From positions 1 to 64,000 of IMG/VR virus record IMGVR_UViG_3300017598_000441: a DNA stretch of 64,000 bases; one strand, 5' to 3'. The notes beneath the pieces are model-generated. The model did not search any database and was not told the origin of the DNA. It saw only the letters and a list, made by a program, of their open reading frames with translations. Shown in pieces: positions 1-64,000 of this stretch. Positions within the stretch are counted from its first letter, which is position 1. Each line of letters starts with the position of its first letter. The stretch is from a virus. The position numbers and the translations under genes were made by a program.

Positions 1-1
1 A

Positions 2-361
2 AAAGCATTAGAGTACAACGTTAAACTAGCGAGCAAAATAGATAATGAAATGGGCGACTTCAAGTATATAAGAAGAAGAAGCCAACTAGCTGAAAGTTAT
101 TATCACGGAACTTTAATCACATACAGAACCCTAGAGGCTTTGACAGGTCTTAATATATCGGAAGTTTTTACCCTTGCCAAATCTTTGATTTCAAAAGGTT
201 ATATAAATTTATGGAAAGTTATAAAGAAGTATAATATTCCTGTACTATCCGATGTTAAGACTTTAGCCTCTCAGCTAGGGATACATTCGTATTGCTATTC
301 GCAAAACGGTATGTTAGTGGCAGTTATGGGCACTGGTGTTAGAATCCTTAAAAGGAATTAA
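2..361 (+). CDS. Hypothetical protein, 5' end cut by the window
   Basis: The frame is open to the left edge: 16 sense codons precede the first in-frame ATG (at 50), so the true start is probably outside the window and 119 residues are visible. I do not recognise the family. The visible part has a basic patch (IRRRS), then a stretch with the spacing of a helix-turn-helix (TYRTLEALTGLNISEVF...LISKGYI), which is only a weak hint of nucleic-acid binding. It ends at 361, followed by about 150 bases with a promoter. The large terminase is missing from the window and could lie upstream, but nothing here looks like its ATPase or nuclease motifs. Confidence 0.6.
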   Translation, partial: KALEYNVKLASKIDNEMGDFKYIRRRSQLAESYYHGTLITYRTLEALTGLNISEVFTLAKSLISKGYINLWKVIKKYNIPVLSDVKTLASQLGIHSYCYSQNGMLVAVMGTGVRILKRN

Positions 362-461
362 CTCTAAGGTTTTTACTATTTCATTAAATATCTTTTATTT
401 ATCCGATAATCTACAGGGAGAGCTGTATCAAACAATTAACTTAAAATACTAGAAAAATAAT

Positions 462-493
462 TTTGGTTAATAACAAAACTTTTTGTATCTTTA
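462..493 (+). promoter_or_regulatory. Promoter with palindromic -33 region
   Basis: TTTG at 462-465, a 20-base spacer, and TATCTTTA at 486-493. The -33 region is TTTTGGTTAATAACAAAA, a partial palindrome shared with the replication-gene promoters. It drives the small genes from 517. The rest of 362-516 shows nothing else I can support. Confidence 0.75.
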
Positions 494-516
494 CAGAGTA
501 AAATAAAAACAAACTT

Positions 517-771
517 ATGACTACTAGGAAAGGTAGAGGGAAAAGAAAGCTTACAGAATTTGAACTGGGAGCCAACTACAGTGTAACTTGGGACTATAAG
601 AAGTATTATGTATGTAAACTTATAAAAGTTACTGCCAAGGGATATAATCTACTGATATTACAAGAGGACAGATGCCTACTACCTAACCACCTATATAAGG
701 CTAAAAATAATTCAGATAAACTTAAATTTTGGGTGCACGCTTATATGCACTCTACACCATTAAAAACTTAG
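517..771 (+). CDS. Hypothetical basic small protein
   Basis: 84 residues, family not recognised. The N-terminus is strongly basic (TTRKGRGKRK), then a compact, probably beta-rich region follows. It is the first gene after the promoter at 462-493 and the head of a run of overlapping small genes, the usual place for early host-takeover or accessory factors in phages. That role is inferred from position only. Confidence 0.7.
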   Translation: MTTRKGRGKRKLTEFELGANYSVTWDYKKYYVCKLIKVTAKGYNLLILQEDRCLLPNHLYKAKNNSDKLKFWVHAYMHSTPLKT

Positions 772-775
772 ATAT

Positions 776-910
776 ATGCAAAAGTACTACCCAGAGGAGG
801 AAAGCCTCCTAGAAATTGTGGAGAACGTAAACACTCCAGAAAACGTGAGAGACCAAGCTCAGAAATCCTTGGATAAAATAAACGCAGAAAGAGAAGCAAA
901 TGGACATTAA
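776..910 (+). CDS. Hypothetical acidic 44-residue protein
   Basis: A short ORF (ATG at 776, TAA at 908-910) between two convincing small genes. It starts 4 bases after the previous stop and overlaps the next start (ATG at 900) by 11 bases, which is the packing expected of a real gene. The protein is acidic and predicted helical (EEESLLEIVENVNTPENV...). No function can be assigned. Confidence 0.5.
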   Translation: MQKYYPEEESLLEIVENVNTPENVRDQAQKSLDKINAEREANGH

Positions 911-1139
911 AACAACAACACCCGAAATAGTAGCTGTAGACCTAGAGGAGTGGTTTGCAGCTACTGCAGAAGCAAATGGACAACATACCTCTGTAGGCTA
1001 TGATAAGATATGTGCTACAAAAGCGGCAAATGTAGCAAGAGATAGCCACCCTATGTATATAGGAGAATTAAACCCTAACTGGAAATTCTGGGACGATGTG
1101 ATAACAGCAATAAACAAAGATGAAACACAAGAACAGTAA
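900..1139 (+). CDS. Hypothetical small protein
   Basis: 79 residues, acidic N-terminal half, with tryptophans near the C-terminus (NPNWKFWDDVITAI). It overlaps the genes on both sides by 11 and 20 bases, so it is probably translationally coupled within this early small-gene run. No family recognised. Confidence 0.6.
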   Translation: MDIKTTTPEIVAVDLEEWFAATAEANGQHTSVGYDKICATKAANVARDSHPMYIGELNPNWKFWDDVITAINKDETQEQ

Positions 1140-1347
1140 ATGCTTAGGTTGTGGTAAGGATACGAAGTCCAAAAAGGCTATAGCTGTATCTAACCTAAAA
1201 AATGTTCTGGTATGCAAGAGATGCAATACCGACCTTATAAACTATGGACAACTAAACTATGGACAACTACTTTTAAAAGTAGTAGGAAAGAGAGGTGACT
1301 TTTTAGTTGTAGTTGCGGTGGATAGGGAACGGAGAGGTAATTTTTAA
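1120..1347 (+). CDS. Small zinc-ribbon protein
   Basis: 75 residues with two cysteine knuckles, CLGC (residues 9-12) and CKRC (about 32-35), spaced as in a zinc ribbon. The C-terminal part is basic. Small zinc ribbons are common phage modulators of transcription or other host proteins, but nothing identifies a partner here. The DNA has a local duplication (aactatggacaa twice near 1241-1266) that repeats NYGQL in the protein. Confidence 0.6.
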   Translation: MKHKNSKCLGCGKDTKSKKAIAVSNLKNVLVCKRCNTDLINYGQLNYGQLLLKVVGKRGDFLVVVAVDRERRGNF

Positions 1348-1367
1348 AATCAAACAAATAATATTTT

Positions 1368-1550
1368 ATGAAACTGGCAAGAACAAAAAAAGTAAGATTA
1401 TTGGTAGGGTGTAGAGTCTGGTGCTCTGGTTTCGGTATAGTAAGTAGAGCTAAAGGTATGTACAGCGGTGGATACACAATATGGATGTTTGGAATTAAAT
1501 ACATTGTAGGATTAGAGATAGAACATTCTTGGGGAGACTTTGATAATTGA
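1368..1550 (+). CDS. Hypothetical small basic protein
   Basis: 60 residues, N-terminus basic (KLARTKKVRLL), then a Gly/Trp-rich part resembling a small beta barrel (VGCRVWCSGFGIVSRAKGMYSGGYTIWMFG). It is the last gene of the left small-gene run before the structural block. No function assignable. Confidence 0.5.
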   Translation: MKLARTKKVRLLVGCRVWCSGFGIVSRAKGMYSGGYTIWMFGIKYIVGLEIEHSWGDFDN

Positions 1551-1612
1551 CTACTAATCCAACACTCACTAGGAGGTAAGTTTTTACACATAATACCTTA
1601 CAGCCCCTAAAA

Positions 1613-1644
1613 TTTGTAACACACCATTAATTTATGTACCTTTG
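1613..1644 (+). promoter_or_regulatory. Late-type promoter for portal gene
   Basis: TTTG at 1613-1616, 20-base spacer, TACCTTTG at 1637-1644. It lacks the palindromic -33 region of the early class. It precedes the first structural gene (1689). Confidence 0.7.
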
Positions 1645-1670
1645 TGCAAGTCTTATAGTTAGGCTTGCAC
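1644..1670 (+). promoter_or_regulatory. Hairpin at 5' end of the portal transcript
   Basis: GTGCAAG (1644-1650) pairs with CTTGCAC (1664-1670) and is followed by TTTTATTATA. The stem begins at the end of the -7 box, so it sits at or just after the expected transcription start. It could protect the 5' end or act as a weak attenuator. Confidence 0.5.
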
Positions 1671-1688
1671 TTTTATTATACCTAAGAT

Positions 1689-4046
1689 ATGTTTGAAAAA
1701 ATAAAGAAGAAAATACACGAATTTACTAAAACTCCAGAGGTTCAAGTAAAACCTGTGGATACCAAACAAGTAGATAAGCAGAATTTCGAGACTTCACCCA
1801 AAGGGGGGAAAAGAGAAACTGCACCTAGTGAATTAATAAGCTACGGAGGTATTCTTAGAGAAAGTTCAATATCTCCAGACTATCCTGTTGAGTATGTAAA
1901 AGCTATTCGACACCTTTGTATGTGGAATCCAGACTTTTCCTTAGCGTTGGAGAATGTGGTTACTCTATCCAACACACCTTTTGAAATAACCATACCAGAG
2001 GGAGGTAAGAAAAGCTTAGTAAAAGAGTTGTATGAGATAGGGGATTCTTGGTATAAAAACTCGGGAGGAATAAACTCCCTAAGAAACGACTTGCTTACTC
2101 AATTAGTAATTACAGGGGCAATATCCGCTGAGATAGTACCAAACAGTAAATTAGATGGGGTCAGTAAGACTGTGATGGTATCTACTGAGAATATTGTTTT
2201 TAAGTATGATAGAGAGGAAGAGGAGTATATGCCTTATCAAACTAATAGAGGTACTGAGGATATAAAACTAAATACCAACACTTACAAATATTCTGCTTTT
2301 AGGAGACTTTCGGAGAAACCTTATGCAGTCCCTATGTTTTTATCTGCCTTGGATAACACGGCTATAGAGAAGGATATGGTATCTAGTATAAGGGAGGTTG
2401 TAAAAACTTTAGGTCTAGCAGGATTTATGGAAGTACTACTATCCGCACCCCCTAAGAGACCTGCAAAAGGAGGTAAACCTGCAGAGACCCAAAAAGAATA
2501 CTCTATGAGATTATCTGGGCTACTTATGGAAGCTGAGACTGAGATAAAGAAAGGTTTAGGTAATGGTTACATGATTGGTTTTGAAGGTCAGCATAAGTTT
2601 GAGATGAAGGCGACTAATGCTAACATGGGGGGAGCAGAAAAACTTATGCAAATCAATACGGAGATGAAACACGCAGGTTTGAAACAATCTCCATCTTTGT
2701 TAGGTAGAAACTATAGTACTACTGAGACCTTAGGTAGGGTAGTATTAACTATTTTGACATCACAAGTACAGAACTACCAACAGACGGTAGATAAGTTCTT
2801 ATCCGAAGCCTATTCACTACATTTAGAATTAAAAACAGGTAAAAGGTATAAGGTTAAGGTAACTAGCCAGAAACCTATGATTAATGATGAGGAATCCGAC
2901 CAGAATGCCTTTTCTACTAAAATAGACAATCACATAAAGTTATATAATCAAGGTATAATTAGCCAAGAGCAGTTTGCACAAGGTGTAGGTTATGTATCTG
3001 CACATTTGCCAGAACCTATAGCCGAAGAAATACCTAAAGCAGAATCTAAAGTGGAGGTAAAGCAAAACAGTCTGGTGGCTATGTACAACTCTAAATTTGA
3101 AAATTACCCAGACTTTAAGTTTTACTATGATAAAGCAGAAAACTCTAAAAAGTATATACAAGACTTCGAGGACGAAAAAGATAAGTTGATATTCAAAGAG
3201 CTTACTAAATACCTAAAAGCTACGCACAAAAACTACGATAAAGCACTAGACTCTGTAATAAGAGAATTAGCTAAAACACTATCTAAAGGTAAGAACACGG
3301 AGGCTATAACACTCAATAAAGTTTATCTTACTCTGTTTGGAAATTGGGAATCTAGCTTTTCTGTACCCCAAGTAGAGATAACAAAAGAACGTGTACAGAA
3401 CTCCTATAAACTTTTCAGAACAGATAAAGGTATATTCAATGTAAAGAAAAAAGGTAGTAAAGTTCCAGAGGCAGTTTTCAACACCACGGACTTTAGGACT
3501 ATAGCCTATATGCAAGATATGGATGCAGTATATTTAGGTAAATTCATATCAGATGACCACACTATTAAACAGATAACTAGATTTGTCCAAGAGACATTTT
3601 TAGAAGATGCTAATGCCTTGCGTAGTAATGCAGCAATAGATAAGTTCACAAAACAGTTTAAAGGGGTGTTGAAAGGTGTCAGTTGGAAGATTGACCAAGT
3701 ACTAGCCACCACGGTAAGCAGAATGAGGTATAATGCCAGTATGTTATATTATTCGCAAGCTAAAGTGGTAAACTATACTAGACTAGGTATTTCAGATAGG
3801 TTGCAATGTAGATACTGTGCTAGTATGGATGGAAAAACTTTTAAGGTATCAATACCTGTAAAACGTATTAAGAAAAATGTACAAACTAGCGTGGAGAGTG
3901 TAAAAGAGGTGCAACCGTTTATAACAACAGTATTTCCAGACCCCGCAGATGTAGAAGCTCTAACCAGTGCAGAATTACAAGCAAAAGGAGTAGAAGCTGT
4001 ACCCTCCCACCCACATTGTAGATGTACGAATGTGGCTGATATATAA
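1689..4046 (+). CDS. Portal protein fused to a MuF-type minor head domain
   Basis: 785 residues. Residues about 45-460 read as a phage portal (the dodecameric DNA gate of the head): an N-terminal wing with NPDFSLALENVVTLSNTPFEI, a central clip/stem and an elongated helix region. The C-terminal third ends in a Mu gpF-like (SPP1 gp7-like) domain: an LATTVSRMRYNASMLYYSQA helix, CRYC at 707-710, a SMDGK turn and the terminal PHCRC at 775-779, the Cys/His pattern typical of that family. Portal and MuF are usually separate adjacent genes, so this is a fusion. The protease-scaffold gene follows, as expected. Portal identity is inferred from overall pattern and position; the MuF end is the firmer part. 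Confidence 0.85.
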   Translation: MFEKIKKKIHEFTKTPEVQVKPVDTKQVDKQNFETSPKGGKRETAPSELISYGGILRESSISPDYPVEYVKAIRHLCMWNPDFSLALENVVTLSNTPFEITIPEGGKKSLVKELYEIGDSWYKNSGGINSLRNDLLTQLVITGAISAEIVPNSKLDGVSKTVMVSTENIVFKYDREEEEYMPYQTNRGTEDIKLNTNTYKYSAFRRLSEKPYAVPMFLSALDNTAIEKDMVSSIREVVKTLGLAGFMEVLLSAPPKRPAKGGKPAETQKEYSMRLSGLLMEAETEIKKGLGNGYMIGFEGQHKFEMKATNANMGGAEKLMQINTEMKHAGLKQSPSLLGRNYSTTETLGRVVLTILTSQVQNYQQTVDKFLSEAYSLHLELKTGKRYKVKVTSQKPMINDEESDQNAFSTKIDNHIKLYNQGIISQEQFAQGVGYVSAHLPEPIAEEIPKAESKVEVKQNSLVAMYNSKFENYPDFKFYYDKAENSKKYIQDFEDEKDKLIFKELTKYLKATHKNYDKALDSVIRELAKTLSKGKNTEAITLNKVYLTLFGNWESSFSVPQVEITKERVQNSYKLFRTDKGIFNVKKKGSKVPEAVFNTTDFRTIAYMQDMDAVYLGKFISDDHTIKQITRFVQETFLEDANALRSNAAIDKFTKQFKGVLKGVSWKIDQVLATTVSRMRYNASMLYYSQAKVVNYTRLGISDRLQCRYCASMDGKTFKVSIPVKRIKKNVQTSVESVKEVQPFITTVFPDPADVEALTSAELQAKGVEAVPSHPHCRCTNVADI

Positions 4047-4051
4047 GATAT

Positions 4052-4083
4052 TTTGGAAAATCCAAATTAATGTACTACATTTG
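4052..4083 (+). promoter_or_regulatory. Late-type promoter for protease-scaffold gene
   Basis: TTTG at 4052-4055, 20-base spacer, TACATTTG at 4076-4083. A TTTGGA...TCCAAA inverted repeat covers the -33 box and may be an operator. Confidence 0.7.
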
Positions 4084-4101
4084 TAAAAAATTGCTAAAAC
4101 T

Positions 4102-5766
4102 ATGAAAGGATATAAATATAGGTCTATTTTAGAATATACTGCATCTACAGGAGAATTAAGTGTAAAAAATACTATTCGTATTGACAATGCAGGCAGAGGT
4201 ATGAAAATACCTAACCAAGAATCTTATGAAGTTATGCGAGAACAATACGCAGCAACTATGGGAAGTAAAATTAATTTTGCAGGTACTTTGCAAGATGGTT
4301 CGGCTGAGGAGAATACACCAAAAGACGAAGACTTTGTAAGAGTACCTTTTAGGTTACTTTCAGCAGCTATTGTAGGAGCAGGTACATGGAGAGCTACGGA
4401 TTTCCGTAATGAGAAGGTACTAAAAGCATCTAGAAAACTTCTGGACAGACAACCTGTTTATAAAAATCATAGTACATATACTATAGACAACGCAATAGGT
4501 ATTATTACAAAACCTGTTTGGCAAGATAGTTACCAAGACGATAAAGGTAATACTATTCCTGCAGGAATAAATGGGGTTGTAAATATAGATATGAAAATTG
4601 CTCCAAAGATTGCAAGAAATGTAGTTACTGGGGCTATACATTCTGAATCTGTTTCAGTTATGTTTGACTGGAAACCATCTCACGAATTTGAGGATGAGTG
4701 GGGTTTCTACGATAATTTAGGTAAGGTGGTAGATAAAAAAATGGTGACTAGGCAAGTTACCAAAATACATGACTACTTTGAATCAAGCTTAGTATTCTTA
4801 GGAGCTGACCCCTACGCAAAGAAACTAGATGAAGATGGTAAAATAATAAACCCAGACTCTACAGCTATCTACGATGATGACAATGTTTTCAGCAAAGAGA
4901 GCTATACAAAAAAAGAATCTTGGAACGCATCTTGCTCAGTAGATGGTAAGGTTTGCGTATTTAATGACGAACTCAAATTTTTCAAATCATTTTCAAAACC
5001 AAAAAGCATGGACCCAAAAGTAATGGTAGCACTGGTAGCCTTATTAGGCTTGGCAGAAAACACACAAATAACAGAAGAACATATAGCTAAATTAAAACTA
5101 TCGGACACCTCCGAAGAGGAAGGTGGGGGAAGCAAAGAATTACTTGAAAAGGTAGCTGAATTTGCAAAGGTAGCACTAGGGGATGAAAACACCTCCGACA
5201 ATGAAGCGATTGAGATAATGCTAAACAAAGGCAAAATTATCACAGAGGAGCAAGAAACTACTGCAAAAAAGGATTTGGAAGCCTTTACAAAAGAATTGGA
5301 AGATTTGAAAGCAAGAGCTGAAAAATCTACTGAGGATTTTGCAACGTTAGAAGCTGAAAATGCAGAATTAAAAGAATCTTTCGGTAAGTCTGAAAAAACT
5401 GTTGAAACTTTAACCTCAGATAAAGTTGCACTAGATGCAAAAATTGCTGAGTTAGAGCCAGAAGCAGAAGTAGGTAGAAACTACACAGACAAAAAGAAAG
5501 AAGAGGTTATCTCACTCTACAAACTTGCAACAGGCGAAAACGCAGATGAGGCTGTATTAGGTCTTATGGGCAAAGCCAATAGTGAGGAACTTAACGGACT
5601 TCTTAAACAATATGTATCGAAAGCTACAGAACGTTTTGGAGGTAAATGCAGTAGCTGTGATTCTACTGAGTTTGTATTCCAAAGTTCTGTAGTAGAAGAG
5701 GTAGAAACACATTCAGATAAAATAAATACTTTTGCAGCATTTCGTGAGAGATTTGTAGAAGACTAA
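4102..5766 (+). CDS. Prohead protease fused to scaffolding protein
   Basis: 554 residues. The N-terminal ~260 residues look like a head maturation protease: a YKNHST segment (His123) and a GAIHSESVSV segment (Ser181 or Ser183) fit the His/Ser arrangement of phage prohead serine proteases. After about residue 300 the chain becomes acidic and helical with a long heptad-rich coiled coil (about 375-465), as in scaffolds. A CSSC knuckle lies near residue 513. Protease-scaffold fusions are known in HK97-like heads; the protease cleaves its own scaffold after assembly. It lies between portal and capsid, the usual order, has its own promoter at 4052-4083 and ends at a very strong hairpin. No alternative seems better. 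Confidence 0.8.
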   Translation: MKGYKYRSILEYTASTGELSVKNTIRIDNAGRGMKIPNQESYEVMREQYAATMGSKINFAGTLQDGSAEENTPKDEDFVRVPFRLLSAAIVGAGTWRATDFRNEKVLKASRKLLDRQPVYKNHSTYTIDNAIGIITKPVWQDSYQDDKGNTIPAGINGVVNIDMKIAPKIARNVVTGAIHSESVSVMFDWKPSHEFEDEWGFYDNLGKVVDKKMVTRQVTKIHDYFESSLVFLGADPYAKKLDEDGKIINPDSTAIYDDDNVFSKESYTKKESWNASCSVDGKVCVFNDELKFFKSFSKPKSMDPKVMVALVALLGLAENTQITEEHIAKLKLSDTSEEEGGGSKELLEKVAEFAKVALGDENTSDNEAIEIMLNKGKIITEEQETTAKKDLEAFTKELEDLKARAEKSTEDFATLEAENAELKESFGKSEKTVETLTSDKVALDAKIAELEPEAEVGRNYTDKKKEEVISLYKLATGENADEAVLGLMGKANSEELNGLLKQYVSKATERFGGKCSSCDSTEFVFQSSVVEEVETHSDKINTFAAFRERFVED

Positions 5767-5770
5767 TATA

Positions 5771-5826
5771 AAAAATATGTTAATTTCCAAATAATAGATA
5801 AGATTTTTGGAAATTAACATATTTTT
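5771..5826 (+). terminator. Long perfect hairpin terminator
   Basis: A perfect 21-bp inverted repeat (5771-5791 with 5806-5826), 14-base loop, ending in a T run, immediately after the protease-scaffold stop. Its right arm also contains the TTTG -33 element of the next promoter. Confidence 0.85.
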
Positions 5827-5836
5827 TATACCTTTG
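5806..5836 (+). promoter_or_regulatory. Late promoter for decoration and capsid genes
   Basis: TTTG at 5806-5809, 19-base spacer, TACCTTTG at 5829-5836. The -33 element lies inside the right arm of the terminator hairpin. It separates the highly expressed capsid genes from upstream transcription. Confidence 0.7.
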
Positions 5837-5866
5837 TAAAAATTATAATCTTAAAAACCCAAAATT

Positions 5867-6319
5867 ATGGCAAAGCCTCCATACAATTTTATGCACGAAT
5901 TAGGTTTCGGTGCTACGACTGTTGTAAGTATTGATGATAGTCAAGGTTCAGTAGATGTTTCTTTCACTATTAATGAAGAAGTGCCTCTTGGAACCCCTGT
6001 AAAAGTTACGGGAGATAATACAGTAGGAAAAGTAACAGCTGCAACAGATATGCCGATTGGCATTGTGCTTAACACCGAAACAAAATCGGATAGAATTATA
6101 GCTGTTGTAAAAACTCAATTCATGGCAATCAAAAGAGCTGAGGCTACTGGAGGTGCTGTTGTTGCAGGAGACAAACTCAATGCTGTAGAATTAAACGCTA
6201 CGTCTGAACTCTTCAAATACAATACTGCAGGTACTAATAAGTCTGCGGTTGCCCTAGTTGGAGGTGCTGACACAGAAGAAATTATAGTAGGTGTTCTTAA
6301 AAGCTCTTACGCAGTATAA
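5867..6319 (+). CDS. Probable capsid decoration protein
   Basis: 150 residues, beta-rich with many Val/Thr/Gly (VDVSFTINEEVPLGTPVKVTGDNTVGKV, PIGIVLNTETKSDR, AGDKLNAVELNATSELFKY). The pattern 'property value is set, then aged to a new value' fits small head decoration/stabilisation proteins (DUF2190- or lambda gpD-position proteins) that bind the outside of the HK97 shell. It sits directly before the major capsid gene under a dedicated strong promoter. The assignment rests on position, size and composition. Confidence 0.65.
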   Translation: MAKPPYNFMHELGFGATTVVSIDDSQGSVDVSFTINEEVPLGTPVKVTGDNTVGKVTAATDMPIGIVLNTETKSDRIIAVVKTQFMAIKRAEATGGAVVAGDKLNAVELNATSELFKYNTAGTNKSAVALVGGADTEEIIVGVLKSSYAV

Positions 6320-6343
6320 ACCTCAAAACTGAAAAACCGAATT

Positions 6344-7564
6344 ATGAAAGACTTTAAAGAAATCCAAAAGAACGCAGAGGAGTTCTCAAAGGAGATTAAA
6401 AACAACGGAGGTAGAGCGTATAAGCAAAGCTTCCAAACGGAGCAACACGCAACACTTAGAAATAAGTTGGCAGCGGATGTTGAAACTGTAGTAGAGAGCT
6501 ACCGTTCTTTACGCAAAGGAGACAAAGATAATGCACCTATAATGATGAACTTCGGTGACTTCATTAAAGAGACTTATGGTTTCGAGACTACTCCGAAAGG
6601 AGGTTTTGACCAGTATCTTCTTGCATTAGGAATCAACCCTAAGCACCACTCTATTCAGCACTTGACTTCTATGTCTGATGCACGTAAAGCAGGAATCTGG
6701 TTAGTTCCCGAAGTTATCACAGAAGCAGTAAGATTAGGTATGGAGGCGAACAGTCTTGCAAACTTAATTACTGGTGTGAAAAGTATCACTAGCCCAACCC
6801 TTGATGTTCCGCATATCAACATGGCAGATTCTATGCCTAAGCGAATGGGAGAGGCTGAGAGATTTTCTAGAGGTTCTATTTCTTACGGAAATAAACAAGT
6901 AACTTCTGAAAAAATTGGCATGGGTATTTCTATCTCGGACGAGGTTAGAAAATACACTTCTATTGATTTACTTGCTGCAGAACTTGAAGATGTAGGACGT
7001 TGGATTAATATAGGCAAAAACGCATTCCTTATTGAAGTTCTATTGAACGGAGAACAGGCAAGTGGAGATTATGCTGCACCTACTGTAGGAGTTGGAACTA
7101 TAGGTTCATTTGCGTATAAAGATTTGAAGCGTGTTATTACTCGCATGAAGAATCTACAGCGTGCTCCACAAAGTATGTTATCTAGTGAAGATACTGAAAT
7201 TGATATTTCTTTACTTCCAGAGATTGTAGGCCTTTTAGGAGGAGTTCAACTTTTAGGGTTAAACCCACAAAAATCTGACCCTAGAGTCCTTAACACTTAT
7301 TCGCACGGTCTTATGAGTGAGGACCAGTTAATGATGATTGATAACCGAGCTTCTGTTCAACAATTATCTGTAGCACCTTTAGCTATTGAGAATGAGAGAG
7401 ATGCAAGCCGTCAAGTAAACAATCTTTACATCTCGGAAACATTAGGCTATTACAAACTTAAAAGAGATGCTTCGGTAATCTTAGACAAGTCTTTGGATTT
7501 TGCTGCAAATGGGTTCCCAGAGTATATGAACTTAGCTAAATTTCAGTTAAATAAATTCAAGTAA
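6344..7564 (+). CDS. Major capsid protein (HK97 fold)
   Basis: 406 residues. An N-terminal charged, helical region (KDFKEIQKNAEEFSKEIKNN... to about 110) is probably a delta domain or arm. The core has classic HK97-type features: an N-arm to E-loop region (ITSPTLDVPHINMADSMPKRMGEAERFSRGSISYGNKQVTSEKIGMGISISDEV), a spine helix, and a C-terminal P-domain/A-loop (DDQLMMIDNRASVQQLSVAPLAIENERDASRQVNNLYISETLGYYKLKRDASVIL). The length suits a T=7 or larger head. It follows the decoration gene and shares its promoter. Codon use looks cleaner and richer in T-ending codons than in neighbours, fitting high expression. Confidence 0.85.
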   Translation: MKDFKEIQKNAEEFSKEIKNNGGRAYKQSFQTEQHATLRNKLAADVETVVESYRSLRKGDKDNAPIMMNFGDFIKETYGFETTPKGGFDQYLLALGINPKHHSIQHLTSMSDARKAGIWLVPEVITEAVRLGMEANSLANLITGVKSITSPTLDVPHINMADSMPKRMGEAERFSRGSISYGNKQVTSEKIGMGISISDEVRKYTSIDLLAAELEDVGRWINIGKNAFLIEVLLNGEQASGDYAAPTVGVGTIGSFAYKDLKRVITRMKNLQRAPQSMLSSEDTEIDISLLPEIVGLLGGVQLLGLNPQKSDPRVLNTYSHGLMSEDQLMMIDNRASVQQLSVAPLAIENERDASRQVNNLYISETLGYYKLKRDASVILDKSLDFAANGFPEYMNLAKFQLNKFK

Positions 7565-7591
7565 GATATTTAATTTCTTAAAACGTAACAA

Positions 7592-8026
7592 ATGAAAAAA
7601 GTATATGTAAAACTTAGAGATGCAGGCGGTTCTTTTACCGATGCCTCTCTAGGTATTAAATTAGGTGGAGCTGAAAATGTTCCTGTACTAACTGAGAAAA
7701 CCAACAGGATTGAGCACGCTATCAGATACAGAGCTTTGTTAGAAGTTGATGAGAAGCAGGCTAAATCTGAGATTGCAGCTGCAGAAAAGGTAAGAAAAGC
7801 CAATAATAAAGTTGCAAAAAAAGCTGTGAAGAGTACAGATAAAAAAGCTGAGGAACCTACTAAGGAGACAAAAGCTGAGGATTCTGGAAATATAGTTGCT
7901 AACCTATTGGAGGAGGGTAATTACCAAAAAATGTGGGATTATGCTAAAGAGTGTGGTGAAACATACAAAAAGAACCCTTCAAAAGAGGATTTGGAAAAAT
8001 TCCTAACCAGTAAACTTGAAAAGTAA
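7592..8026 (+). CDS. Hypothetical structural-block protein
   Basis: 144 residues in three parts: a short beta-rich N-terminus (KVYVKLRDAGGSFTDASLGIKLGGAENVPVLTE), a Lys/Ala/Glu-rich low-complexity linker (about 60-105), and a helical C-terminus (LLEEGNYQKMWDYAKECGETY). The layout recalls small head-associated or tail-completion proteins next to capsid genes; I cannot name the family. It is co-transcribed with the capsid gene and ends at a terminator. Confidence 0.6.
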   Translation: MKKVYVKLRDAGGSFTDASLGIKLGGAENVPVLTEKTNRIEHAIRYRALLEVDEKQAKSEIAAAEKVRKANNKVAKKAVKSTDKKAEEPTKETKAEDSGNIVANLLEEGNYQKMWDYAKECGETYKKNPSKEDLEKFLTSKLEK

Positions 8027-8054
8027 GCATTTATAAACTACTCTTGAAATTAAA

Positions 8055-8094
8055 AAATGCCCTGCTAGGCTAACAGTCTGGGCAGGGCATTTTT
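8055..8094 (+). terminator. Rho-independent terminator after head genes
   Basis: AAATGCCCTGC (8055-8065) pairs with GCAGGGCATTT (8082-8092), followed by T residues. It ends the capsid transcript. Confidence 0.9.
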
Positions 8095-8106
8095 ACATTA
8101 AAAAAT

Positions 8107-9177
8107 ATGGCAGATATTACATTATTTTCGATAGGAGGGGTACAAGGTACTATTACAGTGAACGATATTGCTGTAGAGTTGCCTTATGGTACTATTTCAG
8201 ATATTACCGAAGCCATTGCAGAATTTGCAGGAAATTTTTCTACTATAACGGTAGGTGCAATCCCACAGATTACAGGAGTAACTGTAAATGATTTCACAAA
8301 CCCTGTAGATTATATAGTTTCGGACGATGGAATAAATTTTGTAACTTATACTGTAACTGTTACAATATTGCCGAATACCGAGAATGATATAATCACTTTT
8401 GAACTGCCTGTACTGGAAGCGAAAGGGATAGTAAATCTGGCAAATAATACGGTGGAACTGCAAGTTACCGAAGGCGTAGATTTATCTGCTGTAGAGGTAG
8501 CTTTTGAGGTTTCAGATAATGCCACTTCTAGTTTTGCAACAGGTTCTATACAAGATATAACTAACAGTTTACCGTTTACCGTAACTTCTGAAAGTGGGGA
8601 TGCAGCTAACTACTTGATAACTGCTTTAACTGCACCAGACCACGCAGACAGTAGTTATACAGTATATAAAATGGTATTACTAAGACTACCTTTTTTAGAG
8701 GATACTGCAGGAAATATGGGTATGCTAAGTCAGATAACTTTGGAGGTTATGTATGAACTAGAGCCCTGTTTTCAGATAGGTGCAACAGTAGAACCTTATG
8801 ATATTAATAGAGTGGGGAAGGAAGTTTATTACGATGTATATAAACGTAGTATAATTGCCGACATTGTAAGTATTGCAATACTAACCCAACAGGCTTTAAT
8901 AACAGTAGCAGGAAGTAAGCAGACAGAAGAACATATTGAACCTACTACTAAATTTGTGAAAGAAGGTGTGGCAGGTTCAGTAGAGGTAGTATTCGAGCAA
9001 CTTTCTATCAAAGATTCAGCGGTACTTGCATTAGATGCAAAGTCTCTAATAAACAAACTCCAAGAAGATGCACACAGAAAAATGCAAAAACTGGGATGCA
9101 GTTATTATATTGAGGAGTGTGAAGATGATAAGTATGTAGGATTTATAGCAAGTGGGAGGGCGTTATGGCATCACTAA
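8107..9177 (+). CDS. Head-tail region protein with two Ig-like DUF5018 repeats
   Basis: 356 residues. The first ~185 residues carry two Ig-like repeats. The first matches the DUF5018 pattern closely: GGVQGTITVNDIAVELPYGT, then ITGVTVNDFTNPVDYIVSDDGINFVTYTVTV. The second is more divergent (about 110-185). The remaining ~170 residues (from YTVYKMVLLRLPFLED) are a different, mixed alpha/beta domain. Its position between capsid and tail-completion genes suggests a connector or adaptor. DUF5018 is an extracellular adhesion-type domain in Bacteroidetes; on a virion it could be an exposed sugar-binding decoration. The connector role is inferred from gene order only. Confidence 0.6.
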   Translation: MADITLFSIGGVQGTITVNDIAVELPYGTISDITEAIAEFAGNFSTITVGAIPQITGVTVNDFTNPVDYIVSDDGINFVTYTVTVTILPNTENDIITFELPVLEAKGIVNLANNTVELQVTEGVDLSAVEVAFEVSDNATSSFATGSIQDITNSLPFTVTSESGDAANYLITALTAPDHADSSYTVYKMVLLRLPFLEDTAGNMGMLSQITLEVMYELEPCFQIGATVEPYDINRVGKEVYYDVYKRSIIADIVSIAILTQQALITVAGSKQTEEHIEPTTKFVKEGVAGSVEVVFEQLSIKDSAVLALDAKSLINKLQEDAHRKMQKLGCSYYIEECEDDKYVGFIASGRALWHH

Positions 9178-9608
9178 TATCAGAGGTAGAAAAGGAGGAG
9201 ATTAGAGCTGTATTAAGAGATGTTACAGATACGTTTTTTGTAACTCCTGTAATTTATTATTTGGCAGAAACCAAACTAGCCAGATTTCAAGAGGACGATA
9301 ATTTTGCAGAGTATGTGGAGCACACCCTATCCGCATTAGTTGAATATAAAGAATCGGAGGGTGTTAAATTCTCTATGCAAGGGGCTATAGATAAATCTGT
9401 TGTCAAGGTAACTTTAAATGTGGAGGATTTGATAGATTTAGGGTTGTATGAAAATACTAACCATACTGTACCTTTTAAGGCTGAGAAAGATTACATGAAA
9501 ATAAATAATCTAAGATATAAGGTAAAACACATAAACTTTGATGGACCACTGGATAGACAGAATATACTTGTAATCATACAGGGGGAACAAGTAATAGGAG
9601 TCTCCTAG
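9165..9608 (+). CDS. Putative head-closure/neck protein
   Basis: 147 residues, overlapping the previous gene by 13 bases. A helical N-terminus is followed by a beta-rich half (NHTVPFKAEKDYMKINNLRYKVKHINFDGPLDRQNILVIIQGEQV) that resembles head-closure (stopper) or neck proteins, where a small beta barrel binds the connector ring. The order connector, this gene, tail-completion, tail-terminator matches other contractile phages. Family not firmly recognised. Confidence 0.5.
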   Translation: MASLISEVEKEEIRAVLRDVTDTFFVTPVIYYLAETKLARFQEDDNFAEYVEHTLSALVEYKESEGVKFSMQGAIDKSVVKVTLNVEDLIDLGLYENTNHTVPFKAEKDYMKINNLRYKVKHINFDGPLDRQNILVIIQGEQVIGVS

Positions 9609-9624
9609 CTTATAGGAGTGTATT

Positions 9625-10104
9625 ATGGAATTTAAAAAGGTAGGGGACTGGAAAAGAGTTGAAAGGCTGATAGGCAGGATAGATAATGAGATGAGGAAGG
9701 CTCAAATGCTAAGTCTCAAAAGATTTGGGTTAAAAGCAGAGGCTATAGCAAAAACTCATATAAGCAGACAGGATTTAAACTGGCAAGAATTAACTCCAGA
9801 GTATTTGGAGAAGAAAGTACGAGAAGGAAAAAGTGAAAATATTCTAGTAGCAACAAGTAGCTATTTCCAGTCTATAACTACTTATGTACTTGTAGATACA
9901 GTATATTCTGGAGTTACTAGAAAAGCTATAAATAAAGATGGTAAAATAATTGCAGATATAGCAAAAGTCCATGAGTACGGCTCCAAATCGGGAGGGATAC
10001 CTGCAAGGCCTTTATGGAAGCCTACTTTGCAAGAGGTAATGCTATGGCACGCAAAGGTGAATACTCCAGAAATGTATTTTATGAAAGCTATTAAAAAGTA
10101 CTGA
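9625..10104 (+). CDS. Tail completion / virion morphogenesis protein (gpG/gp10-like)
   Basis: 159 residues. The C-terminal half carries the hallmark of HK97 gp10/Mu gpG-type morphogenesis proteins: a helical start with AEAIAKTHI, then VHEYGSKSGGIPARPLWKPT, where 'EYG...IPARPFL' is the family signature. Members act at the head-tail joint during tail completion. The stop overlaps the next start (ATGA at 10103-10106), so the two are translationally coupled. Confidence 0.75.
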   Translation: MEFKKVGDWKRVERLIGRIDNEMRKAQMLSLKRFGLKAEAIAKTHISRQDLNWQELTPEYLEKKVREGKSENILVATSSYFQSITTYVLVDTVYSGVTRKAINKDGKIIADIAKVHEYGSKSGGIPARPLWKPTLQEVMLWHAKVNTPEMYFMKAIKKY

Positions 10105-10775
10105 TGAAATTACAAGAGATAGATAGGTCAATATTTGAAAAGTTGCGTAAGGTATTGGTAGAAGCAGGATTACTCCCAGATATTACCTTATATGCCACCC
10201 CAGAGGAGTATAATGCAGCTAAAGATATACTTAGGGAGACCCTACCAGATAAACAACTTATAGAGATAGTGAGTATAGGAAGTTCCTACGACAGGGGGGA
10301 TAAGACCTCCGCAAAGATTATAATTGACAGGAAAAGGGAATCAGATGGGAGTATAGGGGCTTTTGGGGTAACAGAGTACGAGGCATATACAGAGTCTGGA
10401 GAGGATAAATTTAGAAAAGTGAAATACCCCTACTCAACAAAAGACGTGTATTATGAGATAAGGTTTATTTGTCAATCTACAGTAAAGGAAAGAATACTAT
10501 TCGGTCTTTTCAACAAATCTTTAGGAAATATGCTGTTGCATCAAGGTCTAAATGAATTTGCACAGAACACCGAAGATTGTTTTCTACTAAAAAGGGACAC
10601 TTTAGTAAATACAAGTGCTGTAGATAACGTAATAGAGTGGATGTATGGATATACTGCCAAAGATGTATGGGTAGAAGATAAATCTGTGTTACTTGAAGGT
10701 ATAGTCCCACTTAACACATTTGAGTTTGATTTAAAACCTTTAACGGAGACAGAATTTAATACTCAGTTTCCTTAG
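10104..10775 (+). CDS. Putative tail terminator
   Basis: 223 residues. It follows gpG-like and precedes the sheath gene, the usual place of the tail terminator that caps the tube and sheath and joins them to the head. The sequence shows an alpha-beta layout (an N-terminal helix, strands around VKYPYSTKDVYYEIRFICQS, then a long helix SLGNMLLHQGLNEFAQ) compatible with that family, but I see no diagnostic motif. Confidence 0.5.
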   Translation: MKLQEIDRSIFEKLRKVLVEAGLLPDITLYATPEEYNAAKDILRETLPDKQLIEIVSIGSSYDRGDKTSAKIIIDRKRESDGSIGAFGVTEYEAYTESGEDKFRKVKYPYSTKDVYYEIRFICQSTVKERILFGLFNKSLGNMLLHQGLNEFAQNTEDCFLLKRDTLVNTSAVDNVIEWMYGYTAKDVWVEDKSVLLEGIVPLNTFEFDLKPLTETEFNTQFP

Positions 10776-10782
10776 AATTATT

Positions 10783-10813
10783 TTTGTTTTAGAAGTAAAA
10801 AGTATTATTTTTG
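10783..10813 (+). promoter_or_regulatory. Late promoter for sheath and tube
   Basis: TTTG at 10783-10786, 19-base spacer, TATTTTTG at 10806-10813; no palindromic -33 region. Placed directly before the sheath gene. Confidence 0.65.
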
Positions 10814-10830
10814 TTAAAAATTGAAAAATT

Positions 10831-12399
10831 ATGGAATATCAAGGTAGAGCCAGAGTAGAAGTAAACATAGATGATAAATCTGTACTCCTTCAAGGGGGTA
10901 AACTAGGTAAAGCCGCCGTGCTTATCGAAGCAGAGAGAGGTGAGTTTAGTAAGCCTAGAACTGTACGAACTTGGGCAGAGTATAAAAAATATTATGGAGG
11001 ACTAGGGAAAGACTGGAAAACTCCAAACGCAACTTTATCTCCATACTTGGTAAAGAGAGCTTTAGAAGCAGGGGCAACTTTAGAAGTATCCAGAGTTGAA
11101 CACTATACCGATATAGCAGATACTGCTACTGGTACAAGTGTAAAACCTACAGCAACTATAGCAGCAGTAGAATTTACTGGAGCCACAGCAGGAGATTATT
11201 CTATTGAGGTATCTGTAGTAGCAGCTGCAAATGGGGTAGCAGATGAGTATGATATTACCGCCAAACTTGCAGGCTATCCAGAGTTGGATTCAGCCTTACA
11301 AATATCAAATGTGCCAGAAGTGGTAGATGCTACTGTAGCTGCAAACTTCTTGGCAGTAATGAAATATGTAGAAATAGGTACAGGTACAATAAACTTAGCT
11401 ACAGTACCAGTTTCAGCACCTCTTATAGGAGGTTCGTATGATAGTGGTAACTTAGTAGATGATGATTTTGTAGGAAGTGCCACAGCAGCTACAGGAATCC
11501 ACGCTTTCGACCCAGTACGTGATATATGGAGAATAGCTATCCCTCACAAATCTGTTCCAGTTATTGATATTGCTTTAGCAGACTATGCTAAAATGAGACA
11601 AGACCTACGTGCTATTTTAAGAACACCCACAGGGATAAATGGTGCAGGTGCAATAGATTATAGAAATGGTACAGGTATCTACTCACATACTGCTATTGAT
11701 ACACATTTTGCCTCTATGTTTACAGGAGGTCTCCAGATAAAAAATGCAGTAACAGGTGTTGTTGAAGATATTCCAGAAACGGCAGATATTTTAGGTTTAA
11801 AGGCTTTTAGAGACAACAAAAACAATTTTGAGTATAAGCCTTGGTTTGCATCAGCAGGACCAAAATACCCAATATTAAATGCCGTAGGTGTAGCTTATGA
11901 GTTCTCAACTCCCGCAAGAGCGTTGGAGTATGACGATGTAGCTAATGTGGGTATTAATACAGTTATCAATGACCCAGATTTCGGGATTGTACCAAATGAT
12001 AACAATACTCTACAGGTTAAGGATACCTTACTGAGCCACGAGAATGTATCGGAGCTTATGGTATATATGTTGAGAAACATTAAAATACTTGCAAAGAGCG
12101 AACAATTCAACCCGAATGATATTGATACTTGGAAAGCTATCCACAGAAAGATAACTCCATTTTTAGATGGATTAGTTACAGGGAGAGCAATATGGGAAGG
12201 GTATTTATACCAAGGAGACCAAGACATTGATTTTATCGAAGATGCTGTAGTAAATACTCCAGAGGGAATAGATGCAGGTGGATATACTGCGAACATCTAT
12301 GTAAAACCTAAGGTTGCACTTAAATACATAGGAATAAACATCGTAGTTACAAACTCTGGTGTGAACTTAACAGAACTTGCTGAACAGCTTGTATCTTAA
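10831..12399 (+). CDS. Contractile tail sheath protein
   Basis: 522 residues. The N-terminus (RARVEVNIDDKSVLLQGGKLGKAAVLIEAERGEFSKPRTVRTWAEYKKYYGG) and the C-terminal part (ILAKSEQFNPNDIDTWKAIHRKITPFLDGLVTGRAIWEGYLYQGDQD...NIYVKPKVALKYIGINIVVTNSGVNL) match the tail sheath family, including the conserved C-terminal domain that polymerises around the tube. A variable, Ala/Thr-rich beta domain (about 95-230) is the outer protrusion domain found in many sheaths. It has its own promoter and is followed by the tube gene. Confidence 0.9.
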   Translation: MEYQGRARVEVNIDDKSVLLQGGKLGKAAVLIEAERGEFSKPRTVRTWAEYKKYYGGLGKDWKTPNATLSPYLVKRALEAGATLEVSRVEHYTDIADTATGTSVKPTATIAAVEFTGATAGDYSIEVSVVAAANGVADEYDITAKLAGYPELDSALQISNVPEVVDATVAANFLAVMKYVEIGTGTINLATVPVSAPLIGGSYDSGNLVDDDFVGSATAATGIHAFDPVRDIWRIAIPHKSVPVIDIALADYAKMRQDLRAILRTPTGINGAGAIDYRNGTGIYSHTAIDTHFASMFTGGLQIKNAVTGVVEDIPETADILGLKAFRDNKNNFEYKPWFASAGPKYPILNAVGVAYEFSTPARALEYDDVANVGINTVINDPDFGIVPNDNNTLQVKDTLLSHENVSELMVYMLRNIKILAKSEQFNPNDIDTWKAIHRKITPFLDGLVTGRAIWEGYLYQGDQDIDFIEDAVVNTPEGIDAGGYTANIYVKPKVALKYIGINIVVTNSGVNLTELAEQLVS

Positions 12400-12423
12400 T
12401 ACTAACTTTAAAATTTATACAAA

Positions 12424-12861
12424 ATGGCAGGATTTGCAAACCCAATAAGAGCATACCGATTTAGAGTAGAGATAGCGGGAAAAGACCAGTGGGCAATTCA
12501 AGAGGTAGAACCACCAGAGGTAGGTTTATCTGTTATTGCACATGGAGGAGGAGACCGAGACATCAAAACAGCCTCTAAGAAAACAATAGGAAACGCAACT
12601 TTGAAATATCTAAAAGGACTGGAAGACAAAGAACTTTTCGGCACTTTATGGATAGAACAATGTTTGAAAGGCTTACCCTCAGCCTACAAAAGGAATATTG
12701 TAGTAAAAGAATTAGCCAATGATGGAATAACTACTATCAATACGCAAGTATGGGTAGGATGTTTTCCAGTAAGAAAGCAAAGAAATACTCACAATAGACT
12801 TGCGGATGAAAACGTGATAGAAGAACTTGAACTTAGCGTTGATGAGGTAATAGAATACTAA
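12424..12861 (+). CDS. Tail tube protein
   Basis: 145 residues, the standard size of a T4 gp19-like or Pvc1-like tube protein. The start MAGFANPIRAYRFRVEIAGKDQWAIQEVEPPEVGLSVIAHGGGDRDIKTASKKTIGNATLKYLKG follows the family pattern (an N-terminal strand, 'q.v..P...v.v...ggg....k..gk...g..tl'). It forms the inner tail tube, sits right after the sheath gene and is surely co-expressed with it. Confidence 0.9.
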   Translation: MAGFANPIRAYRFRVEIAGKDQWAIQEVEPPEVGLSVIAHGGGDRDIKTASKKTIGNATLKYLKGLEDKELFGTLWIEQCLKGLPSAYKRNIVVKELANDGITTINTQVWVGCFPVRKQRNTHNRLADENVIEELELSVDEVIEY

Positions 12862-12878
12862 ATTATTAAAGAGATACC

Positions 12879-15554
12879 ATGAAGGATATTTTCAATTACT
12901 TGATAAAAGGAGTTTCCGATATTTTAAAATTAGGAAAAGACGGAGGTTTTCTAAAGTGGGTTTCTGGAAAATTTACATTTACAACCTCAGACGGAAGTAC
13001 TCTAGCACCTATAAAACTAGGTGCTAGTACTAAGGTAGATGAAGCAGTTACCAGAGAAGAACTCAATAAAAAGGGTTCTATCTCTGTTTATGGGCTATTC
13101 GATGGAGCTACCCCACCTGTTCCGTCTTCTGGGATATTATACTACTGCGATAAATCTGGACTAAGTTTTACGGAGGGTAATATTTATATAGGTAGAGATA
13201 CTGACTATGTAATATGGACACCCCTAAATGGGCAGTCTATCACATTTGCAGAGGAACTTACCCTAACAAATTCTATCCAAAAGAGTGGGGAGCTTACTAT
13301 GTACCCTTACTTGATTTACATATTTGATTCAAATGATGGCAAGTATTACGAGAGTGCATCCCTAAAATTAGGAGTATCTAGTGCAGATACTACTGCAGAT
13401 TTCTTAGAGAATAAACTAGAAAACTACTCTGGAATAGTTTTAGAGAAGGTTAATGCTGCAGGTAACGAAAAACTGAAAGCTAGACTTATAGACAGCTACC
13501 TAACCCAAGCTAGTACAGGACTGCACACAGGAGCAGAATTAACTGTAGGAGGTACAGCAGGTACATTTAGTATATCCTCGGGAAAAGGTTTCTGGATAGA
13601 TGCGAATACGGACTTTGCATTAATTAAAGATAACTTGCAAGAGGTTATCATAGAAGAGGACTTAGACATAGCTATAACCAACTTAGGCACACATAACACG
13701 ACTTATGTTATGGTAAGTAAGACTGGAGTAACTATTCAAATTACAACCTACCCTACCCCTAACCAAAGGAGAGATAATATTTTCTTAGGTGCAGTATTCC
13801 ATGCAGATAATACAAACGTAGATAAGGTAACAAACCTACCCAACGTAGCTGTAGATAATACAGCACAGGTGGGGGATATTATGCAAGCATTAGGCGTATT
13901 TAATCTACAAGGTAATGTAGTGAAACCTAACGGAGCAAATCTGAGCTTGAATAAAACATCTGGGGAGGTCTTTAGCCAAGGCGTAAATTTCCACACGGAT
14001 AACACTAAACCAAACAGCGTAGAAACCCCCGAAGATTTAGGATTTACATTTAGGTACATAAACTTAGATGGTACTGTAGGCTCAGATGTAACAGTATTAG
14101 ACCCTACTACTTGGGATGATGGAGGAACAACTACTGCAATAGTAGGAACTGCAAAAACCACAGTGGTTAGAGTATTTCTGTTACCAGATAATTCAATAAG
14201 AGTTCAGAGAGGTCAAAAGATATACGACAACAGGACAGATGCCTTGATTGAGATTAATAATGGAGATTTTGTAACCGCCCCAGTCCTACAGAATAACGCA
14301 GTATTATTATGCTCTATAGTGTTAAGGTCTGGAGCAACAGATTTAACTCAAACCTCAGATGCCTTATTCTTAAAAGCATCTAAACTAGGTGAGCTAAATG
14401 GTGTAGATTCCAATGTTTCGGAACCTGTAAGAACAGATTTCCAGAGAATAACATCTGGACAGGAGTTAGATGATTTTTTCCCGAATGTTTCTGGAGTTAT
14501 AACACTCACAAAAAACGTGGAAATAGAAGGTACAATAACCACACCACACCAAGTAGATATAAATGGTTTTTATTACATAGGAAAACAAGCTTTTACAGAC
14601 ATTCATAACTACTCGGGAACTTCTGATGCTTTTATTGGAGGTAATGGAGGAACAGTAAAGCTTCTTACCTTAGTGGCCGCAGGAGTAGGTGCAAAACTCT
14701 TCAATTTAGATGATACAGCCAATAACAAGAATTTTGTACTTAGGGAGGTTATTCTGGCAAACAACACGGATATAGGCAAACTAAAAGGATTTTATTTAGT
14801 AGCACTAGATATAATAAATTGCCAAAATAATACAGAAGGTATTGAATACGAAGATATTGAACACCTATACGCCCAGAACATTTTTTGGAGTTCTACCAAT
14901 ACTGGAACTTTAGAGACTTACACAGGGGATTTTGAGGTAATTCAGAATATAGGGGGTCAGTATGATGTAAGTTCTGGAGTTACTGGGGTGGACGTTACTG
15001 GGATTACTTCCATAGACTCTGGCGAGATATTAAGTTCTCCGTTCCTAGGAGATGGTACTTATACAGTAGGGACGTTTGAGGTAGAATGGCTAGTTAATTG
15101 TGGTGGTATAAAATTACAAGGAGACCAATTCTCAAAAGCTTATTTATCCTATGCAAACGGCACTACAAATACCAACCTTACAGTAAATGTATGGGAATAC
15201 TTTGAAATGCCTACAGCGACCTTAGACTCCCAGACATCACATAGATTTGGGCAGCTAACCTTATTTCCAGATACTTTAGTCTATCTAGGCAAACATACTA
15301 TAAGTAAAGGTATAGTAATGACTACAGGATTAAGAAAGTTAGGAGGTGGTACAAATACCTACCAGATGCGTATAGTCAAAAACGGTCTAGCAGTAGGTGC
15401 AGAAAAGCAGTTTGAGTTAGGAAATACTGATGGCTCAATTACGCTGACTTCTGTTATAGAGTTTGAGACAGACGACCAGATATGGTTAGAGATTAGGAAC
15501 ATAACAGACAATGACGATGTAAGACTACTAAGTTGTAACATATCCGTAATATAA
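12879..15554 (+). CDS. Large fibre-like virion protein with C-terminal jelly-roll-like domain
   Basis: 891 residues, rich in Thr/Asn/Gly and beta repeats, with no catalytic motif seen. The N-terminal ~70 residues (FTFTTSDGSTLAPIKLGASTKVDEAVTREELNKKGS) resemble fibre attachment segments. A region around 540-680 reads like irregular beta-solenoid turns. The last ~160 residues (GTFEVEWLVNCGG...LSYANGTTNTNLTVNVWEYFE...RLGGGTNTYQMRIVKNG...IEFETDDQIWLEIRN) have the look of a C1q/TNF-like jelly roll, common in receptor-binding tips. Its place between the tube and tail-chaperone genes is unusual for a fibre. Host-surface binding is my inference. Confidence 0.6.
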   Translation: MKDIFNYLIKGVSDILKLGKDGGFLKWVSGKFTFTTSDGSTLAPIKLGASTKVDEAVTREELNKKGSISVYGLFDGATPPVPSSGILYYCDKSGLSFTEGNIYIGRDTDYVIWTPLNGQSITFAEELTLTNSIQKSGELTMYPYLIYIFDSNDGKYYESASLKLGVSSADTTADFLENKLENYSGIVLEKVNAAGNEKLKARLIDSYLTQASTGLHTGAELTVGGTAGTFSISSGKGFWIDANTDFALIKDNLQEVIIEEDLDIAITNLGTHNTTYVMVSKTGVTIQITTYPTPNQRRDNIFLGAVFHADNTNVDKVTNLPNVAVDNTAQVGDIMQALGVFNLQGNVVKPNGANLSLNKTSGEVFSQGVNFHTDNTKPNSVETPEDLGFTFRYINLDGTVGSDVTVLDPTTWDDGGTTTAIVGTAKTTVVRVFLLPDNSIRVQRGQKIYDNRTDALIEINNGDFVTAPVLQNNAVLLCSIVLRSGATDLTQTSDALFLKASKLGELNGVDSNVSEPVRTDFQRITSGQELDDFFPNVSGVITLTKNVEIEGTITTPHQVDINGFYYIGKQAFTDIHNYSGTSDAFIGGNGGTVKLLTLVAAGVGAKLFNLDDTANNKNFVLREVILANNTDIGKLKGFYLVALDIINCQNNTEGIEYEDIEHLYAQNIFWSSTNTGTLETYTGDFEVIQNIGGQYDVSSGVTGVDVTGITSIDSGEILSSPFLGDGTYTVGTFEVEWLVNCGGIKLQGDQFSKAYLSYANGTTNTNLTVNVWEYFEMPTATLDSQTSHRFGQLTLFPDTLVYLGKHTISKGIVMTTGLRKLGGGTNTYQMRIVKNGLAVGAEKQFELGNTDGSITLTSVIEFETDDQIWLEIRNITDNDDVRLLSCNISVI

Positions 15555-15561
15555 TATAGCG

Positions 15562-16107
15562 ATGAAACTACAGATAAAAAATAGTTCGATTGTATCAGAT
15601 AAAGATACTTTAAACAATGTTGAAAACCCTACTCACGGAGATACTTATTTTGTAACCTCCGAAGGTGTAGTTTATTCGTACTACAATACCCAAAAAAACG
15701 CACAGGAAGGAGTTTGGGTCAGAGATAAGGATGCGATAATATATGAAAAGGTAAGTGTTATTTCTGCAGAAAATACAGAAGTTACCCAATACTATCCAAA
15801 TGTTTCCTTGGATATAAAAGAGGAAATAAAGCGGGTATACAATCAATATGCTTTAGATGGGAAAGATTATGATGCAGAGATAAGAGCAGACTTTGTGTAT
15901 TTATATAAAACTGGGGTACTTACTGCAATAGAAGTTTTTGCTATAGAGGAAAAACTAAAGGAGACTAGAACCCAAGTAGGAAATGGTGACTGGATGACAG
16001 CCACCAACACTATAGAGTCCGTGACAGTAGGAGATGGACTATCACAAGATATGTATGATAGTATTAAAAGCTACATACAAAACTATGTTAGCGAAAATTA
16101 CACATAG
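15562..16107 (+). CDS. Hypothetical companion of the fibre-like protein
   Basis: 181 residues, starting 7 bases after the fibre-like gene and ending at a terminator, so it belongs to the sheath-tube-fibre transcript. An N-terminal beta part (HGDTYFVTSEGVVYSYYNTQKNAQEGVWVRDKDAIIYEKVSVISAE) recalls short carbohydrate- or fibre-attachment modules. The C-terminal half is helical. It may be a fibre chaperone or a minor tail component; neither can be shown. Confidence 0.5.
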   Translation: MKLQIKNSSIVSDKDTLNNVENPTHGDTYFVTSEGVVYSYYNTQKNAQEGVWVRDKDAIIYEKVSVISAENTEVTQYYPNVSLDIKEEIKRVYNQYALDGKDYDAEIRADFVYLYKTGVLTAIEVFAIEEKLKETRTQVGNGDWMTATNTIESVTVGDGLSQDMYDSIKSYIQNYVSENYT

Positions 16108-16131
16108 GTTAAAAATCTTTTTTCTTTTGTC

Positions 16132-16170
16132 AAAAGAGGGTTGTTCTTTATATGTTCAACTCTCTTTTCT
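16132..16170 (+). terminator. Rho-independent terminator
   Basis: AAAAGAGGGTTG (16132-16143) pairs with CAACTCTCTTTT (16157-16168) with one G-T pair, ending in T-rich sequence. It closes the sheath operon. Confidence 0.8.
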
Positions 16171-16200
16171 TGTTATATACGCAAAAAATTACTACATTTG
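16169..16200 (+). promoter_or_regulatory. Late-type promoter for chaperone/tape-measure operon
   Basis: A clear TACATTTG at 16193-16200; the -33 element is weak (CTTG at 16169-16172, 20-base spacer) and touches the terminator. No palindromic -33 region. Confidence 0.55.
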
Positions 16201-16231
16201 TACTTTAAACACATAACTAAAGAAAAAAGAC

Positions 16232-17038
16232 ATGACAGAGAAAATCACATTGGCTTCTGGAGTACCCTGTACTGTAGGAGAGCTAACAGGTAAACATCAA
16301 AGGATACTTACCAGAAATGGAGGTGAAGATGTTGTTGGAAATTTAAGTGAAATACTACTTGATGTAATAAAGGAATTAGGTAGTATAAAAGTAGTATCTG
16401 AGGAGGATATAAAAAACCTACTAAACCCAGATAGAAAAAAAATCCTAATCACAGCTAGAGATTTAGCTGTAAGAGGTACAAAATATGCAGAATCATTCAC
16501 TTACGAATTTGAGTACAGCTCTAAAAAAACTGGGAAGAAGGAGACATATCCTTATGAAGTATCCCTAAAAGATGGATTCCCAGAAACTCCGATGCAAGAA
16601 GTGGTGGCAGGTGAACTAAAACCTGTAAAGTACAGAACCTACAAAGAGGTAAATGTAGCCAAAGTAGTGACAATAGTATTACCTAGGTCAAAGAAGGTGG
16701 TAGAATATACAATGTTAGATGGGTATGGTCAAGAACTTGCTGCAGGAACAAAAGAAGAGAACATGAGTACCCACACCCCTATTTTGATGAGAAACCCCAA
16801 GGAAATATTGACTACAGGTTCTGAGGAGGGTAAATCACAAAAAACTCCAATACTACTTGATAATAGAGGACTAGACAATTTGGGTTTAGTTGATATTGAG
16901 TTTCTGAGGGAGGATATTAAAAAGAGAGAGGGTAGAGTAGATACCGAGGTACAATTTAAACATCCAGAGCTAGATAAATTTGAAACTTTCGATGTGACAA
17001 CAAGTTTAGCTTTTTTCTTCCTCTCGGGTTCAATTTAG
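16232..17038 (+). CDS. Tail assembly chaperone, short (unshifted) product
   Basis: 268 residues, directly upstream of the tape measure, where tail assembly chaperones lie in nearly all long-tailed phages. The sequence begins TLASGVPCTVGELTGKHQRILTR, typical of the T4-type/Bacteroidetes chaperone family, and contains a beta-rich central region. The zero frame ends with ...TTSLAFFFLSGSI at a TAG (17036-17038). A slippery TTTTTTC near the end (17011-17017) allows a -1 shift into a longer product, as in lambda G/GT. The chaperone coats the tape measure during tube assembly and is not part of the mature tail in known cases. Confidence 0.8.
   Translation: MTEKITLASGVPCTVGELTGKHQRILTRNGGEDVVGNLSEILLDVIKELGSIKVVSEEDIKNLLNPDRKKILITARDLAVRGTKYAESFTYEFEYSSKKTGKKETYPYEVSLKDGFPETPMQEVVAGELKPVKYRTYKEVNVAKVVTIVLPRSKKVVEYTMLDGYGQELAAGTKEENMSTHTPILMRNPKEILTTGSEEGKSQKTPILLDNRGLDNLGLVDIEFLREDIKKREGRVDTEVQFKHPELDKFETFDVTTSLAFFFLSGSI
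17011..17017 (+). promoter_or_regulatory. -1 programmed ribosomal frameshift site
   Basis: The heptamer T-TTT-TTC lies in the right phase (zero-frame codons GCT TTT TTC), a canonical X-XXY-YYZ slippery sequence, 19 bases before the zero-frame stop. The -1 frame then stays open to 17196. Confidence 0.8.
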
Positions 17039-17196
17039 ATGCCGACTACTTCTATTTATCTTATGGAGGTTTAGGTTTGACACTCGCAGAGTTTGATGAA
17101 CTTTCCTATAGCAGAAGAGTAGGATTCATTGAAATGATGGAAAAAGCCAAACAGATTGAAAATAATACAATACAAGAAAATAACAAAACAAGGTAA
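17017..17196 (+). CDS. Tail assembly chaperone, frameshift extension
   Basis: Read in the -1 frame after the slippery site, this adds 59 residues, giving a 321-residue fusion. The joined sequence runs SLAFFLPLGFNLDADYFYLSYGGLGLTLAEFDELSYSRRVGFIEMMEKA, which looks like a tail chaperone C-terminus (a YG..L.EFD.L.Y..R pattern) far better than the unshifted end does. There is no good independent start: the ATG at 17039 is in another frame and stops after 11 codons. The stop (17194-17196) lies 6 bases before the tape measure ATG. Confidence 0.8.
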   Translation, partial: LPLGFNLDADYFYLSYGGLGLTLAEFDELSYSRRVGFIEMMEKAKQIENNTIQENNKTR

Positions 17197-17202
17197 TTAG
17201 CT

Positions 17203-19854
17203 ATGAGTCAATTCGGTTCATTTTCTGGAGGAGGTTTAGGAATGGGTGTTGCGTTTAAATTGCAAGACCAATTTACTGCTACGTCTAGGAAAATCCAGAC
17301 CGAGATGGGTATGCTATCTAAACAGACAGATAAAATATCCTCAAAAATAGCTTCAAGTAAAAAACTTATGATGGCAGGGGGTTCTGCTATGGCTGCTGGA
17401 CTCGTGCTTGCAGCCCCCTTCATCATAGGTGTTAAAAAGAGTGCGGAGTTTAATGCGGCGATGTCTGATGTATTCGCAAAATCCAGAACAGAGGATGCAA
17501 AACTACAAGCTGCATTAAAATCCTCTGCAATACAACTAGGTACAGCCACTAAGTTTACAGCCACCGAGGCCGCTAAAGGTATGGGATTCCTAGCTATGGC
17601 AGGATTTAATGCTAGACAACAAATAGAGGCAATGCCAGGCCTTCTTAGTTTGGCAGCCGCAGGAAATACAGACTTAGCCACAACCGCAGATATTGTATCA
17701 GATTCCATGACAGCTATGGGATTAAAAGCTACAGATGTACAGATGATGGCTGATAACATGGCGGCTACAGTAACACGTTCCAACACCGATATTATACAAA
17801 TGGGGGAGGCAATGAAATATGCTTCCGCTTCTGCAAAAACTGCAGGTATTGACTTTGCTCAGTTCCAAGGAATGATAGGAATGGTGGGGGATATTGGTAT
17901 CAAAGGCTCTATGGCAGGTACAGGTCTGGCACAAATGATTGCTAAGATGGGTGAAATGGTTACTAAATCTGAGAAACTAGATGTATTGAAGAGTATAGGT
18001 ATAGAGAAAAACCAACTCTTAGATGCTAAAGGTAACTTCAAGGATATTACAGAAACTATACCCCTACTTGCAAAACATATCAAAGCCATAGGTGATGGAA
18101 CCCTTACTGAGGTAATAGGAAAGGATAAGATGGGCAAGGAGATAAAAGGTAATGCTGAACAGTTAATGATTGCCAGTAAACTATTTGGTATCCGTGGAGG
18201 AAAAGCCTTTGCCGCATTTACAACCGAAGCAGGAAAAGATTTTAAGAAATTTGTAAAAACAATAAGAGAGGATACAGGGGCTGCAGATAAGATTGCCAAC
18301 AAAATGCTAGATAATCTTGCAGGAGACTTCACAAAACTATCTAGTATAATAGATACTACTTTCATAAATCTGGGAGATTCTATAGAAAATTCTTTAAGAC
18401 CTGTAACGAAGATTATTACCAATATGGTAGCAGGTTTCAATAAATTTATTCAAACAAAGGCAGGCAAATTTATCTTAAAAGTTACCGCAGCTTTATCAGC
18501 TTTACTTATAGTGGGTGGAGGTATAACTCTACTTATAGGAGCAATGAAGTTTGCGTTCTTTTCCCTAGCACCTGCAATTTGGGCTGCAGTAGCACCTATC
18601 CTACCCTTTGTTGCATTAATTGCAGCTATTGCAGCAGGATTTTGGCTCATGTACGAAGCAGTACAATCTGGAAGTAAGGCTATGGCAATATTTGGTACAA
18701 TACTGATAACGGCTGTCTTAGGACCTATAGGGGGAGCTTTGGTGGTGGTTTTTGGAATGTTTATGAAACTCCGAAAATCCATAGGTGAGTTTAACAGAAA
18801 GACAGTAGATGAACTGGGCAAGAAAGGTGGGATAGCAGGCTTTTTTGAGAAGCTTGCAGGATTAGCTGTAGGTTTCAAGGCTGTAATATCTAGTATCTTT
18901 GGTTCCGATGGTAAAATGAAATTATCCATAGAATTAGAGAATAAGCTAGAAAAACTAGGTTTACTAGATACCGTGAAAAACTTTGGTACTTGGGTCATCC
19001 GAATAAAGGAGTTAATGAAAGGGGTGAAAGAAGTTTTTGTGGCTACATGGAAATCCGTTAGAAAAACAATATCAAGCACTGCTAAATGGTTGGCATCAAA
19101 GTTCAAGAGTATGGGCGGACCTTTTAAAAAATGGGGCTTACTCATATCGAAAAATACTTCTAAACTAGAGGACTGGAAGAAGATGGGTAAATTGTTAGGA
19201 AAAACAATGGTATTCATTTTAGGTGGGATAGCAGCTGCGTTTGTGGCGGTAGGAATAGTTGTAGCCGCAATCGTTGCTCCTATAGTGTTAGCTATGGTAG
19301 CCATAGGAGCAGCGATATATGCAAGCTACAAAATAGCCAAAGTAGTAGCTGATGGTATTGTGTTTGCTTGGAGAGCAGTAATATCTATATTTAACTCATT
19401 ATACAGAAATATTTCCGAAGGGTTTGTAGAGGCATTTAGTTTTATACTAAATGTACATGAAAAGGCTTTTGATGCGGGGGTTAGTTTTGTTACTAATTTA
19501 TGGGCAGGAATAAAAAGTATGTGGGGGCAGTTTACAGGGTGGCTAAGTGATAGTTGGGGAAGTATAGTGAATGGATTAGGTCTAGGAGGTGTATTTGGCA
19601 CAGAAGAATCTGCACCAGAGATTAATGATGGAAGCAGTACAAACGACATAATCAAACCTTTTACTACCCCAGACAGAAATGACACGTTAGCACAGCAGAA
19701 CGCCAACAGATTTATTGTACCTTCTCCTACCGTGCTGAATAATAATACCAATTCGGAGAAGTTAATACAGCCTATAATAACCTTGGACGGAGAGCAGATA
19801 GGAGCACACATGAATGGGAGAAATGCAATAGAAAACAGTAGAAACTCATATTAG
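17203..19854 (+). CDS. Tail tape measure protein
   Basis: 883 residues. The N-terminal half has the TP901-type tape measure core: FNAAMSDVFAKSRTEDAKLQAALKSSAIQLGTATKFTATEAAKGMGFLAMAGFNARQQIEAMPGLLSLAAAGNTDLATTADIVSDSMTAMG. Several hydrophobic segments follow (about 420-450, 455-485, 495-530, 665-705), expected of the part ejected into the host membrane. There is no peptidase domain. The protein sets tail length and guides DNA entry; the length suggests a tail of roughly 100 nm or a little more. It follows the frameshifted chaperone and precedes the baseplate genes. Confidence 0.9.
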   Translation: MSQFGSFSGGGLGMGVAFKLQDQFTATSRKIQTEMGMLSKQTDKISSKIASSKKLMMAGGSAMAAGLVLAAPFIIGVKKSAEFNAAMSDVFAKSRTEDAKLQAALKSSAIQLGTATKFTATEAAKGMGFLAMAGFNARQQIEAMPGLLSLAAAGNTDLATTADIVSDSMTAMGLKATDVQMMADNMAATVTRSNTDIIQMGEAMKYASASAKTAGIDFAQFQGMIGMVGDIGIKGSMAGTGLAQMIAKMGEMVTKSEKLDVLKSIGIEKNQLLDAKGNFKDITETIPLLAKHIKAIGDGTLTEVIGKDKMGKEIKGNAEQLMIASKLFGIRGGKAFAAFTTEAGKDFKKFVKTIREDTGAADKIANKMLDNLAGDFTKLSSIIDTTFINLGDSIENSLRPVTKIITNMVAGFNKFIQTKAGKFILKVTAALSALLIVGGGITLLIGAMKFAFFSLAPAIWAAVAPILPFVALIAAIAAGFWLMYEAVQSGSKAMAIFGTILITAVLGPIGGALVVVFGMFMKLRKSIGEFNRKTVDELGKKGGIAGFFEKLAGLAVGFKAVISSIFGSDGKMKLSIELENKLEKLGLLDTVKNFGTWVIRIKELMKGVKEVFVATWKSVRKTISSTAKWLASKFKSMGGPFKKWGLLISKNTSKLEDWKKMGKLLGKTMVFILGGIAAAFVAVGIVVAAIVAPIVLAMVAIGAAIYASYKIAKVVADGIVFAWRAVISIFNSLYRNISEGFVEAFSFILNVHEKAFDAGVSFVTNLWAGIKSMWGQFTGWLSDSWGSIVNGLGLGGVFGTEESAPEINDGSSTNDIIKPFTTPDRNDTLAQQNANRFIVPSPTVLNNNTNSEKLIQPIITLDGEQIGAHMNGRNAIENSRNSY

Positions 19855-19855
19855 T

Positions 19856-20506
19856 ATGCCAGATATATACAACGCTTTAGTGACAGCAATTACCAATAAG
19901 ATTCACAGTAAGAATCTGGAAGATACATCTGGGTACACTAATGAGGTGCAGACTGCAGGGAATATGATTTATATAATAATTCATAGCCCAGACAAGTACG
20001 ACACTATAAACTTTCAATTCATACCTAACGAGCTGATGTATGACAGGAAAGTGAATGTACAACCTGTTAGTCCAGTATCCAGAAATTTACCCTACTATCA
20101 CTATGCAGGAGGGGAAACTACTATGAAACTTAGACTTGATATTGTGGCAGAGCAGGAGAATAGAGCTGATGTCATAAATAAAGTAAGGAGAGTGGAGGCA
20201 CTAGGATATTCAGATGGGTATGAGAAAAAGAAGCCTAGGGTATCTATAGTTTGGGGTAGTATGTTCCGAGGGGAATTGTGGGAAGTAGGCAACGTAAAAA
20301 TAAAGTTACAGGATTTCAAACCTAGTTATGGATATTTGCCTCAGCAAGCTTATGTAGACATAGACTTAATGTTAGTATCCGATAAGAATCTGAGATGGTC
20401 AGATATTACTGAGGAGATAATAAGCCCAGTTGTTACAGGTACAGATTTCCCAGACTCTACACAGAAAACTAAATCAATAAACGATGGAACAGATTCCGAG
20501 AAATAA
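19856..20506 (+). CDS. Baseplate/tube-initiator protein (CIS tube-like)
   Basis: 216 residues. The segment MIYIIIHSPDKYDTINFQFIPNELMYDRKVNVQPVSPVSRNLPYYHYAGGETTMKLRLDIVAEQENRADVINKVRRVEAL...PRVSIVWGSMFRGELWEVGNVKIKLQDFKPSYGYLPQQAYVDIDLMLV matches the N-terminal domain of contractile-injection tube-initiator/LysM proteins ('F.fnP......y.....g......y.gg......f.l.ld...'). It would nucleate tube growth on the hub. The C-terminus overlaps the next gene by 23 bases, and that gene carries the LysM part, so the usual two-domain protein appears split in two here. Confidence 0.7.
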   Translation: MPDIYNALVTAITNKIHSKNLEDTSGYTNEVQTAGNMIYIIIHSPDKYDTINFQFIPNELMYDRKVNVQPVSPVSRNLPYYHYAGGETTMKLRLDIVAEQENRADVINKVRRVEALGYSDGYEKKKPRVSIVWGSMFRGELWEVGNVKIKLQDFKPSYGYLPQQAYVDIDLMLVSDKNLRWSDITEEIISPVVTGTDFPDSTQKTKSINDGTDSEK

Positions 20507-20801
20507 TCTATACGGAAACGGTAGAATAATTCAATTCAATGATGGAGAACAGATTATAATAAGAGATTTGATAACCTCAGATAAATTTGAAGATTTTGAA
20601 TACCATACCGTAATGCAGAATGACGAGATAACAAATATTGCATACAAGTACTATAAAGGAGTTGCGAATGATGCCTCAAAGTACTGGTGGGTAATAGCAG
20701 ATGTAAATAATATCATGCGGCCACATGATATTTCGGACCTATTAGGGCAGGACTTAATAATACCTAATCTTAGACAATTAAATAACGCAAGGAGAAGTTG
20801 A
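20484..20801 (+). CDS. LysM-like baseplate protein (gp53/gpX-like)
   Basis: 105 residues. FEYHTVMQNDEITNIAYKYYKGVANDASKYWWVIADVNNIMRPHDISDLLGQDLIIPNL has the LysM/T4 gp53 pattern ('y.v...D.l..IA...yg....yWw.i...N.i.dp..l..G..l.IP'). It acts in the baseplate wedge or hub, not necessarily by binding peptidoglycan. Coupled to both neighbours by overlaps. Confidence 0.8.
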   Translation: MEQIPRNNLYGNGRIIQFNDGEQIIIRDLITSDKFEDFEYHTVMQNDEITNIAYKYYKGVANDASKYWWVIADVNNIMRPHDISDLLGQDLIIPNLRQLNNARRS

Positions 20802-22135
20802 AAACACCACTAATAAATATAAGCATAGAAGGGGAGACTATACAGGATGTACTAACATTTAGGTATGAAGATAGTATAACTCTGGACAATATGCTAGAAT
20901 TTGTTATACATGGTAGAGAAGAGCTGATAGACAAAATAAACGCCAAAGACTTTGCCTCTGGAAAAACAATAGTATTCTCATTCGGTTATGCAGAGGGTCA
21001 AATGTCTGTAAACCATACAGCGATACTTGTAGATACCGATGTAACCTATGAGAAAGGAGGTTTTATAAAACTAAAAGTAAGAGGTTTAGATATTGGCACA
21101 GTATTAAAAAAATCCGAAAGTATAAAAGATTGGTCTGGTAACACCACAGAACAGATAGTAAAAACAATAGCTGAGAAGTATGCTATGGACTATGAAATAG
21201 AAGATACTTCAAAAGTACATGAAAATCTACATCAACACGGCAGAAGTGATTTTGAGTTTATAGCATACCTAGCTTATATTGAAGGAGGTTATATTTTCTA
21301 CGTTAGGGGAGAGACTATGTACCTAGTCCAAAGAGGGTTAGACAAAAAAAGTAGAATAAATTATATGTACGGATTAGATGATACTGTACTGAGTTTTTCT
21401 ACAAGCCATAGGGACATAGCAAACAGTTCGGAGAGTTCAGAAATATCTGTAACTACAGTAGAGGATGACAAAGTAACTACCGAAGATGGAATAACCAGAG
21501 AAAAAATATCAGATAAAGATATAAACTTAGGTAATTTTGAATTAGAATATCTTTCTGGCAAGTTCGATTCAAACATAAACAGAAATATAGTATTACCTAC
21601 TTTTGAGACAATAGAAGTAACCAATATTACAGAAAGTCTTATGAAAGAGACTAAACTAATGGTATTGACAGGTATTATTACTGTAGAGGGAGACCCTTGG
21701 ATGATTCCAGATGAGGTTATGACTTTAGGGGGTAATGTGCTAGAGAGAGATAAAGGAAACTGGTATGTAGAAAAGGTTTCGCACTCAATCTCAAATGGTT
21801 ATATAACTACTATGCACATTGCAAAAAATGCAACCGATGAGCCAAACGCTAAAAAAAGTATTAATGTAAATACTTCAAATAAGGAAGTCAAAAAGGTAGA
21901 TATAAAAATTTCCGAAAAACCAATAGCTAAAGATTACATAACCATAAGGGTTTACGATGCTGATGGTAAATTAATAGGATATGAAACGGACCAAGGCAAA
22001 TACATAGATGCCAAAGACCAAACACAAGTAAAAAGATATACGAAGAAACCTGTTAAAACTTCTACCAGTAACGTGAAGAAACAGATAAATACAGGACCTA
22101 ATGTATATGATACATCAAACAACCTAATAAAATAA
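20798..22135 (+). CDS. Baseplate hub protein (gpD/gp27-like)
   Basis: 445 residues. The start is a TTG at 20798 overlapping the previous TGA, with AGGAGAAG just before; no ATG fits the conserved beginning. The sequence LINISIEGETIQDVLTFRYEDSITLDNMLEFVIHGREELIDKI...GKTIVFSFGYAEGQM and later LKVRGLDIGTVLKKSESIKDWSGNTTEQIVKTIAEKYAMDYEIEDTSKVHENLHQHGRSDFEFIAYLAYIEGGYIFYVRGETMYLV is the hub (late control D) family, forming the trimer between tube and spike. The last ~90 residues are a basic linker with a short beta motif. The spike gene follows. Confidence 0.85.
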   Translation: MKTPLINISIEGETIQDVLTFRYEDSITLDNMLEFVIHGREELIDKINAKDFASGKTIVFSFGYAEGQMSVNHTAILVDTDVTYEKGGFIKLKVRGLDIGTVLKKSESIKDWSGNTTEQIVKTIAEKYAMDYEIEDTSKVHENLHQHGRSDFEFIAYLAYIEGGYIFYVRGETMYLVQRGLDKKSRINYMYGLDDTVLSFSTSHRDIANSSESSEISVTTVEDDKVTTEDGITREKISDKDINLGNFELEYLSGKFDSNINRNIVLPTFETIEVTNITESLMKETKLMVLTGIITVEGDPWMIPDEVMTLGGNVLERDKGNWYVEKVSHSISNGYITTMHIAKNATDEPNAKKSINVNTSNKEVKKVDIKISEKPIAKDYITIRVYDADGKLIGYETDQGKYIDAKDQTQVKRYTKKPVKTSTSNVKKQINTGPNVYDTSNNLIK

Positions 22136-22137
22136 AC

Positions 22138-22863
22138 ATGGATTTTGTAGTATTTATAAAAAGGTTTAAGCTTATGGGTTTGGAGTATTTTAAAAGATAT
22201 TACTCAATCTATAAGGCAGAAGTATCCAGTAATGAAGACCCTAAAGGGTTAGGTAGATTACAGCTTGTAATACCCCAAATATACGGTAAAGATGTTTCTT
22301 ATAAGTATTGGGCAAAACCTAGAGGTTTGTACTCTGGCAAAAACAAAGGGAGTTTTATTATACCAGATAAAGGAGATAATATTTGGGTAGAGTTTGAAGG
22401 AGGAGACCCGAAGTACCCAGTCTGGAGCTATGGATTCTGGTCTGATGGGGAAGTTCCTGAGGGAGCAACGGTAGGAAACAAAACTATCCAAACTGGTACT
22501 GGGCATAAGATAGAACTAGATGATGATAAAGGATTAATCAGAATAACTGTAGCGGAGAAAGAGTTTAGTGTAACAATATCTGAGAGTGGTATAAGCATAG
22601 TTGCAGATAATATATCTGTAGGAACTTTGGATGAGTCCTCAGAACCTGCAGTTTTAGGGGACACTTTAAAATCAAAGTTGGACAGTATCTCAGATGAAGT
22701 TGGGAAAATAGCACAAAACACGTCAGTATTGACAGTAGGGACGGCTTTTGGACCGAGTACCCCACCAGTTAATGCAAGTGTATTTACTGCTATAAAAACA
22801 GCTATAGATTCACTAAAAACAACACTAAAGGAAATATTAAGTAAAAAAGTAACTTTAGACTAA
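22138..22863 (+). CDS. Baseplate spike protein with OB fold (gpV/gp5-like)
   Basis: 241 residues. An OB-fold domain (about 18-110) is evident: YSIYKAEVSSNEDPKGLGRLQLVIPQIYGKDVSYKYWAKPRGLYSGKNKGSFIIPDKGDNIWVEFEGGDPKYPVWSYGFWSDG. The short repeats after it (GTGHKIELDDDKGLIRITVAEKEFSVTISESGISIVADN) fit the beta-helical needle of gpV/VgrG-type spikes. No lysozyme domain is inserted, unlike T4 gp5. The first ATG adds about 11 residues; a second ATG at 22171 is also possible. Confidence 0.85.
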   Translation: MDFVVFIKRFKLMGLEYFKRYYSIYKAEVSSNEDPKGLGRLQLVIPQIYGKDVSYKYWAKPRGLYSGKNKGSFIIPDKGDNIWVEFEGGDPKYPVWSYGFWSDGEVPEGATVGNKTIQTGTGHKIELDDDKGLIRITVAEKEFSVTISESGISIVADNISVGTLDESSEPAVLGDTLKSKLDSISDEVGKIAQNTSVLTVGTAFGPSTPPVNASVFTAIKTAIDSLKTTLKEILSKKVTLD

Positions 22864-23333
22864 TGCCATTACTAACTGATATACTAAGCACAAACTTACA
22901 GAAACTTTTAAATCAAGAGTATCCCAGTTTTGAGGGATTTCCAGATAATATGGGTGGTGTTGTTGAAAGTTGGGCAAACGCCATAAATGACTATGCTAAA
23001 TCTGTTGTACCTACGAGCACAACCTCAGAACAAGCTAAAGAAGCATTTAAGAGTACTATGCTAGGAATGAGTTCTGAGTTAGGAAATGGGGCGGTCATAC
23101 TCCCTTTAGCATTTACGAATTATGCGACTGCTTTAGCCTTAGGTATGGCAGGAGCAGGATTTATTGGAACACCTCCAGTAGCACCAATAAATCTAGCACC
23201 AATAATTGCTGCAGGTTTAGGGGGAGCTTCTGGGGAGATAATTGCGAATAGTTTTACAGTAGTTGTAGATATTTGGTTTAGAACAGGTACTGCCACACCT
23301 ACAGCAGGAGGCTCACCTATAATTTGGACGTGA
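22863..23333 (+). CDS. Hypothetical baseplate-cluster protein
   Basis: 156 residues between the spike and gp25-like genes, overlapping both by 1 base. It is Ala/Gly-rich with hydrophobic stretches (LPLAFTNYATALALGMAGAGFIG, LAPIIAAGLGGASGEIIANSF). I do not recognise it. A tail-spike chaperone, a spike-tip factor or a minor hub protein would all suit the position. Confidence 0.6.
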   Translation: MPLLTDILSTNLQKLLNQEYPSFEGFPDNMGGVVESWANAINDYAKSVVPTSTTSEQAKEAFKSTMLGMSSELGNGAVILPLAFTNYATALALGMAGAGFIGTPPVAPINLAPIIAAGLGGASGEIIANSFTVVVDIWFRTGTATPTAGGSPIIWT

Positions 23334-23725
23334 TGAATGAAGTAAAAAAATATAGTAAAACAGGAGTGGCTATAAAATACCCAATAACTTTGGAGGAGGG
23401 AAAGGTAGCCTTAGTAACTGGGTCAGACTTAATTATACAATCTGCATTTGATATTTTATCTGCGGATGCTCCAAGATTTTTCTTAGGGGAATATAATTCG
23501 AGATTAAAAGAGCTAAAGTTTGAACAAAATGACGAAGTTTTATTATCTTTGCTACAAGTATTTATATACAATGCTTTAAAAAAATGGGAGACCCGAACTA
23601 AAGTAAAGAATATAAATTTTAACGTGGAGGAGGATTGGGTAGATTGCGAAATAACTCACCAGATAATAGGAGAGAGTACAACAGAAAGTTTTGTATATCC
23701 TTTTTACAAAAATATAATATACTAA
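23333..23725 (+). CDS. Baseplate wedge protein, gp25-like
   Basis: About 130 residues from the ATG at 23333, which overlaps the previous stop as TGATG; an upstream TTG in the same frame is less likely. The sequence ...SAFDILSADAPRFFLGEYNSRLKELKFEQNDEVLLSLLQVFIYNALKKWETRTKVKNINF has the gp25/gpW lysozyme-like wedge fold, with 'i..il.t..geR...p.yG..l..l.fe.n......l...i..ai..wEpR..v' recognisable. It joins the sheath to the baseplate and is followed by the J-like gene, as in other contractile systems. Confidence 0.8.
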   Translation: MNEVKKYSKTGVAIKYPITLEEGKVALVTGSDLIIQSAFDILSADAPRFFLGEYNSRLKELKFEQNDEVLLSLLQVFIYNALKKWETRTKVKNINFNVEEDWVDCEITHQIIGESTTESFVYPFYKNIIY

Positions 23726-23726
23726 G

Positions 23727-25397
23727 ATGGTAGAGCAAAAAAATACATGGGTAAAGTATGTTGAAAGAACATACCAACAAATAAAAGATAGTGTTTTGGT
23801 ACGCCTACAAAGTCTTACCCCAGAAATAACAGACCATACAGAAAGTAATATTTTTGTTAAGATGTTAGGTATATGGGCAGGTATTGCAGAGATGTTGGGA
23901 TATTATATAGACAATGTTGCTAGAGAGAGTTATATCTCTACTTGCAGATTATACTGGTCTGCAGTAAAAATAGCACAACAGTTCGACTATAGGATATTCT
24001 CAAAATCCCCCGCTTCTGCAGATGTTACGTTTACCATAAATACAGTAAGCCTAACAGATATTACTATTCCACAAAATACAGAATTAAAATCTAAGGGGGA
24101 TTTAAAATTCCTAACAGTAGAGCCTGCAACTATAAATGTAGGTCAGTTAGAAGCAACAGTATCTGCACTACAGTTCGATAAAGTTATTGGGGCAACCTTA
24201 GGTATATCCAACGGTTCAGATGCCCAAGTATTTGTAGTAAATGACCAAGACATTGCAGATAAAAGTGCAGTAGTAAAGATACTAGGTAGTAACTGGGCTC
24301 ATGTAGACACTTTTGCATTTAGCCTCGCAGACGATTTGCATTTTAGGATGTCCGTTAATATAGACAAACAGACAATAATAGAATTTGGAGATGGCATAAA
24401 CGGAGCTATACCTCAAAACGGAGCAACAATAACTTTGGATTACCTAACCTGTGCAGGTGCAGCAGGAAATATTGCAGCCGACCAAATTGCAGAAATAGTA
24501 GATACTATTACCCTACCCCCTAGTACAGAAATAGAAGTTACAAATAATTTAGCATCTTCTGGAGGGGTTGATATTGAGAGTTTAGATGACTTGAAACGTA
24601 GAATACCCTTATCCATAAGAACTGTAAGGGTGGCAGTAACTGAGAAAAACTTCTTAGATATTGCGAACCAAGCACCCCAAGTACAGCAGTCTGCATTGTC
24701 TTATGATTGTGGTAAGAATGTAAAAATATATGTAGTACCTATAGGTGGAGGCATTGCCAGTGAGGTATTATGTGATTCTGTAGTATTGTGGTTTGAGGAT
24801 AAGAAATTATTTTCTACAAAGGTGTTTGTATTTCCTGCAGGTATGTTAGAAGTATCCCTAAACCTAAACGTACAGGCTAGGTATAACTATCAAAACATAG
24901 ATGTTCAGACTAGGGTGGTAGAAAACCTAGAGGAGAGGTTTTCAATGGTATCACAGGGAATCGGAGGAAAATTAAAATTATCCGATATATACGAAGTTGT
25001 AGAAAATACAGATGGGGTAGAATATAGTAATGTTAGACAAATAAAGTTAATACCTTATGCAAGGTCTATAGATAACTTTATTCAACTAGATTGGACTAAA
25101 ACGCTAAAAGATACAGGCAATGTATCACTGTTTTGGAAAATAACAATGATAAACCCTACTCAGTATCAATTATTCAAAGGGAGTACTTTCCAAGGGACTT
25201 ATGACGTAGGTACTTTAGCAACTTTTGTGGAGATAGATTTTGTAGTAAATCTAGGGGCGTATAATACTGGGGATGAGTGGGAATTTGTAACTTACCCAAG
25301 TTTCCAAAGCAATAACGGAATAATAGAGTTGGAAGAGTTTTCCGTACCTGTTATTCTACAGAATAACACGGTAATAAATGTAACTGGAGGTATATAG
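23727..25397 (+). CDS. Baseplate wedge protein J (gp6-like)
   Basis: 556 residues. The N-terminal DSVLVRLQSLTPEITDHTESNIFVKMLGIWAGIAEMLGYYIDNVARESYISTCRLYWSAVKIAQQFDYRIFSKSPASADVTFTI is the baseplate J start, including the hydrophobic helix and the 'A...a...Gy' motif. The central part with GDGINGAIPQNGATITLDYLTCAGAAGNIAADQI and the GGVDIESLDDLKRRIPLSIRTVRVAVTEKNFLDIANQAP block is highly typical. It forms the wedge dimer surrounding the hub. Confidence 0.9.
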   Translation: MVEQKNTWVKYVERTYQQIKDSVLVRLQSLTPEITDHTESNIFVKMLGIWAGIAEMLGYYIDNVARESYISTCRLYWSAVKIAQQFDYRIFSKSPASADVTFTINTVSLTDITIPQNTELKSKGDLKFLTVEPATINVGQLEATVSALQFDKVIGATLGISNGSDAQVFVVNDQDIADKSAVVKILGSNWAHVDTFAFSLADDLHFRMSVNIDKQTIIEFGDGINGAIPQNGATITLDYLTCAGAAGNIAADQIAEIVDTITLPPSTEIEVTNNLASSGGVDIESLDDLKRRIPLSIRTVRVAVTEKNFLDIANQAPQVQQSALSYDCGKNVKIYVVPIGGGIASEVLCDSVVLWFEDKKLFSTKVFVFPAGMLEVSLNLNVQARYNYQNIDVQTRVVENLEERFSMVSQGIGGKLKLSDIYEVVENTDGVEYSNVRQIKLIPYARSIDNFIQLDWTKTLKDTGNVSLFWKITMINPTQYQLFKGSTFQGTYDVGTLATFVEIDFVVNLGAYNTGDEWEFVTYPSFQSNNGIIELEEFSVPVILQNNTVINVTGGI

Positions 25398-26522
25398 ATG
25401 GGTTGGTTCAAAGACAATATTTTTAGTAAGTATTTTGGTAGGTATTATAAACTTACCGACAGTTATAAAAATTTGTCGGGGGAAGGTTTATTAGAACGGT
25501 ACAACCAGATAATAGGGGAGGACATAGATGAGGAGTTAGTACTTCTGTTGGAGAATATTACAGATAACACTAAAACTCCGAATACTATGTTTACTCAGTA
25601 TTTTAATATAGCTGAGGATTCCTTAGGTCTGGATTTATATGTGCATACAAACTCGGACTGGACAAAAAGGAAACTTATAGAAAGAGCTGTAAAATACTAT
25701 TCTATAAGAGGCTCAAAAAAAGGATATGAATACCTTTTTAAGATTATGGGTTTCACATTCATAGATTTGGTAATATACAACTCAGATGGATTTGATACTG
25801 GTATTTTTGACGATGGTAATTTCGATGGAAGAAACGGATGCTGTATATATTACAATGTGATATTAGAAGGTCCGACTGATTTTGAGGATATGACCAACAG
25901 CGAAAAGTTGGCAATATTAAAAATCATAGATTTTAACGAACCTATAAACGCTACGTTAGGAGTTATAACAGTAAACGGAGAGGAGGCTATATTTGAGAAA
26001 GCAGAATTTATCTGCAAAGGAGGAACAAGCCAACACCAAAAACAAGGGGAGCAGTTAGATGTATCAATTAACGTATCCAACGTAGGTAATATAGGAGCTT
26101 GGTGTGAAATTGAAATAGATTTCGGGGAGGTACTAATTAACGGAGATAGTCCACTCAATCCAGAATATAGATACTCTACAGAAGATGGGGTATATGAACA
26201 TTATAATTTAAGCGAATTTACAATGATAGCACTTGCAGAAAACGATGTAACCTCAGTAGTAATAGGGTTAGTAGAAGTAAACCAAAATACGTTGGTAGAT
26301 TACGGGATAATAAAAGATGGTAAAATCGTACAGGCAGGAATAATAAGAATGCTTTGCGATGGGGCTAAGATAGAAATAGGAGACCGTTCTGAAATGTTCG
26401 ATTCGGAATCCGTACTAGATGGTACGTTAGACTTTTCTGCAAAAATAACTGGGGGGAATGCAGTACTTGATATTACCGTAGGAAACTTTACAGGATATGA
26501 ATTAATTTATAGATATATATAA
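25398..26522 (+). CDS. Baseplate wedge/tail protein I-like, with extra C-terminal domain
   Basis: 374 residues. The first ~200 residues behave like P2 gpI: DSLGLDLYVHTNSDWTKRKLIERAVKYYSIRGSKKGYEYLFKIMGFTFIDLVIYNSD, then a C-terminal part of the gpI unit ending near INATLGVITV. The last ~170 residues add a beta domain (GGTSQHQKQGEQLDVSINVSNVGNIGAWCEIEIDFGEVLI...) not found in P2 gpI, probably an attachment domain for fibres. It starts 1 base after the J-like stop and overlaps the next start. Confidence 0.8.
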   Translation: MGWFKDNIFSKYFGRYYKLTDSYKNLSGEGLLERYNQIIGEDIDEELVLLLENITDNTKTPNTMFTQYFNIAEDSLGLDLYVHTNSDWTKRKLIERAVKYYSIRGSKKGYEYLFKIMGFTFIDLVIYNSDGFDTGIFDDGNFDGRNGCCIYYNVILEGPTDFEDMTNSEKLAILKIIDFNEPINATLGVITVNGEEAIFEKAEFICKGGTSQHQKQGEQLDVSINVSNVGNIGAWCEIEIDFGEVLINGDSPLNPEYRYSTEDGVYEHYNLSEFTMIALAENDVTSVVIGLVEVNQNTLVDYGIIKDGKIVQAGIIRMLCDGAKIEIGDRSEMFDSESVLDGTLDFSAKITGGNAVLDITVGNFTGYELIYRYI

Positions 26523-27046
26523 TGAAAGGGATTTATAGAATACTCGAAGCAATATCTGGGCTGCTAATACTAGGCTCAGAGAAAAATAGGATACAGTCCA
26601 CCTCTGGAAAACTTGCCATTAAAAATGAATCTGGACAACTTATTAAAATGCAGGTTGCAGATGGTACTGAACCAAATGAAGCAACCTCGGTAAGCCAAGT
26701 ACAAACTATGGTTGCGGGAGGTTCAAATGCAAAACGGAGTAGTTTTATACATATAGACTTTAATGAGGCTGTAACGGTTATACCTGTTCCAGAGAATGCA
26801 ATAATAACTCAGATAAGGTTTATTGTAGATAATGCTTGGGTAGGAGGCATAGAGAATATAGAAATAATTAAATCTGGGGGAGCAGTAATAGTAACTGGAA
26901 ATGAATTTGATAAATCCACAAATTCTATTACCTTTGTAGAGGTATTTGTAGAGATGGGCTCAGATACAGAGGTAGAGGTAGAAATTCCATCTGGGATTAC
27001 TTCTGGCTCGGGGAAATTAGAAATAACTTATTATGTAAACCTTTAA
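26522..27046 (+). CDS. Hypothetical tail-tip protein
   Basis: 174 residues. An amphipathic N-terminus (KGIYRILEAISGLLILGSEKNRIQSTSGKLAIKNESGQLIKMQVADGTEPNEATSVSQV) resembles the start of short fibre/collar proteins, followed by a beta-sandwich-like C-terminal half. Its place after the I-like wedge gene suggests a fibre adaptor. No family named. Confidence 0.6.
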   Translation: MKGIYRILEAISGLLILGSEKNRIQSTSGKLAIKNESGQLIKMQVADGTEPNEATSVSQVQTMVAGGSNAKRSSFIHIDFNEAVTVIPVPENAIITQIRFIVDNAWVGGIENIEIIKSGGAVIVTGNEFDKSTNSITFVEVFVEMGSDTEVEVEIPSGITSGSGKLEITYYVNL

Positions 27047-27048
27047 GT

Positions 27049-27306
27049 ATGCCAACTCCTTTAATGACCATATTGCAAACAAATACTTTACAGTCTAGGA
27101 AGATAACTGTAAGGGTATTTGTAGAGGCTCAGACAGATGCAAATATATGGGTATCAAAGAAAATACCTATAGATGCACCCTTGGGTCCAAAATCCATACA
27201 GATAAAAAGCTGTTGTGGAGAATCTACTATGGACTATGAGATAATAGGAACAGAGGGACTTAATGTAGGATACTCTACAGGATTTTCTACAGGATTTAAT
27301 TCGTAA
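27049..27306 (+). CDS. Hypothetical small tail protein
   Basis: 85 residues packed between two tail genes with 2-3 base gaps. Beta-rich, one CC pair (residues 63-64), and a Gly/Ser/Thr-rich end with a repeated motif (GYSTGFSTGFNS). Perhaps a minor baseplate or fibre-joining protein. Function unknown. Confidence 0.55.
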   Translation: MPTPLMTILQTNTLQSRKITVRVFVEAQTDANIWVSKKIPIDAPLGPKSIQIKSCCGESTMDYEIIGTEGLNVGYSTGFSTGFNS

Positions 27307-27309
27307 GAT

Positions 27310-28653
27310 ATGAAGACAATAGAAGAATTATTAGTTCAAAATACTGAACTTATAGCAGACAATAATAACAGGGAGATAACTGAGAAGGTGTTGAGAGACC
27401 ACTTAGCAGATATTATTGAATCCTCGGTTAATACGATAGCAGACGATATTGTCATTATAAAAAAGTTCACTTTAAGTAGCAATTCTGATTTAGGAATACT
27501 AGCATCGGAGATAAATGTAAAATTTTATGACTATGGAAAAGCATCTGTAGATAGTGATGGAGACCCAAATACCTACAATTATGATTATGTAAGTTTTAGA
27601 ATAAAACAAGGAGGTGAAATAGTACATGATGGAGTACTGACAAACCCACCAGACAACCATAGTAGACTAAGAGCTTTTATAGAGGATTCTAGTGGATTTG
27701 GTTCTGACGAATCCGAAATAGTGGTATATATAAACAGGGTTTTACCTCCCATAGATAGAATGGATGGTAGGAATTTTGGCTTTCAAGAATTGAGAGGGGG
27801 AAGATTGGCATATAGAAATAGCAAAAACAAAACTTTGTGGCTTGCATCTGGAGATGATTTTGAAATGATGTTAGAAGATGTTTGGCAAGTTTTAGCTCCA
27901 CAGATAGCTTTAACCCCACCTAGTACAGCAGACATGAATGCCGTATGGATGTCGGGAGTAAGTGCATCTATGTACGTGGCAATAGGCAGAAGTGATAGTA
28001 GGACACCTTTTGGTGGAGGTTCTGCAGAGGCGTATGGACGTAAGGTATATAACCAAACGACTACAGCTTATGAAAATATAGGACCTAACCCTACAAATAA
28101 TTTTGCAAATATACATTCCAAAGTAGGGCAAATATATGTAGAGTATAGAGATAACGGAAGCTATAATATAAAAGATAATGTCTTCAAAAGGGAAGAAATG
28201 CTACAAGAGCAGAGTTATGTTCAATTCTCGCTGTACAGGCTTGAAAAAGTAGTAGGACCATCCCAGTACGAATATTGCTACTATATCCTATTAAAACCTA
28301 TAGGATTAGATATTTTTGATTTATCTTATTTTGATGTACTGGAGAATAAGCTATATGCGTATTTAGACGATGGATATTCCACACCTATAATAAGAAAAGT
28401 AACCGCAGAGGATATTACTTCTGAAATAAATAATAGAAGTTACCGAGTTAAGAAGAACGAAATACTTAGGTCAAATATGATGCTAAACTCAGCTACTTCT
28501 GGAAAATCTTTAAATGAGAGAGGTTACAAAAGCATACAATTTTTCTATACTGATACAAAAGGGAAATCTTCTGGATTTTCTCCTACTATAGAAGTAGTAA
28601 ATAATAAAAGAGGATATACGACAGGATTACTTATCTCGAATAAATCCAGATAA
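27310..28653 (+). CDS. Probable tail fibre / fibre adaptor
   Basis: 447 residues. The start MKTIEELLVQNTELIADNNNREITEKVLRDHLADIIESSVNTI is a helix-rich attachment segment often seen in Bacteroidetes phage tail proteins. The rest is beta-rich with aromatic-rich repeats. No catalytic motif is visible. It is placed after the baseplate and before the second fibre gene. The stop codon lies in a small inverted repeat (CAGATAAA with TTTATCTG, 28647-28672). Confidence 0.6.
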   Translation: MKTIEELLVQNTELIADNNNREITEKVLRDHLADIIESSVNTIADDIVIIKKFTLSSNSDLGILASEINVKFYDYGKASVDSDGDPNTYNYDYVSFRIKQGGEIVHDGVLTNPPDNHSRLRAFIEDSSGFGSDESEIVVYINRVLPPIDRMDGRNFGFQELRGGRLAYRNSKNKTLWLASGDDFEMMLEDVWQVLAPQIALTPPSTADMNAVWMSGVSASMYVAIGRSDSRTPFGGGSAEAYGRKVYNQTTTAYENIGPNPTNNFANIHSKVGQIYVEYRDNGSYNIKDNVFKREEMLQEQSYVQFSLYRLEKVVGPSQYEYCYYILLKPIGLDIFDLSYFDVLENKLYAYLDDGYSTPIIRKVTAEDITSEINNRSYRVKKNEILRSNMMLNSATSGKSLNERGYKSIQFFYTDTKGKSSGFSPTIEVVNNKRGYTTGLLISNKSR

Positions 28654-28687
28654 AATAACGGCAGATTTATCTGCTATGAAAATCAAT

Positions 28688-28765
28688 TCAAGAAACCTGT
28701 ATGTCGATACGATAATTCGACAAATCTGTATGTTGATACGACAATTCAACAAACCTGTTTCTTGA
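28688..28765 (+). ncRNA. Structured tandem-repeat element with three stems
   Basis: Three diverged copies of a ~29-base unit (AATTCRACAAAYCTGT...) lie in the 189-base gap between two fibre genes. As RNA they fold into an outer 9-bp stem (TCAAGAAAC 28688-28696 with GTTTCTTGA 28757-28765) enclosing two 6-bp hairpins: TGTCGA/TCGACA (28702-28707, 28717-28722) and TGTTGA/TCAACA (28731-28736, 28746-28751). The two hairpins differ by a compensatory C-G to T-A change, which favours a real structure. Function unknown. Confidence 0.5.
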
Positions 28766-28774
28766 TATATAAGG

Positions 28775-28808
28775 GAATAAGAACTATAGGTTTAATATAG
28801 TTCTATTC
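28775..28808 (+). other. Hairpin upstream of second fibre gene
   Basis: GAATAAGAACTATA (28775-28788) pairs with TATAGTTCTATTC (28796-28808) with one bulged A. No T run follows, so it is more likely a leader or processing hairpin than a terminator. Confidence 0.45.
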
Positions 28809-28842
28809 TCAAAAATTCTATTAAAGCAGAAAACTTAACATT

Positions 28843-30255
28843 ATGCAAGAAAGGATACACGAATATAAGCAGGAAGATTCTACATTCTCCTTGAACAGAA
28901 AATATTTAGGGATATTGGATGCAGGTGTGTACAGAGGGTTTGATGCAATACTAGGAGACAATATGATACTTACACTTACCCACACTATGACAGGGGTTAA
29001 GCAGTATGACTTGGATTTGTCCCCAAAAGATGTAGGGGTAATCATAACCAAACAGGGGAATGTAATAAGGGAAGATGAAGATATTACACTCAATATAAAT
29101 GTAGGACCTTCTGGGTCTTATGAATCTAGGATTGACCTAATAGTAGTAGAACACAGATTTGTAGAAACTACAGGGGGTACGCAAGCATTATACTCAGTAA
29201 TAGAGGGAGTCCCAGACCAACAACCTGTAGTACCAAATCTTTTGAATGAGGCCACTCAAGTCCCTATAGCTACCATGCAGGTTTATGAAAACTCACAGGA
29301 GCTTAATGGAACTAGAAATTTCTTTAAAAAATTTCCACCCCCAAATTATTCGGGAACTTCTGATGCTTTATTAAAATCAGAAAATCTAAACGATGTAGTA
29401 GATAAACAAACTGCACGTGATAATTTACAATTAAGGCGAGGGGTTGAGATAACTTCTGAAATAGAGGATGCGGTAAATGTGGTGGCTTCTGCAATCATAG
29501 GAGGTGCAAACACTAACTTCAATACTTTAGGTAAACTAGAGGCTATACTACAAGGGGACCCAAACATAATACAGAATATTACATCTGCTTTGAGTGGTAA
29601 AGTAGATAAAATTTCGGGTAAAGGGTTATCCCAAGAGGATTTTACAGCTACTTTACTAGGCAAACTGAATAGTATAAATCTAGGGGCAGCAGTAGGAAAT
29701 GTGCCTGCTATAGGAGAGGCACTAGGGGCTAATAAGATAGTGGAGACGAATGGCTCTGGGGAACTAAAATCTGTATCAAAAGGCTCTGCACATAATAAAT
29801 CTTGGGCAGGAACAGGTGGTCACTATGGAACTTCTGGCAGTCCAGCAAGAAGCAATCACTACCACACCAGTTATGCAGCCATAGAGACAAAAGATATAAA
29901 AACAGGTACAGCTGCATTTACAGATAATACTAGTGGAGATATAGGGATAGACCCCACTTCATATACAAGGATATTAAAAACTGCAGATAAAATACTTATA
30001 GAGTTTTGTCTGAAAGTTACCCCCCTGTCTGGCTCAGTTCCAGAATTAGAGGTAGGGTTCGATGATGTATCAGTATTTCCAGTAGTTACTGGAGTATATA
30101 TTCCTTTTGTAGTTAGGCGAAGTGGTTCACCAGAACCTTGCTACTATAGACCTGTAGCATCCACCCCCACACGAGGTTTCTTTAGTATGATGTCTGGGAC
30201 ATTTAACTGGAATATTCAATATATTATTTCGGGAAGTTACACAAGAATATTATGA
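28843..30255 (+). CDS. Tail fibre-like protein
   Basis: 470 residues. The N-terminal ~165 residues (MQERIHEYKQEDSTFSLNRKYLGILDAGVYRGFDAILGDNMILTLTHTMTG...) form an attachment domain of a kind shared by Bacteroidetes phage fibres. The middle (about 175-290) has repeated short helices and KVDKISGKGLSQEDFTATLLGKLNSI, a well-known fibre motif ('vdKv.GKgLStnDfT...k.KL..i'). His-rich SNHYHTSYAAI, as in metal-binding fibre shafts, lies near 345. The C-terminal ~120 residues are probably the tip. Its stop overlaps the next gene (ATGA). Confidence 0.75.
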   Translation: MQERIHEYKQEDSTFSLNRKYLGILDAGVYRGFDAILGDNMILTLTHTMTGVKQYDLDLSPKDVGVIITKQGNVIREDEDITLNINVGPSGSYESRIDLIVVEHRFVETTGGTQALYSVIEGVPDQQPVVPNLLNEATQVPIATMQVYENSQELNGTRNFFKKFPPPNYSGTSDALLKSENLNDVVDKQTARDNLQLRRGVEITSEIEDAVNVVASAIIGGANTNFNTLGKLEAILQGDPNIIQNITSALSGKVDKISGKGLSQEDFTATLLGKLNSINLGAAVGNVPAIGEALGANKIVETNGSGELKSVSKGSAHNKSWAGTGGHYGTSGSPARSNHYHTSYAAIETKDIKTGTAAFTDNTSGDIGIDPTSYTRILKTADKILIEFCLKVTPLSGSVPELEVGFDDVSVFPVVTGVYIPFVVRRSGSPEPCYYRPVASTPTRGFFSMMSGTFNWNIQYIISGSYTRIL

Positions 30256-30908
30256 TACTAACAAAGGTAAGAGACTATCTAGACAAAGGATTGATAATTT
30301 CTGCACTAATACAATTCAGATGTATATATCCAAACATCGTAGAGGGATTAGAAATAATCACAAAATACAGAAGTTTGGAATCTACTTATCTTTTAGGGAA
30401 TATCTCAGAGCAAGAATATACAACAGGCAGAAACAAATTAGTTTCTGCTTTTTTAAATTTAATTAACACACTAGAGGAAAACCCTCCAGAAAAACCTATT
30501 ATTATGAAATTCGAGATTGAAAAACAAGTAGTAAATGGACAGGTAAATATTGCAGATACTATCAATATAGGTACGAAATTTGCAGAGACTTTCACATCAA
30601 AAAAAGAGTACAGCCCAGAAGATACAGATTTACTAAAAGTGGTTGGGGAAGTAGGGGATGAGGAGGATAAAAAAGACGTACCTACGGCTGTAGATGAATT
30701 TAATGAGGATGAGGAAAAGAAAGAAAGTGCGAAAGAAAGAATTACCAACTTCATAAAAACATACGGCACACCTATTTTTAAAATATTGGGAAAAGTGGCA
30801 TTAGGGTTACTGTTAGCTAAATATGGACTTAGTGCAAAAGATTTGTCCTTAGACAGCACTCAGAAAAAACCAGAAATAGAAGATTCAGAAATAGACGAAA
30901 AAAACTAA
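30252..30908 (+). CDS. Membrane protein with N-terminal EAD11-like adaptor domain
   Basis: 218 residues. Residues 1-76 read as effector-associated domain 11: VRDYLDKGLIISALIQF...EIITKYRSLESTYLLGNISEQEYTTGRNKLVSAFLNLINTLEE, with the family's 'L..ry..l.....lG.is.eey...rn.i..all.lid.l' pattern. A polar linker follows (QVNIADTINIGTKF), then an acidic stretch, one membrane segment (175-194, IFKILGKVALGLLLAKYGLS) and a charged tail. EADs are known adaptor domains of bacterial conflict and apoptosis-like systems (Kaur, Burroughs and Aravind). It overlaps the fibre gene start-to-stop and is followed at once by another EAD11-like gene. The domain call is made by eye; lysis, holin-type or anti-defence roles are all open. 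Confidence 0.65.
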   Translation: MILTKVRDYLDKGLIISALIQFRCIYPNIVEGLEIITKYRSLESTYLLGNISEQEYTTGRNKLVSAFLNLINTLEENPPEKPIIMKFEIEKQVVNGQVNIADTINIGTKFAETFTSKKEYSPEDTDLLKVVGEVGDEEDKKDVPTAVDEFNEDEEKKESAKERITNFIKTYGTPIFKILGKVALGLLLAKYGLSAKDLSLDSTQKKPEIEDSEIDEKN

Positions 30909-30911
30909 ACC

Positions 30912-31826
30912 GTGGCAGTATCACATACTATTTTCACCGCTATTTTCATAGCCATTTTTACGATTCTTATAATAATGTACCTACTAGCTAGTAAAGCAAT
31001 AAGTAGGATAATGAAAATAGTGGCTGAAATAAAAACAGATGAAAGGAATAACCATAAGATACTGAGAGACTTGTCGGTACAAGTAACCCAATTAGGTAAC
31101 TCTTTTATAGAACTGGAGTCTAATGTGGATGTAAAATCTGGCTCGGATTTAGAATACCATACAGATATGGAATTAGTAAAACTTACCGTGCTAACTCCGT
31201 TCAATGATTTAAAATTATACCTAAACCGAAAACGTACCATATTAGTAGAGGAGGCTAAGAGGATGGCAAATATTGGAATTAAAAATTCTGATTTTACAAA
31301 TATTGAGGATAAGTGGGAGAGTATGAGATACGAGCTCAAAGATTTTTCAGATGGGTTATCGGAGGATTTCAAAAACTATAATGCAACTAAACCATCAAAC
31401 GAGCATTGGAAACTAGATGACTTTCTAAATGACTTATCCCACGCACTTAAATACGGAAATGGGAGCAGAGATATAATTTTCTTAAACCAGATGAAGGTTT
31501 ATATAAAAACTCAGTTAGAATACACGTTTAAAGATTATACTAGGTTCAAGGTGGAATCTTTAGGGGTGGATTCTTTAGATGTAAGTAAAACCTACCTAAT
31601 AAAATTACTGGAGGAGGATAATATAGAGATGGTATTATTCCAACTTCGTAACCAAACCCAAAGTAATACAGAGTTAAGCAGCAGGCTATCTCTTATACAG
31701 GCTCAGTACAACAGGCAGATAAAAGACAAGAACTCTGGCACATTCTCGGAGGAGGCTTTAAGAATATCCTGTAACAAAGTTAGGGCTGCAGTATTAGATT
31801 TTATAAAGGTAGTAGATATACATTAA
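30912..31826 (+). CDS. Membrane protein with C-terminal EAD11-like adaptor domain
   Basis: 304 residues from a GTG at 30912. One N-terminal membrane helix (about 5-27, TIFTAIFIAIFTILIIMYLLA) is followed by a long helical, probably coiled-coil middle. Residues about 228-304 again match EAD11: YLIKLLEEDNIEMVLFQLRN...ELSSRLSLIQAQYNRQIKDKNSGTFSEEALRISCNKVRAAVLDFIKVVD. This is the mirror layout of the previous gene (membrane then EAD, against EAD then membrane). EADs tend to pair with like domains, so the two proteins may bind each other at the inner membrane. The gene is 3 bases after its partner and directly before the replication block. Confidence 0.65.
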   Translation: MAVSHTIFTAIFIAIFTILIIMYLLASKAISRIMKIVAEIKTDERNNHKILRDLSVQVTQLGNSFIELESNVDVKSGSDLEYHTDMELVKLTVLTPFNDLKLYLNRKRTILVEEAKRMANIGIKNSDFTNIEDKWESMRYELKDFSDGLSEDFKNYNATKPSNEHWKLDDFLNDLSHALKYGNGSRDIIFLNQMKVYIKTQLEYTFKDYTRFKVESLGVDSLDVSKTYLIKLLEEDNIEMVLFQLRNQTQSNTELSSRLSLIQAQYNRQIKDKNSGTFSEEALRISCNKVRAAVLDFIKVVDIH

Positions 31827-31827
31827 T

Positions 31828-31859
31828 TTTGGTTTATATCAAAAAATATTGTATCTTTG
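31828..31859 (+). promoter_or_regulatory. Early-class promoter for helicase gene
   Basis: TTTG at 31828-31831, 20-base spacer, TATCTTTG at 31852-31859. The -33 region is TTTTGGTTTATATCAAAA, the shared partial palindrome. An AAAACACACACAATG leader follows. Confidence 0.8.
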
Positions 31860-31881
31860 TAGAATAATTAAAACACACACA

Positions 31882-33327
31882 ATGACATTAGAGTTTGAAG
31901 AGAATATTCTTAGATACCTTGCCAATCCTAGTAATAAGAATAAAAAATTTATTGCTATTATTGAAGAAGATATATTTGAAGTACTTGAACATAAAATCGT
32001 GTTCAAATTATTGACTGGATATATAGAAGATTATAGATGTGTACCCACACAGATAGATTTTGTGGAATATACCAGTAGGCAAATGGAGATGGGAGATGTT
32101 GAAAGAGACATCTCAAAAGCCATACTAAGATTTGTAAAAAGAGGTCTATACAAACCTGTAGAAACTTCTGGAAAGTTCCTAAAAGAAACCATTGTAGAAT
32201 TTGCTCAATTCAAACTTATGAGCAATATGTTTGTAGAGTACGCCCCTAGACTTATAGAGGGCGTAACTCTGTTTCGTCAAGCAAAAAATAGAATGTTAGA
32301 TATTCTGGCTTTGTCAGATGATGACTCCGACAATTTCATACAGAGAGGGGGAGATATTCTAGTGAATGGTGGACTGGATACAGGAAAACTTAGCAAGGTT
32401 CTATACACACCTTACCAAGGTCTGAATATGACTATGGGAAGCCACGGTATAACGTCCCCAGAACTTGTGGTACTTATGGCAGGCTCAAAAGCCTTCAAAA
32501 CAGGAGTTATGATTAACATAGCTATAGGTATGGCTAAAAGAGGTAGCAAAGTTTACTATGCAGATGGAGAAAATGGCTACAAATCCATATCTCAAAGGGT
32601 TAAACAGAATGTTTGTGAATGTACCAAGTGGGAAGTAGTAGGGAATGCTTTTGAAGAGGAGATAGATGCCTATGGGGATGTAATAGAACAAGAATCTGTA
32701 TCAGATATGTTTGAAGCAGCATCCACTCAGATAAAAATGGTTGGAGGGGCATTTGTGATAGATAGTTATGCACCCTCTACAGCAACCGTGGCAGATGTGG
32801 AAGATTCTTTAGAGCAATACAAAGAAGAGACAGGGTTTGAGCCAGATATAATATTTTGGGATGACAGTTCACACTTTATTCCTAGGAAACCACAAGGGGC
32901 AGACCACCTAGATAGCCAAAGGGTTATAAAAGATATAATCGGACTGAATATGAAATTAGGGTGTGCATCCTTTACTCCTGCACAGGTAACTAGAGATGCA
33001 GTAGATAAACCTCTAATCTCAATAAAAGATATAGGCAGAGATTATGGAATAGTGAAGTACGCCCATGTAATATTATCTATAATAAGAAGCGTTCAAGAAA
33101 GAGAAGCTAACCTAGCCCAGTTATATTCTGTAGTGCAGAGGGAGGGAAAAAGCCAAGTAGGTGCCTGTATGTTAAAATTCAATGAAGAAAGAATGCAAGC
33201 AGATGAGGTAAGTTGGGAAGAAGCTGCAGAAATCACAGAGAATATGAGTGATTACACCCCAGATAATGTAAGAGGTAAAAAATCTGAGTATAAAGAGCAG
33301 ATAGGAAAAATAAAAAGAAACAAATAA
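31882..33327 (+). CDS. dnaB: DnaB-type replicative helicase
   Basis: 481 residues from the ATG at 31882, chosen because the longer frame would begin upstream of the likely transcription start. The RecA-like core shows PELVVLMAGSKAFKTGVMINIAIGMAKRGSKVYYADGENG (Walker A region about 194-215), PDIIFWDDSSHFIP (Walker B about 318-330) and a later QLYSVVQREGKSQVG segment. It would unwind DNA ahead of the phage polymerase together with the primase at 33802. Odd: the P-loop reads GSKAFKT, with Phe where helicases normally have Gly before the Lys-Thr. An N-terminal ~150-residue helical domain fits DnaB/gp41-like proteins. Confidence 0.8.
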   Translation: MTLEFEENILRYLANPSNKNKKFIAIIEEDIFEVLEHKIVFKLLTGYIEDYRCVPTQIDFVEYTSRQMEMGDVERDISKAILRFVKRGLYKPVETSGKFLKETIVEFAQFKLMSNMFVEYAPRLIEGVTLFRQAKNRMLDILALSDDDSDNFIQRGGDILVNGGLDTGKLSKVLYTPYQGLNMTMGSHGITSPELVVLMAGSKAFKTGVMINIAIGMAKRGSKVYYADGENGYKSISQRVKQNVCECTKWEVVGNAFEEEIDAYGDVIEQESVSDMFEAASTQIKMVGGAFVIDSYAPSTATVADVEDSLEQYKEETGFEPDIIFWDDSSHFIPRKPQGADHLDSQRVIKDIIGLNMKLGCASFTPAQVTRDAVDKPLISIKDIGRDYGIVKYAHVILSIIRSVQEREANLAQLYSVVQREGKSQVGACMLKFNEERMQADEVSWEEAAEITENMSDYTPDNVRGKKSEYKEQIGKIKRNK

Positions 33328-33359
33328 TTTGTAAAGAAACTAATTATTCACTACATTTG
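33328..33359 (+). promoter_or_regulatory. Late-type promoter for lipoprotein gene
   Basis: TTTG at 33328-33331, 20-base spacer, TACATTTG at 33352-33359. It lacks the early palindrome and matches the class before structural genes, although it lies between replication genes. Confidence 0.7.
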
Positions 33360-33360
33360 T

Positions 33361-33448
33361 AACCTAGACAGACGTTGATTCGCCTGTTGTGATAACGTCA
33401 ATAGGTTCAGTTGTGTGTTCCCTGTTGGCGTTTTTCGGCTCTAAACAG
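33361..33448 (+). ncRNA. Structured 5' leader with possible pseudoknot
   Basis: AACCTA (33361-33366) pairs with TAGGTT (33402-33407), and GACGTT (33371-33376) with AACGTC (33394-33399), stacking into one hairpin. Its loop holds CGCC (33381-33384), complementary to GGCG (33427-33430) downstream; CTGTT (33422-33426) can pair with AACAG (33444-33448). The leader is more structured than any other 5' region in the window and precedes the lipoprotein start by about 40 bases. Confidence 0.5.
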
Positions 33449-33486
33449 TAAATAATCAATAAGTATAACTTTTTAAACTTTTAAAG

Positions 33487-33735
33487 ATGAGAGACTTAGT
33501 AATAGCAGTACTTATACTTTTAATAGCCCTTACAGGTTGTATAAGTAACGAAAAAAGATTAGAAGATGTTAAGAATAAAAACCCCGAACTAAGAATACAC
33601 CACGACCCCAAAAGACCCTATTTGTATGTTACCAATGACAGTATAAATGAAAGATTCATAATATACGAATCTTACAGGGATATGTTCTTGGAAACTAATG
33701 CAATATATTTTCCCTACGACAGCATAAATAAGTAA
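33487..33735 (+). CDS. Small lipoprotein
   Basis: 82 residues. MRDLVIAVLILLIALTGC is a lipoprotein signal peptide with the lipobox LTGC (Cys18). The mature part is 65 residues, charged, with no transmembrane segment. Small phage lipoproteins are typically outer-membrane spanins (lysis) or superinfection-exclusion factors. The late-type promoter (33328-33359), shared in type with the lysozyme's, favours lysis or late exclusion. No inner-membrane spanin partner was recognised next to it. Confidence 0.7.
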   Translation: MRDLVIAVLILLIALTGCISNEKRLEDVKNKNPELRIHHDPKRPYLYVTNDSINERFIIYESYRDMFLETNAIYFPYDSINK

Positions 33736-33742
33736 TAAAAAT

Positions 33743-33774
33743 TTTGGTGCTAATAAAAATTTTTATTACTTTTA
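33743..33774 (+). promoter_or_regulatory. Promoter for primase gene
   Basis: TTTG at 33743-33746, 20-base spacer, TACTTTTA at 33767-33774. The -33 palindrome is degenerate (TTTTGGTGCTAATAAAAA). AAAAACACACACTTT follows shortly before the ATG at 33802. Confidence 0.65.
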
Positions 33775-33801
33775 CACCTAATAAAAACACACACTTTAAA
33801 A

Positions 33802-34800
33802 ATGCTAAGTTCCAGAAAACTATACACATACTTTGACAGCAAGTTCAATATAAAGAAGTCCAGTAATGGATGGTACAGTATGGAATGTCCGTACTGTAAC
33901 GGGGGTAGAAAATCGGAAATCTCTGGAGCAGTACATTTTGAAATGGAAATTTTTAAGTGTTGGAGAGCTAAATGTGAGAAGAAAGCATCGGTCACAGATT
34001 TCATAATTTTTTTCGAGAGAGTCAATTACAGAGGTGTAGTAGATTTAGTAGAGAATTATAAAGAAACATCTGTAGTATTTGAGAAAAACAAAACTTCAAA
34101 GGTGGATTTGGAGACTTTAAGAAAAGAAGTAAACCTACCTTACGGATTTACTTCTATCATGGAGGATACAGATATGGCTATAAGGGCATATAATTACCTG
34201 TTTGACCGAGGTTTTACCGATACTGAGGCACTAGATAACTGTGGGTGGGGTTTCGGCTCCAAAAAGCATAAAAACTTCAAGGAAGATTACTATGGATATA
34301 TTATAGTGCCTTTCATAAATAAAGGTAAATTTACTTATTTTCTAGGCAGGGATTTTTTAAACAGGGATAAGAAGTATAAGTATAAAAATCCATCAAAAAA
34401 TGATTTTGGGGTAGGTAGGTCTGAAATTCTGTTTAATGAAGATGCACTTATGAAGTATGATAAAGTGTATTTATCTGAGGGAGTTTTTTGTGCTAAAACT
34501 ATAGGTGAGCAAGGAATAGCTACTTTAGGTTGGAGTATGTCTCCTATACAGAAAAACAAGATAATAAAATCCCACTCTAAGGAATTGATAGTAGCTGCAG
34601 ATGTAGGGTTCTACAAAAAAGCTGTACAGGCTATGATTCCATTTTTACCATTCAAAAATATAAAGGTAGTTAATTTCGAGAATGAGAGTTTAGCTGCAGT
34701 AGGGGGAGATATAAATGATGTAGGAAAAAAATTATTCCTACAAGAAGAAGAACGTACTGAGTATTTAACTATGGCAAGTGCCATGAAAATAATGATATGA
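33802..34800 (+). CDS. DnaG-type DNA primase
   Basis: 332 residues. The N-terminal zinc-binding domain shows MECPYCNGG (Cys29, Cys32 area), then FKCWRAKCEKK. The catalytic part has the TOPRIM-like start VYLSEGVFCAKTIGEQGIATLG (Glu about 223) and an ELIVAADVGFYKKA segment. A GRDFLNR strand precedes it. It makes RNA primers for lagging-strand synthesis with the helicase at 31882. Short for DnaG because no C-terminal helicase-binding domain is seen. It overlaps the dUTPase start by 4 bases (ATGA). Confidence 0.8.
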   Translation: MLSSRKLYTYFDSKFNIKKSSNGWYSMECPYCNGGRKSEISGAVHFEMEIFKCWRAKCEKKASVTDFIIFFERVNYRGVVDLVENYKETSVVFEKNKTSKVDLETLRKEVNLPYGFTSIMEDTDMAIRAYNYLFDRGFTDTEALDNCGWGFGSKKHKNFKEDYYGYIIVPFINKGKFTYFLGRDFLNRDKKYKYKNPSKNDFGVGRSEILFNEDALMKYDKVYLSEGVFCAKTIGEQGIATLGWSMSPIQKNKIIKSHSKELIVAADVGFYKKAVQAMIPFLPFKNIKVVNFENESLAAVGGDINDVGKKLFLQEEERTEYLTMASAMKIMI

Positions 34801-35375
34801 TTAAAGCAATATTAAACAAGTTCGTAAATCCAGATTTATCTGTAGAATTTACTCGAAAACATAAGAACGCAAAAACACCCTCAAAAGCATACGAAGGTGA
34901 TGCAGGCTTAGATATGTGGGCTACTACAGTGGATTTCACAAACCCTATGTACATTGAATATGGTACAGGGATTCACATGGCAATACCGAAAGGGTATGTA
35001 GGATTATTATTTGCTAGAAGTTCCGTGCGTAAGTTTGCACTAGCTATGGCAAATTGTGTAGGAATATTAGATGCAGGCTACAGAGGGGAGATAAAGTTTT
35101 CATACAGAACTTATGAAAACTCTTTCGGCAATACTGATATGATAAAGAAGTTGGAGAAATTGGGGGTAGTGGATAGTGTAACTGCTTTACAGGATTCAAA
35201 GGATAAATCTAAACAATTCTACATCAAACCCGAAAACAAAAAGGTGTATATGGTAGGAGATAAAATTGGGCAATTAGTAATCTTAAAACTGCCTACCATA
35301 AAACTAAAAGAAAAGAAAGAACTAACCCCTAGCGAACGAGGCACAGGAGGCCACGGTAGTAGTGGAATAAGATAA
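34797..35375 (+). CDS. dut: dUTPase
   Basis: 192 residues. Trimeric dUTPase motifs are present: motif 1 AYEGDAGLDMWA, motif 2 FARSSV, motif 3 GILDAGYRGEIKFSY, motif 4 GDKIGQLVI and motif 5 ERGTGGHGSSG, where His takes the usual Phe position. An insertion of about 40 residues sits between motifs 3 and 4 (NSFGNTDMIKKLEKLGVVDSVTALQDSKDKSKQFYIK). The enzyme hydrolyses dUTP to dUMP, keeping uracil out of phage DNA, which is notable beside the polymerase with a UDG-like domain. Confidence 0.9.
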   Translation: MIKAILNKFVNPDLSVEFTRKHKNAKTPSKAYEGDAGLDMWATTVDFTNPMYIEYGTGIHMAIPKGYVGLLFARSSVRKFALAMANCVGILDAGYRGEIKFSYRTYENSFGNTDMIKKLEKLGVVDSVTALQDSKDKSKQFYIKPENKKVYMVGDKIGQLVILKLPTIKLKEKKELTPSERGTGGHGSSGIR

Positions 35376-35379
35376 AACT

Positions 35380-35580
35380 ATGGCATACGGAATCGTACAA
35401 AACCCCCAAGCGGTAAGAATAATAGGAGATGATGAAACTAAAGCAATAGTGATAGTTGAGACAGGTTGGGATGACCTGTACCATGTCATAACCGAAGACG
35501 GAGAAATGCAAGAATCTAAACTGGAGAACTTAACATCCAGTGAAATCTTGTCCAAATATGGAGTATCAATTTTTAACTAA
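35380..35580 (+). CDS. Hypothetical small acidic protein
   Basis: 66 residues between dUTPase and a Cys-rich protein, in the same operon. Beta-rich and acidic (GDDETKAIVIVETGWDDLYHVITEDGEMQESKL), reminiscent of small SH3-like modulators, but not recognised. Confidence 0.55.
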   Translation: MAYGIVQNPQAVRIIGDDETKAIVIVETGWDDLYHVITEDGEMQESKLENLTSSEILSKYGVSIFN

Positions 35581-35592
35581 AAATAAAACAAA

Positions 35593-35790
35593 ATGCTAAC
35601 ACAGTATTCAAAATGCGGAGGATGCAAAGCCTTGGCAATCGGAAAAAAATCCTACATCTGCAAATTAGGTGTAGGTATAGACTTTGAAAAAGGGTTCGGA
35701 GTAGCCTTAGCACCTAAGCCACAAGCTAAGTGCCACAAACCTAGAACAGACGAGAGTTTGAAAAAACTTGTAGATAAGAACAAGAAGTGA
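35593..35790 (+). CDS. Cysteine-containing small protein
   Basis: 65 residues with CGGC (8-11), then YICKLG and KCHKP, four cysteines in a pattern that could bind zinc or an iron-sulphur cluster. It is upstream of and overlaps a GTG-start gene by 4 bases. Function unknown. Confidence 0.55.
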   Translation: MLTQYSKCGGCKALAIGKKSYICKLGVGIDFEKGFGVALAPKPQAKCHKPRTDESLKKLVDKNKK

Positions 35791-36644
35791 GAGACCCTTC
35801 CGTACATATCAAGGAAAGTACCCTACGTGAGATAATGCCAAAAATCCTAGCTTGTGATAATGTGGAAGATGCGGTAAATAAGTTATTTAAACTATCTAAA
35901 GGAAAAATTCCAGTAAATAGAGTAAATATAAAGACCACCACAAAAACAAGAAAAAAAGTAAAGAAGGTTGCAGCATTGCTCGAAGAAGATTTAGGGGTAG
36001 AGCTATTCCAGAGGTTGTTAATAGAATACAGGACAATAACCAACCATAGAGGGATTAGGGCTATAAAGAAAGGAGATGTGAATTACACCAACTTAGTGGA
36101 GGTCACTAAGTTGGCTACTTCCTTTATTGAAGATTTTAAACTACCTAAAGAAACTGGGTACATAGAGTTTATAAAGAGGGGAATAGCTTTGATGGGTAGG
36201 AAGTATGGCATAAATAGATTCAAGTATCATTACGAAAAAATCTGTATGCAATATGAAAATACTCTACTACTAAAACAAGACGACAACCCAAAAGGAACTA
36301 AGGAGGTATATAATATCTGGAAAGTCCTTATGTTGGAGTATGCAGGAGGAGAGTATCTACTAAGTTCGGACGATGAACTGGTTAATATGGTACTGGCAAG
36401 ACAAGAGGCAGACGAACTGGGAGCAGATTATAAAGACTGGATGACAGCCCAATTTGAGGGATTAGCATGGCTTAAAACTGTACCAGAATTGGTAGGTTTT
36501 TTTGGGATAAATGCAAAATCCAGATACAGGAAATACTCCACTAATTTTGTAGATAAAGAAGCTGAGGTAGTGGTAGTAAATAAGAATATGTCAGAAGCAC
36601 AATTAAGATACCAAAAACTTAGAAACAAGAGAGCAAATGGCTAA
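35787..36644 (+). CDS. Hypothetical replication-block protein
   Basis: 285 residues from a GTG that overlaps the previous TGA (GTGA). Mostly helical; basic region at about 45-70 (VNIKTTTKTRKKVKKVAALLEE). No family recognised. Position between dUTPase and the HNH-like gene suggests a DNA transaction role, for example a helicase-loading or packaging accessory; this is position only. Its last 8 bases overlap the next gene. Confidence 0.6.
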   Translation: MRDPSVHIKESTLREIMPKILACDNVEDAVNKLFKLSKGKIPVNRVNIKTTTKTRKKVKKVAALLEEDLGVELFQRLLIEYRTITNHRGIRAIKKGDVNYTNLVEVTKLATSFIEDFKLPKETGYIEFIKRGIALMGRKYGINRFKYHYEKICMQYENTLLLKQDDNPKGTKEVYNIWKVLMLEYAGGEYLLSSDDELVNMVLARQEADELGADYKDWMTAQFEGLAWLKTVPELVGFFGINAKSRYRKYSTNFVDKEAEVVVVNKNMSEAQLRYQKLRNKRANG

Positions 36645-37209
36645 AATATCAAAAAGAGGTAAATTACAAATCAAGAAAGATGAAAGTACCTATTTAGAGG
36701 TATGGAACACCAGAGTACATACTTGCGAGGAATGTGGGGCAGATTTGGGGGATGAGTTTAAAGACGAGTTCGGTAGAATACAGAAACACATATACTCACA
36801 TATATTAACAAAAGGAGCCTTTCCAGAGTTTAGGAATAACCCAGAGAACTTTAATCTATTATGCCTAAGACACCATCAAGAGTGGGAGTTCGGGAATAGG
36901 GATAAAATGCACATAAATAAGCAGAATCAAAAAACAGTAGATTTGCTTAAATCTGGGGTACTAAACACAGACATCTCCAGAAAACTTTTTAAGATGAAGT
37001 CTAAGTTCCGTAACATATATTCCTTTGATAGGGGGATAAATATGTTATCTACAATACTAGATGTTTTAGACATAACAGAGATAGATACAGTAACTAGGTT
37101 GGCTAATATGGTAATAGAAAATAAATTTCTACCTAAAAATATTGAGACCTTAAACCAGAATTTAGATATATTAGTAGAGAAGTATTCCGATAGGAACTTG
37201 TACGATTAA
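36637..37209 (+). CDS. HNH-type endonuclease-like protein
   Basis: 190 residues. The first ~90 residues have the HNH zinc-finger fold: HTCEECGADL (CxxC), then KHIYSHILTKGAFPEFRNNPENFNLLCLRHHQEWEFGN with SH, N and C..HH at the expected spacing. The C-terminal ~90 residues are helical. HNH proteins in this position act in recombination or packaging or are homing endonucleases; being in-operon and overlapping suggests a resident function. Confidence 0.7.
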   Translation: MAKISKRGKLQIKKDESTYLEVWNTRVHTCEECGADLGDEFKDEFGRIQKHIYSHILTKGAFPEFRNNPENFNLLCLRHHQEWEFGNRDKMHINKQNQKTVDLLKSGVLNTDISRKLFKMKSKFRNIYSFDRGINMLSTILDVLDITEIDTVTRLANMVIENKFLPKNIETLNQNLDILVEKYSDRNLYD

Positions 37210-37222
37210 AACACACACAGAA

Positions 37223-38737
37223 ATGGAAATAATACTAGGTAACGTAAGATGTAAATGCGTAATAACCTCCGAAGATAGAAAACTAGGTTTTGATGCAATA
37301 AAAAAACTTAGGGAGATTCTTAGAGAGAGGCCCGATGGATACCACCGTTCGGAGAGATTCCAAAAAGGTCAGTGGGATGGGTATTCTTATTTCCTTACCC
37401 CAAAAACGAGAGTGTTTCCAACAGGTATGCTACCTTGGGTGTTGCAATATTGCAAGGCACTTGGGATAAAAACAGAGATAACTGATAAACGAAATAACTT
37501 ACCAGAATTTACCGATTCCTTAGTAGATTCTTTTGGTGATATAACCTTATGGGACTACCAAAAAGACTTGGTAGAAATAGTTAGGAACAACCGACTAAAG
37601 ATTTCTGAGGATGAGTCAATAAGTTTCAACAGAGGTATATTCGATGTAGCTACCAATGCAGGAAAAACAGTAATAATGCTAGGGGTATATTTTAACCTAA
37701 AAACCCCTAAATTACTATTCTTAACCAGAAGATTTGCATTATTTGTTCAGACAGTAGAGTTTTTCGAGAAATATGTAGAGGATGTAGGGGTGATTCACTC
37801 AGCTACTGCCAAACACCCAGACAAACGTTGGAGAAAAGCAAACTACAAAATAGGTTCTGTTACTATTGCTATGACACCCACCCTAACCAGAAGGTTAAAT
37901 AAAATAAATGTACAAAAAGATTTGAAGGCCTTTAATATGCTAGTTGCGGATGAGTGCCATTATTCCACAGCAGACACGGAAAAAGCCATAATTAATAAAA
38001 CAGATGCAGGGCTGAGAATGTTTGTATCTGGAACTCCTTTTGCCAAAGTGGGAGATAAGGTAAAAAAGCTAAATCTTATTGCTATGGCAGGGCCTGTAAT
38101 AGGTAAAATCAGCAACAAGGATTTGGTAGAAAAGGGAGTAAGTAGGCAAATAAAAGTGCATATACATTTGAACCACGTAATCCAGAAAGGAGGTTTTCCT
38201 GCGATAGATTACGCAAGCCAGATGGAAAATTTTATACACACGTCAAAAGAAAGATGCAGAATTATCCATAAAGAGGTAACAGAAAACCCAAACAATATAC
38301 ATTTAATAACATACATAAACGAGGAGCATGGAAAGTTTATGTATGATTATCTTACTAGCCAAGAGGGTTATCATATACCCACGGTAGTTACAGGGGGTTG
38401 GGATACCAAAGGCAGACACAATAAGCAGAAAATGTTTATGAATAAACAGATAAATGTATTCATTGTATCTGAAATAATTAGAGAGGGGTTGAATATGCCA
38501 TTCTTAGACACTCTTATATATTCTGGAGGAGGAAGTAGCAGCATAGGGTTGAAACAATGGTTTGGAAGAGGGATAAGAATAGGCTCTTTACAGCAGAATT
38601 TTAAGGTATTAGATTTTATGGATATAGGACATAAAATAATGCCACACTCCAAAAAAAGGGTAAAGATATACGAGGAAGAGGGTTACATCATAGAGAAATA
38701 CTATGATGAGAAGGAGATTAAAAAATTATCAAATTAA
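37223..38737 (+). CDS. SF2 DNA helicase (UvsW-like)
   Basis: 504 residues. Conserved helicase motifs: I ATNAGKT (about 142), II DECH (about 242), III SGTPF, V-VI INVFIVSEIIREGLNMPFLDTLIYSGGGSSSIGLKQWFGRGIR. The N-terminal YHRSERFQKGQWDGYSYFLTPKTRVFPTG is the small domain of T4 UvsW and relatives. UvsW remodels forks, branch-migrates and helps switch to recombination-dependent replication. An AAAACACACACAG leader precedes its ATG. Confidence 0.85.
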   Translation: MEIILGNVRCKCVITSEDRKLGFDAIKKLREILRERPDGYHRSERFQKGQWDGYSYFLTPKTRVFPTGMLPWVLQYCKALGIKTEITDKRNNLPEFTDSLVDSFGDITLWDYQKDLVEIVRNNRLKISEDESISFNRGIFDVATNAGKTVIMLGVYFNLKTPKLLFLTRRFALFVQTVEFFEKYVEDVGVIHSATAKHPDKRWRKANYKIGSVTIAMTPTLTRRLNKINVQKDLKAFNMLVADECHYSTADTEKAIINKTDAGLRMFVSGTPFAKVGDKVKKLNLIAMAGPVIGKISNKDLVEKGVSRQIKVHIHLNHVIQKGGFPAIDYASQMENFIHTSKERCRIIHKEVTENPNNIHLITYINEEHGKFMYDYLTSQEGYHIPTVVTGGWDTKGRHNKQKMFMNKQINVFIVSEIIREGLNMPFLDTLIYSGGGSSSIGLKQWFGRGIRIGSLQQNFKVLDFMDIGHKIMPHSKKRVKIYEEEGYIIEKYYDEKEIKKLSN

Positions 38738-38738
38738 T

Positions 38739-38770
38739 TTTGGTATATCTCAAAACTTTTCTTACCTTTA
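38739..38770 (+). promoter_or_regulatory. Early-class promoter before polymerase operon
   Basis: TTTG at 38739-38742, 20-base spacer, TACCTTTA at 38763-38770; -33 palindrome TTTTGGTATATCTCAAAA. Leader AAAAACACACACAATG follows. Confidence 0.85.
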
Positions 38771-38799
38771 CAGCAGTAAAAAATCTAAAAACACACACA

Positions 38800-40278
38800 A
38801 TGGAAAATCTAAGTGAAGTAATTTTATCTGAGACCCTAAAAGGAATCTCAGATAAAACACTACTAGAGGTAAAAAATAAGAAAACCAAAAAATTTGCCAA
38901 CAGCCTTTGGGATGAATTTAGTAGTGAGAATATGGAAAAAACCCTTTGGTACAAAGATGGAAAATTCTCTGCTGAAATGCTTACAGAAAGTCTGCCCATA
39001 GTACTCAGCAACTGTAGAGAGGAATTAGTCCCAAAAGAGACTAAGCCTAAAGCCCTAAAACATAAAACTAAAAAAATAGAGGTAGGTAAATTGTCTGGAA
39101 AGTTTGGGTTAGAAGATATTCTGTACCTGTGGAGACTAGATGGAAATACTCCATACGGAAGCAACCCCAAACCTAAAGGGTATGATGAACCCAAACTTAC
39201 AGGCTTTAATCAAATGGATGAAATTCCTGTAGCAAGTATAGCAGATTCATTAAAGCTTATATATAAAACTGAGGAAGAGATAGTTTTAGAGGCCAAAAGA
39301 AATCTGAAAGCCCTAAGAAATAATATAGAACTCTTAACTGCACTACCTAGGAAGATAAAGAGAACAAAGCAAACTATTAAAAATATGCAGTCAGATATAG
39401 TAGAACTCAGCTATATCGTAAATAATCCTCAAAATATAAAGAATACAATAAACTACTATAAAAGTCTGCATGAAAGGCAATGGGTTACTAGGTTCACTAA
39501 TAAGAACTTTTATGTAAAGAAGGTGTATCCGTATTCTAATACTAAACAGGATATAAAAGAGGATTTCTATAAATGTTTACTGTATTTAGGGTTGGATAAC
39601 AAACCAAACCTAAACCTACACAGATATTTCATAGCTTATCAAAAAGACTTGGTAGCTATAGTCAGTACCGCAGTACTTTTATTAGAATCTTGTTACACAT
39701 ACCCAAACTTAACCCTAAAAAAGTTTGAGGAGATGAGTACGGGTCTGCCCTACAACTTCTACTGGCAGACTGCAGAAGTATATAAAAATACCTACGATAA
39801 ATACACAGAGTTAATAAATGAATTGATGAAAAACCCTACAAGAAAAAAGAAGGTTTTACTGGACCTTACAGAACCTGTAACTATGGAAAAAATAAAAAAA
39901 TATTCAGTGCCAGATTGTTTTGGGCAGGAGTTTGATATAAGAGATAACTCTTGTGCCAAATGCCATGATAACACCACTTGCGGAATTATATACAGGGATA
40001 CTGTAGGAAGTAAGGCAAAAAAGCAAGTAGATAAATTCGTAGCACCTCCCTTGGATACCGTAGATTTCTCAGAACTAGATGAGAAAAAAGATAGGATAGT
40101 TGCCCTACTAAAGCAAAAAGCCAAAACAGGAAAGAACATGACAATAGCCGCATTGGTGAAACATATTGAAAAAATATCAAAGTGTGGAGATAAGGAAGCT
40201 GTACACGGATATTTCAAAAGACTTATTCTGGAGAATGGTCTAGGCACAAAAGATGGGGTAGTAATTATAAAATCATAA
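38800..40278 (+). CDS. Hypothetical protein upstream of DNA polymerase
   Basis: 492 residues from the ATG at 38800, which follows the ACACACA leader and the promoter; the longer frame would start inside the promoter. Mainly helical and basic. There is a cysteine cluster at about residue 387-398 (CAKCHDNTTC), suggesting zinc binding, and a KKIEVGK segment near residue 91. No enzymatic motif or family recognised. It ends 3 bases before the polymerase, so a replication-related role (clamp, loader or recombination mediator) is plausible but unproven. Confidence 0.6.
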   Translation: MENLSEVILSETLKGISDKTLLEVKNKKTKKFANSLWDEFSSENMEKTLWYKDGKFSAEMLTESLPIVLSNCREELVPKETKPKALKHKTKKIEVGKLSGKFGLEDILYLWRLDGNTPYGSNPKPKGYDEPKLTGFNQMDEIPVASIADSLKLIYKTEEEIVLEAKRNLKALRNNIELLTALPRKIKRTKQTIKNMQSDIVELSYIVNNPQNIKNTINYYKSLHERQWVTRFTNKNFYVKKVYPYSNTKQDIKEDFYKCLLYLGLDNKPNLNLHRYFIAYQKDLVAIVSTAVLLLESCYTYPNLTLKKFEEMSTGLPYNFYWQTAEVYKNTYDKYTELINELMKNPTRKKKVLLDLTEPVTMEKIKKYSVPDCFGQEFDIRDNSCAKCHDNTTCGIIYRDTVGSKAKKQVDKFVAPPLDTVDFSELDEKKDRIVALLKQKAKTGKNMTIAALVKHIEKISKCGDKEAVHGYFKRLILENGLGTKDGVVIIKS

Positions 40279-40281
40279 TCA

Positions 40282-43200
40282 ATGAAATATTCGAGTTGTT
40301 CAAAATGCAAAATAAGTTCGTCCTGTAAACATACTGCATTACAGGAGGATTCTGTACAGAAAGATTTTCTGATAATATCAGACAGACCTAGCCAGTTCGA
40401 TGATAATGCAGGTACAGTCATGCGAGAGGGTAAAGATAAACTTATCCAGAACTTATTTGCTATGGCGGGAGATGTAGATGTAGAAAGTATAGCATATTCC
40501 TATGCTGTAAAATGTTACACCCCAGAGGTAGATATTAAAAAAGAGGCTGCAAAATGCTTACCCTACCTAATAGAGGAGGTACAGACTATAATGCCTAAAT
40601 GTATAATGGTTTGTGGAGAAGTTTCTTTTAAGGCTATTTGTGAGGGGGATTATACAAAACAGATAGGTACAAGTGTTTTCTCCAGAAAGTTCGGAAGACA
40701 GTTCGAGAAAGTGCCTATAATCGTAAACTACGATACGGAGTTTGCCTCTGAGCATTCCACAAAAAATACAGACTTCTCTAGAAATGTAAGCCAGAAGTTT
40801 GTAGATATACTTAGTAAGGCTCACAATATTTCAGAATCTAAGGAGGGCTCAGATTCAGCAGTAGCGAAAGAGAGGCTAACTAAGATAGTGGATGTACTAG
40901 ATATAGATACAGCTAAAAAGTTAGTGGAATACTGTAAAATAAAAAAGGTAGCAAGTTTCGATTTTGAAACACCTACTTTAGATTACAAATCTGGAGAAAA
41001 ACCTACTTCGTTAGCCATATCTTTCCAAGCGGGTAGTGCATATTTTATACCTATGTGGCACTGGTCAAGGGTCTTTCCAGAAGAAGATAAAGAGATTTTA
41101 AACGGATTCCTAGAATGTGATGAATTGACAAAACAGGAGTTCCTACATATTGCAGAATTAGTTTTTAGGAAATCTGGAGTAAATAAAAATGCAGATGATT
41201 TAATTGAGTATATCAATACTGTAATAATACCCCAGTTCTTGCCTAAAATGGAAACTGTAGAATTGACTTACGATATAAAGGAAATAATAGCTGACCTTGT
41301 AGATAAGGAAGAGTGGACAGAAGATTTCATTTATGAAGTTATATCTATAATAAACGATGGAATTTTTGGGGATAGAGATATTGTAAAAGTGGCACATAAT
41401 TTCTCTTTTGATAAGCACTGGGGTATGGAGAACGGCATTGTCAAGTTTCGAGGGAGATGCAATGATACTATGTTGATGCACCACTTAGTTAGAAATGATG
41501 CCAAGCATGGATTGAAATTCATTGCTCCCACATACTACCCCGAGTTTGCAAACTGGGAGGAAAGTTTAGGCTCGTATCCTTGGGATGCAATACCCTTTAA
41601 AGTTCAAGGATTGTATAATGGTATAGATACTGACTTAACCTTGCGTATAGAACCTATTTTAGAAGATGAACTTCTAAAAGATGAACAAGTGTATAGGTTC
41701 TACAGAAATCTTACAATACCTACTATGCACGCTTTGACGGATATGTCATATAGAGGTATGAGCATAGACAGGGATTTGATTGAAAAATCTATTAAGGAAA
41801 CGGATGCAATAATAGCAGATGTACAGGCAAGTTTACTCCAGTATCCAGAGGTAATAAAATTTGAAGAGCATAGTAGGGAGGTTGCAAAAAAAGAAAAACT
41901 AAAAACCCTAAAAGAAAAAATCAAGGTTGCCAAAGAACGTACGAAGGTAAGTGTAGGCAAAAAGATAGAGAAGCTACAGGAAAAAATAGCTAAATCAGAA
42001 GGTGCTATAGAGGATTTGAAAAAAAACTTATTAGATGTAGAGGAGTATGTACTGTTCTTAGAACGTAAGAAGGATGAGGAAGATGGAGATAATGCCAAAG
42101 AATTAACTCGAGAAATCAAAGAGGAGAAGAAAAAAGTAGCCTCCCTAACAAGAAAACACACTACTGAGGTACGAAAAATAACGAACACAAAAACCTCTAT
42201 AGCAGAGTTAGAGACTGGAGATAATGATAACCACCACGTAAAAAATTGGAAAAAACAAATGTCTGAAATAAAGACAGGTGTGGTGGATGTATATGAAGGA
42301 GTTTCTTTATCCTCTCCAAAACAACTAGGAGACCTACTGTATGAACCTCACGGATTTGGCTATCCTATGCAATATGACTGGAAAAAGAGAGCAAAAACCA
42401 AGTCCACAAACAAAGCTATTCTAGGTCAGTTCGAGGATGATACAGGATTTATAGCAGAACTATTAAAGCTAAAGTCTATTCAGCACACTAAATCCACTTA
42501 CTTAGAGGGTATAAGGAGCCGACTGGATAGTAATAATATGCTACATACATCTTACAATCAGTTGATAGATACAGGTAGAATATCCTCCAGAAACCCAAAC
42601 TTGCAAAACATACCCCCAGAGGGGAGAGTAAAAGATGCCGAAGCATCTAGGGTGGTTGGGTTTATAAAAAAATCTTTCAATGTACCCGAAGATTGTAGTA
42701 TTCTAGAAGCGGATTACAGTCAAGCTGAACTAAAAGTAGCTGCGGAAGTGGCGGGAGAAACCAATATGATTGAGGCTTATAGAGATGGGCAAGATTTGCA
42801 CGTAAAAACAGGATGCTCTATAGCCGAAATTGAAGTGCCAGAGTATTACGAACTCCCTAAAGCAGAGCAAAAACCTATAAGGCAAAATGCGAAAGCAGCA
42901 AACTTCGGATTGATTTTCGGACAGGGTGCTAAAGGGTATCAACAGTATGCGAAACAAAACTATGGAGTGGAGATAGATATACATGAAGCAACTAGGCAAA
43001 GGGATGTATATTTTGAGACCTACCCTAAGATTTTGAAGTATCATACAACGGCAGTAAAGGAGGCAGAGAAGTATGGTTTTATGAGAACTATGCTAGGCTA
43101 CAGGAGATTTTTGCCAGATATTCATTCTGTAGATGACTTTCTAAAAGGGGAGGCAGGAAGACAAGCTATAAATACCAAAATACAAGGTACAGCAGGACAA

Positions 43201-43455
43201 CTTACCTTATTCTCTATATGTTTACTTAAAATACGATTACACCCCTCCGTGCAGATGATTAACACGATTCACGATAGTATATTTTTCATAATACCAAACC
43301 ATCTGTTAGAGGATACGAAGAGAATTATTCGCAAAACTATGGAGAACCTACCTATAAGAGAGTATTTTGGTGTAGGCATAGATTCAGTTAAGATGAAAAT
43401 TGACTTTAAGATAGGTACGAAAAGTTGGGGTGAGATGGAAGAAATTGAAGAATAA
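40282..43455 (+). CDS. polA: DNA polymerase A family with N-terminal UDG-like domain
   Basis: 1057 residues. Residues 1-190 resemble a uracil-DNA-glycosylase-like domain (CSKC...CKH start, LIISDRPSQFDDNAGTVMREGKDKLIQNLFAMAG), as in the SPO1 polymerase. A 3'-5' exonuclease follows with Exo I FDFETP (about 225), Exo II AHNFSFDK (about 371) and Exo III NGIDTDLT (about 446). Polymerase motifs: A EADYSQAEL (about 809), B RQNAKAANFGLIFGQG (about 867) and C TIHDSI (about 994), keeping the catalytic Asp but with Ser instead of the usual Glu. A ~110-residue coiled-coil insert (about 532-640) sits at the thumb base before SPKQLGDLLYE. This is the replicative polymerase of the phage. Confidence 0.9.
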   Translation: MKYSSCSKCKISSSCKHTALQEDSVQKDFLIISDRPSQFDDNAGTVMREGKDKLIQNLFAMAGDVDVESIAYSYAVKCYTPEVDIKKEAAKCLPYLIEEVQTIMPKCIMVCGEVSFKAICEGDYTKQIGTSVFSRKFGRQFEKVPIIVNYDTEFASEHSTKNTDFSRNVSQKFVDILSKAHNISESKEGSDSAVAKERLTKIVDVLDIDTAKKLVEYCKIKKVASFDFETPTLDYKSGEKPTSLAISFQAGSAYFIPMWHWSRVFPEEDKEILNGFLECDELTKQEFLHIAELVFRKSGVNKNADDLIEYINTVIIPQFLPKMETVELTYDIKEIIADLVDKEEWTEDFIYEVISIINDGIFGDRDIVKVAHNFSFDKHWGMENGIVKFRGRCNDTMLMHHLVRNDAKHGLKFIAPTYYPEFANWEESLGSYPWDAIPFKVQGLYNGIDTDLTLRIEPILEDELLKDEQVYRFYRNLTIPTMHALTDMSYRGMSIDRDLIEKSIKETDAIIADVQASLLQYPEVIKFEEHSREVAKKEKLKTLKEKIKVAKERTKVSVGKKIEKLQEKIAKSEGAIEDLKKNLLDVEEYVLFLERKKDEEDGDNAKELTREIKEEKKKVASLTRKHTTEVRKITNTKTSIAELETGDNDNHHVKNWKKQMSEIKTGVVDVYEGVSLSSPKQLGDLLYEPHGFGYPMQYDWKKRAKTKSTNKAILGQFEDDTGFIAELLKLKSIQHTKSTYLEGIRSRLDSNNMLHTSYNQLIDTGRISSRNPNLQNIPPEGRVKDAEASRVVGFIKKSFNVPEDCSILEADYSQAELKVAAEVAGETNMIEAYRDGQDLHVKTGCSIAEIEVPEYYELPKAEQKPIRQNAKAANFGLIFGQGAKGYQQYAKQNYGVEIDIHEATRQRDVYFETYPKILKYHTTAVKEAEKYGFMRTMLGYRRFLPDIHSVDDFLKGEAGRQAINTKIQGTAGQLTLFSICLLKIRLHPSVQMINTIHDSIFFIIPNHLLEDTKRIIRKTMENLPIREYFGVGIDSVKMKIDFKIGTKSWGEMEEIEE

Positions 43456-43469
43456 AATAGGTAATTAAT

Positions 43470-43501
43470 TTTGGTATATATCAAAACTTTTATTATCTTT
43501 G
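43470..43501 (+). promoter_or_regulatory. Early-class promoter for SSB
   Basis: TTTG at 43470-43473, 20-base spacer, TATCTTTG at 43494-43501; -33 palindrome TTTTGGTATATATCAAAA in its best form. Confidence 0.85.
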
Positions 43502-43534
43502 CAATACTAATTAACATTAACAAATTCTACAAAA

Positions 43535-44887
43535 ATGAGAAAATTAGATTTAGGAGCGAACGAAAAGAACGCAGAAAAGTTAGGAGGGTTCGGAGGTTCC
43601 GAAGTATTCTACTTAGGGAAAGAAATGGATGATGAAATATACATCCGAGTAATCTACCCTCTGGAAAATCAAAATGGTATGGTAAGTTTCCAAGCGGCAA
43701 AATGGTGGTTAGGTAGTAAACCTATCATGTCCCCAGAAAACAAAGTGGATGGCTTTGATGTAGTGGAAGATGAGTTAGACCTTATCAAACAAGAGTACGA
43801 GGATGATACTAGAATGCTGAAAAGCATAAATAAAAAAACCTCAAACAACAAAGATTTTAAAAAGTCTTACGAACAATTATTTCTGGGAGTACCTTTTGAT
43901 TTTGATTTCAACGATGAGTTAGAAATCAAAGACATCTGGATTAGTGACCTTACCCGAGAGGAGGCATACGAGGCTCGCATGGAGGTTAAAAAAGGGAAAT
44001 ACAAAAATGCAGCAGAAGCTATAGATGCAATGTGGGGCATAAAAGTTTCCGAGGATGAGAACATAGGAACGGAAGAACCTATTGATTTTGATAAACTTAA
44101 AAAAGCCATGATAGGAGATGGAGAAATCAAAATCATAAGTACTGGGGTACAGGCTATGAAAGAAGTGATTTCTACCTTTTCAAAAAAGGCAGCTTTAAAG
44201 CACTCAGTAAAATGTGACCTACTCACTTTGGATAATGTACGAGGGGTAAACACTATGGTATTCAAAAAAGGAAAAGGGTTGAACACCAAATACAGTTCAG
44301 ATGCAGATACGTTCCCTATGGAAATGCCAGATTTCTATGATAATGATAATAACAAGCCAGATATTATCAAATTCGTAGAAGCCCAAATCAAGCCAGAAGC
44401 ATGGATTAGAGCATACGTTAGATTCTATGTACTAGGAGAAGAGGAACCTGCAGATGATTATGGTCAAGATGGTGCAGAAACAAGCAACCGAAGACAACCG
44501 AAGACAACCGAAAGAAGAAGACGTAGAGATGACGATGACGAACCTACTGAAACCAGAAAACGTAAAGATACTAATTCTGAGCCTGTAGATACTGGGAGAA
44601 AACGTAAAGATACTAATTCTGAGCCTGTAGATACTGGGAGAAAACGTAGAGATACTAATTCTGAGCCTGTAGATACTGGGAGAAAACGTAGAGATGCCCC
44701 TAAAGAGGAGGAGAAACCTACTGGGAGAAAACGTAAAGATACCGAAGAGAAGCCTACCAATAGAAGAAAAGCAGAGTTCGAGCCGAATGAAGAAAACTTC
44801 GAGAAGGAGAAAAAGGAGAACCTATCTCTGGCAGATTCTATGGAGAAAATGGAGAAATCTGATGAGGAGGAGTTAGATAATTTATAA
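43535..44887 (+). CDS. Single-stranded DNA-binding protein, gp32-like, with repeat tail
   Basis: 450 residues. The first ~300 residues resemble gp32-type SSBs: YLGKEMDDEIYIRVIYP, FQAAKWWLG, then the strand YEQLFLGVPFDFDF and an acidic end to the core. The following ~90 residues are a low-complexity basic/acidic stretch with four copies of (K/R)RKRDTNSEPVDTG-like repeats, and the final ~40 residues are acidic (EEELDNL), as in SSB tails that recruit partners. Own promoter and terminator mark high expression. It would coat ssDNA during replication and recombination. Confidence 0.7.
   Translation: MRKLDLGANEKNAEKLGGFGGSEVFYLGKEMDDEIYIRVIYPLENQNGMVSFQAAKWWLGSKPIMSPENKVDGFDVVEDELDLIKQEYEDDTRMLKSINKKTSNNKDFKKSYEQLFLGVPFDFDFNDELEIKDIWISDLTREEAYEARMEVKKGKYKNAAEAIDAMWGIKVSEDENIGTEEPIDFDKLKKAMIGDGEIKIISTGVQAMKEVISTFSKKAALKHSVKCDLLTLDNVRGVNTMVFKKGKGLNTKYSSDADTFPMEMPDFYDNDNNKPDIIKFVEAQIKPEAWIRAYVRFYVLGEEEPADDYGQDGAETSNRRQPKTTERRRRRDDDDEPTETRKRKDTNSEPVDTGRKRKDTNSEPVDTGRKRRDTNSEPVDTGRKRRDAPKEEEKPTGRKRKDTEEKPTNRRKAEFEPNEENFEKEKKENLSLADSMEKMEKSDEEELDNL
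44555..44695 (+). repeat. 42-bp tandem repeat inside the SSB gene
   Basis: Three full copies (44555-44596, 44597-44638, 44639-44680) plus a 15-base partial copy. Copies differ by at most one or two bases, so expansion is recent. Each encodes RKRKDTNSEPVDTG. Confidence 0.9.
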
Positions 44888-44894
44888 ACAAACT

Positions 44895-44927
44895 AAAAAC
44901 CCTCAAAATCAATTTTGGGGGTTTTTT
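44895..44927 (+). terminator. Rho-independent terminator after SSB
   Basis: AAAAACCCTCAAAAT (44895-44909) pairs with ATTTTGGGGGTTTTT (44912-44926) with one T-G pair, then T. It isolates the SSB transcript. Confidence 0.85.
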
Positions 44928-44939
44928 AAAAAATAACAG

Positions 44940-45431
44940 ATGGCAGATTTAGAAATTGTAGGTAGATTTACTGAGGACTATAAGTTTATAGAGATAGACC
45001 CAGACCATTGCATCCCTCGGATGTTAAAGAAGTACCAAGGTATCAACTTGGATATTATACTTGCTAAACAGAAGCGTTCAAGAACTTCTGCACAAAACAG
45101 ATATTTTCACGGAGTTGTTTGTGTAATGATAATTGCAGATGCTCAAAATAAAGGGGAAGACTGGGTGAGAAATCTTAGCAAAAAAGAGGCTATGGCCTAT
45201 ACTAAAGCACATATTTATAAGAACGTATTAAAACAAAGGCTTGTAGTAGCTGAAATAGACGGCATGGAGGTGTATGTCCAGTCTGGCAAAAGAATGTCGG
45301 AAATGAACACCTTAGAGTTCACAGATGCGGTAGAAGAGGTCAGAACACATTACGGGGAGAAAGGGTTAAATATACCAGACCCTATCAAATACGGCTATAT
45401 AGCAAATTATATAAATGCACAAAAACGTTAA
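44940..45431 (+). CDS. Recombination protein NinB-like
   Basis: 163 residues. KQKRSRTSAQNRYFHGVVCVMIIADAQ is the 'kRs..QNrY.hgvv' signature of NinB/Orf-type recombination-mediator proteins and their phage relatives; the C-terminus (NTLEFTDAVEEVRTHYGEKGLNIPDP) continues the pattern. NinB helps load recombinases on SSB-coated DNA, fitting its place right after the SSB gene and before SbcCD. Similarity is by motif only. Confidence 0.6.
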   Translation: MADLEIVGRFTEDYKFIEIDPDHCIPRMLKKYQGINLDIILAKQKRSRTSAQNRYFHGVVCVMIIADAQNKGEDWVRNLSKKEAMAYTKAHIYKNVLKQRLVVAEIDGMEVYVQSGKRMSEMNTLEFTDAVEEVRTHYGEKGLNIPDPIKYGYIANYINAQKR

Positions 45432-45432
45432 T

Positions 45433-45660
45433 ATGAAAATACTACAAACTACGAAGTTCAAATTGTTTGAAAACAATAATTTAGTAAGGTTTAGAAAAGT
45501 GCAGTATGAAGATGAAATATCTGGGGTAGTACAGGACTATGAATTTCAAGTCTTCAAAAGACCGTACTTTTTTGGTAGTCTAGGAAAAAAGAGGTGGAGT
45601 ACTTCAATAATATCTAGAAGTTTTCGACTAGGGGTAAATTTCAGTTTATCTTTAGTTTAA
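45433..45660 (+). CDS. Hypothetical small protein
   Basis: 75 residues from the ATG at 45433, one base after the previous stop. A longer in-frame start would overlap that gene. Beta-rich and basic at its C-terminus (LGKKRWSTSIISRSFRLGVNF). Not recognised. Lies immediately before the SbcD-like gene. Confidence 0.55.
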   Translation: MKILQTTKFKLFENNNLVRFRKVQYEDEISGVVQDYEFQVFKRPYFFGSLGKKRWSTSIISRSFRLGVNFSLSLV

Positions 45661-45681
45661 TTTTAACAACAAAAACACACA

Positions 45682-46716
45682 ATGAGTAAATTAGCAGTAG
45701 CATTCGGAGACGTACAAATACATAACTATAGAGCTTATGACAAGAACACTGGGAGGAGGTTGGATAACACACTAAAGGCTGTAGAGCATATATTTGACTT
45801 CGCAGGAAAAAGTGGTATAGAATATATTTTGTTTGTGGGAGACTTGTTCGACCAACAAAAGAACCTACCCACAATAGTGATAAATAAAACGGTGGAGACC
45901 TTTTCTAAATGTTTTAAAAAACATCCAAACATAATATTTTTAGGTATTACAGGAAACCACGACCAAAGTTCTCAGCAACTGTTAGAGAAAGATGCAATAT
46001 CCTCTCTAACTTTCTTAGGTAATATATTTGATAACTTTGTAATACTAGACAACAAAAACTACGAAATTCCAGTAGATAAGGATTTTTCTGGGACACAGCC
46101 TGTTAAAATTACAGGAATACCCTACTACGAGTATTCAGAACATTTTTTGACAAGGTTAGGTCAAGTTTCAGAAGAGGTAAAAAACAATAGTGCAAATTAT
46201 GTAAATATCCTACTTACACACCAAACCCCCACAGGCCTAGGAAATCCAAACATACCTGTGGATGTAGATGTAAACGACCCTAAGTTAGAATGTTTTGATT
46301 TAGTTCTAAATGGGCATATACATAAATACCAAGAGATTACTAAAAAGTTTATAGATGTAGGTAGCCCTATAGCTAGAGATGCAGACGATGAGGGTGACGA
46401 AAAAGGGTATTTGGTGATAAATTTAGAGAGGCCTCAGACCCGAAAATTCAAATCCCTAAACAGCGAATTTCCTGTAATTATTACTAAATATTCTGGAGAC
46501 GAAATGACTGAATGGGAGCAACAGCAATACGTGAGAGAAGTCCCCTTACCTATAGAGGAGGTAAATGAAATAATTAATACATCCAACTACACAGCAGATT
46601 TAAAAGCCTCAGAGATTATCGAAAACTTCTGTAATGATACAGAGAACCTAGAAAAAATATCTATGGGGTTAAAAATACTGCAAGATGCAAACATTAAAAA
46701 CACACACAATGAGTAG
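45682..46716 (+). CDS. sbcD: SbcD/Mre11-type nuclease subunit (T4 gp47-like)
   Basis: 344 residues. Metallophosphoesterase motifs: FGDVQIH (Asp10, His14), VGDLFD (about Asp53), ITGNHD (about 93), THQTP and NGHIHKYQ. It is the nuclease subunit of the Rad50/Mre11-like complex that resects double-strand ends. An AAAAACACACAATG leader precedes the start. Its last 8 bases overlap the SbcC start, and the leader of sbcC lies inside its end (IKNTHNE). Confidence 0.85.
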   Translation: MSKLAVAFGDVQIHNYRAYDKNTGRRLDNTLKAVEHIFDFAGKSGIEYILFVGDLFDQQKNLPTIVINKTVETFSKCFKKHPNIIFLGITGNHDQSSQQLLEKDAISSLTFLGNIFDNFVILDNKNYEIPVDKDFSGTQPVKITGIPYYEYSEHFLTRLGQVSEEVKNNSANYVNILLTHQTPTGLGNPNIPVDVDVNDPKLECFDLVLNGHIHKYQEITKKFIDVGSPIARDADDEGDEKGYLVINLERPQTRKFKSLNSEFPVIITKYSGDEMTEWEQQQYVREVPLPIEEVNEIINTSNYTADLKASEIIENFCNDTENLEKISMGLKILQDANIKNTHNE

Positions 46717-49138
46717 AACAATTTATAGTAAAGTAGTACTGGAGGGTTTTGGTAGTTTCCAAAAGGAGACTGAGTTCAACCTAGATAGAGCAGGAAGTAT
46801 GGTTCTAGTTAGAGGGGATAATGGAGAGGGTAAGACCACAATGTTTAGTGGCCTTATGTGGAGTCTGCACGGAATACCTATGAAAGATATAAAAGGTAGT
46901 TCAGTAGCTACGTGGGAGCAAGTAAGAACAGAGGACTTTAGGGGGGTTAGAGTAGCCACCCACTTCCGAAAAAATGGATATAAGTTTGAGGTAATAAGAC
47001 ACCTTAAATTCAAAGGTAAAACTTACGGAGTTACTGGAGGAGATACATTAATGTTTTTCAAATGTCTAGAATCTGAAACTATGTCGGACACGCATAGAAT
47101 ATCCGATAACAGGCATAAGCCAGATGTCCAGAAAGATATTGTAGAGTTATTAGAGACAGATTACACTCAAACTATACATTCTATGTTTTTTGGGCAGGGT
47201 ATGGCAAGATTAGTCAATAGCTCTAAATCAGATAAGATTAAACTGTTCGATGAGTTGTTCGATGCTACTTGGTTGAAAAACAGTAAAGATGAGGCGAAAG
47301 TTAAAAAACTGAAAATAGAGTCTGACATCAGCACCACAGAAGAGAGGATACACTCCACTAACTCTAAGAAGAAGGACAAAGCAAACCAGATTGAACAACA
47401 CCTAATCAACCTACAGGAGTTTACCGACAAAAAAGAGATAAAACATAATAAAATATCTAAGATTATTGTAAACAAAACTTCGGAGTTGGACACTTGTAGA
47501 GAAGAGTTAAAATTGCTTAGAGAGAGTGTAGATAACTACGATGATAATTTACTGGAGGAGAAGAGAGAATTATATGCAGAAGCATCGCAAGATAAATCTT
47601 TAGATGCAGATTTGGGAGTAGCTAAAAAAGCAGAGGCTGAGTATAAAACAAAGGTTGAAAAACTGGAGATAAAACTACAGTCCGAAAAACTGGAGGTAAA
47701 AACTATTGAGACTGCAGAGTGGGGTAAACTGCAAAAACTGAAAGATGCTAACTCCGAAGATTTAGAGGTTCTTAAAACTGCAGGAGAAAAAGCTAGGGAT
47801 GAAGTGGAGGAAACATCTCTAGAAATACATAATACACAAATGAGGTTAAAGAAACTAACCTCTAATATAAGTACTGCAGAGGATTCTGTAAAAAAATCTG
47901 AAGGTAAAATAAAAAACCTACTTAGTGATATAGACTGTATTAGGAAGGATTGTCCAACCTGTGAGCAGGAATTACCTGTACATACCATAAAGGAGACAAA
48001 AGCCAGACTACGAGCCCAAATCAAAGAAGAAGAGGAGTGTATGCAAGTTATGACTACCCAAATTGAAAAATACAACAAGGAGCAGGCTACACTAAAAACC
48101 ACCTCAAAGCAGGAGGCAGAAAGCATGGAAAGTCTGGAGAAAAATCTAGAAGAGACAAAAACCAACTACATAAAAACCAAGGCTGATAATGTTGCACAAG
48201 AAGAGTTACAACTACAGCAGTACAACACGCTGTATAACAAGCAGTATAACATTATGGAGGCTGCAAAAACTGCATTAGATGACCTTGGGAGAACAGAGGG
48301 TAAGAAAATAAAAAACCTCCTACATGAGCTGGACAAAAAATATACCTTGCGTGATAATCTCTTATCCAACTTGCGGACGGAAATAGCAGAAATAGAAAAT
48401 ACGAATAAAATCAGTATAGAGAATAAGAATAGAATCCCTGTAAAACAACTGGAGATAAAAAACCTACAGGATTATATTTCTGAGAAAAAAGAGGATTTGA
48501 ATATTGTTCTGGAGGAAAACCCTCCCACAAACAACGTAGACGAACTACAGAAGGACATAGATACCCTACAAGAACTGGAGAAAGAACAGCAAGATGAAAT
48601 CACAATTCTTAGAAAACAACTGGAAATAGTTAAATGGTGGTTCACTACAGGTTTTGGGGCAAAAGGAATAAAATCCTATATCTTTACTGCAGGTTTAATG
48701 AGATTGAACCAAGCTATTCAGAAATACGCTGAAAGACTGGGGTACAGGGTTAAATTCGAGATTGACCATAGTACAGCAAACAAAGATTTCACAACAACAG
48801 TATTTTATTCCAGACGTACTGAGACTGGGGTACAAGAGTTCGCTAAAGACTATGAAGAGTTCTCTGGAGGTCAGAAACAAAGAGTATCCCTAGCTATTGC
48901 ATTTGCTATGTTCGATATAGGAAGTGAAAAATCTGAAAGTAATATTATGATTTTAGATGAAGCTTTTGAAGGGTTGGATGAAGAGGGTAGAGAAGCGGCC
49001 TTTGACTTAATTCGTATGAAAACGCAAGCAGGTAAAACTGTGTTTATCATAACCCACAGCCAAAATATTGACAGTAAGTACTCGAAGAGCATAAGGGTGT
49101 ACAGGAAAAATGAAATTTCTTATATAGATGAGGGGTAA
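46709..49138 (+). CDS. sbcC: SbcC/Rad50-type ATPase (T4 gp46-like)
   Basis: 809 residues from the ATG at 46709, after AAAAACACACACAATG. Walker A RGDNGEGKTTM (about 31-41), a long coiled coil broken by a zinc hook CPTCEQELP (about 416), signature FSGGQKQRVSLA (about 717) and Walker B IMILDEAFEGLDEEG (about 746-760) with the D-loop. It forms a complex with SbcD for end processing in recombination-dependent replication. Length is typical of phage gp46 (shorter arms than bacterial SbcC). Overlap with sbcD indicates coupled translation. Confidence 0.9.
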   Translation: MSRTIYSKVVLEGFGSFQKETEFNLDRAGSMVLVRGDNGEGKTTMFSGLMWSLHGIPMKDIKGSSVATWEQVRTEDFRGVRVATHFRKNGYKFEVIRHLKFKGKTYGVTGGDTLMFFKCLESETMSDTHRISDNRHKPDVQKDIVELLETDYTQTIHSMFFGQGMARLVNSSKSDKIKLFDELFDATWLKNSKDEAKVKKLKIESDISTTEERIHSTNSKKKDKANQIEQHLINLQEFTDKKEIKHNKISKIIVNKTSELDTCREELKLLRESVDNYDDNLLEEKRELYAEASQDKSLDADLGVAKKAEAEYKTKVEKLEIKLQSEKLEVKTIETAEWGKLQKLKDANSEDLEVLKTAGEKARDEVEETSLEIHNTQMRLKKLTSNISTAEDSVKKSEGKIKNLLSDIDCIRKDCPTCEQELPVHTIKETKARLRAQIKEEEECMQVMTTQIEKYNKEQATLKTTSKQEAESMESLEKNLEETKTNYIKTKADNVAQEELQLQQYNTLYNKQYNIMEAAKTALDDLGRTEGKKIKNLLHELDKKYTLRDNLLSNLRTEIAEIENTNKISIENKNRIPVKQLEIKNLQDYISEKKEDLNIVLEENPPTNNVDELQKDIDTLQELEKEQQDEITILRKQLEIVKWWFTTGFGAKGIKSYIFTAGLMRLNQAIQKYAERLGYRVKFEIDHSTANKDFTTTVFYSRRTETGVQEFAKDYEEFSGGQKQRVSLAIAFAMFDIGSEKSESNIMILDEAFEGLDEEGREAAFDLIRMKTQAGKTVFIITHSQNIDSKYSKSIRVYRKNEISYIDEG

Positions 49139-49144
49139 ATAAAT

Positions 49145-49176
49145 TTTGGTATATTAAAAAATTTATACTATCTTTG
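49145..49176 (+). promoter_or_regulatory. Early-class promoter very close to the resolvase start
   Basis: TTTG at 49145-49148, 20-base spacer, TATCTTTG at 49169-49176; -33 region TTTTGGTATATTAAAAAA. The next ATG is at 49185, so the transcript may start at or within a few bases of it. Confidence 0.75.
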
Positions 49177-49184
49177 TGATAATT

Positions 49185-49727
49185 ATGAGTTTATACGAAG
49201 ATGTATTCAATATGCCAGAAAAACCTAAGAGGAAATCTGGAATAAACAGCCGAGTAAAAGGGAGCAAAAATGAGAATGCTTTATGTAAAAAGTTTTTGTT
49301 TCCTTGGACTGGGGAGAGGTTTGCAAAAACTCCCGCATCTGGAGGTTTAAAGTGGGCATCTGCATTTGCGAGTGGTGATGTTGTAAATTTAGATAGAGGA
49401 AAAGAATTTGAATTTTGTATAGAAACAAAACATTATGCAAAACTAGGTCTGAAATCTTACAACCTACATAAGAACTCAATAATTTATAAATTCTGGAGGC
49501 AAGCCAAAAGAGATGCAGATATAATAAAAAAGCATACTCTTTTGGCAGTTCGTCAAAACGGTATGAAATCTGGAACTTGGTACATATTCTTTGCTGAAAA
49601 CGTTAAAGAAAAACTAGGCATCAAACCTATATTTGAAGGAGAGGTAGATGAAGTAAAGATATACGGATTTGGTTCAGAAGAAATTTTAAACATAGACTAC
49701 GAAGCACTAATAAATAAATTAACATGA
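49185..49727 (+). CDS. PD-(D/E)XK nuclease / Holliday-junction-resolvase-like
   Basis: 180 residues from the ATG at 49185; a GTG at 49176 in frame overlaps the -7 box and is unlikely. The core SRVKGSKNENALCKKFLFPWTGERFAKTPASGGLKWASAFASGDVVNLDRGKEFEFCIETKHYAKL has E in a first helix, then GD...FCIETKH (the D...ExK core), typical of Hjc/VRR-type resolvase nucleases. It would cut branched DNA during replication and packaging. With the promoter only 8 bases upstream it may be translated from a leaderless mRNA. Overlaps the next gene by 4 bases. Confidence 0.7.
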   Translation: MSLYEDVFNMPEKPKRKSGINSRVKGSKNENALCKKFLFPWTGERFAKTPASGGLKWASAFASGDVVNLDRGKEFEFCIETKHYAKLGLKSYNLHKNSIIYKFWRQAKRDADIIKKHTLLAVRQNGMKSGTWYIFFAENVKEKLGIKPIFEGEVDEVKIYGFGSEEILNIDYEALINKLT

Positions 49728-50056
49728 AAAACTACATTAACGAGAAGTACTCGAAAAACAAGGCCGCCTTTGTTGTGAAAGGTGAGGATAGAAAATTACA
49801 AAGAAGTATAATCCAGAACGGAGAACTTATCAAGTTCAAGGATTACTTCACTATTAAAGCAATTCTAAAATCGGAGTATATAGATTTTTATGGCGTATCT
49901 GCACAGGCTGTAGATTACATCTGTAAATCTGGAGCTATAGACTCCATAAAAATAGGTACTACTAGAGTTATTCTACTCACGAACAAAACCCGAGAGTATG
50001 TGCCTAATAGCAGCAAGAAAAGAACATCCACTATGAACTCTGTAGAGCGAGTGTAA
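49724..50056 (+). CDS. Hypothetical protein with HTH-like region
   Basis: 110 residues coupled by overlap to both neighbours. FYGVSAQAVDYICKSGAIDSIKIGTTRVILLTNKTREYV resembles an excisionase/MerR-type winged-helix segment ('s...v..l...G.i....ig.trii'), which suggests DNA binding, at low confidence. Confidence 0.5.
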   Translation: MKNYINEKYSKNKAAFVVKGEDRKLQRSIIQNGELIKFKDYFTIKAILKSEYIDFYGVSAQAVDYICKSGAIDSIKIGTTRVILLTNKTREYVPNSSKKRTSTMNSVERV

Positions 50057-50682
50057 TGATTATTATAGATTGCTTCGGAGATGGTTCTTGTAAGAACATC
50101 AAAGACACCCCCTCAGATATGGGTGTAGGAGTAGTAATATTCTACAAAGGCAAATTGATAACTCAAATAGCCAAACACGTAGGAAAAGGCACTTCTAACC
50201 TATCTGAGTGGGAAGCTTTGATACTTGCCCTAAGAACGGCAGTAAAATATGTACAAACCCACTTAAAAGACGAAATAGTTACTATTAACTACTATGCAGA
50301 TAGCAAGGTGGTGGTTAATATGTTTAACGGTCTATACTCAAATAAAAAGTTTAGGGCAGAATACAACAGGGCAAAATACTGGGAAGACAAACTTCAAAAG
50401 AATCACAGAATAGAAGTTAGTTGGATACCTAGAGAAGAAAACACACACGCAGACAAACTTTCCAAAATAGGTAATCCCTATTTCATACGAGAAAAAATGA
50501 CTTTTGAGGAGTATGCTATAAGACAGGCGTACATATTCTCAAAAAAAGCCACACCCCCAAACCTAGATACAGCAGAATACAGTTACTTACAAGGGCAGAT
50601 GGATTTAATGGAATCCCTAATTTCCAGTAAGGTTTTGACTAAAACTAAGGCAAAAGAATTAATCAAAAATTATACTAAATAA
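50056..50682 (+). CDS. rnhA: Ribonuclease H
   Basis: 208 residues. RNase HI motifs: IDCFGDGSCKN (first Asp), NLSEWEALILALRTA (Glu), YYADSKVVVNM (Asp) and ENTHADKLSK (last Asp). It removes RNA primers. A ~65-residue C-terminal extension beyond the catalytic domain is mostly helical and could contact SSB or polymerase. Starts with the 1-base overlap TAATG. Confidence 0.85.
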   Translation: MIIIDCFGDGSCKNIKDTPSDMGVGVVIFYKGKLITQIAKHVGKGTSNLSEWEALILALRTAVKYVQTHLKDEIVTINYYADSKVVVNMFNGLYSNKKFRAEYNRAKYWEDKLQKNHRIEVSWIPREENTHADKLSKIGNPYFIREKMTFEEYAIRQAYIFSKKATPPNLDTAEYSYLQGQMDLMESLISSKVLTKTKAKELIKNYTK

Positions 50683-50683
50683 T

Positions 50684-50715
50684 TTTGGTATATATCAAAA
50701 CTTTATTTATCTTTA
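50684..50715 (+). promoter_or_regulatory. Early-class promoter
   Basis: TTTG at 50684-50687, 20-base spacer, TATCTTTA at 50708-50715; -33 palindrome TTTTGGTATATATCAAAA, identical to the SSB promoter. Leader AAAACACACGATGG follows. Confidence 0.85.
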
Positions 50716-50742
50716 CGGCAGTAAAAAATCTTAAAACACACG

Positions 50743-51006
50743 ATGGAAAACACATTCAAAGGAATACGAGCTTCATATAACAACGAAATAGGAGAACCAA
50801 TAATATCTGGTCAGATAGTAGAAGTATATGGTAGGTTAGCACCTAGAGAGACACATGAAATCTATTTTGAACCTAATCATGGTTTTAGGGTTCAAGGAAA
50901 CAATCTATCAGATGCAATCATAACTAAGGTGGTGAAAGATGTACGACTGAAAGACAGAATAATAGGAAACCTACAGTTCTTAAAGTTTTCAATTCTAGGT
51001 AAGTAA
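50743..51006 (+). CDS. Hypothetical small protein
   Basis: 87 residues, beta-rich. The leader AAAACACACGATGG gives the start. The region 51007-51047 then repeats this leader (AAAAATCTTAAAACACACACGATGG) before the next gene without a recognisable promoter. No function assignable. Confidence 0.6.
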   Translation: MENTFKGIRASYNNEIGEPIISGQIVEVYGRLAPRETHEIYFEPNHGFRVQGNNLSDAIITKVVKDVRLKDRIIGNLQFLKFSILGK

Positions 51007-51047
51007 GAACACAAGATTAGTAAAGTAAAAATCTTAAAACACACACG

Positions 51048-52526
51048 ATGGAAACAGAAATATTACCAACCTCAAAAGGTAGAGTATCTACCAAGAAACC
51101 TCCAACGGTATTATCATTCTTGGGAGACCAAGAAGATAAGTTTAAGGAAATATTAGACTTCATACATTTAGATGACCCTAAGGCAGGAAACATAGGCTTG
51201 TTACAAGGCCCCGCAGGGACAGGTAAAACCTACCTAGTGGGAGTATTAATACAAACCTTAAAAGACCAAAACTTCAAGAACATAGGAGTTTTAGCACCCA
51301 CAGGACAGGCTGTTAAAATCTGTAGGGAGAATGCAGTAGAGCAATCTGATACTATAAGATATGGGACTGTACATTCTGCATTCGCAGTAAGACCAAAAAA
51401 GGAGAGTGAAATACCTATTTTTGAGGTAGATAAAAATGGGACTCAGTGGGCTAGAGATTGCTCAATACTTTTTGTAGATGAGGTTTCCCAGATTGCAGAC
51501 GACTTATTTTTCCTCTTGGAAGATTATGCTACCCAGTTAGATAAAAAAGTAATTCTAATAGGAGATAGTTATCAAATACCTCCGATAGGGTTTGAATATT
51601 CAATACCTTTTACAAAAGCCGAGCAGAAAGAGTATGATATAAAAGTATTCGAGCTAAAAAAACCTATCCGACAAAAGGAGGGAAGTCCTATACTAGATAA
51701 TGCCGACCTAATCAGAAAATATATCAAATACCCAGAAATTTATTTACCCGAAGACAGAAAAAATAGATTTAACAGTAAAAGGGAAGGTATAGAATTTATC
51801 AAAGACAAGGGTTCGCATAAGGAACTTCTGAAAAAATGGTTTCTACATCCCGAGTACCAAAACAATAGATATTTTGTGAAAGTACTAGCATGGAGAAATG
51901 ATACCGTAGATAACTGGAACACCCAAGTAAGAAAAGTCTTATATGGAGACAATCCAGATAATATTGAAGATACCAGAAGCAAATCTATAAAACAGTTAGT
52001 AAAAGGTGAAAAACTGATTTCTAATAGTCCTGTAATAGAGAAAAATGATTTTGGGGATGATGCGGTAGTTTTTGGGTCAAACGAAGATTTAATGTTAGTA
52101 TCTTACATAGAGGATACCTACAAGGTGGATGAGGCAGGAAAATTTATCTTAGGGTACTATGATGCTATAGTAGAATACTTAGACCAAGATGGGATAGTAT
52201 GTACTTACACAATCAAGATTCTAAAAAATGAATCGAAAAAACTACACCAGAAAATACAGGATAAACTGGCTAAAATAGCAAAGGCAGAACCCAAAGGTAG
52301 CAATGGGGCTAGAGCAGGTTGGGCAGATTTCTGGGAGTTTGATGCAATATTTGCAGATGTGAATTATAACTATTGCCAAACTTGCCATAAAAGCCAAGGC
52401 AGTACTTATCTTAATTCTATAGTACTAGAGTGGGATATTTTACTGGGTAGGAAAGTTTTCGAGAGAAATAGAATCTTATATGTAGGAGCTTCCAGAGCAA
52501 AACAAAATTTAATCCAAATATACTAA
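51048..52526 (+). CDS. SF1 DNA helicase (Dda/RecD-like)
   Basis: 492 residues. Motifs: I LLQGPAGTGKTYL (about 54-66), Ia VLAPTGQAVK, II ILFVDEVSQI (about 140-150), III LIGDSYQIPPIG, IV-region FELKKPIRQKEG and V-VI TCHKSQGSTY...ILYVGASRAKQNLIQIY. This is the RecD/Dda family, 5'-3' helicases used in origin opening and protein removal in T4-like phages. Preceded by AAAACACACACGATGG. Confidence 0.85.
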   Translation: METEILPTSKGRVSTKKPPTVLSFLGDQEDKFKEILDFIHLDDPKAGNIGLLQGPAGTGKTYLVGVLIQTLKDQNFKNIGVLAPTGQAVKICRENAVEQSDTIRYGTVHSAFAVRPKKESEIPIFEVDKNGTQWARDCSILFVDEVSQIADDLFFLLEDYATQLDKKVILIGDSYQIPPIGFEYSIPFTKAEQKEYDIKVFELKKPIRQKEGSPILDNADLIRKYIKYPEIYLPEDRKNRFNSKREGIEFIKDKGSHKELLKKWFLHPEYQNNRYFVKVLAWRNDTVDNWNTQVRKVLYGDNPDNIEDTRSKSIKQLVKGEKLISNSPVIEKNDFGDDAVVFGSNEDLMLVSYIEDTYKVDEAGKFILGYYDAIVEYLDQDGIVCTYTIKILKNESKKLHQKIQDKLAKIAKAEPKGSNGARAGWADFWEFDAIFADVNYNYCQTCHKSQGSTYLNSIVLEWDILLGRKVFERNRILYVGASRAKQNLIQIY

Positions 52527-52528
52527 AG

Positions 52529-52897
52529 ATGGGAGGAACTATATTAGATGGCTATATAGCCACCAAGAAAACAGAGGTGATGCAAAATACTTTTGGACAC
52601 CTATACCCAAAACCTCTAGAAGTATATGTAGGTACAGCCTTAGTAGTATATGACAGCTACGGAGGAATGACCTTAGTATTCGAGGAATTTAAAGACGGTG
52701 CAGGAAAAACTTTATGTGGGGCAGACATACTACCCTCAGACTTATTAGAGTATATTACACGCAGAGTAGATAAAAAGTACGAACAAACCCACGACCATAT
52801 ATACAGGTTTACAGGGACGTATAAAAAGTTTAAGAATGGTAATTTCCAATGCGGAGGTAAGATAACCAGAGTAAACCTAAACAAAATTTTGATATAA
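52529..52897 (+). CDS. Hypothetical protein
   Basis: 122 residues, starting 2 bases after the helicase stop and overlapping the next ATG. Mixed alpha/beta with aromatic residues; two isolated cysteines (TLCGADI, FQCGGK). No known family recognised. Confidence 0.55.
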   Translation: MGGTILDGYIATKKTEVMQNTFGHLYPKPLEVYVGTALVVYDSYGGMTLVFEEFKDGAGKTLCGADILPSDLLEYITRRVDKKYEQTHDHIYRFTGTYKKFKNGNFQCGGKITRVNLNKILI

Positions 52898-53235
52898 TGA
52901 CAAGAGAAGAATTAGTATCCGAAATGAAAAATGGAGTATCAGTATTCCATTTTATTAAAAAAGATGGAACCACCAGAAGAGCGGTAGGAACACTAAACCC
53001 TAAAATAATAGCAGGTTTTGAGGATTCCGTAAAACATAGGGAGCTGAAAACTAAGGTAGCAAGTGCTATCAGAAACTGTAGGGATGGATTGCATTCTGCA
53101 GAAGTAGGTCTACAGTCTTTGGAGGAGCCGACAATAGTAAGCAAAGAACGTAAACTCTACCCCAATACTCAAAATTACTATGATATTGAGAAACAGCTTT
53201 GGAGGATGTTTATAATTGAAAATTTGGTACAGTAG
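52897..53235 (+). CDS. DUF2693-like small protein
   Basis: 112 residues. The segment SVFHFIKKDGTTRRAVGTLNPKII fits DUF2693 ('v.F.F.KkdGs.R.a.GTLn...ip'), common in Bacteroidetes genomes and phages, function unknown. The C-terminal LYPNTQNYYDIEKQLWRMF continues the pattern. Its C-terminal coding region carries the -33 element of the lysozyme promoter. Confidence 0.65.
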   Translation: MTREELVSEMKNGVSVFHFIKKDGTTRRAVGTLNPKIIAGFEDSVKHRELKTKVASAIRNCRDGLHSAEVGLQSLEEPTIVSKERKLYPNTQNYYDIEKQLWRMFIIENLVQ

Positions 53236-53255
53236 CAAGAAAAGCCGTACATTTG
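53223..53255 (+). promoter_or_regulatory. Late-type promoter for lysozyme
   Basis: TTTG at 53223-53226, 21-base spacer, TACATTTG at 53248-53255. The -7 box is the loop of the terminator hairpin at 53237-53266. Same class as structural-gene promoters although it sits in the replication block. Confidence 0.65.
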
Positions 53256-53266
53256 CGGCTTTTCTT
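53237..53266 (+). terminator. Perfect hairpin, terminator-like
   Basis: AAGAAAAGCCG (53237-53247) pairs perfectly with CGGCTTTTCTT (53256-53266), an 11-bp stem with an 8-base loop. The loop is exactly the -7 box TACATTTG. No long T run follows, but T residues are within the arm. Confidence 0.75.
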
Positions 53267-53284
53267 AATTTAAAAACAATAAGG

Positions 53285-53863
53285 ATGAAGAAGTATTTAT
53301 TTATTACCCTATTCATTGCCCTAAGCAAAACAATACCCGCAGGACCTTGTGATACTCCTATACTGGAGGTAGCATTGCAAGATAAGGCTCCCGAGAAAAT
53401 ACCAGATGAGAAACTGCAGGAGTCTCAAACATTGCCAGAGGGTATTATAGAAATAATGAAACGCCACGAAGAGTTCAGTCCAGAAGTCATAATTCTGGAT
53501 AAACCTTATATAGGCTATGGGCATGAAGTTGAACTAGGTGCAGATAGGGTTACAGAGGAACAGGCAGACAGCCTACTAAGGGCAGACATTAGAATTAATA
53601 TGAATATCCTAGCAACCAAAAATCTAAGGAAATTCCATAAAAAACTGGAGCATAGGTACTTAATATTAGCCTCAGTCCTTGCTTATAATGTAGGTTGGGT
53701 AAATGTATATAAAAGTAAATTCCTAAAGAAAATAAACGAGGGATACTCAGATTCCGAAATACTAGAAGAATTTATAGGATTCCACTTCTGGAGAGGTAAA
53801 CCTCATGTAAAATTAAAAAGGAGGAGAGTGGAAGAGGCAGAAGCATGGTTAGAATTATATTGA
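53285..53863 (+). CDS. Exported GH24 lysozyme (endolysin)
   Basis: 192 residues from the ATG at 53285. An N-terminal signal-like segment MKKYLFITLFIALSKTIPA suggests export by Sec (or a SAR-type anchor). The catalytic domain matches GH24 lysozymes: EGIIEIMKRHEEF (Glu of the T4-like triad), PYIGYGHEV (G.GH) and VTEEQADSLLRADI. It would degrade host peptidoglycan at lysis. The cleavage-type signal means it may not need a holin to cross the membrane. No canonical holin was recognised beside it. Confidence 0.85.
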   Translation: MKKYLFITLFIALSKTIPAGPCDTPILEVALQDKAPEKIPDEKLQESQTLPEGIIEIMKRHEEFSPEVIILDKPYIGYGHEVELGADRVTEEQADSLLRADIRINMNILATKNLRKFHKKLEHRYLILASVLAYNVGWVNVYKSKFLKKINEGYSDSEILEEFIGFHFWRGKPHVKLKRRRVEEAEAWLELY

Positions 53864-53879
53864 TTTATTGCAAAATAAT

Positions 53880-53911
53880 TTTGGTATAAATCAAAACCTT
53901 TTGTATCTTTA
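53880..53911 (+). promoter_or_regulatory. Early-class promoter before ligase operon
   Basis: TTTG at 53880-53883, 20-base spacer, TATCTTTA at 53904-53911; -33 palindrome TTTTGGTATAAATCAAAA. Confidence 0.8.
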
Positions 53912-53952
53912 CATTGTCAGTAAGACAAATACAAACCACTAAATTTTATACC

Positions 53953-54207
53953 ATGACAGAAGTAGAACTTAACGAAAAAGCTGAATTTAATAATGCTATC
54001 CAAATCATAAAAAGAGAAGAGGATAATAAAAATATACCAAATAAATTCGGTATGGAAAAGGTAGAGGCGATTTGCAGTACCTTTAGAGCAAACAATATAA
54101 ACTATTGTGTAACTATAAAAGAGCCTAACATCATAAGATATTCTTTTAAGAACAGATATTCAACTACTTCTGGGAGTATAAAATTAGTACAAAACCTTAA
54201 AAATTAA
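53953..54207 (+). CDS. Hypothetical small protein
   Basis: 84 residues from the ATG at 53953, about 40 bases after the promoter; a longer frame would begin at the expected transcription start. Beta/alpha mixed (EAICSTFRANNINYCVTIKEPNIIRYSFKNRYST). No family recognised. Confidence 0.55.
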   Translation: MTEVELNEKAEFNNAIQIIKREEDNKNIPNKFGMEKVEAICSTFRANNINYCVTIKEPNIIRYSFKNRYSTTSGSIKLVQNLKN

Positions 54208-54210
54208 GTT

Positions 54211-54414
54211 ATGATATTAAAACCCACCGCCTTTATTCAAGGGCATAGCTTTGATTTAAAAACCCGATTAGAAAACTATAAGAAATATAGGAAACCTAAA
54301 AGAGTGAAACCCTTGGACAGCTACACAGCTTTTATATGTTGCTATGGGGATTTGAGAGAAAATTATTTCAACCAAGAAAATTTAAAAAACACACACGATG
54401 GAATGGAGAATTAA
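54211..54414 (+). CDS. Hypothetical basic small protein
   Basis: 67 residues, basic N-terminal part. The C-terminus LKNTHDGMEN is encoded by the ACACACACGATGG leader of the ligase gene, which it overlaps by 17 bases; the same happens at sbcD/sbcC. Translation is supported by its place 3 bases after the previous stop. Confidence 0.5.
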   Translation: MILKPTAFIQGHSFDLKTRLENYKKYRKPKRVKPLDSYTAFICCYGDLRENYFNQENLKNTHDGMEN

Positions 54415-56419
54415 AACCTTATCGAAGGAGTTGGACAAAATGAACCACGATTACTATGTGGTAGGAAATGGGCTATATTCAGATTACGAATATGACATGA
54501 AGTTAAAAGAATTGCAAAATCTGGAGGTGTTATACCCAGAATTTGCACTACCCACCTCACCTACGCAGAGAGTAGGTTCCGACAGAATATCTGGCTTTAC
54601 TTCTGTAAAGCATGAAACAAAAATGCTAAGTTTAGACAACTCTTATAACATAGAGGAAGTTGAAAAATGCCTAAAAAGAATAGCAGCCTCAACCGAGGCA
54701 GAGATAGGGTATGTAACCGAAATAAAAATAGATGGAGCATCTATAGAATTAGTTTACGAAGATGGAGTATTGACACAGGCAACTACCAGAGGAGATGGAG
54801 AGTTTGGAGACGATGTTACTGAAAACGTGAAAACTATCCGTTCAGTACCTTTAAAACTCAAAGGGGAGTATAAGCCTAGAATGACTTTCCGAGGTGAAAT
54901 TGTAATGCCTAAAAAGGTGCTTCTTGAAATAAACGCAAAAAGAACAGAGACAGGAGAAAAACTGTTTGCCAATGCGAGAAATGCAGCATCTGGAAGTCTA
55001 AAATCTCTGGAGCCAAAGGAGGTGGCAAAAAGAAAATTAGATTGTATCATATTTGAATCAATTTATGAATCTGAAAAAACAGTAGAGAACAGCCACCACT
55101 GGAGAATGTTGGAGGTTGAAAGCCTAGGATTTAAAACGATATTTACTGGGTTAGATATTCCTATGATGTTTACAAAAACCAATCACAAAAACATTGCAGG
55201 TATAAAAGCATTTATAGATGTCTGGGAGACCAGAAAAGATACTTTGCCGTACTTGGTGGATGGAATAGTAATAAAAGTAGATAGTATATCTTTAAGAGAG
55301 GTACTAGGTGCAGGAAGTAAATACCCTAACTGGGCATTTGCCTACAAGTATAAAGCAGAAGAAAAATCTACCTTACTCAAAGAAATTATCTATCAAGTAG
55401 GTACGTTTGGTTCAATAACTCCAGTAGGTAAGTTAGAAACAATAGTACTTTCAGATACTAACGTTTCTAATGTTATGATGAACAACCCAGACTGGATTGC
55501 TGATATGGATATTAGAGAGGGGGATTCTGTAATAGTAGAGAAGGGAGGCGAGATAATCCCTAAGATACTTAGGGTAGATTTGTCCAAAAGACTAGAAGGT
55601 GCAAAACCTATCAAGTTCATAACTCATTGCCCTTGTTGTGGAAGTGAACTCAGCAGAAAAACTACCATGAAAGGAGAGGATACAGCAAATATCTTCTGCC
55701 TCAACTCAGAAGGTTGTGCCGACCAAGTTATCGCCAAAATCAAACACCTAACCAGTAAAAAGGCTATGGATATTCAAGGACTGGGGGCAGCCACAGTTCG
55801 AGAATTATTTGAGAAAGGGTTAGTGAAAAGTCCTGTGGATGTTTACAGATTAACTTTGGAGGATTTGGAAGGAAATAAAATCAAAAACTCAAAGAATATT
55901 TACAACTCCATACAGAACTCCAAGAACTCAAAGTTCTACAGAGTAATATACTCTTTAGGCATACCGACTGTAGGCACAACTACATCAAAATTTTTAGCTG
56001 AAAGACTTGAAAATCTGGAACAACTAAAAGATGCAAGTTACCTAGACTTGAAAGAATTAGGTTTATCGGAGGGGGTTCGAGAAGAGATACATTCATACAG
56101 AGGAGAATACCTAAATGGTATTATGGAATATTTCTGTGAAAATGGATTCAATACCAATAAGGAGGAAGCTTCTGAAAAAACATCTAGTAAACTGGTGGGT
56201 AAAAACGTCATAATTTCTGGAAATTTTGGAGATGCCTCTAGAAGAAAATACTTGGAGTCTCTTATAATTGAGCACGGAGGTAAAAAACAGTCCTCAGTAA
56301 GCAAAAAGACTTCATTTGTGGTTGAGGGTGAAAAAATGGGTTGGAGTAAGAAGGAAAAAGCTATAAAACTAGGAATACCCCTAATAACGGAGGAAGATTA
56401 CTTAAAAATGTTAGACTAA
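54398..56419 (+). CDS. ligA: NAD-dependent DNA ligase
   Basis: 673 residues, the full bacterial length. Adenylation motif EIKIDGAS (Lys about 110), the NTase domain with ATTRGDGEFGDDVTENVKTI, an OB fold (DGIVIKVDSISLREVLGAGSKYPNWAFAYKYK, GTFGSITPVGKLE), zinc finger CPCCGSEL...CLNSEGC, HhH region and a C-terminal BRCT domain (about 595-673). It seals nicks with NAD+ as cofactor. Most phages carry short ATP-dependent ligases, so a full-length LigA with BRCT is notable. Preceded by AAAAACACACACGATGG. Confidence 0.95.
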   Translation: MEWRIKTLSKELDKMNHDYYVVGNGLYSDYEYDMKLKELQNLEVLYPEFALPTSPTQRVGSDRISGFTSVKHETKMLSLDNSYNIEEVEKCLKRIAASTEAEIGYVTEIKIDGASIELVYEDGVLTQATTRGDGEFGDDVTENVKTIRSVPLKLKGEYKPRMTFRGEIVMPKKVLLEINAKRTETGEKLFANARNAASGSLKSLEPKEVAKRKLDCIIFESIYESEKTVENSHHWRMLEVESLGFKTIFTGLDIPMMFTKTNHKNIAGIKAFIDVWETRKDTLPYLVDGIVIKVDSISLREVLGAGSKYPNWAFAYKYKAEEKSTLLKEIIYQVGTFGSITPVGKLETIVLSDTNVSNVMMNNPDWIADMDIREGDSVIVEKGGEIIPKILRVDLSKRLEGAKPIKFITHCPCCGSELSRKTTMKGEDTANIFCLNSEGCADQVIAKIKHLTSKKAMDIQGLGAATVRELFEKGLVKSPVDVYRLTLEDLEGNKIKNSKNIYNSIQNSKNSKFYRVIYSLGIPTVGTTTSKFLAERLENLEQLKDASYLDLKELGLSEGVREEIHSYRGEYLNGIMEYFCENGFNTNKEEASEKTSSKLVGKNVIISGNFGDASRRKYLESLIIEHGGKKQSSVSKKTSFVVEGEKMGWSKKEKAIKLGIPLITEEDYLKMLD

Positions 56420-57309
56420 TGAAAACTAAATTCAGAGAATTAAAACTCAGCAAAAAGAATATAGCGAAACTGGAGTTAATAAACTCTATTATTCAGCAAT
56501 ACAGAGATGAGGGGTATAGAATGACCCTAAGACAGTTGTACTACCAGTTAGTTTCTAGGGATGTAATACCCAATGAGAAAACTGAATATGCTAAAATTTC
56601 CAAACTACTGAAAGAAGGTAGGATGGCAGGAATAGTGGACTGGGAGGCTATAGAAGATAGGCTCAGAGTTCCTTACTTACCCTACTGGAACATAGACCCA
56701 AAAGAGGCTATTGAGGATACTGTAAAACAGTATAGATTAAATAGGCAGAGAGGGCAAGAAACTTATGTCGAAGTCTGGGTAGAGAAAGATGCACTTAGTG
56801 GAGTGCTAAAGAAAGTGACCTCAAAGTACCATGTAAAACTATTGGTAAATAGAGGCTACGGCTCAGTTACTGCTATACACGATGCTTATAAGAGATATTC
56901 TGTAGAGATTGAGCACGGTAGGAATATTGTCTTACTGTATCTGGGAGACCATGACCCGTCTGGTATGGATATGATAAGAGATATTAATAGTCGTATAGGA
57001 GAGATGTTAGAAGTACAAGGTATGTATGGGAGCCTAGAGGTAAGACCTATAGCCTTGACTATGGGGCAAATAAGAAAATACAACCCTCCAGAAAATCCTG
57101 CAAAACTGACTGACCCTAGAGCAAAGTGGTATATTGAAAAGTTCGGATATAAGTCGTGGGAGTTGGATGCCTTAGAGCCGAAAGTGTTGAACAACTTAGT
57201 ATCCTCAGAAATCGAAAAATCTATTAATATGGATATATTTAGGGGTAGATTGCAGCAGGAGGAGGAAGACAAAAAGAAATTAAGGGAATTGACTAAAAAC
57301 TTTAGATAA
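56419..57309 (+). CDS. TOPRIM protein of the TopoVIA/Spo11-like group
   Basis: 296 residues. The winged-helix start (MTLRQLYYQLVSRDVIPNEKTEYAKISKLLKEGRMAGIVDWEAIEDRLR) and the TOPRIM core (VEVWVEKDALSGVL with the Glu, then VLLYLGDHDPSGMDM with DxD) match a phage/bacterial family related to TopoVI subunit A, Spo11 and JetD. No ATPase partner subunit is nearby. TOPRIM nucleases cut or nick DNA; here a role in recombination, supercoiling or host DNA degradation is possible. It overlaps the ligase by 1 base and the next gene by 1 base. Confidence 0.7.
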   Translation: MKTKFRELKLSKKNIAKLELINSIIQQYRDEGYRMTLRQLYYQLVSRDVIPNEKTEYAKISKLLKEGRMAGIVDWEAIEDRLRVPYLPYWNIDPKEAIEDTVKQYRLNRQRGQETYVEVWVEKDALSGVLKKVTSKYHVKLLVNRGYGSVTAIHDAYKRYSVEIEHGRNIVLLYLGDHDPSGMDMIRDINSRIGEMLEVQGMYGSLEVRPIALTMGQIRKYNPPENPAKLTDPRAKWYIEKFGYKSWELDALEPKVLNNLVSSEIEKSINMDIFRGRLQQEEEDKKKLRELTKNFR

Positions 57310-57479
57310 TGAATAGTTGGACAAATTTCAAGTATTTTATATTCAGAATATTCAATACTACCTACGGACTGACTGGGGAGAATGCACCTAAAAACCCAGA
57401 ATTAGGCAAGGAATACACAAGTAGATACAGTATTACTTACAGGTATGTAGGTAATGACAGGTATTTCATGGTAGTCTAA
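57309..57479 (+). CDS. Hypothetical 56-residue protein
   Basis: Starts as TAATG on the previous stop and ends at TAA (57477-57479). Aromatic-rich (NSWTNFKYFIFRIFNTTYGLTGENAPKNPELGKEY). Supported by coupling and by the promoter that follows immediately. Function unknown. Confidence 0.5.
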   Translation: MNSWTNFKYFIFRIFNTTYGLTGENAPKNPELGKEYTSRYSITYRYVGNDRYFMVV

Positions 57480-57486
57480 AAATAAA

Positions 57487-57518
57487 TTTGGTACTTAACA
57501 AAATTTTTATTATCTTTA
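57487..57518 (+). promoter_or_regulatory. Early-class promoter
   Basis: TTTG at 57487-57490, 20-base spacer, TATCTTTA at 57511-57518. The -33 palindrome is partly degenerate (ATTTGGTACTTAACAAAA). Leader AAAAACACACACAATG follows. Confidence 0.75.
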
Positions 57519-57549
57519 CATCAAAGAAATATAAACAAAAACACACACA

Positions 57550-57885
57550 ATGCAAATAGGTAAATTAAAAGGTCGAACAGTCCAGTTCGGGAAAAGCAAA
57601 GGACAACCTTGCTACAGAAACCCTAAAGCCTTCCAGAAAAAAACAAATGAAATCTGCTACATACCCAAACATGGTATGGAGACGACATCTGGAGGAGATT
57701 TAGACAATGCGAGCATAATCTTTAAATATCAAGATATGCTAAGAATGTCCAGAGGGTATGTATTAAGGAACAACCTAGCAGACTCTTATGAGGACGTGGC
57801 TAAAACCTTATTCAACGAATGCCACGGAATGCTGCCGAGTACAATCTTAGAGAATTGGGAGATGGACTTACAGTATCCCAGTTAA
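57550..57885 (+). CDS. Hypothetical protein
   Basis: 111 residues with single-gene transcription expected: own promoter, ACACACA leader, then another promoter downstream. Cys residues at KGQPCYRNP, EICYIP and NECHG, and DSYEDVAKTLFNECHGMLPS at the end. Family not recognised. Confidence 0.55.
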   Translation: MQIGKLKGRTVQFGKSKGQPCYRNPKAFQKKTNEICYIPKHGMETTSGGDLDNASIIFKYQDMLRMSRGYVLRNNLADSYEDVAKTLFNECHGMLPSTILENWEMDLQYPS

Positions 57886-57919
57886 ATTTTGAACTAAGGC
57901 AAAATTTCTGTTAAAAACT

Positions 57920-57951
57920 TTTGGCAAAACCAAAAAATTTATTTATATTTA
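57920..57951 (+). promoter_or_regulatory. Early-class promoter for secreted protein
   Basis: TTTG at 57920-57923, 20-base spacer, TATATTTA at 57944-57951; -33 region TTTTGGCAAAACCAAAAA, a variant palindrome (TTTTGG with CCAAAA). Confidence 0.65.
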
Positions 57952-58001
57952 CAATCTCAAAACAATAGTAATTTTAGTATTAACCACAAAAATCAAATTC
58001 C

Positions 58002-58484
58002 ATGAAAAGAATGATTTCGCTATTTACACTAGCATTTCTTATGATTGCGTTAGCATACGCAGGTCCTCCAGAAGGGGAGAATGACCCAGTAAACAAAACC
58101 TTAACAGAACTAGGACTGGACGAAGTAGATAAGAGTATTGAAGTTCTAACTTTTATTGTTACACCGAACAGCGTTGCTCAGAATGAATTTGCTGCGGTTG
58201 TACACTCCACAGAGGAGACACTTCAAAGTACTATTATTTGCAGGAAAAGGGAGACATATTTTGAAGACCCGTATTTTGATAACGACAAGCTTTTTTACAG
58301 AACTGGAGTAGGATTAACAGACAAATTATATTACCTACCTAATTGTAAAAACAGAAAGCTAAGCAACACTCTATTTTTTGGTGTTAGTTCGGGAGGTCTA
58401 TCTGGTTTGTGTAACCTAACTCAGAATACCTTTTATAAAAACTTATTAAGTAACGGAAATGGCAGCGGTGGTTTATCTCACTAA
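58002..58484 (+). CDS. Secreted protein of unknown function
   Basis: 160 residues with a clear signal peptide (MKRMISLFTLAFLMIALAYA, then GPPEG). The mature part has cysteines at IICRK, PNCKN and GLCNL, likely disulphide-bonded outside the cytoplasm, and a Gly/Ser-rich end. A phage protein exported from the early-class promoter could alter the envelope, for example superinfection exclusion. No family recognised. A terminator follows. Confidence 0.65.
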   Translation: MKRMISLFTLAFLMIALAYAGPPEGENDPVNKTLTELGLDEVDKSIEVLTFIVTPNSVAQNEFAAVVHSTEETLQSTIICRKRETYFEDPYFDNDKLFYRTGVGLTDKLYYLPNCKNRKLSNTLFFGVSSGGLSGLCNLTQNTFYKNLLSNGNGSGGLSH

Positions 58485-58507
58485 CCTACAAAGTGCCTAG
58501 ACAAAAC

Positions 58508-58536
58508 AAACCCTAATCAAATGATTAGGGTTTTTT
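58508..58536 (+). terminator. Rho-independent terminator
   Basis: AAACCCTAATC (58508-58518) pairs with GATTAGGGTTT (58523-58533), loop AAAT, then TTT. Lies between the secreted protein and the DAHP synthase-chorismate mutase gene. Confidence 0.9.
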
Positions 58537-58558
58537 ATTACCAACTAAAAAGAATAAA

Positions 58559-59563
58559 ATGAAAATTATAGCAGGACCCTGTAGTGCAGAATCAGAATCA
58601 CAGATAAAAGAAATAGCAGACTCACTAAACGCTTTTGGAGTAAAGACTTTTAGGGCAGGGGTATGGAAACCTAGGACTAGACCTAATAATTTTGAAGGTT
58701 TCGGGGAGAAGGCAATACCTTGGTTAGCGTACCCTAGAAATTTAGGTATGGAGGTTACTGTAGAGGTAGCAAATAAACATCAAGTATCTATAGTCTTAGA
58801 AAATTTGCATATAATAAACTCAGTATGGATAGGAGCTAGAACGACAGCTAACCCATTTGCAGTTCAAGAAATAGCAGAAGCACTGGAGGGAAGTAATATT
58901 CCTGTAATGGTGAAGAACCCTCTAAACCCAGATATACAGTCTTGGGTAGGGGCTATAGAAAGATTACAAAGTAGAGGCATCAAAAATATATCCGCAGTAC
59001 ATAGAGGATTTACAGATGATTTGGAGACCAGATACAGAAATAGTCCTAGATGGGATTTCATCTGTAAATTTAGAGAGGCATTGCCAGATATTCCTATAGT
59101 ATGCGACCCTAGCCATATAGCAGGAAGTAGGTTATACATAGATGAAGTGTGTAGAACAGCAGCTCAGCTAGGGGTGGATACTTTTATGATAGAATCTCAC
59201 AGCAACCCCGAAAATGCTATGACGGATGCGGCCCAACAAGTAACCCCAGAACAACTACATTTAATTGTATCTAATCTGAAACTGGAGACAGAAGAGCATC
59301 TTATAAGCCTAAGCAATAGTAGGAATCAAATAGATGCTATTGATAGGAGCATAGTAAGACTTCTTGAAGAAAGATTCAAACAGGTTGCAAATATCAAAGG
59401 GGTCAAAAAGGCAAAAGACATGGAGGTACGCCAACCCCAGAGGTGGGAGGATGTACTCCGAAATATCAAAGAAGAATCTATACATTGTACTAATATATCT
59501 GAATCTGAGGTAGTAGAAATCTTTAACACGCTGCATAATATATCTATAGCAAACCAGATATAA
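58559..59563 (+). CDS. aroF: Bifunctional DAHP synthase (type I-beta) / chorismate mutase
   Basis: 334 residues. N-terminal DAHP synthase: GPCSAES (Cys8), KPRT (38-41), IGARTTANP (91-99), VKNPLNPD (Lys119), HRGF (148-151), CDPSHIAG (182-189), IESH (211-214) and Asp223, all catalytic or metal-binding positions of the family. From about 250 an AroQ chorismate mutase domain follows (SRNQIDAIDRSIVRLLEERFKQVANIKGVKKAK...). It would condense PEP and erythrose-4-phosphate to DAHP and convert chorismate to prephenate. The fused form is usual in Bacteroidetes. The phage version begins almost at the GPCSAE strand, so the family's short N-terminal segment is missing. It lies after a terminator and before two promoters; no promoter of its own was identified in the 22-base gap between terminator and start. 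Confidence 0.9.
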   Translation: MKIIAGPCSAESESQIKEIADSLNAFGVKTFRAGVWKPRTRPNNFEGFGEKAIPWLAYPRNLGMEVTVEVANKHQVSIVLENLHIINSVWIGARTTANPFAVQEIAEALEGSNIPVMVKNPLNPDIQSWVGAIERLQSRGIKNISAVHRGFTDDLETRYRNSPRWDFICKFREALPDIPIVCDPSHIAGSRLYIDEVCRTAAQLGVDTFMIESHSNPENAMTDAAQQVTPEQLHLIVSNLKLETEEHLISLSNSRNQIDAIDRSIVRLLEERFKQVANIKGVKKAKDMEVRQPQRWEDVLRNIKEESIHCTNISESEVVEIFNTLHNISIANQI

Positions 59564-59565
59564 AT

Positions 59566-59596
59566 TTTGGTATATTAAAAATTTTCCGTATCTTTA
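59566..59596 (+). promoter_or_regulatory. First of two tandem promoters
   Basis: TTTG at 59566-59569, 19-base spacer, TATCTTTA at 59589-59596. The -7 box is the centre of TCCGTATCTTTACGGA, an inverted repeat. Confidence 0.75.
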
Positions 59597-59651
59597 CGGA
59601 GTAAAAGGGACAAAAATAAACCAAAATTAATTAATCTTTTATGAAATTAAT

Positions 59652-59683
59652 TTTGGTTTATAACAAAACTTTTCGTACCTTTA
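59652..59683 (+). promoter_or_regulatory. Second of two tandem promoters
   Basis: TTTG at 59652-59655, 20-base spacer, TACCTTTA at 59676-59683; -33 palindrome TTTTGGTTTATAACAAAA. The -7 box sits in TTCGTACCTTTACGAA, again an inverted repeat. Both promoters are followed by GTAAAAGGGA. Confidence 0.8.
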
Positions 59684-59729
59684 CGAAGTAAAAGGGAAAA
59701 CAAATAGTACAAACCACAAATTTAGAATC

Positions 59730-59927
59730 ATGTTAGAATTACTAGACAAAAAGTACGAGGGAGCAATTACATCAGAACCGACTACTCTTAGGGTAGATGG
59801 CAAAGCTACAAAACTGAAATTATTCATAGATACTTTGGAGAGTAGTGGAGTATCTGAAAAAACAGCAATAAACAGGTTCAGTAAATTCGTTAGAGACAAC
59901 GATATGATTGAACTAATTAATAATTAA
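59730..59927 (+). CDS. Small hypothetical protein before the modification-type genes
   Basis: 65 residues, read from the tandem promoters. SEKTAINRFSKFVRDNDM is helical and basic and could be a small DNA-binding or regulatory protein, perhaps controlling the operon. Not recognised. Confidence 0.55.
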   Translation: MLELLDKKYEGAITSEPTTLRVDGKATKLKLFIDTLESSGVSEKTAINRFSKFVRDNDMIELINN

Positions 59928-59928
59928 C

Positions 59929-59962
59929 ACACACAAACAACACACACAAACAAAACACACAC
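59929..59962 (+). promoter_or_regulatory. Three ACACACA leader copies before HAD gene
   Basis: The 36-base gap holds ACACACACA three times (separated by AACA), the last as AAAACACACACAATG at the start codon. It is a multiplied form of the leader seen before many replication genes. Confidence 0.6.
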
Positions 59963-59963
59963 A

Positions 59964-60401
59964 ATGAGAAAAAAAATTGTATTACTAGACTTGAACAGCA
60001 CGCTTGCAGTAAAATCTAGCTATGACTGGAGAACATTTACTTACGATGTATCCGCAGATGAGTACTCAAAGGAGTTAATAGAAAAACTCAAATCGGAGGG
60101 GCACGAAGTATGGATTCTAACTGCCAGAACTACAGAGTATGAAAAAGATACTTTGGAGAAATTGATGAAAGACACAGGTTATGCTCCAGATAAATGCTTC
60201 TTTAAAGGACATGGAGGGAAACAAGAAAGAAAACTTCCTGCACACATTTACAAAAGATTATTTGTAGAGGAGCTTCTGAAATCTGGGGAGTATAAAACAT
60301 CTGATTTCATTGCTGTAGAAAGTAATTTTAAAACGCATAAACAATACAGAGAACTGGGACTCACGGAGATTTATAAGAGAGACCAGTATCTGAAACTGTA
60401 A
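59964..60401 (+). CDS. HAD-superfamily protein, divergent
   Basis: 145 residues. VLLDLNSTLA (Asp9, Asn11, Thr13) is the HAD motif I, but the general acid/base Asp is replaced by Asn; WILTAR is motif II; FIAVESN replaces the usual acidic motif IV. The fold resembles small 5'-nucleotidase/polynucleotide phosphatase HADs of phages. The lost acidic residues suggest altered or weak hydrolysis. It sits 2 bases before the CmoA-like gene, so it may act on an intermediate of that pathway. Confidence 0.7.
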   Translation: MRKKIVLLDLNSTLAVKSSYDWRTFTYDVSADEYSKELIEKLKSEGHEVWILTARTTEYEKDTLEKLMKDTGYAPDKCFFKGHGGKQERKLPAHIYKRLFVEELLKSGEYKTSDFIAVESNFKTHKQYRELGLTEIYKRDQYLKL

Positions 60402-60403
60402 AA

Positions 60404-61084
60404 ATGGAAAAAGATACCCACACAGAAGAAGGTTTTTCCTTCAATTCAATAGTAGAGTTTGATAGTCATATATCAAACTCTATTCCTAGTTATGATAGTT
60501 TGTTAAACTTTGTAGTTCAACTATCCGACTACTTCATGGAGGAGGGAGTCAATAATTTTGATATAGGTTGTAGCACAGGTAAATTAGTCAAGAGGCTAGG
60601 AGAAAGACATCCAAGCTCTAAATTTACTGGCATAGATAATGAGGTGAATTTCAAAGATGAGATGGATTCAGCCTCAACCAATACCAATTTTATATTCAAA
60701 GATATATTCAAAGTGGATAATTTCAAGAACTCCAACTTTAATACTTTAATATTCACCTTGCAGTTTTTACCTCCCCACAAAAGATTAGAATTAGTGAAAA
60801 AACTCTACGATGGGTTAAACTTAGGGGGAGCCTTAGTAGTTGCAGAAAAGACACTATCAAAAAGCTCCAAGTTCCAAGAGATTCTAACCTTTTTATATTA
60901 CGACTATAAGAGGGCGTATTTTTCAGATAAGTCTATTTTAGAGAAAGAGAAATCTCTTAGAGTCATAATGAAGCCTATGACATTCCAAGATTTAGAAAAC
61001 TTAATGATAGCAGCAGGCTTTTCAGAAGTAGAGATTTTCTGGAAAAGTTATAATTTCATAGGTATAATTGCAATAAAGAATTAA
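60404..61084 (+). CDS. CmoA-family SAM-dependent enzyme (carboxy-SAM synthase-like)
   Basis: 226 residues, close to CmoA's 247. Collinear with CmoA: SNSIPSYDSLL (CmoA RSVPGYSN), FDIGCSTGKL (motif I, 52-61), TGIDNE (75-80), IFTLQFLPPHKRLELVKKLYDGLNLGGALVVAEK (116-149), FLYYDYKRAYFSD (163-175), then AAGFSEVEIFWKSYNFIGIIAIK (203-225). E. coli CmoA makes carboxy-S-adenosyl-methionine from SAM and prephenate for tRNA wobble uridine. A gap-free alignment by eye puts Glu (about 182, LEKEKSLR) where CmoA has Arg199, with Lys on both sides, so the reaction is not proven. The same region encodes a prephenate-making enzyme. Confidence 0.75.
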   Translation: MEKDTHTEEGFSFNSIVEFDSHISNSIPSYDSLLNFVVQLSDYFMEEGVNNFDIGCSTGKLVKRLGERHPSSKFTGIDNEVNFKDEMDSASTNTNFIFKDIFKVDNFKNSNFNTLIFTLQFLPPHKRLELVKKLYDGLNLGGALVVAEKTLSKSSKFQEILTFLYYDYKRAYFSDKSILEKEKSLRVIMKPMTFQDLENLMIAAGFSEVEIFWKSYNFIGIIAIKN

Positions 61085-61104
61085 TAATCCATAAAAGAAG
61101 AAAG

Positions 61105-61671
61105 ATGGCAGTAGTAAAAAAAATGGTAAAGATATTCAAGAAGGACATTCAAGAATATTCAAAGAATGAGAAGATTCACACTAACGAGAATCTTGCATTA
61201 ATCCGAAAAAGTATCTCAGACATAGGGTATGTAACCCCTATTGTAATAGATGAAAATAATGTAATCCTAGCAGGGCACGGAAGATTCGCAGTTATGTTAG
61301 AGAGTAAGACTCTCAAAATAGAGTGTATGCAAATAACAGGTCTTACAGAACTACAAAAAAAGAAATTTAGACTATACGACAACCAGACAGCTAGGACGGG
61401 TCACTTCGATAATGATTTATTACTAGACACCGTGGGAGGTATCCTAGCAGAAGATTCGGAGTTTAATATCGGAATACTAGGTATTGAAGGTTTAGCGGAA
61501 GCCTTTTCTGATGAGATTATAAGCCTAGATTTAGGTACTGCCAAATTTGAAAAAGTAGAAAATGAAAGTCCTTTGAAAGTACTGGTAGTAGTTACTGACC
61601 GAGTAGAGGAAATAAAAGAACTACTAAGAAAGGAGAAAGGTACAGAGTTTTCACAAGGAATAAAAGCATAA
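61105..61671 (+). CDS. ParB/sulfiredoxin-like domain protein
   Basis: 188 residues. FKKDIQEYSKNEKIHTNENLALIRKSISDIGYVTPIVIDENNVILAGHGRFAVMLESKTLKIECMQITGLTELQKKKFRLYDNQTA is the ParB N-terminal domain as found beside phage DNA modification enzymes, with the GHGR motif (57-60). In such proteins the domain is thought to bind nucleotide and work on DNA rather than segregate plasmids. The second half is unfamiliar. First gene after the CmoA-like gene in the same direction, gap about 20 bases. Confidence 0.8.
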   Translation: MAVVKKMVKIFKKDIQEYSKNEKIHTNENLALIRKSISDIGYVTPIVIDENNVILAGHGRFAVMLESKTLKIECMQITGLTELQKKKFRLYDNQTARTGHFDNDLLLDTVGGILAEDSEFNIGILGIEGLAEAFSDEIISLDLGTAKFEKVENESPLKVLVVVTDRVEEIKELLRKEKGTEFSQGIKA

Positions 61672-61675
61672 TACC

Positions 61676-62167
61676 ATGAGCAGAGAAAAGGAAATTACAC
61701 TTAAACAGCTCAAATCTAAACTAGCTCTGGTAAAAATACAGCCAGATAAACTACTGGAATTAGATACAGAGTTCATAGAGTTGGAGCAGGAATTATCTTC
61801 AAATTCTAAAAAACCTTACTTATCAAGCCTAAGTGCTATAAATACTGTGGTAAGAAAATACAAAAAACTTGTAGATTTAATAGTGGCAGATAAACTCAAA
61901 GGAATCAGTTTAAGAAACATAAAATTGATAATGAGTACAGAGGGACTACGAAACCTAGTAGTAGTCTTTAAACCCCAAGATTTCAACCTAAAGTTTTTCG
62001 GAGGGGACTACCGAGCAAAACTTACTCCAGAGTACTTCTTTAGACTGTTGGAGGATAAAGTATCTGGAAAAGTATTTATTTTTAAACATTCAGAAACTTC
62101 GGTAGCTAAAACACAGACTGCAAACATTACAAAAACACAATACTATGTACTCTTTAGTAAAGATTAA
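61676..62167 (+). CDS. Hypothetical protein between two ParB-type genes
   Basis: 163 residues. Helical N-terminal half, then LRNLVVVFKPQDFNLKFFGGDYRAKLTPEYFFRLLEDKVSGKVFIFKHSETS. I do not recognise it. It starts 4 bases after one ParB gene and overlaps the next by 23 bases, so it probably works with them. Confidence 0.65.
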   Translation: MSREKEITLKQLKSKLALVKIQPDKLLELDTEFIELEQELSSNSKKPYLSSLSAINTVVRKYKKLVDLIVADKLKGISLRNIKLIMSTEGLRNLVVVFKPQDFNLKFFGGDYRAKLTPEYFFRLLEDKVSGKVFIFKHSETSVAKTQTANITKTQYYVLFSKD

Positions 62168-63629
62168 ATTAAAAAGCTTAATAGGGGATGAGGACAACCC
62201 TAGACTTCTAGCAGACAAGACCAAAGAACTTCTAATATTATCACTAAAGAAGTTCGGATTATTGTCTCCTATTTATTTGGACCAAAGAGGAGTTTTACTA
62301 TCTGGACACCAGAGAACCAAAGTTATGAAAGAACTGGGAGTAGAATCCGTCTATTGTAATGTTCTTAAAATGGACTTAGAAGATAAGAGTAAATTTAACA
62401 GCCTCAACTTTGCATTCAATAAAGAGCTACAGGAGATTAATGGTTTTGAGAACTCATCCGAAGAACATATAAAAAGTAAGAGGGCAGAGTTATTAGAAAT
62501 GCTTACAGGCATGGAAGACTTAGAAGACATAACACAACCCCTAAGAGAAACCTCTGTAGTACCAGTTTCAGATATTACACCAACAGAAACAGACATACCC
62601 GAAAGGTTAGTATCCAACTCTAGAATGTTATTTGCTATGGCAGGAGTAGTAATCCCCTTAATATGTGATGAGAATTACAATATAGTAAACGGAAACGCTA
62701 GATACATATTCTACAAAAAGAAGTTTGCTAAGATACCCTGCATAGTAGCAAAAGGAATCACTCCAGATATATTTAAGTACATAACTGCTAACTATTCTCT
62801 AAAAGGTAGAGAGGATAATATCCGAGTAGAGGCTAGAAGACATTTCATAAGACCTCACCTATCAAAACACCATGAAGAGATAGCTATGGGTAAAGCATCT
62901 GGAAACTTTCCACTAGCATTTAGATTAAACTATCAAAACAAGCATTATAAGCATACTTTAGACTTTGGTTCTGGTAATGGTAAACAAACAGCATTTCAAA
63001 GGGCATTAGGGCAGAATATAACGATGTTTGAGCCATTTTCTACTAAGAAGCTAGGTGAGTTCTCTTTATTGGAGACATATACCAATTTAAGCACGTTTCT
63101 GGATGAATTAGAAGCAAACGATATATTTGATATGGTAAGGGCGAATGCAGTATTGAATAGCGTACCTTTCGAGGAAGATTTAAAGAAAGTGGTAACACTC
63201 CTAAAGTTTCTGGCTTGCGGAAGTATTAAACTCGCAGTTACAGGAAGAAACGTAAGAAAGTTAGTTAAGTGGGAAGGTAGAGGTACAGGCACTAAGATTA
63301 AGGATATGGGAAAATCCGTTATTATCAGTATTTCACAAAAAACCAAGGTTCAGAAATTCCACACCATAGAAGAGATGGTAGAAATGTTCTCAGATGAAGG
63401 AACAGGAACGGAGGCATTAATAGTAGATGGAAGGTCTGGAGATATAGCAGTAGAGATTAGATACCCTAAATACACAATAGGTAAAAAGGAATTACTAGAG
63501 GCTGTGGCGTTTGAGTTCGGTATGAGTTACGAGAATAGGGTGTTTAAAGACATCAAGAAAAGGGCATTGCAGGTATTCGAGGAGAGATATGACAGACTAC
63601 TGTTAGCAGGCGTAGTACAAACCAACTAG
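62145..63629 (+). CDS. Double-ParB protein with SAM-binding Rossmann domain
   Basis: 494 residues. ParB-like domain 1 (1-80): DNPRLL...LSLKKFGLLSPIYLDQRGVLLSGHQRTKVM with SGHQR. ParB-like domain 2 (about 155-230): RLVSNSRMLFAMAGVVIPLICDENYNIVNGNARYIFYKKKF with NGNAR. From about 270 a Rossmann SAM-methyltransferase-type fold: KHTLDFGSGNGKQTAFQRALGQNITMFEPFSTKK (motifs I and acidic II), then FDMVRANAVLNSVPFEEDLKKVVTLLKFLACGSIKLAVTG. No DPPY/NPPY-type catalytic motif is evident. Most likely a nucleic-acid base-modifying transferase guided by the ParB domains. Terminase follows. Confidence 0.75.
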   Translation: MYSLVKIKLKSLIGDEDNPRLLADKTKELLILSLKKFGLLSPIYLDQRGVLLSGHQRTKVMKELGVESVYCNVLKMDLEDKSKFNSLNFAFNKELQEINGFENSSEEHIKSKRAELLEMLTGMEDLEDITQPLRETSVVPVSDITPTETDIPERLVSNSRMLFAMAGVVIPLICDENYNIVNGNARYIFYKKKFAKIPCIVAKGITPDIFKYITANYSLKGREDNIRVEARRHFIRPHLSKHHEEIAMGKASGNFPLAFRLNYQNKHYKHTLDFGSGNGKQTAFQRALGQNITMFEPFSTKKLGEFSLLETYTNLSTFLDELEANDIFDMVRANAVLNSVPFEEDLKKVVTLLKFLACGSIKLAVTGRNVRKLVKWEGRGTGTKIKDMGKSVIISISQKTKVQKFHTIEEMVEMFSDEGTGTEALIVDGRSGDIAVEIRYPKYTIGKKELLEAVAFEFGMSYENRVFKDIKKRALQVFEERYDRLLLAGVVQTN

Positions 63630-63632
63630 AAA

Positions 63633-63650
63633 TTTTGGTTTTTTACAAAA
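63633..63650 (+). promoter_or_regulatory. Operator-like palindrome before terminase, no clear -7 box
   Basis: TTTTGGTTTTTTACAAAA matches the early-class -33 palindrome, but the expected -7 position (near 63658) has no TAnnTTTR. It may be a decayed promoter or a bare binding site. Confidence 0.4.
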
Positions 63651-63669
63651 ACGAACAGAATAAAAAATT

Positions 63670-64000
63670 ATGAAAAAGACAGACAAATCTGATTTGACAA
63701 TCTGGACTAAAGCAGGTACAAAACGGAAAAGAAAAAGGAGACCAAATTCAAAACCAAACTCAGAAGCTACCAAAAAAGCCAAGCAACGTAAAGCCGCTAA
63801 GACTGCCAAGGAAGCAAGTATAAAAACCAAAGCTGCTAAAGCTGCAATGTTAAAGGCTTTGACTGCGAACTTAGGTATTGTTACTAATGCGTGCCAACAG
63901 GCAAACCTATCAAGAACGCAACATTACCAGTGGCTCAAAGATGACAAAGCTTACAGTCAAGCCGTGGAGGATATAGGAGAACAAGCTATTGACTTTGTGG
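63670..64000 (+). CDS. Probable small terminase subunit, 3' end cut by the window
   Basis: 110 codons visible from the ATG at 63670. The first ~55 residues are very basic and Ala/Lys-rich (TKRKRKRRPNSKPNSEATKKAKQRKAAKTAKEASIKTKAAK). Then LKALTANLGIVTNACQQANLSRTQHYQWLKDDKAYSQAVEDIGEQAIDFV fits the helix-turn-helix of phage small terminases ('fl..l...G.v..A...agisr..vy.W...D..F......'). It would recognise the packaging site. The large terminase is expected just beyond the window. Confidence 0.7.
   Translation, partial: MKKTDKSDLTIWTKAGTKRKRKRRPNSKPNSEATKKAKQRKAAKTAKEASIKTKAAKAAMLKALTANLGIVTNACQQANLSRTQHYQWLKDDKAYSQAVEDIGEQAIDFV

Follow-up and report, generated by a model that had tools for sequence, protein, structure and literature searches.

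Does a bacteriophage make its own carboxy-SAM (Cx-SAM), and does it use it to modify nucleic acid? The question is raised by a run of genes near the end of the window, i.e. the first 64,000 nucleotides of a viral record of 73.7 kb (IMGVR_UViG_3300017598_000441), from which it had been predicted that the phage secures prephenate through a DAHP synthase-chorismate mutase (DAHPS-CM), turns it into Cx-SAM with a CmoA-family enzyme and hands this to a ParB-Rossmann protein. The ORF list confirms the gene set, with every ORF named in that original prediction at its place on the + strand between 58559 and 63629, and with a codon usage resembling that of the phage's remaining genes. Terminase genes follow the run directly, at 63670-65864 of the record, namely a small subunit on the + strand (63670 to 64000 in the window, on to 64206 of the record; phrog_4044) and TerL (64206-65864, from the ORF list of the record). 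The genes had been described as packed together, which holds for 59730-63629 and not clearly for DAHPS-CM (58559-59563), because promoter-like elements intervene and a terminator-like stem lies upstream. No Rfam match was obtained in the record's last 19.7 kb.

The check set beforehand, a search for the same gene set in relatives, was made by comparing 80 loci from IMG/VR that encode the ParB-Rossmann protein (ParBRos): CmoA and ParB are each present in 79 and HAD in 70, with CmoA, ParBRos and ParB together in 79/80 despite changes of order and strand, and the median gap between ParBRos and CmoA is 466 bp. There are nine gene orders, one of them the permuted order of the window and some with HAD on the opposite strand, and the set is kept across several terminase types; the single locus without CmoA (L034) lies on a short contig and still contains HAD, ParB and ParBRos. 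The divergence of ParBRos correlates with that of CmoA (r=0.58) and of HAD (r=0.82; p=0.0002 each). CmoA also stands beside ParBRos in 14/14 full-length ParBRos phage records, which represent three lineages (Gordonia Evaa, Aeromonas HJ05 and the Pseudomonas SM1 group), and in a Rhizobium phage-like plasmid, the comparison rate being ~80 CmoA records in 50,697. The CmoA-ParBRos link is not due to chance, and the cassette is common to many unrelated phages. Packaging genes aside, the surroundings of ParBRos contained no conserved ligase or other additional partner. In the TerL relatives of this phage (L161-L164) the cassette is absent from the stretches examined, and is therefore not fixed in that lineage.

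Concerning CmoA (60404-61084, +), its family assignment was borne out by NCBIfam, PHROG and PDB matches. TIGR00740 is matched at 2.5e-37 (next non-CmoA NCBIfam family 1.8e-08), with a score of 128.9 bits that lies below the curated cut-off of 193.3 bits; phrog_4752 is matched at 7.6e-55, and the YecO/CmoA structures of the PDB at 1e-26 to 1e-28. CmoA is likewise the top NCBIfam family for 10/10 cassette CmoAs tested. The protein shows 40% identity over its length with the CmoA of Synechococcus phage S-B43, a biochemically proven Cx-SAM synthase (PMC12783734). E. coli Arg199, which binds carboxylate (PMC3663124), is not conserved, the window CmoA having KEKSLR and that of S-B43 KEKELR in a shared KEKxLR helix segment; the CmoA-like protein of SM1 is also without the conserved Glu164. 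As judged from these matches, CmoA of this phage very probably makes Cx-SAM, a rare cofactor. A scan of viral contigs with the window CmoA alone yielded no close relatives, and the alignment of diverse CmoAs is too variable to serve as scan query.

ParBRos (62145-63629, +) was expected to be a double-ParB protein with a SAM-binding Rossmann domain, and phrog_5475, alignment and fold searches agree: two ParB-type units, the second degenerate, are followed by a class I methyltransferase fold. The match to phrog_5475 (1.1e-40, residues 7-481) is full-length, including ParB and methyltransferase parts, Pfam finds ParB_N in 27/29 and Methyltransf_23 in 20/29 family members, and the AlphaFold2 model (pLDDT 77.5) retrieves ParB proteins and SAM methyltransferases in Foldseek, with one weak match to a tRNA cmo5U34 methyltransferase. 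The aligned family has NPR, SGHQR, DFGxG, FEP, NS(V)PF and KxQK as invariants; K401, Q403 and K404 of the last immediately precede the last helix-strand unit, in the general region of CmoA's carboxylate-binding Arg199, and are possible candidates for a carboxylate reader. Neither a conserved Cys, such as the catalytic one of CmoX, nor a DPPY motif is present in ParBRos, and any transfer chemistry would therefore be new.

No candidate user of Cx-SAM other than ParBRos was found, since the record contains no CmoX, CmoB, N4/N6-methylase or CmoY-type ligase. For CmoX, a C5-MTase with SPPC and Arg350, PF00145 finds nothing in the 73.7-kb record, which may be incomplete, and none of the 80 ParBRos loci encodes it; the C5-MTases of L017-L019 and L050-L051 were rejected as CmoX, having ordinary GYPCQPFS and GNAVVP/GNGVVP motifs. 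Conversely, 80 CmoX loci, all of them close relatives of S-B43, which limits this exclusion statistic, contain CmoA in 63 cases and ParBRos in none. CmoB, the Methyltransf_9 carboxymethyltransferase, is found in 0/23 records and not in that of the window, and isolates SM1, Evaa and HJ05 gave no match to PF00145, PF01555 or CmoB. For CmoY, an asparagine-synthetase-like ligase, PF00733 has no match in the record and a CmoY profile none in the 80 loci; an Asn-synthase-like protein is present in HJ05 and the Rhizobium plasmid. N4/N6 DNA methylases are represented neither by PF01555/PF02086 matches in the record nor by a DPPY-type motif IV in the listed ORFs. A thymidylate-synthase-based (5hmU) scheme was rejected, with no PF00303 in the record.

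The predicted HAD protein (59964-60401, +; phrog_32036) has the fold, as its AlphaFold2 model (pLDDT 89.7) retrieves capless HAD phosphatases in Foldseek, and departs from the phosphatases in its motifs: DLN-x-T replaces DxDxT in motif I and motif IV is ESN rather than Asp-type, both conserved across 20 aligned members. Its profile has no PDB sequence match. ParB1 (61105-61671, +) is a ParB/Srx-domain protein, as had been proposed, with matches to phrog_620 (9.7e-31) and phrog_498. The ORF described as an unknown protein (61676-62167, +; 163 aa) is indeed an orphan seen only here, with no Pfam, NCBIfam or PHROG match and no counterpart in related loci, and a small ORF of 65 aa without assigned function (59730-59927, +) has a coding score like that of its neighbours.

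Taken together, the cassette is rather probably a second, CmoX-independent phage system for Cx-SAM DNA modification, parallel to CmoA-CmoX. CmoA would convert SAM and prephenate into Cx-SAM, by homology to the proven enzyme; ParBRos would bind DNA or nucleotide via its ParB units, and its methyltransferase-fold domain would move the carboxymethyl from Cx-SAM to a base of the phage DNA, a role suggested by co-occurrence, fold and the lack of another candidate. ParB1 may assist, perhaps in DNA targeting, and HAD in some processing or regulatory step. In this phage only, DAHPS-CM would, by pathway logic, open the shikimate pathway, drain chorismate to prephenate and keep Cx-SAM synthesis supplied. 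The likely purpose is protection against host restriction or other DNA-targeting defence. The original prediction that the product of CmoA feeds the ParB-Rossmann protein is strongly supported by the 79/80 co-occurrence; the resulting modification, both its placement on DNA and its carboxymethyl nature, we infer. DNA is the favoured target because the terminase adjoins and ParB domains are known beside DNA methylases and CmoX (PMC12783734).

ParBRos might, however, use plain SAM. That it is an ordinary SAM-dependent methyltransferase, with Cx-SAM made for another enzyme or used only incidentally, would agree with its fold matches, which are to SAM methyltransferases; we regard this as unlikely, given a dedicated Cx-SAM synthase beside it in nearly all loci and no other conserved candidate user. 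Modification of host or phage RNA (cmo5U-like) instead of DNA is less probable again: cellular CmoA acts in tRNA and the weak Foldseek match mentioned above points the same way, but CmoB is absent, the window has no tRNA genes, the ParB units and the terminase neighbourhood argue against it, and the known phage CmoA pathway acts on DNA (PMC12783734). Marginally the least probable is that CmoA mainly depletes SAM against SAM-dependent defences, a possibility raised by Yang et al., with ParBRos and HAD as unrelated packaging neighbours; the adjoining terminase would fit, whereas a set that stays intact through nine arrangements and beside several types of terminase, with correlated divergence of its members, would not.

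The prephenate supply has to be judged apart. DAHPS-CM (+), recognised through Pfam/NCBIfam, PDB and cellular homologues, contains DAHP_synth_1 (5.7e-31) and CM_2 (4.2e-17), i.e. the Bacteroidota type with DAH7PS N-terminal and CM C-terminal, and its closest cellular homologues (45-46% identical) are mostly Bacteroidota. Its N-terminus is ~20 residues shorter than theirs, and 59/63 host-invariant residues are retained across both domains, so that the fusion with its catalytic residues is as predicted and the enzyme looks active from its sequence. It is preceded by a terminator-like element found by scan (58508-58533; perfect 11-bp stem, then T-run) and separated from the remaining cassette by two tandem, near-identical promoter-like elements on the + strand (59566-59683, at 59566-59596 and 59652-59683) of Bacteroidota type, TTTG-N19/20-TANNTTTA, then CGNAGTAAAAG. 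The pattern TANNTTTACGNAGTAAAAG occurs twice against 0.01 expected, and the Bacteroidota promoter pattern 15 times in the window against 3.6 expected. DAHPS-CM is absent from all 80 related ParBRos loci, no chorismate mutase occurs in 18 ParBRos records, and scanning viral contigs with the window DAHPS-CM alone gave no close relatives. DAHPS-CM is thus outside the conserved set, with its own boundaries; it is tied to CmoA by pathway logic only and could boost the starting material. It is quite possible, if somewhat short of evenly balanced, that it is an auxiliary metabolic gene in its own right, which supplies aromatic amino acids or eases a host bottleneck and lies beside the cassette by chance, as the relatives and the bounding elements suggest; against this, the genes directly downstream of it include CmoA, which takes exactly its product as co-substrate, and its catalytic residues are retained. 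This alternative touches only the supply step, and the main explanation could otherwise stand. Within the original prediction, the securing of prephenate is among the weaker parts.

In its fullest form, the Cx-SAM reading describes a widespread second phage pathway: a transferase fused to ParB would carboxymethylate DNA from Cx-SAM, independently of cysteine and at a base N or O other than cytosine C5, to give an undescribed DNA base, this phage being the first known with its own prephenate supply; tentatively, we place this just under an even chance. If true, it would be a second route by which phages chemically disguise their own DNA. As a class, the idea of using Cx-SAM on DNA is not new: in December 2025 such a modification was described for a phage, with a different transferase (Yang et al. 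2025, PMC12783734). These authors found no N4/N6 carboxymethyltransferases and left prephenate availability as a question (PMC12783734), for which DAHPS-CM is a concrete case. The present loci offer a different transferase family, with at least 80 related loci and with cultured Pseudomonas, Aeromonas and Gordonia phages whose virion DNA is directly checkable.

Compared with known systems, DAHPS-CM shares domain order and the invariant residues with the Bacteroidota DAH7PS-CM of Porphyromonas and Prevotella (PMC12202928), at 45-46% identity to its closest homologues, and differs in being phage-encoded, N-terminally shorter and adjacent to a CmoA cassette. ParBRos belongs to the same family as the "ParB-N-terminal-like domain methyltransferase" of Gordonia phage Evaa (gp2), i.e. 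phrog_5475, which PHROGs lists without function and for which the literature searched gave no description of a tie with CmoA and HAD. The cellular CmoA-CmoB pathway of the tRNA wobble position shares the CmoA homologue, whereas here CmoB is lacking in the phage and the relatives tested and the context is that of a phage, adjoining terminase. In the CmoA-CmoX-CmoY system of S-B43, phage CmoA and CmoX make 5-carboxymethylcytosine (Yang et al. 2025, PMC12783734): phage CmoA, the proposed use of Cx-SAM on DNA, ParB-domain proteins often close by and occurrence in many phages are common to both, whereas here CmoX and CmoY are absent, the candidate transferase has a ParB-ParB-methyltransferase fold and no conserved Cys, the set includes a variant HAD, and DAHPS-CM is added in this phage only.

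The full virus record measures 73,679 bases, of which the window covers 1-64000, and all ORFs named in the original prediction are found at 58559-63629, on the + strand and in the phage's own codon style. Domain searches identify a DAHP synthase-chorismate mutase (DAHPS-CM, 58559-59563) and a ParB-like protein (ParB1, 61105-61671), between which lie a HAD-fold protein (59964-60401) and CmoA (60404-61084; TIGR00740, 2.5e-37; phrog_4752, 7.6e-55; PDB YecO/CmoA). An orphan ORF separates ParB1 from ParBRos (62145-63629; phrog_5475, 1.1e-40), which combines a ParB unit, a degenerate ParB unit and a methyltransferase fold, and the terminase small and large subunits follow downstream. The Bacteroidota-type promoter pattern occurs 15 times in the window against 3.6 by chance, four times over, and this excess, together with the likeness of DAHPS-CM to Bacteroidota enzymes, points to a probable host within Bacteroidota. 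The phage also encodes an NAD-dependent DNA ligase with a BRCT domain (54398-56419) and a family A DNA polymerase with an N-terminal uracil-DNA-glycosylase-superfamily domain (40282-43455), a type also annotated in Pseudomonas phage SM1, itself a cassette carrier.

The ParBRos family was searched with an alignment of the window protein and its homologues from Gordonia phage Evaa, Aeromonas phage HJ05 and Pseudomonas phage SM1, yielding 193 relatives in IMG/VR, 80 of which were read and scanned with gene profiles built from window and isolate proteins. This search in relatives, as originally proposed, shows CmoA and ParB1 each in 79/80 loci and HAD in 70/80, with CmoY in none; the sole C5-methylases (5/80 loci) carry ordinary motifs and were rejected as CmoX. 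By contrast, 80 CmoX loci, close kin of one another, contain CmoA in 63, CmoY in 69 and ParBRos in none. CmoA adjoins ParBRos in 14/14 full-length isolate phage records with ParBRos, while the query used detects a CmoA in only ~80 of 50,697 phage records; CmoA is the top NCBIfam family for 10/10 cassette CmoA-like proteins checked. Phage-like Rhizobium bangladeshense plasmid p7 carries ParB1-ParBRos-CmoA beside terminase-like genes. Nine arrangements occur among the 80 loci, with HAD moved or inverted in some, and the window order (HAD-CmoA-ParB1-orphan-ParBRos) is permuted, a pattern better explained by joint selection than by frozen synteny. ParBRos diverges in step with CmoA (r=0.58) and with HAD (r=0.82), at a permutation p of 0.0002 in both cases. 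Comparative genomics supports ParBRos as a partner of CmoA across phages, the core pairing originally predicted.

ParB_N matches 27/29 family members and Methyltransf_23 20/29, and the AlphaFold2 model (pLDDT 77.5) retrieves ParB domains and class I SAM methyltransferases from the PDB. In the 29-member alignment the first ParB unit has NPR and SGHQR as invariants and the second has NG..R; equally invariant are the cofactor-binding motifs DFGxG and FEP, NS(V)PF following strand four, and KxQK, which precedes the last unit. Neither a conserved Cys nor a DPPY motif was found across the 29 members, so that a mechanism unlike CmoX and unlike classical N4/N6 methylases is expected. KxQK lies in the general sequence region of CmoA Arg199, which is held against the carboxylate (PMC3663124), and, judging from sequence order, might read the carboxyl group of carboxy-SAM (Cx-SAM). 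Besides CmoA, the only match to the small-molecule-type methyltransferase model Methyltransf_25, ParBRos is the sole methyltransferase-fold protein found in the record; C5-, N4/N6 or Dam-type methylases, CmoB, Asn-synthetase-like ligase and thymidylate synthase were not found in it.

Concerning the accessory proteins, ParB1 is similar to ParB units that PHROGs links to DNA methylases (phrog_498). The HAD protein, modelled with confidence (pLDDT 89.7), resembles capless HAD phosphatases, but its conserved DLN-x-T and ESN motifs lack the usual acid/base Asp, and it may have a different catalytic activity or a regulatory role.

The prephenate step is a weaker part of the original prediction. DAHPS-CM retains 59/63 residues invariant in 63 cellular homologues, across both domains, and lacks ~20 of their N-terminal residues. 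Its position, and the fact that its product is the CmoA co-substrate, make it somewhat probable that it feeds CmoA; prephenate availability was flagged as an open question by Yang et al. (PMC12783734). Against this, DAHPS-CM is absent from 80/80 ParBRos loci, 18 ParBRos records yielded no chorismate mutase, and the gene has its own boundary elements: a terminator-like stem upstream and, downstream, two tandem candidate Bacteroidota-type promoters (59566-59683) that share the conserved tail TANNTTTACGNAGTAAAAG. The right end of the record holds a third stretch similar to these two. Within the data examined, DAHPS-CM is an add-on unique to this phage.

Related loci show further variation. Asn-synthase-type genes in plasmid p7, which also carries a SAM decarboxylase, and in Aeromonas phage HJ05 hint at amide hypermodification in some cassette members. 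In Erwinia phage Y3, CmoA adjoins an asparagine synthase and lies near a 2OG-Fe(II) oxygenase, with the DNA methylase ~5 kb away. Alcaligenes phage Afa-NA1 has CmoA with DNA adenine methylases annotated nearby and neither CmoX nor ParBRos found within 8 kb, so that its Cx-SAM user may be of a third kind. An ACP-like protein of the present phage (record 69433-69903) has DDL in place of the DSL attachment site; in two TerL relatives a regular acyl carrier protein adjoins tandem ParB genes.

Phage Cx-SAM DNA modification is already a known kind, owing to work on Synechococcus phage S-B43 (Yang et al. 2025, PMC12783734), where CmoA was shown to synthesize Cx-SAM, CmoX, a C5-methylase homologue, moves its carboxymethyl group onto cytosine and CmoY adds glycine; ParB-domain proteins are frequent near such CmoA-CmoX systems (PMC12783734). 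Along its length, the window CmoA shares 40% identity with the S-B43 enzyme and, like it, has a KEKxLR segment where E. coli has Lys198-Arg199, which makes Cx-SAM synthesis very likely here too. Whereas S-B43 has CmoX and CmoY, neither was found in the present record, and ParBRos is the candidate transferase. The proposed CmoX-free, ParBRos-based version appears undescribed as far as our literature searches reach, and it is this version, with its DAHPS-CM add-on, that would be new within the known class.
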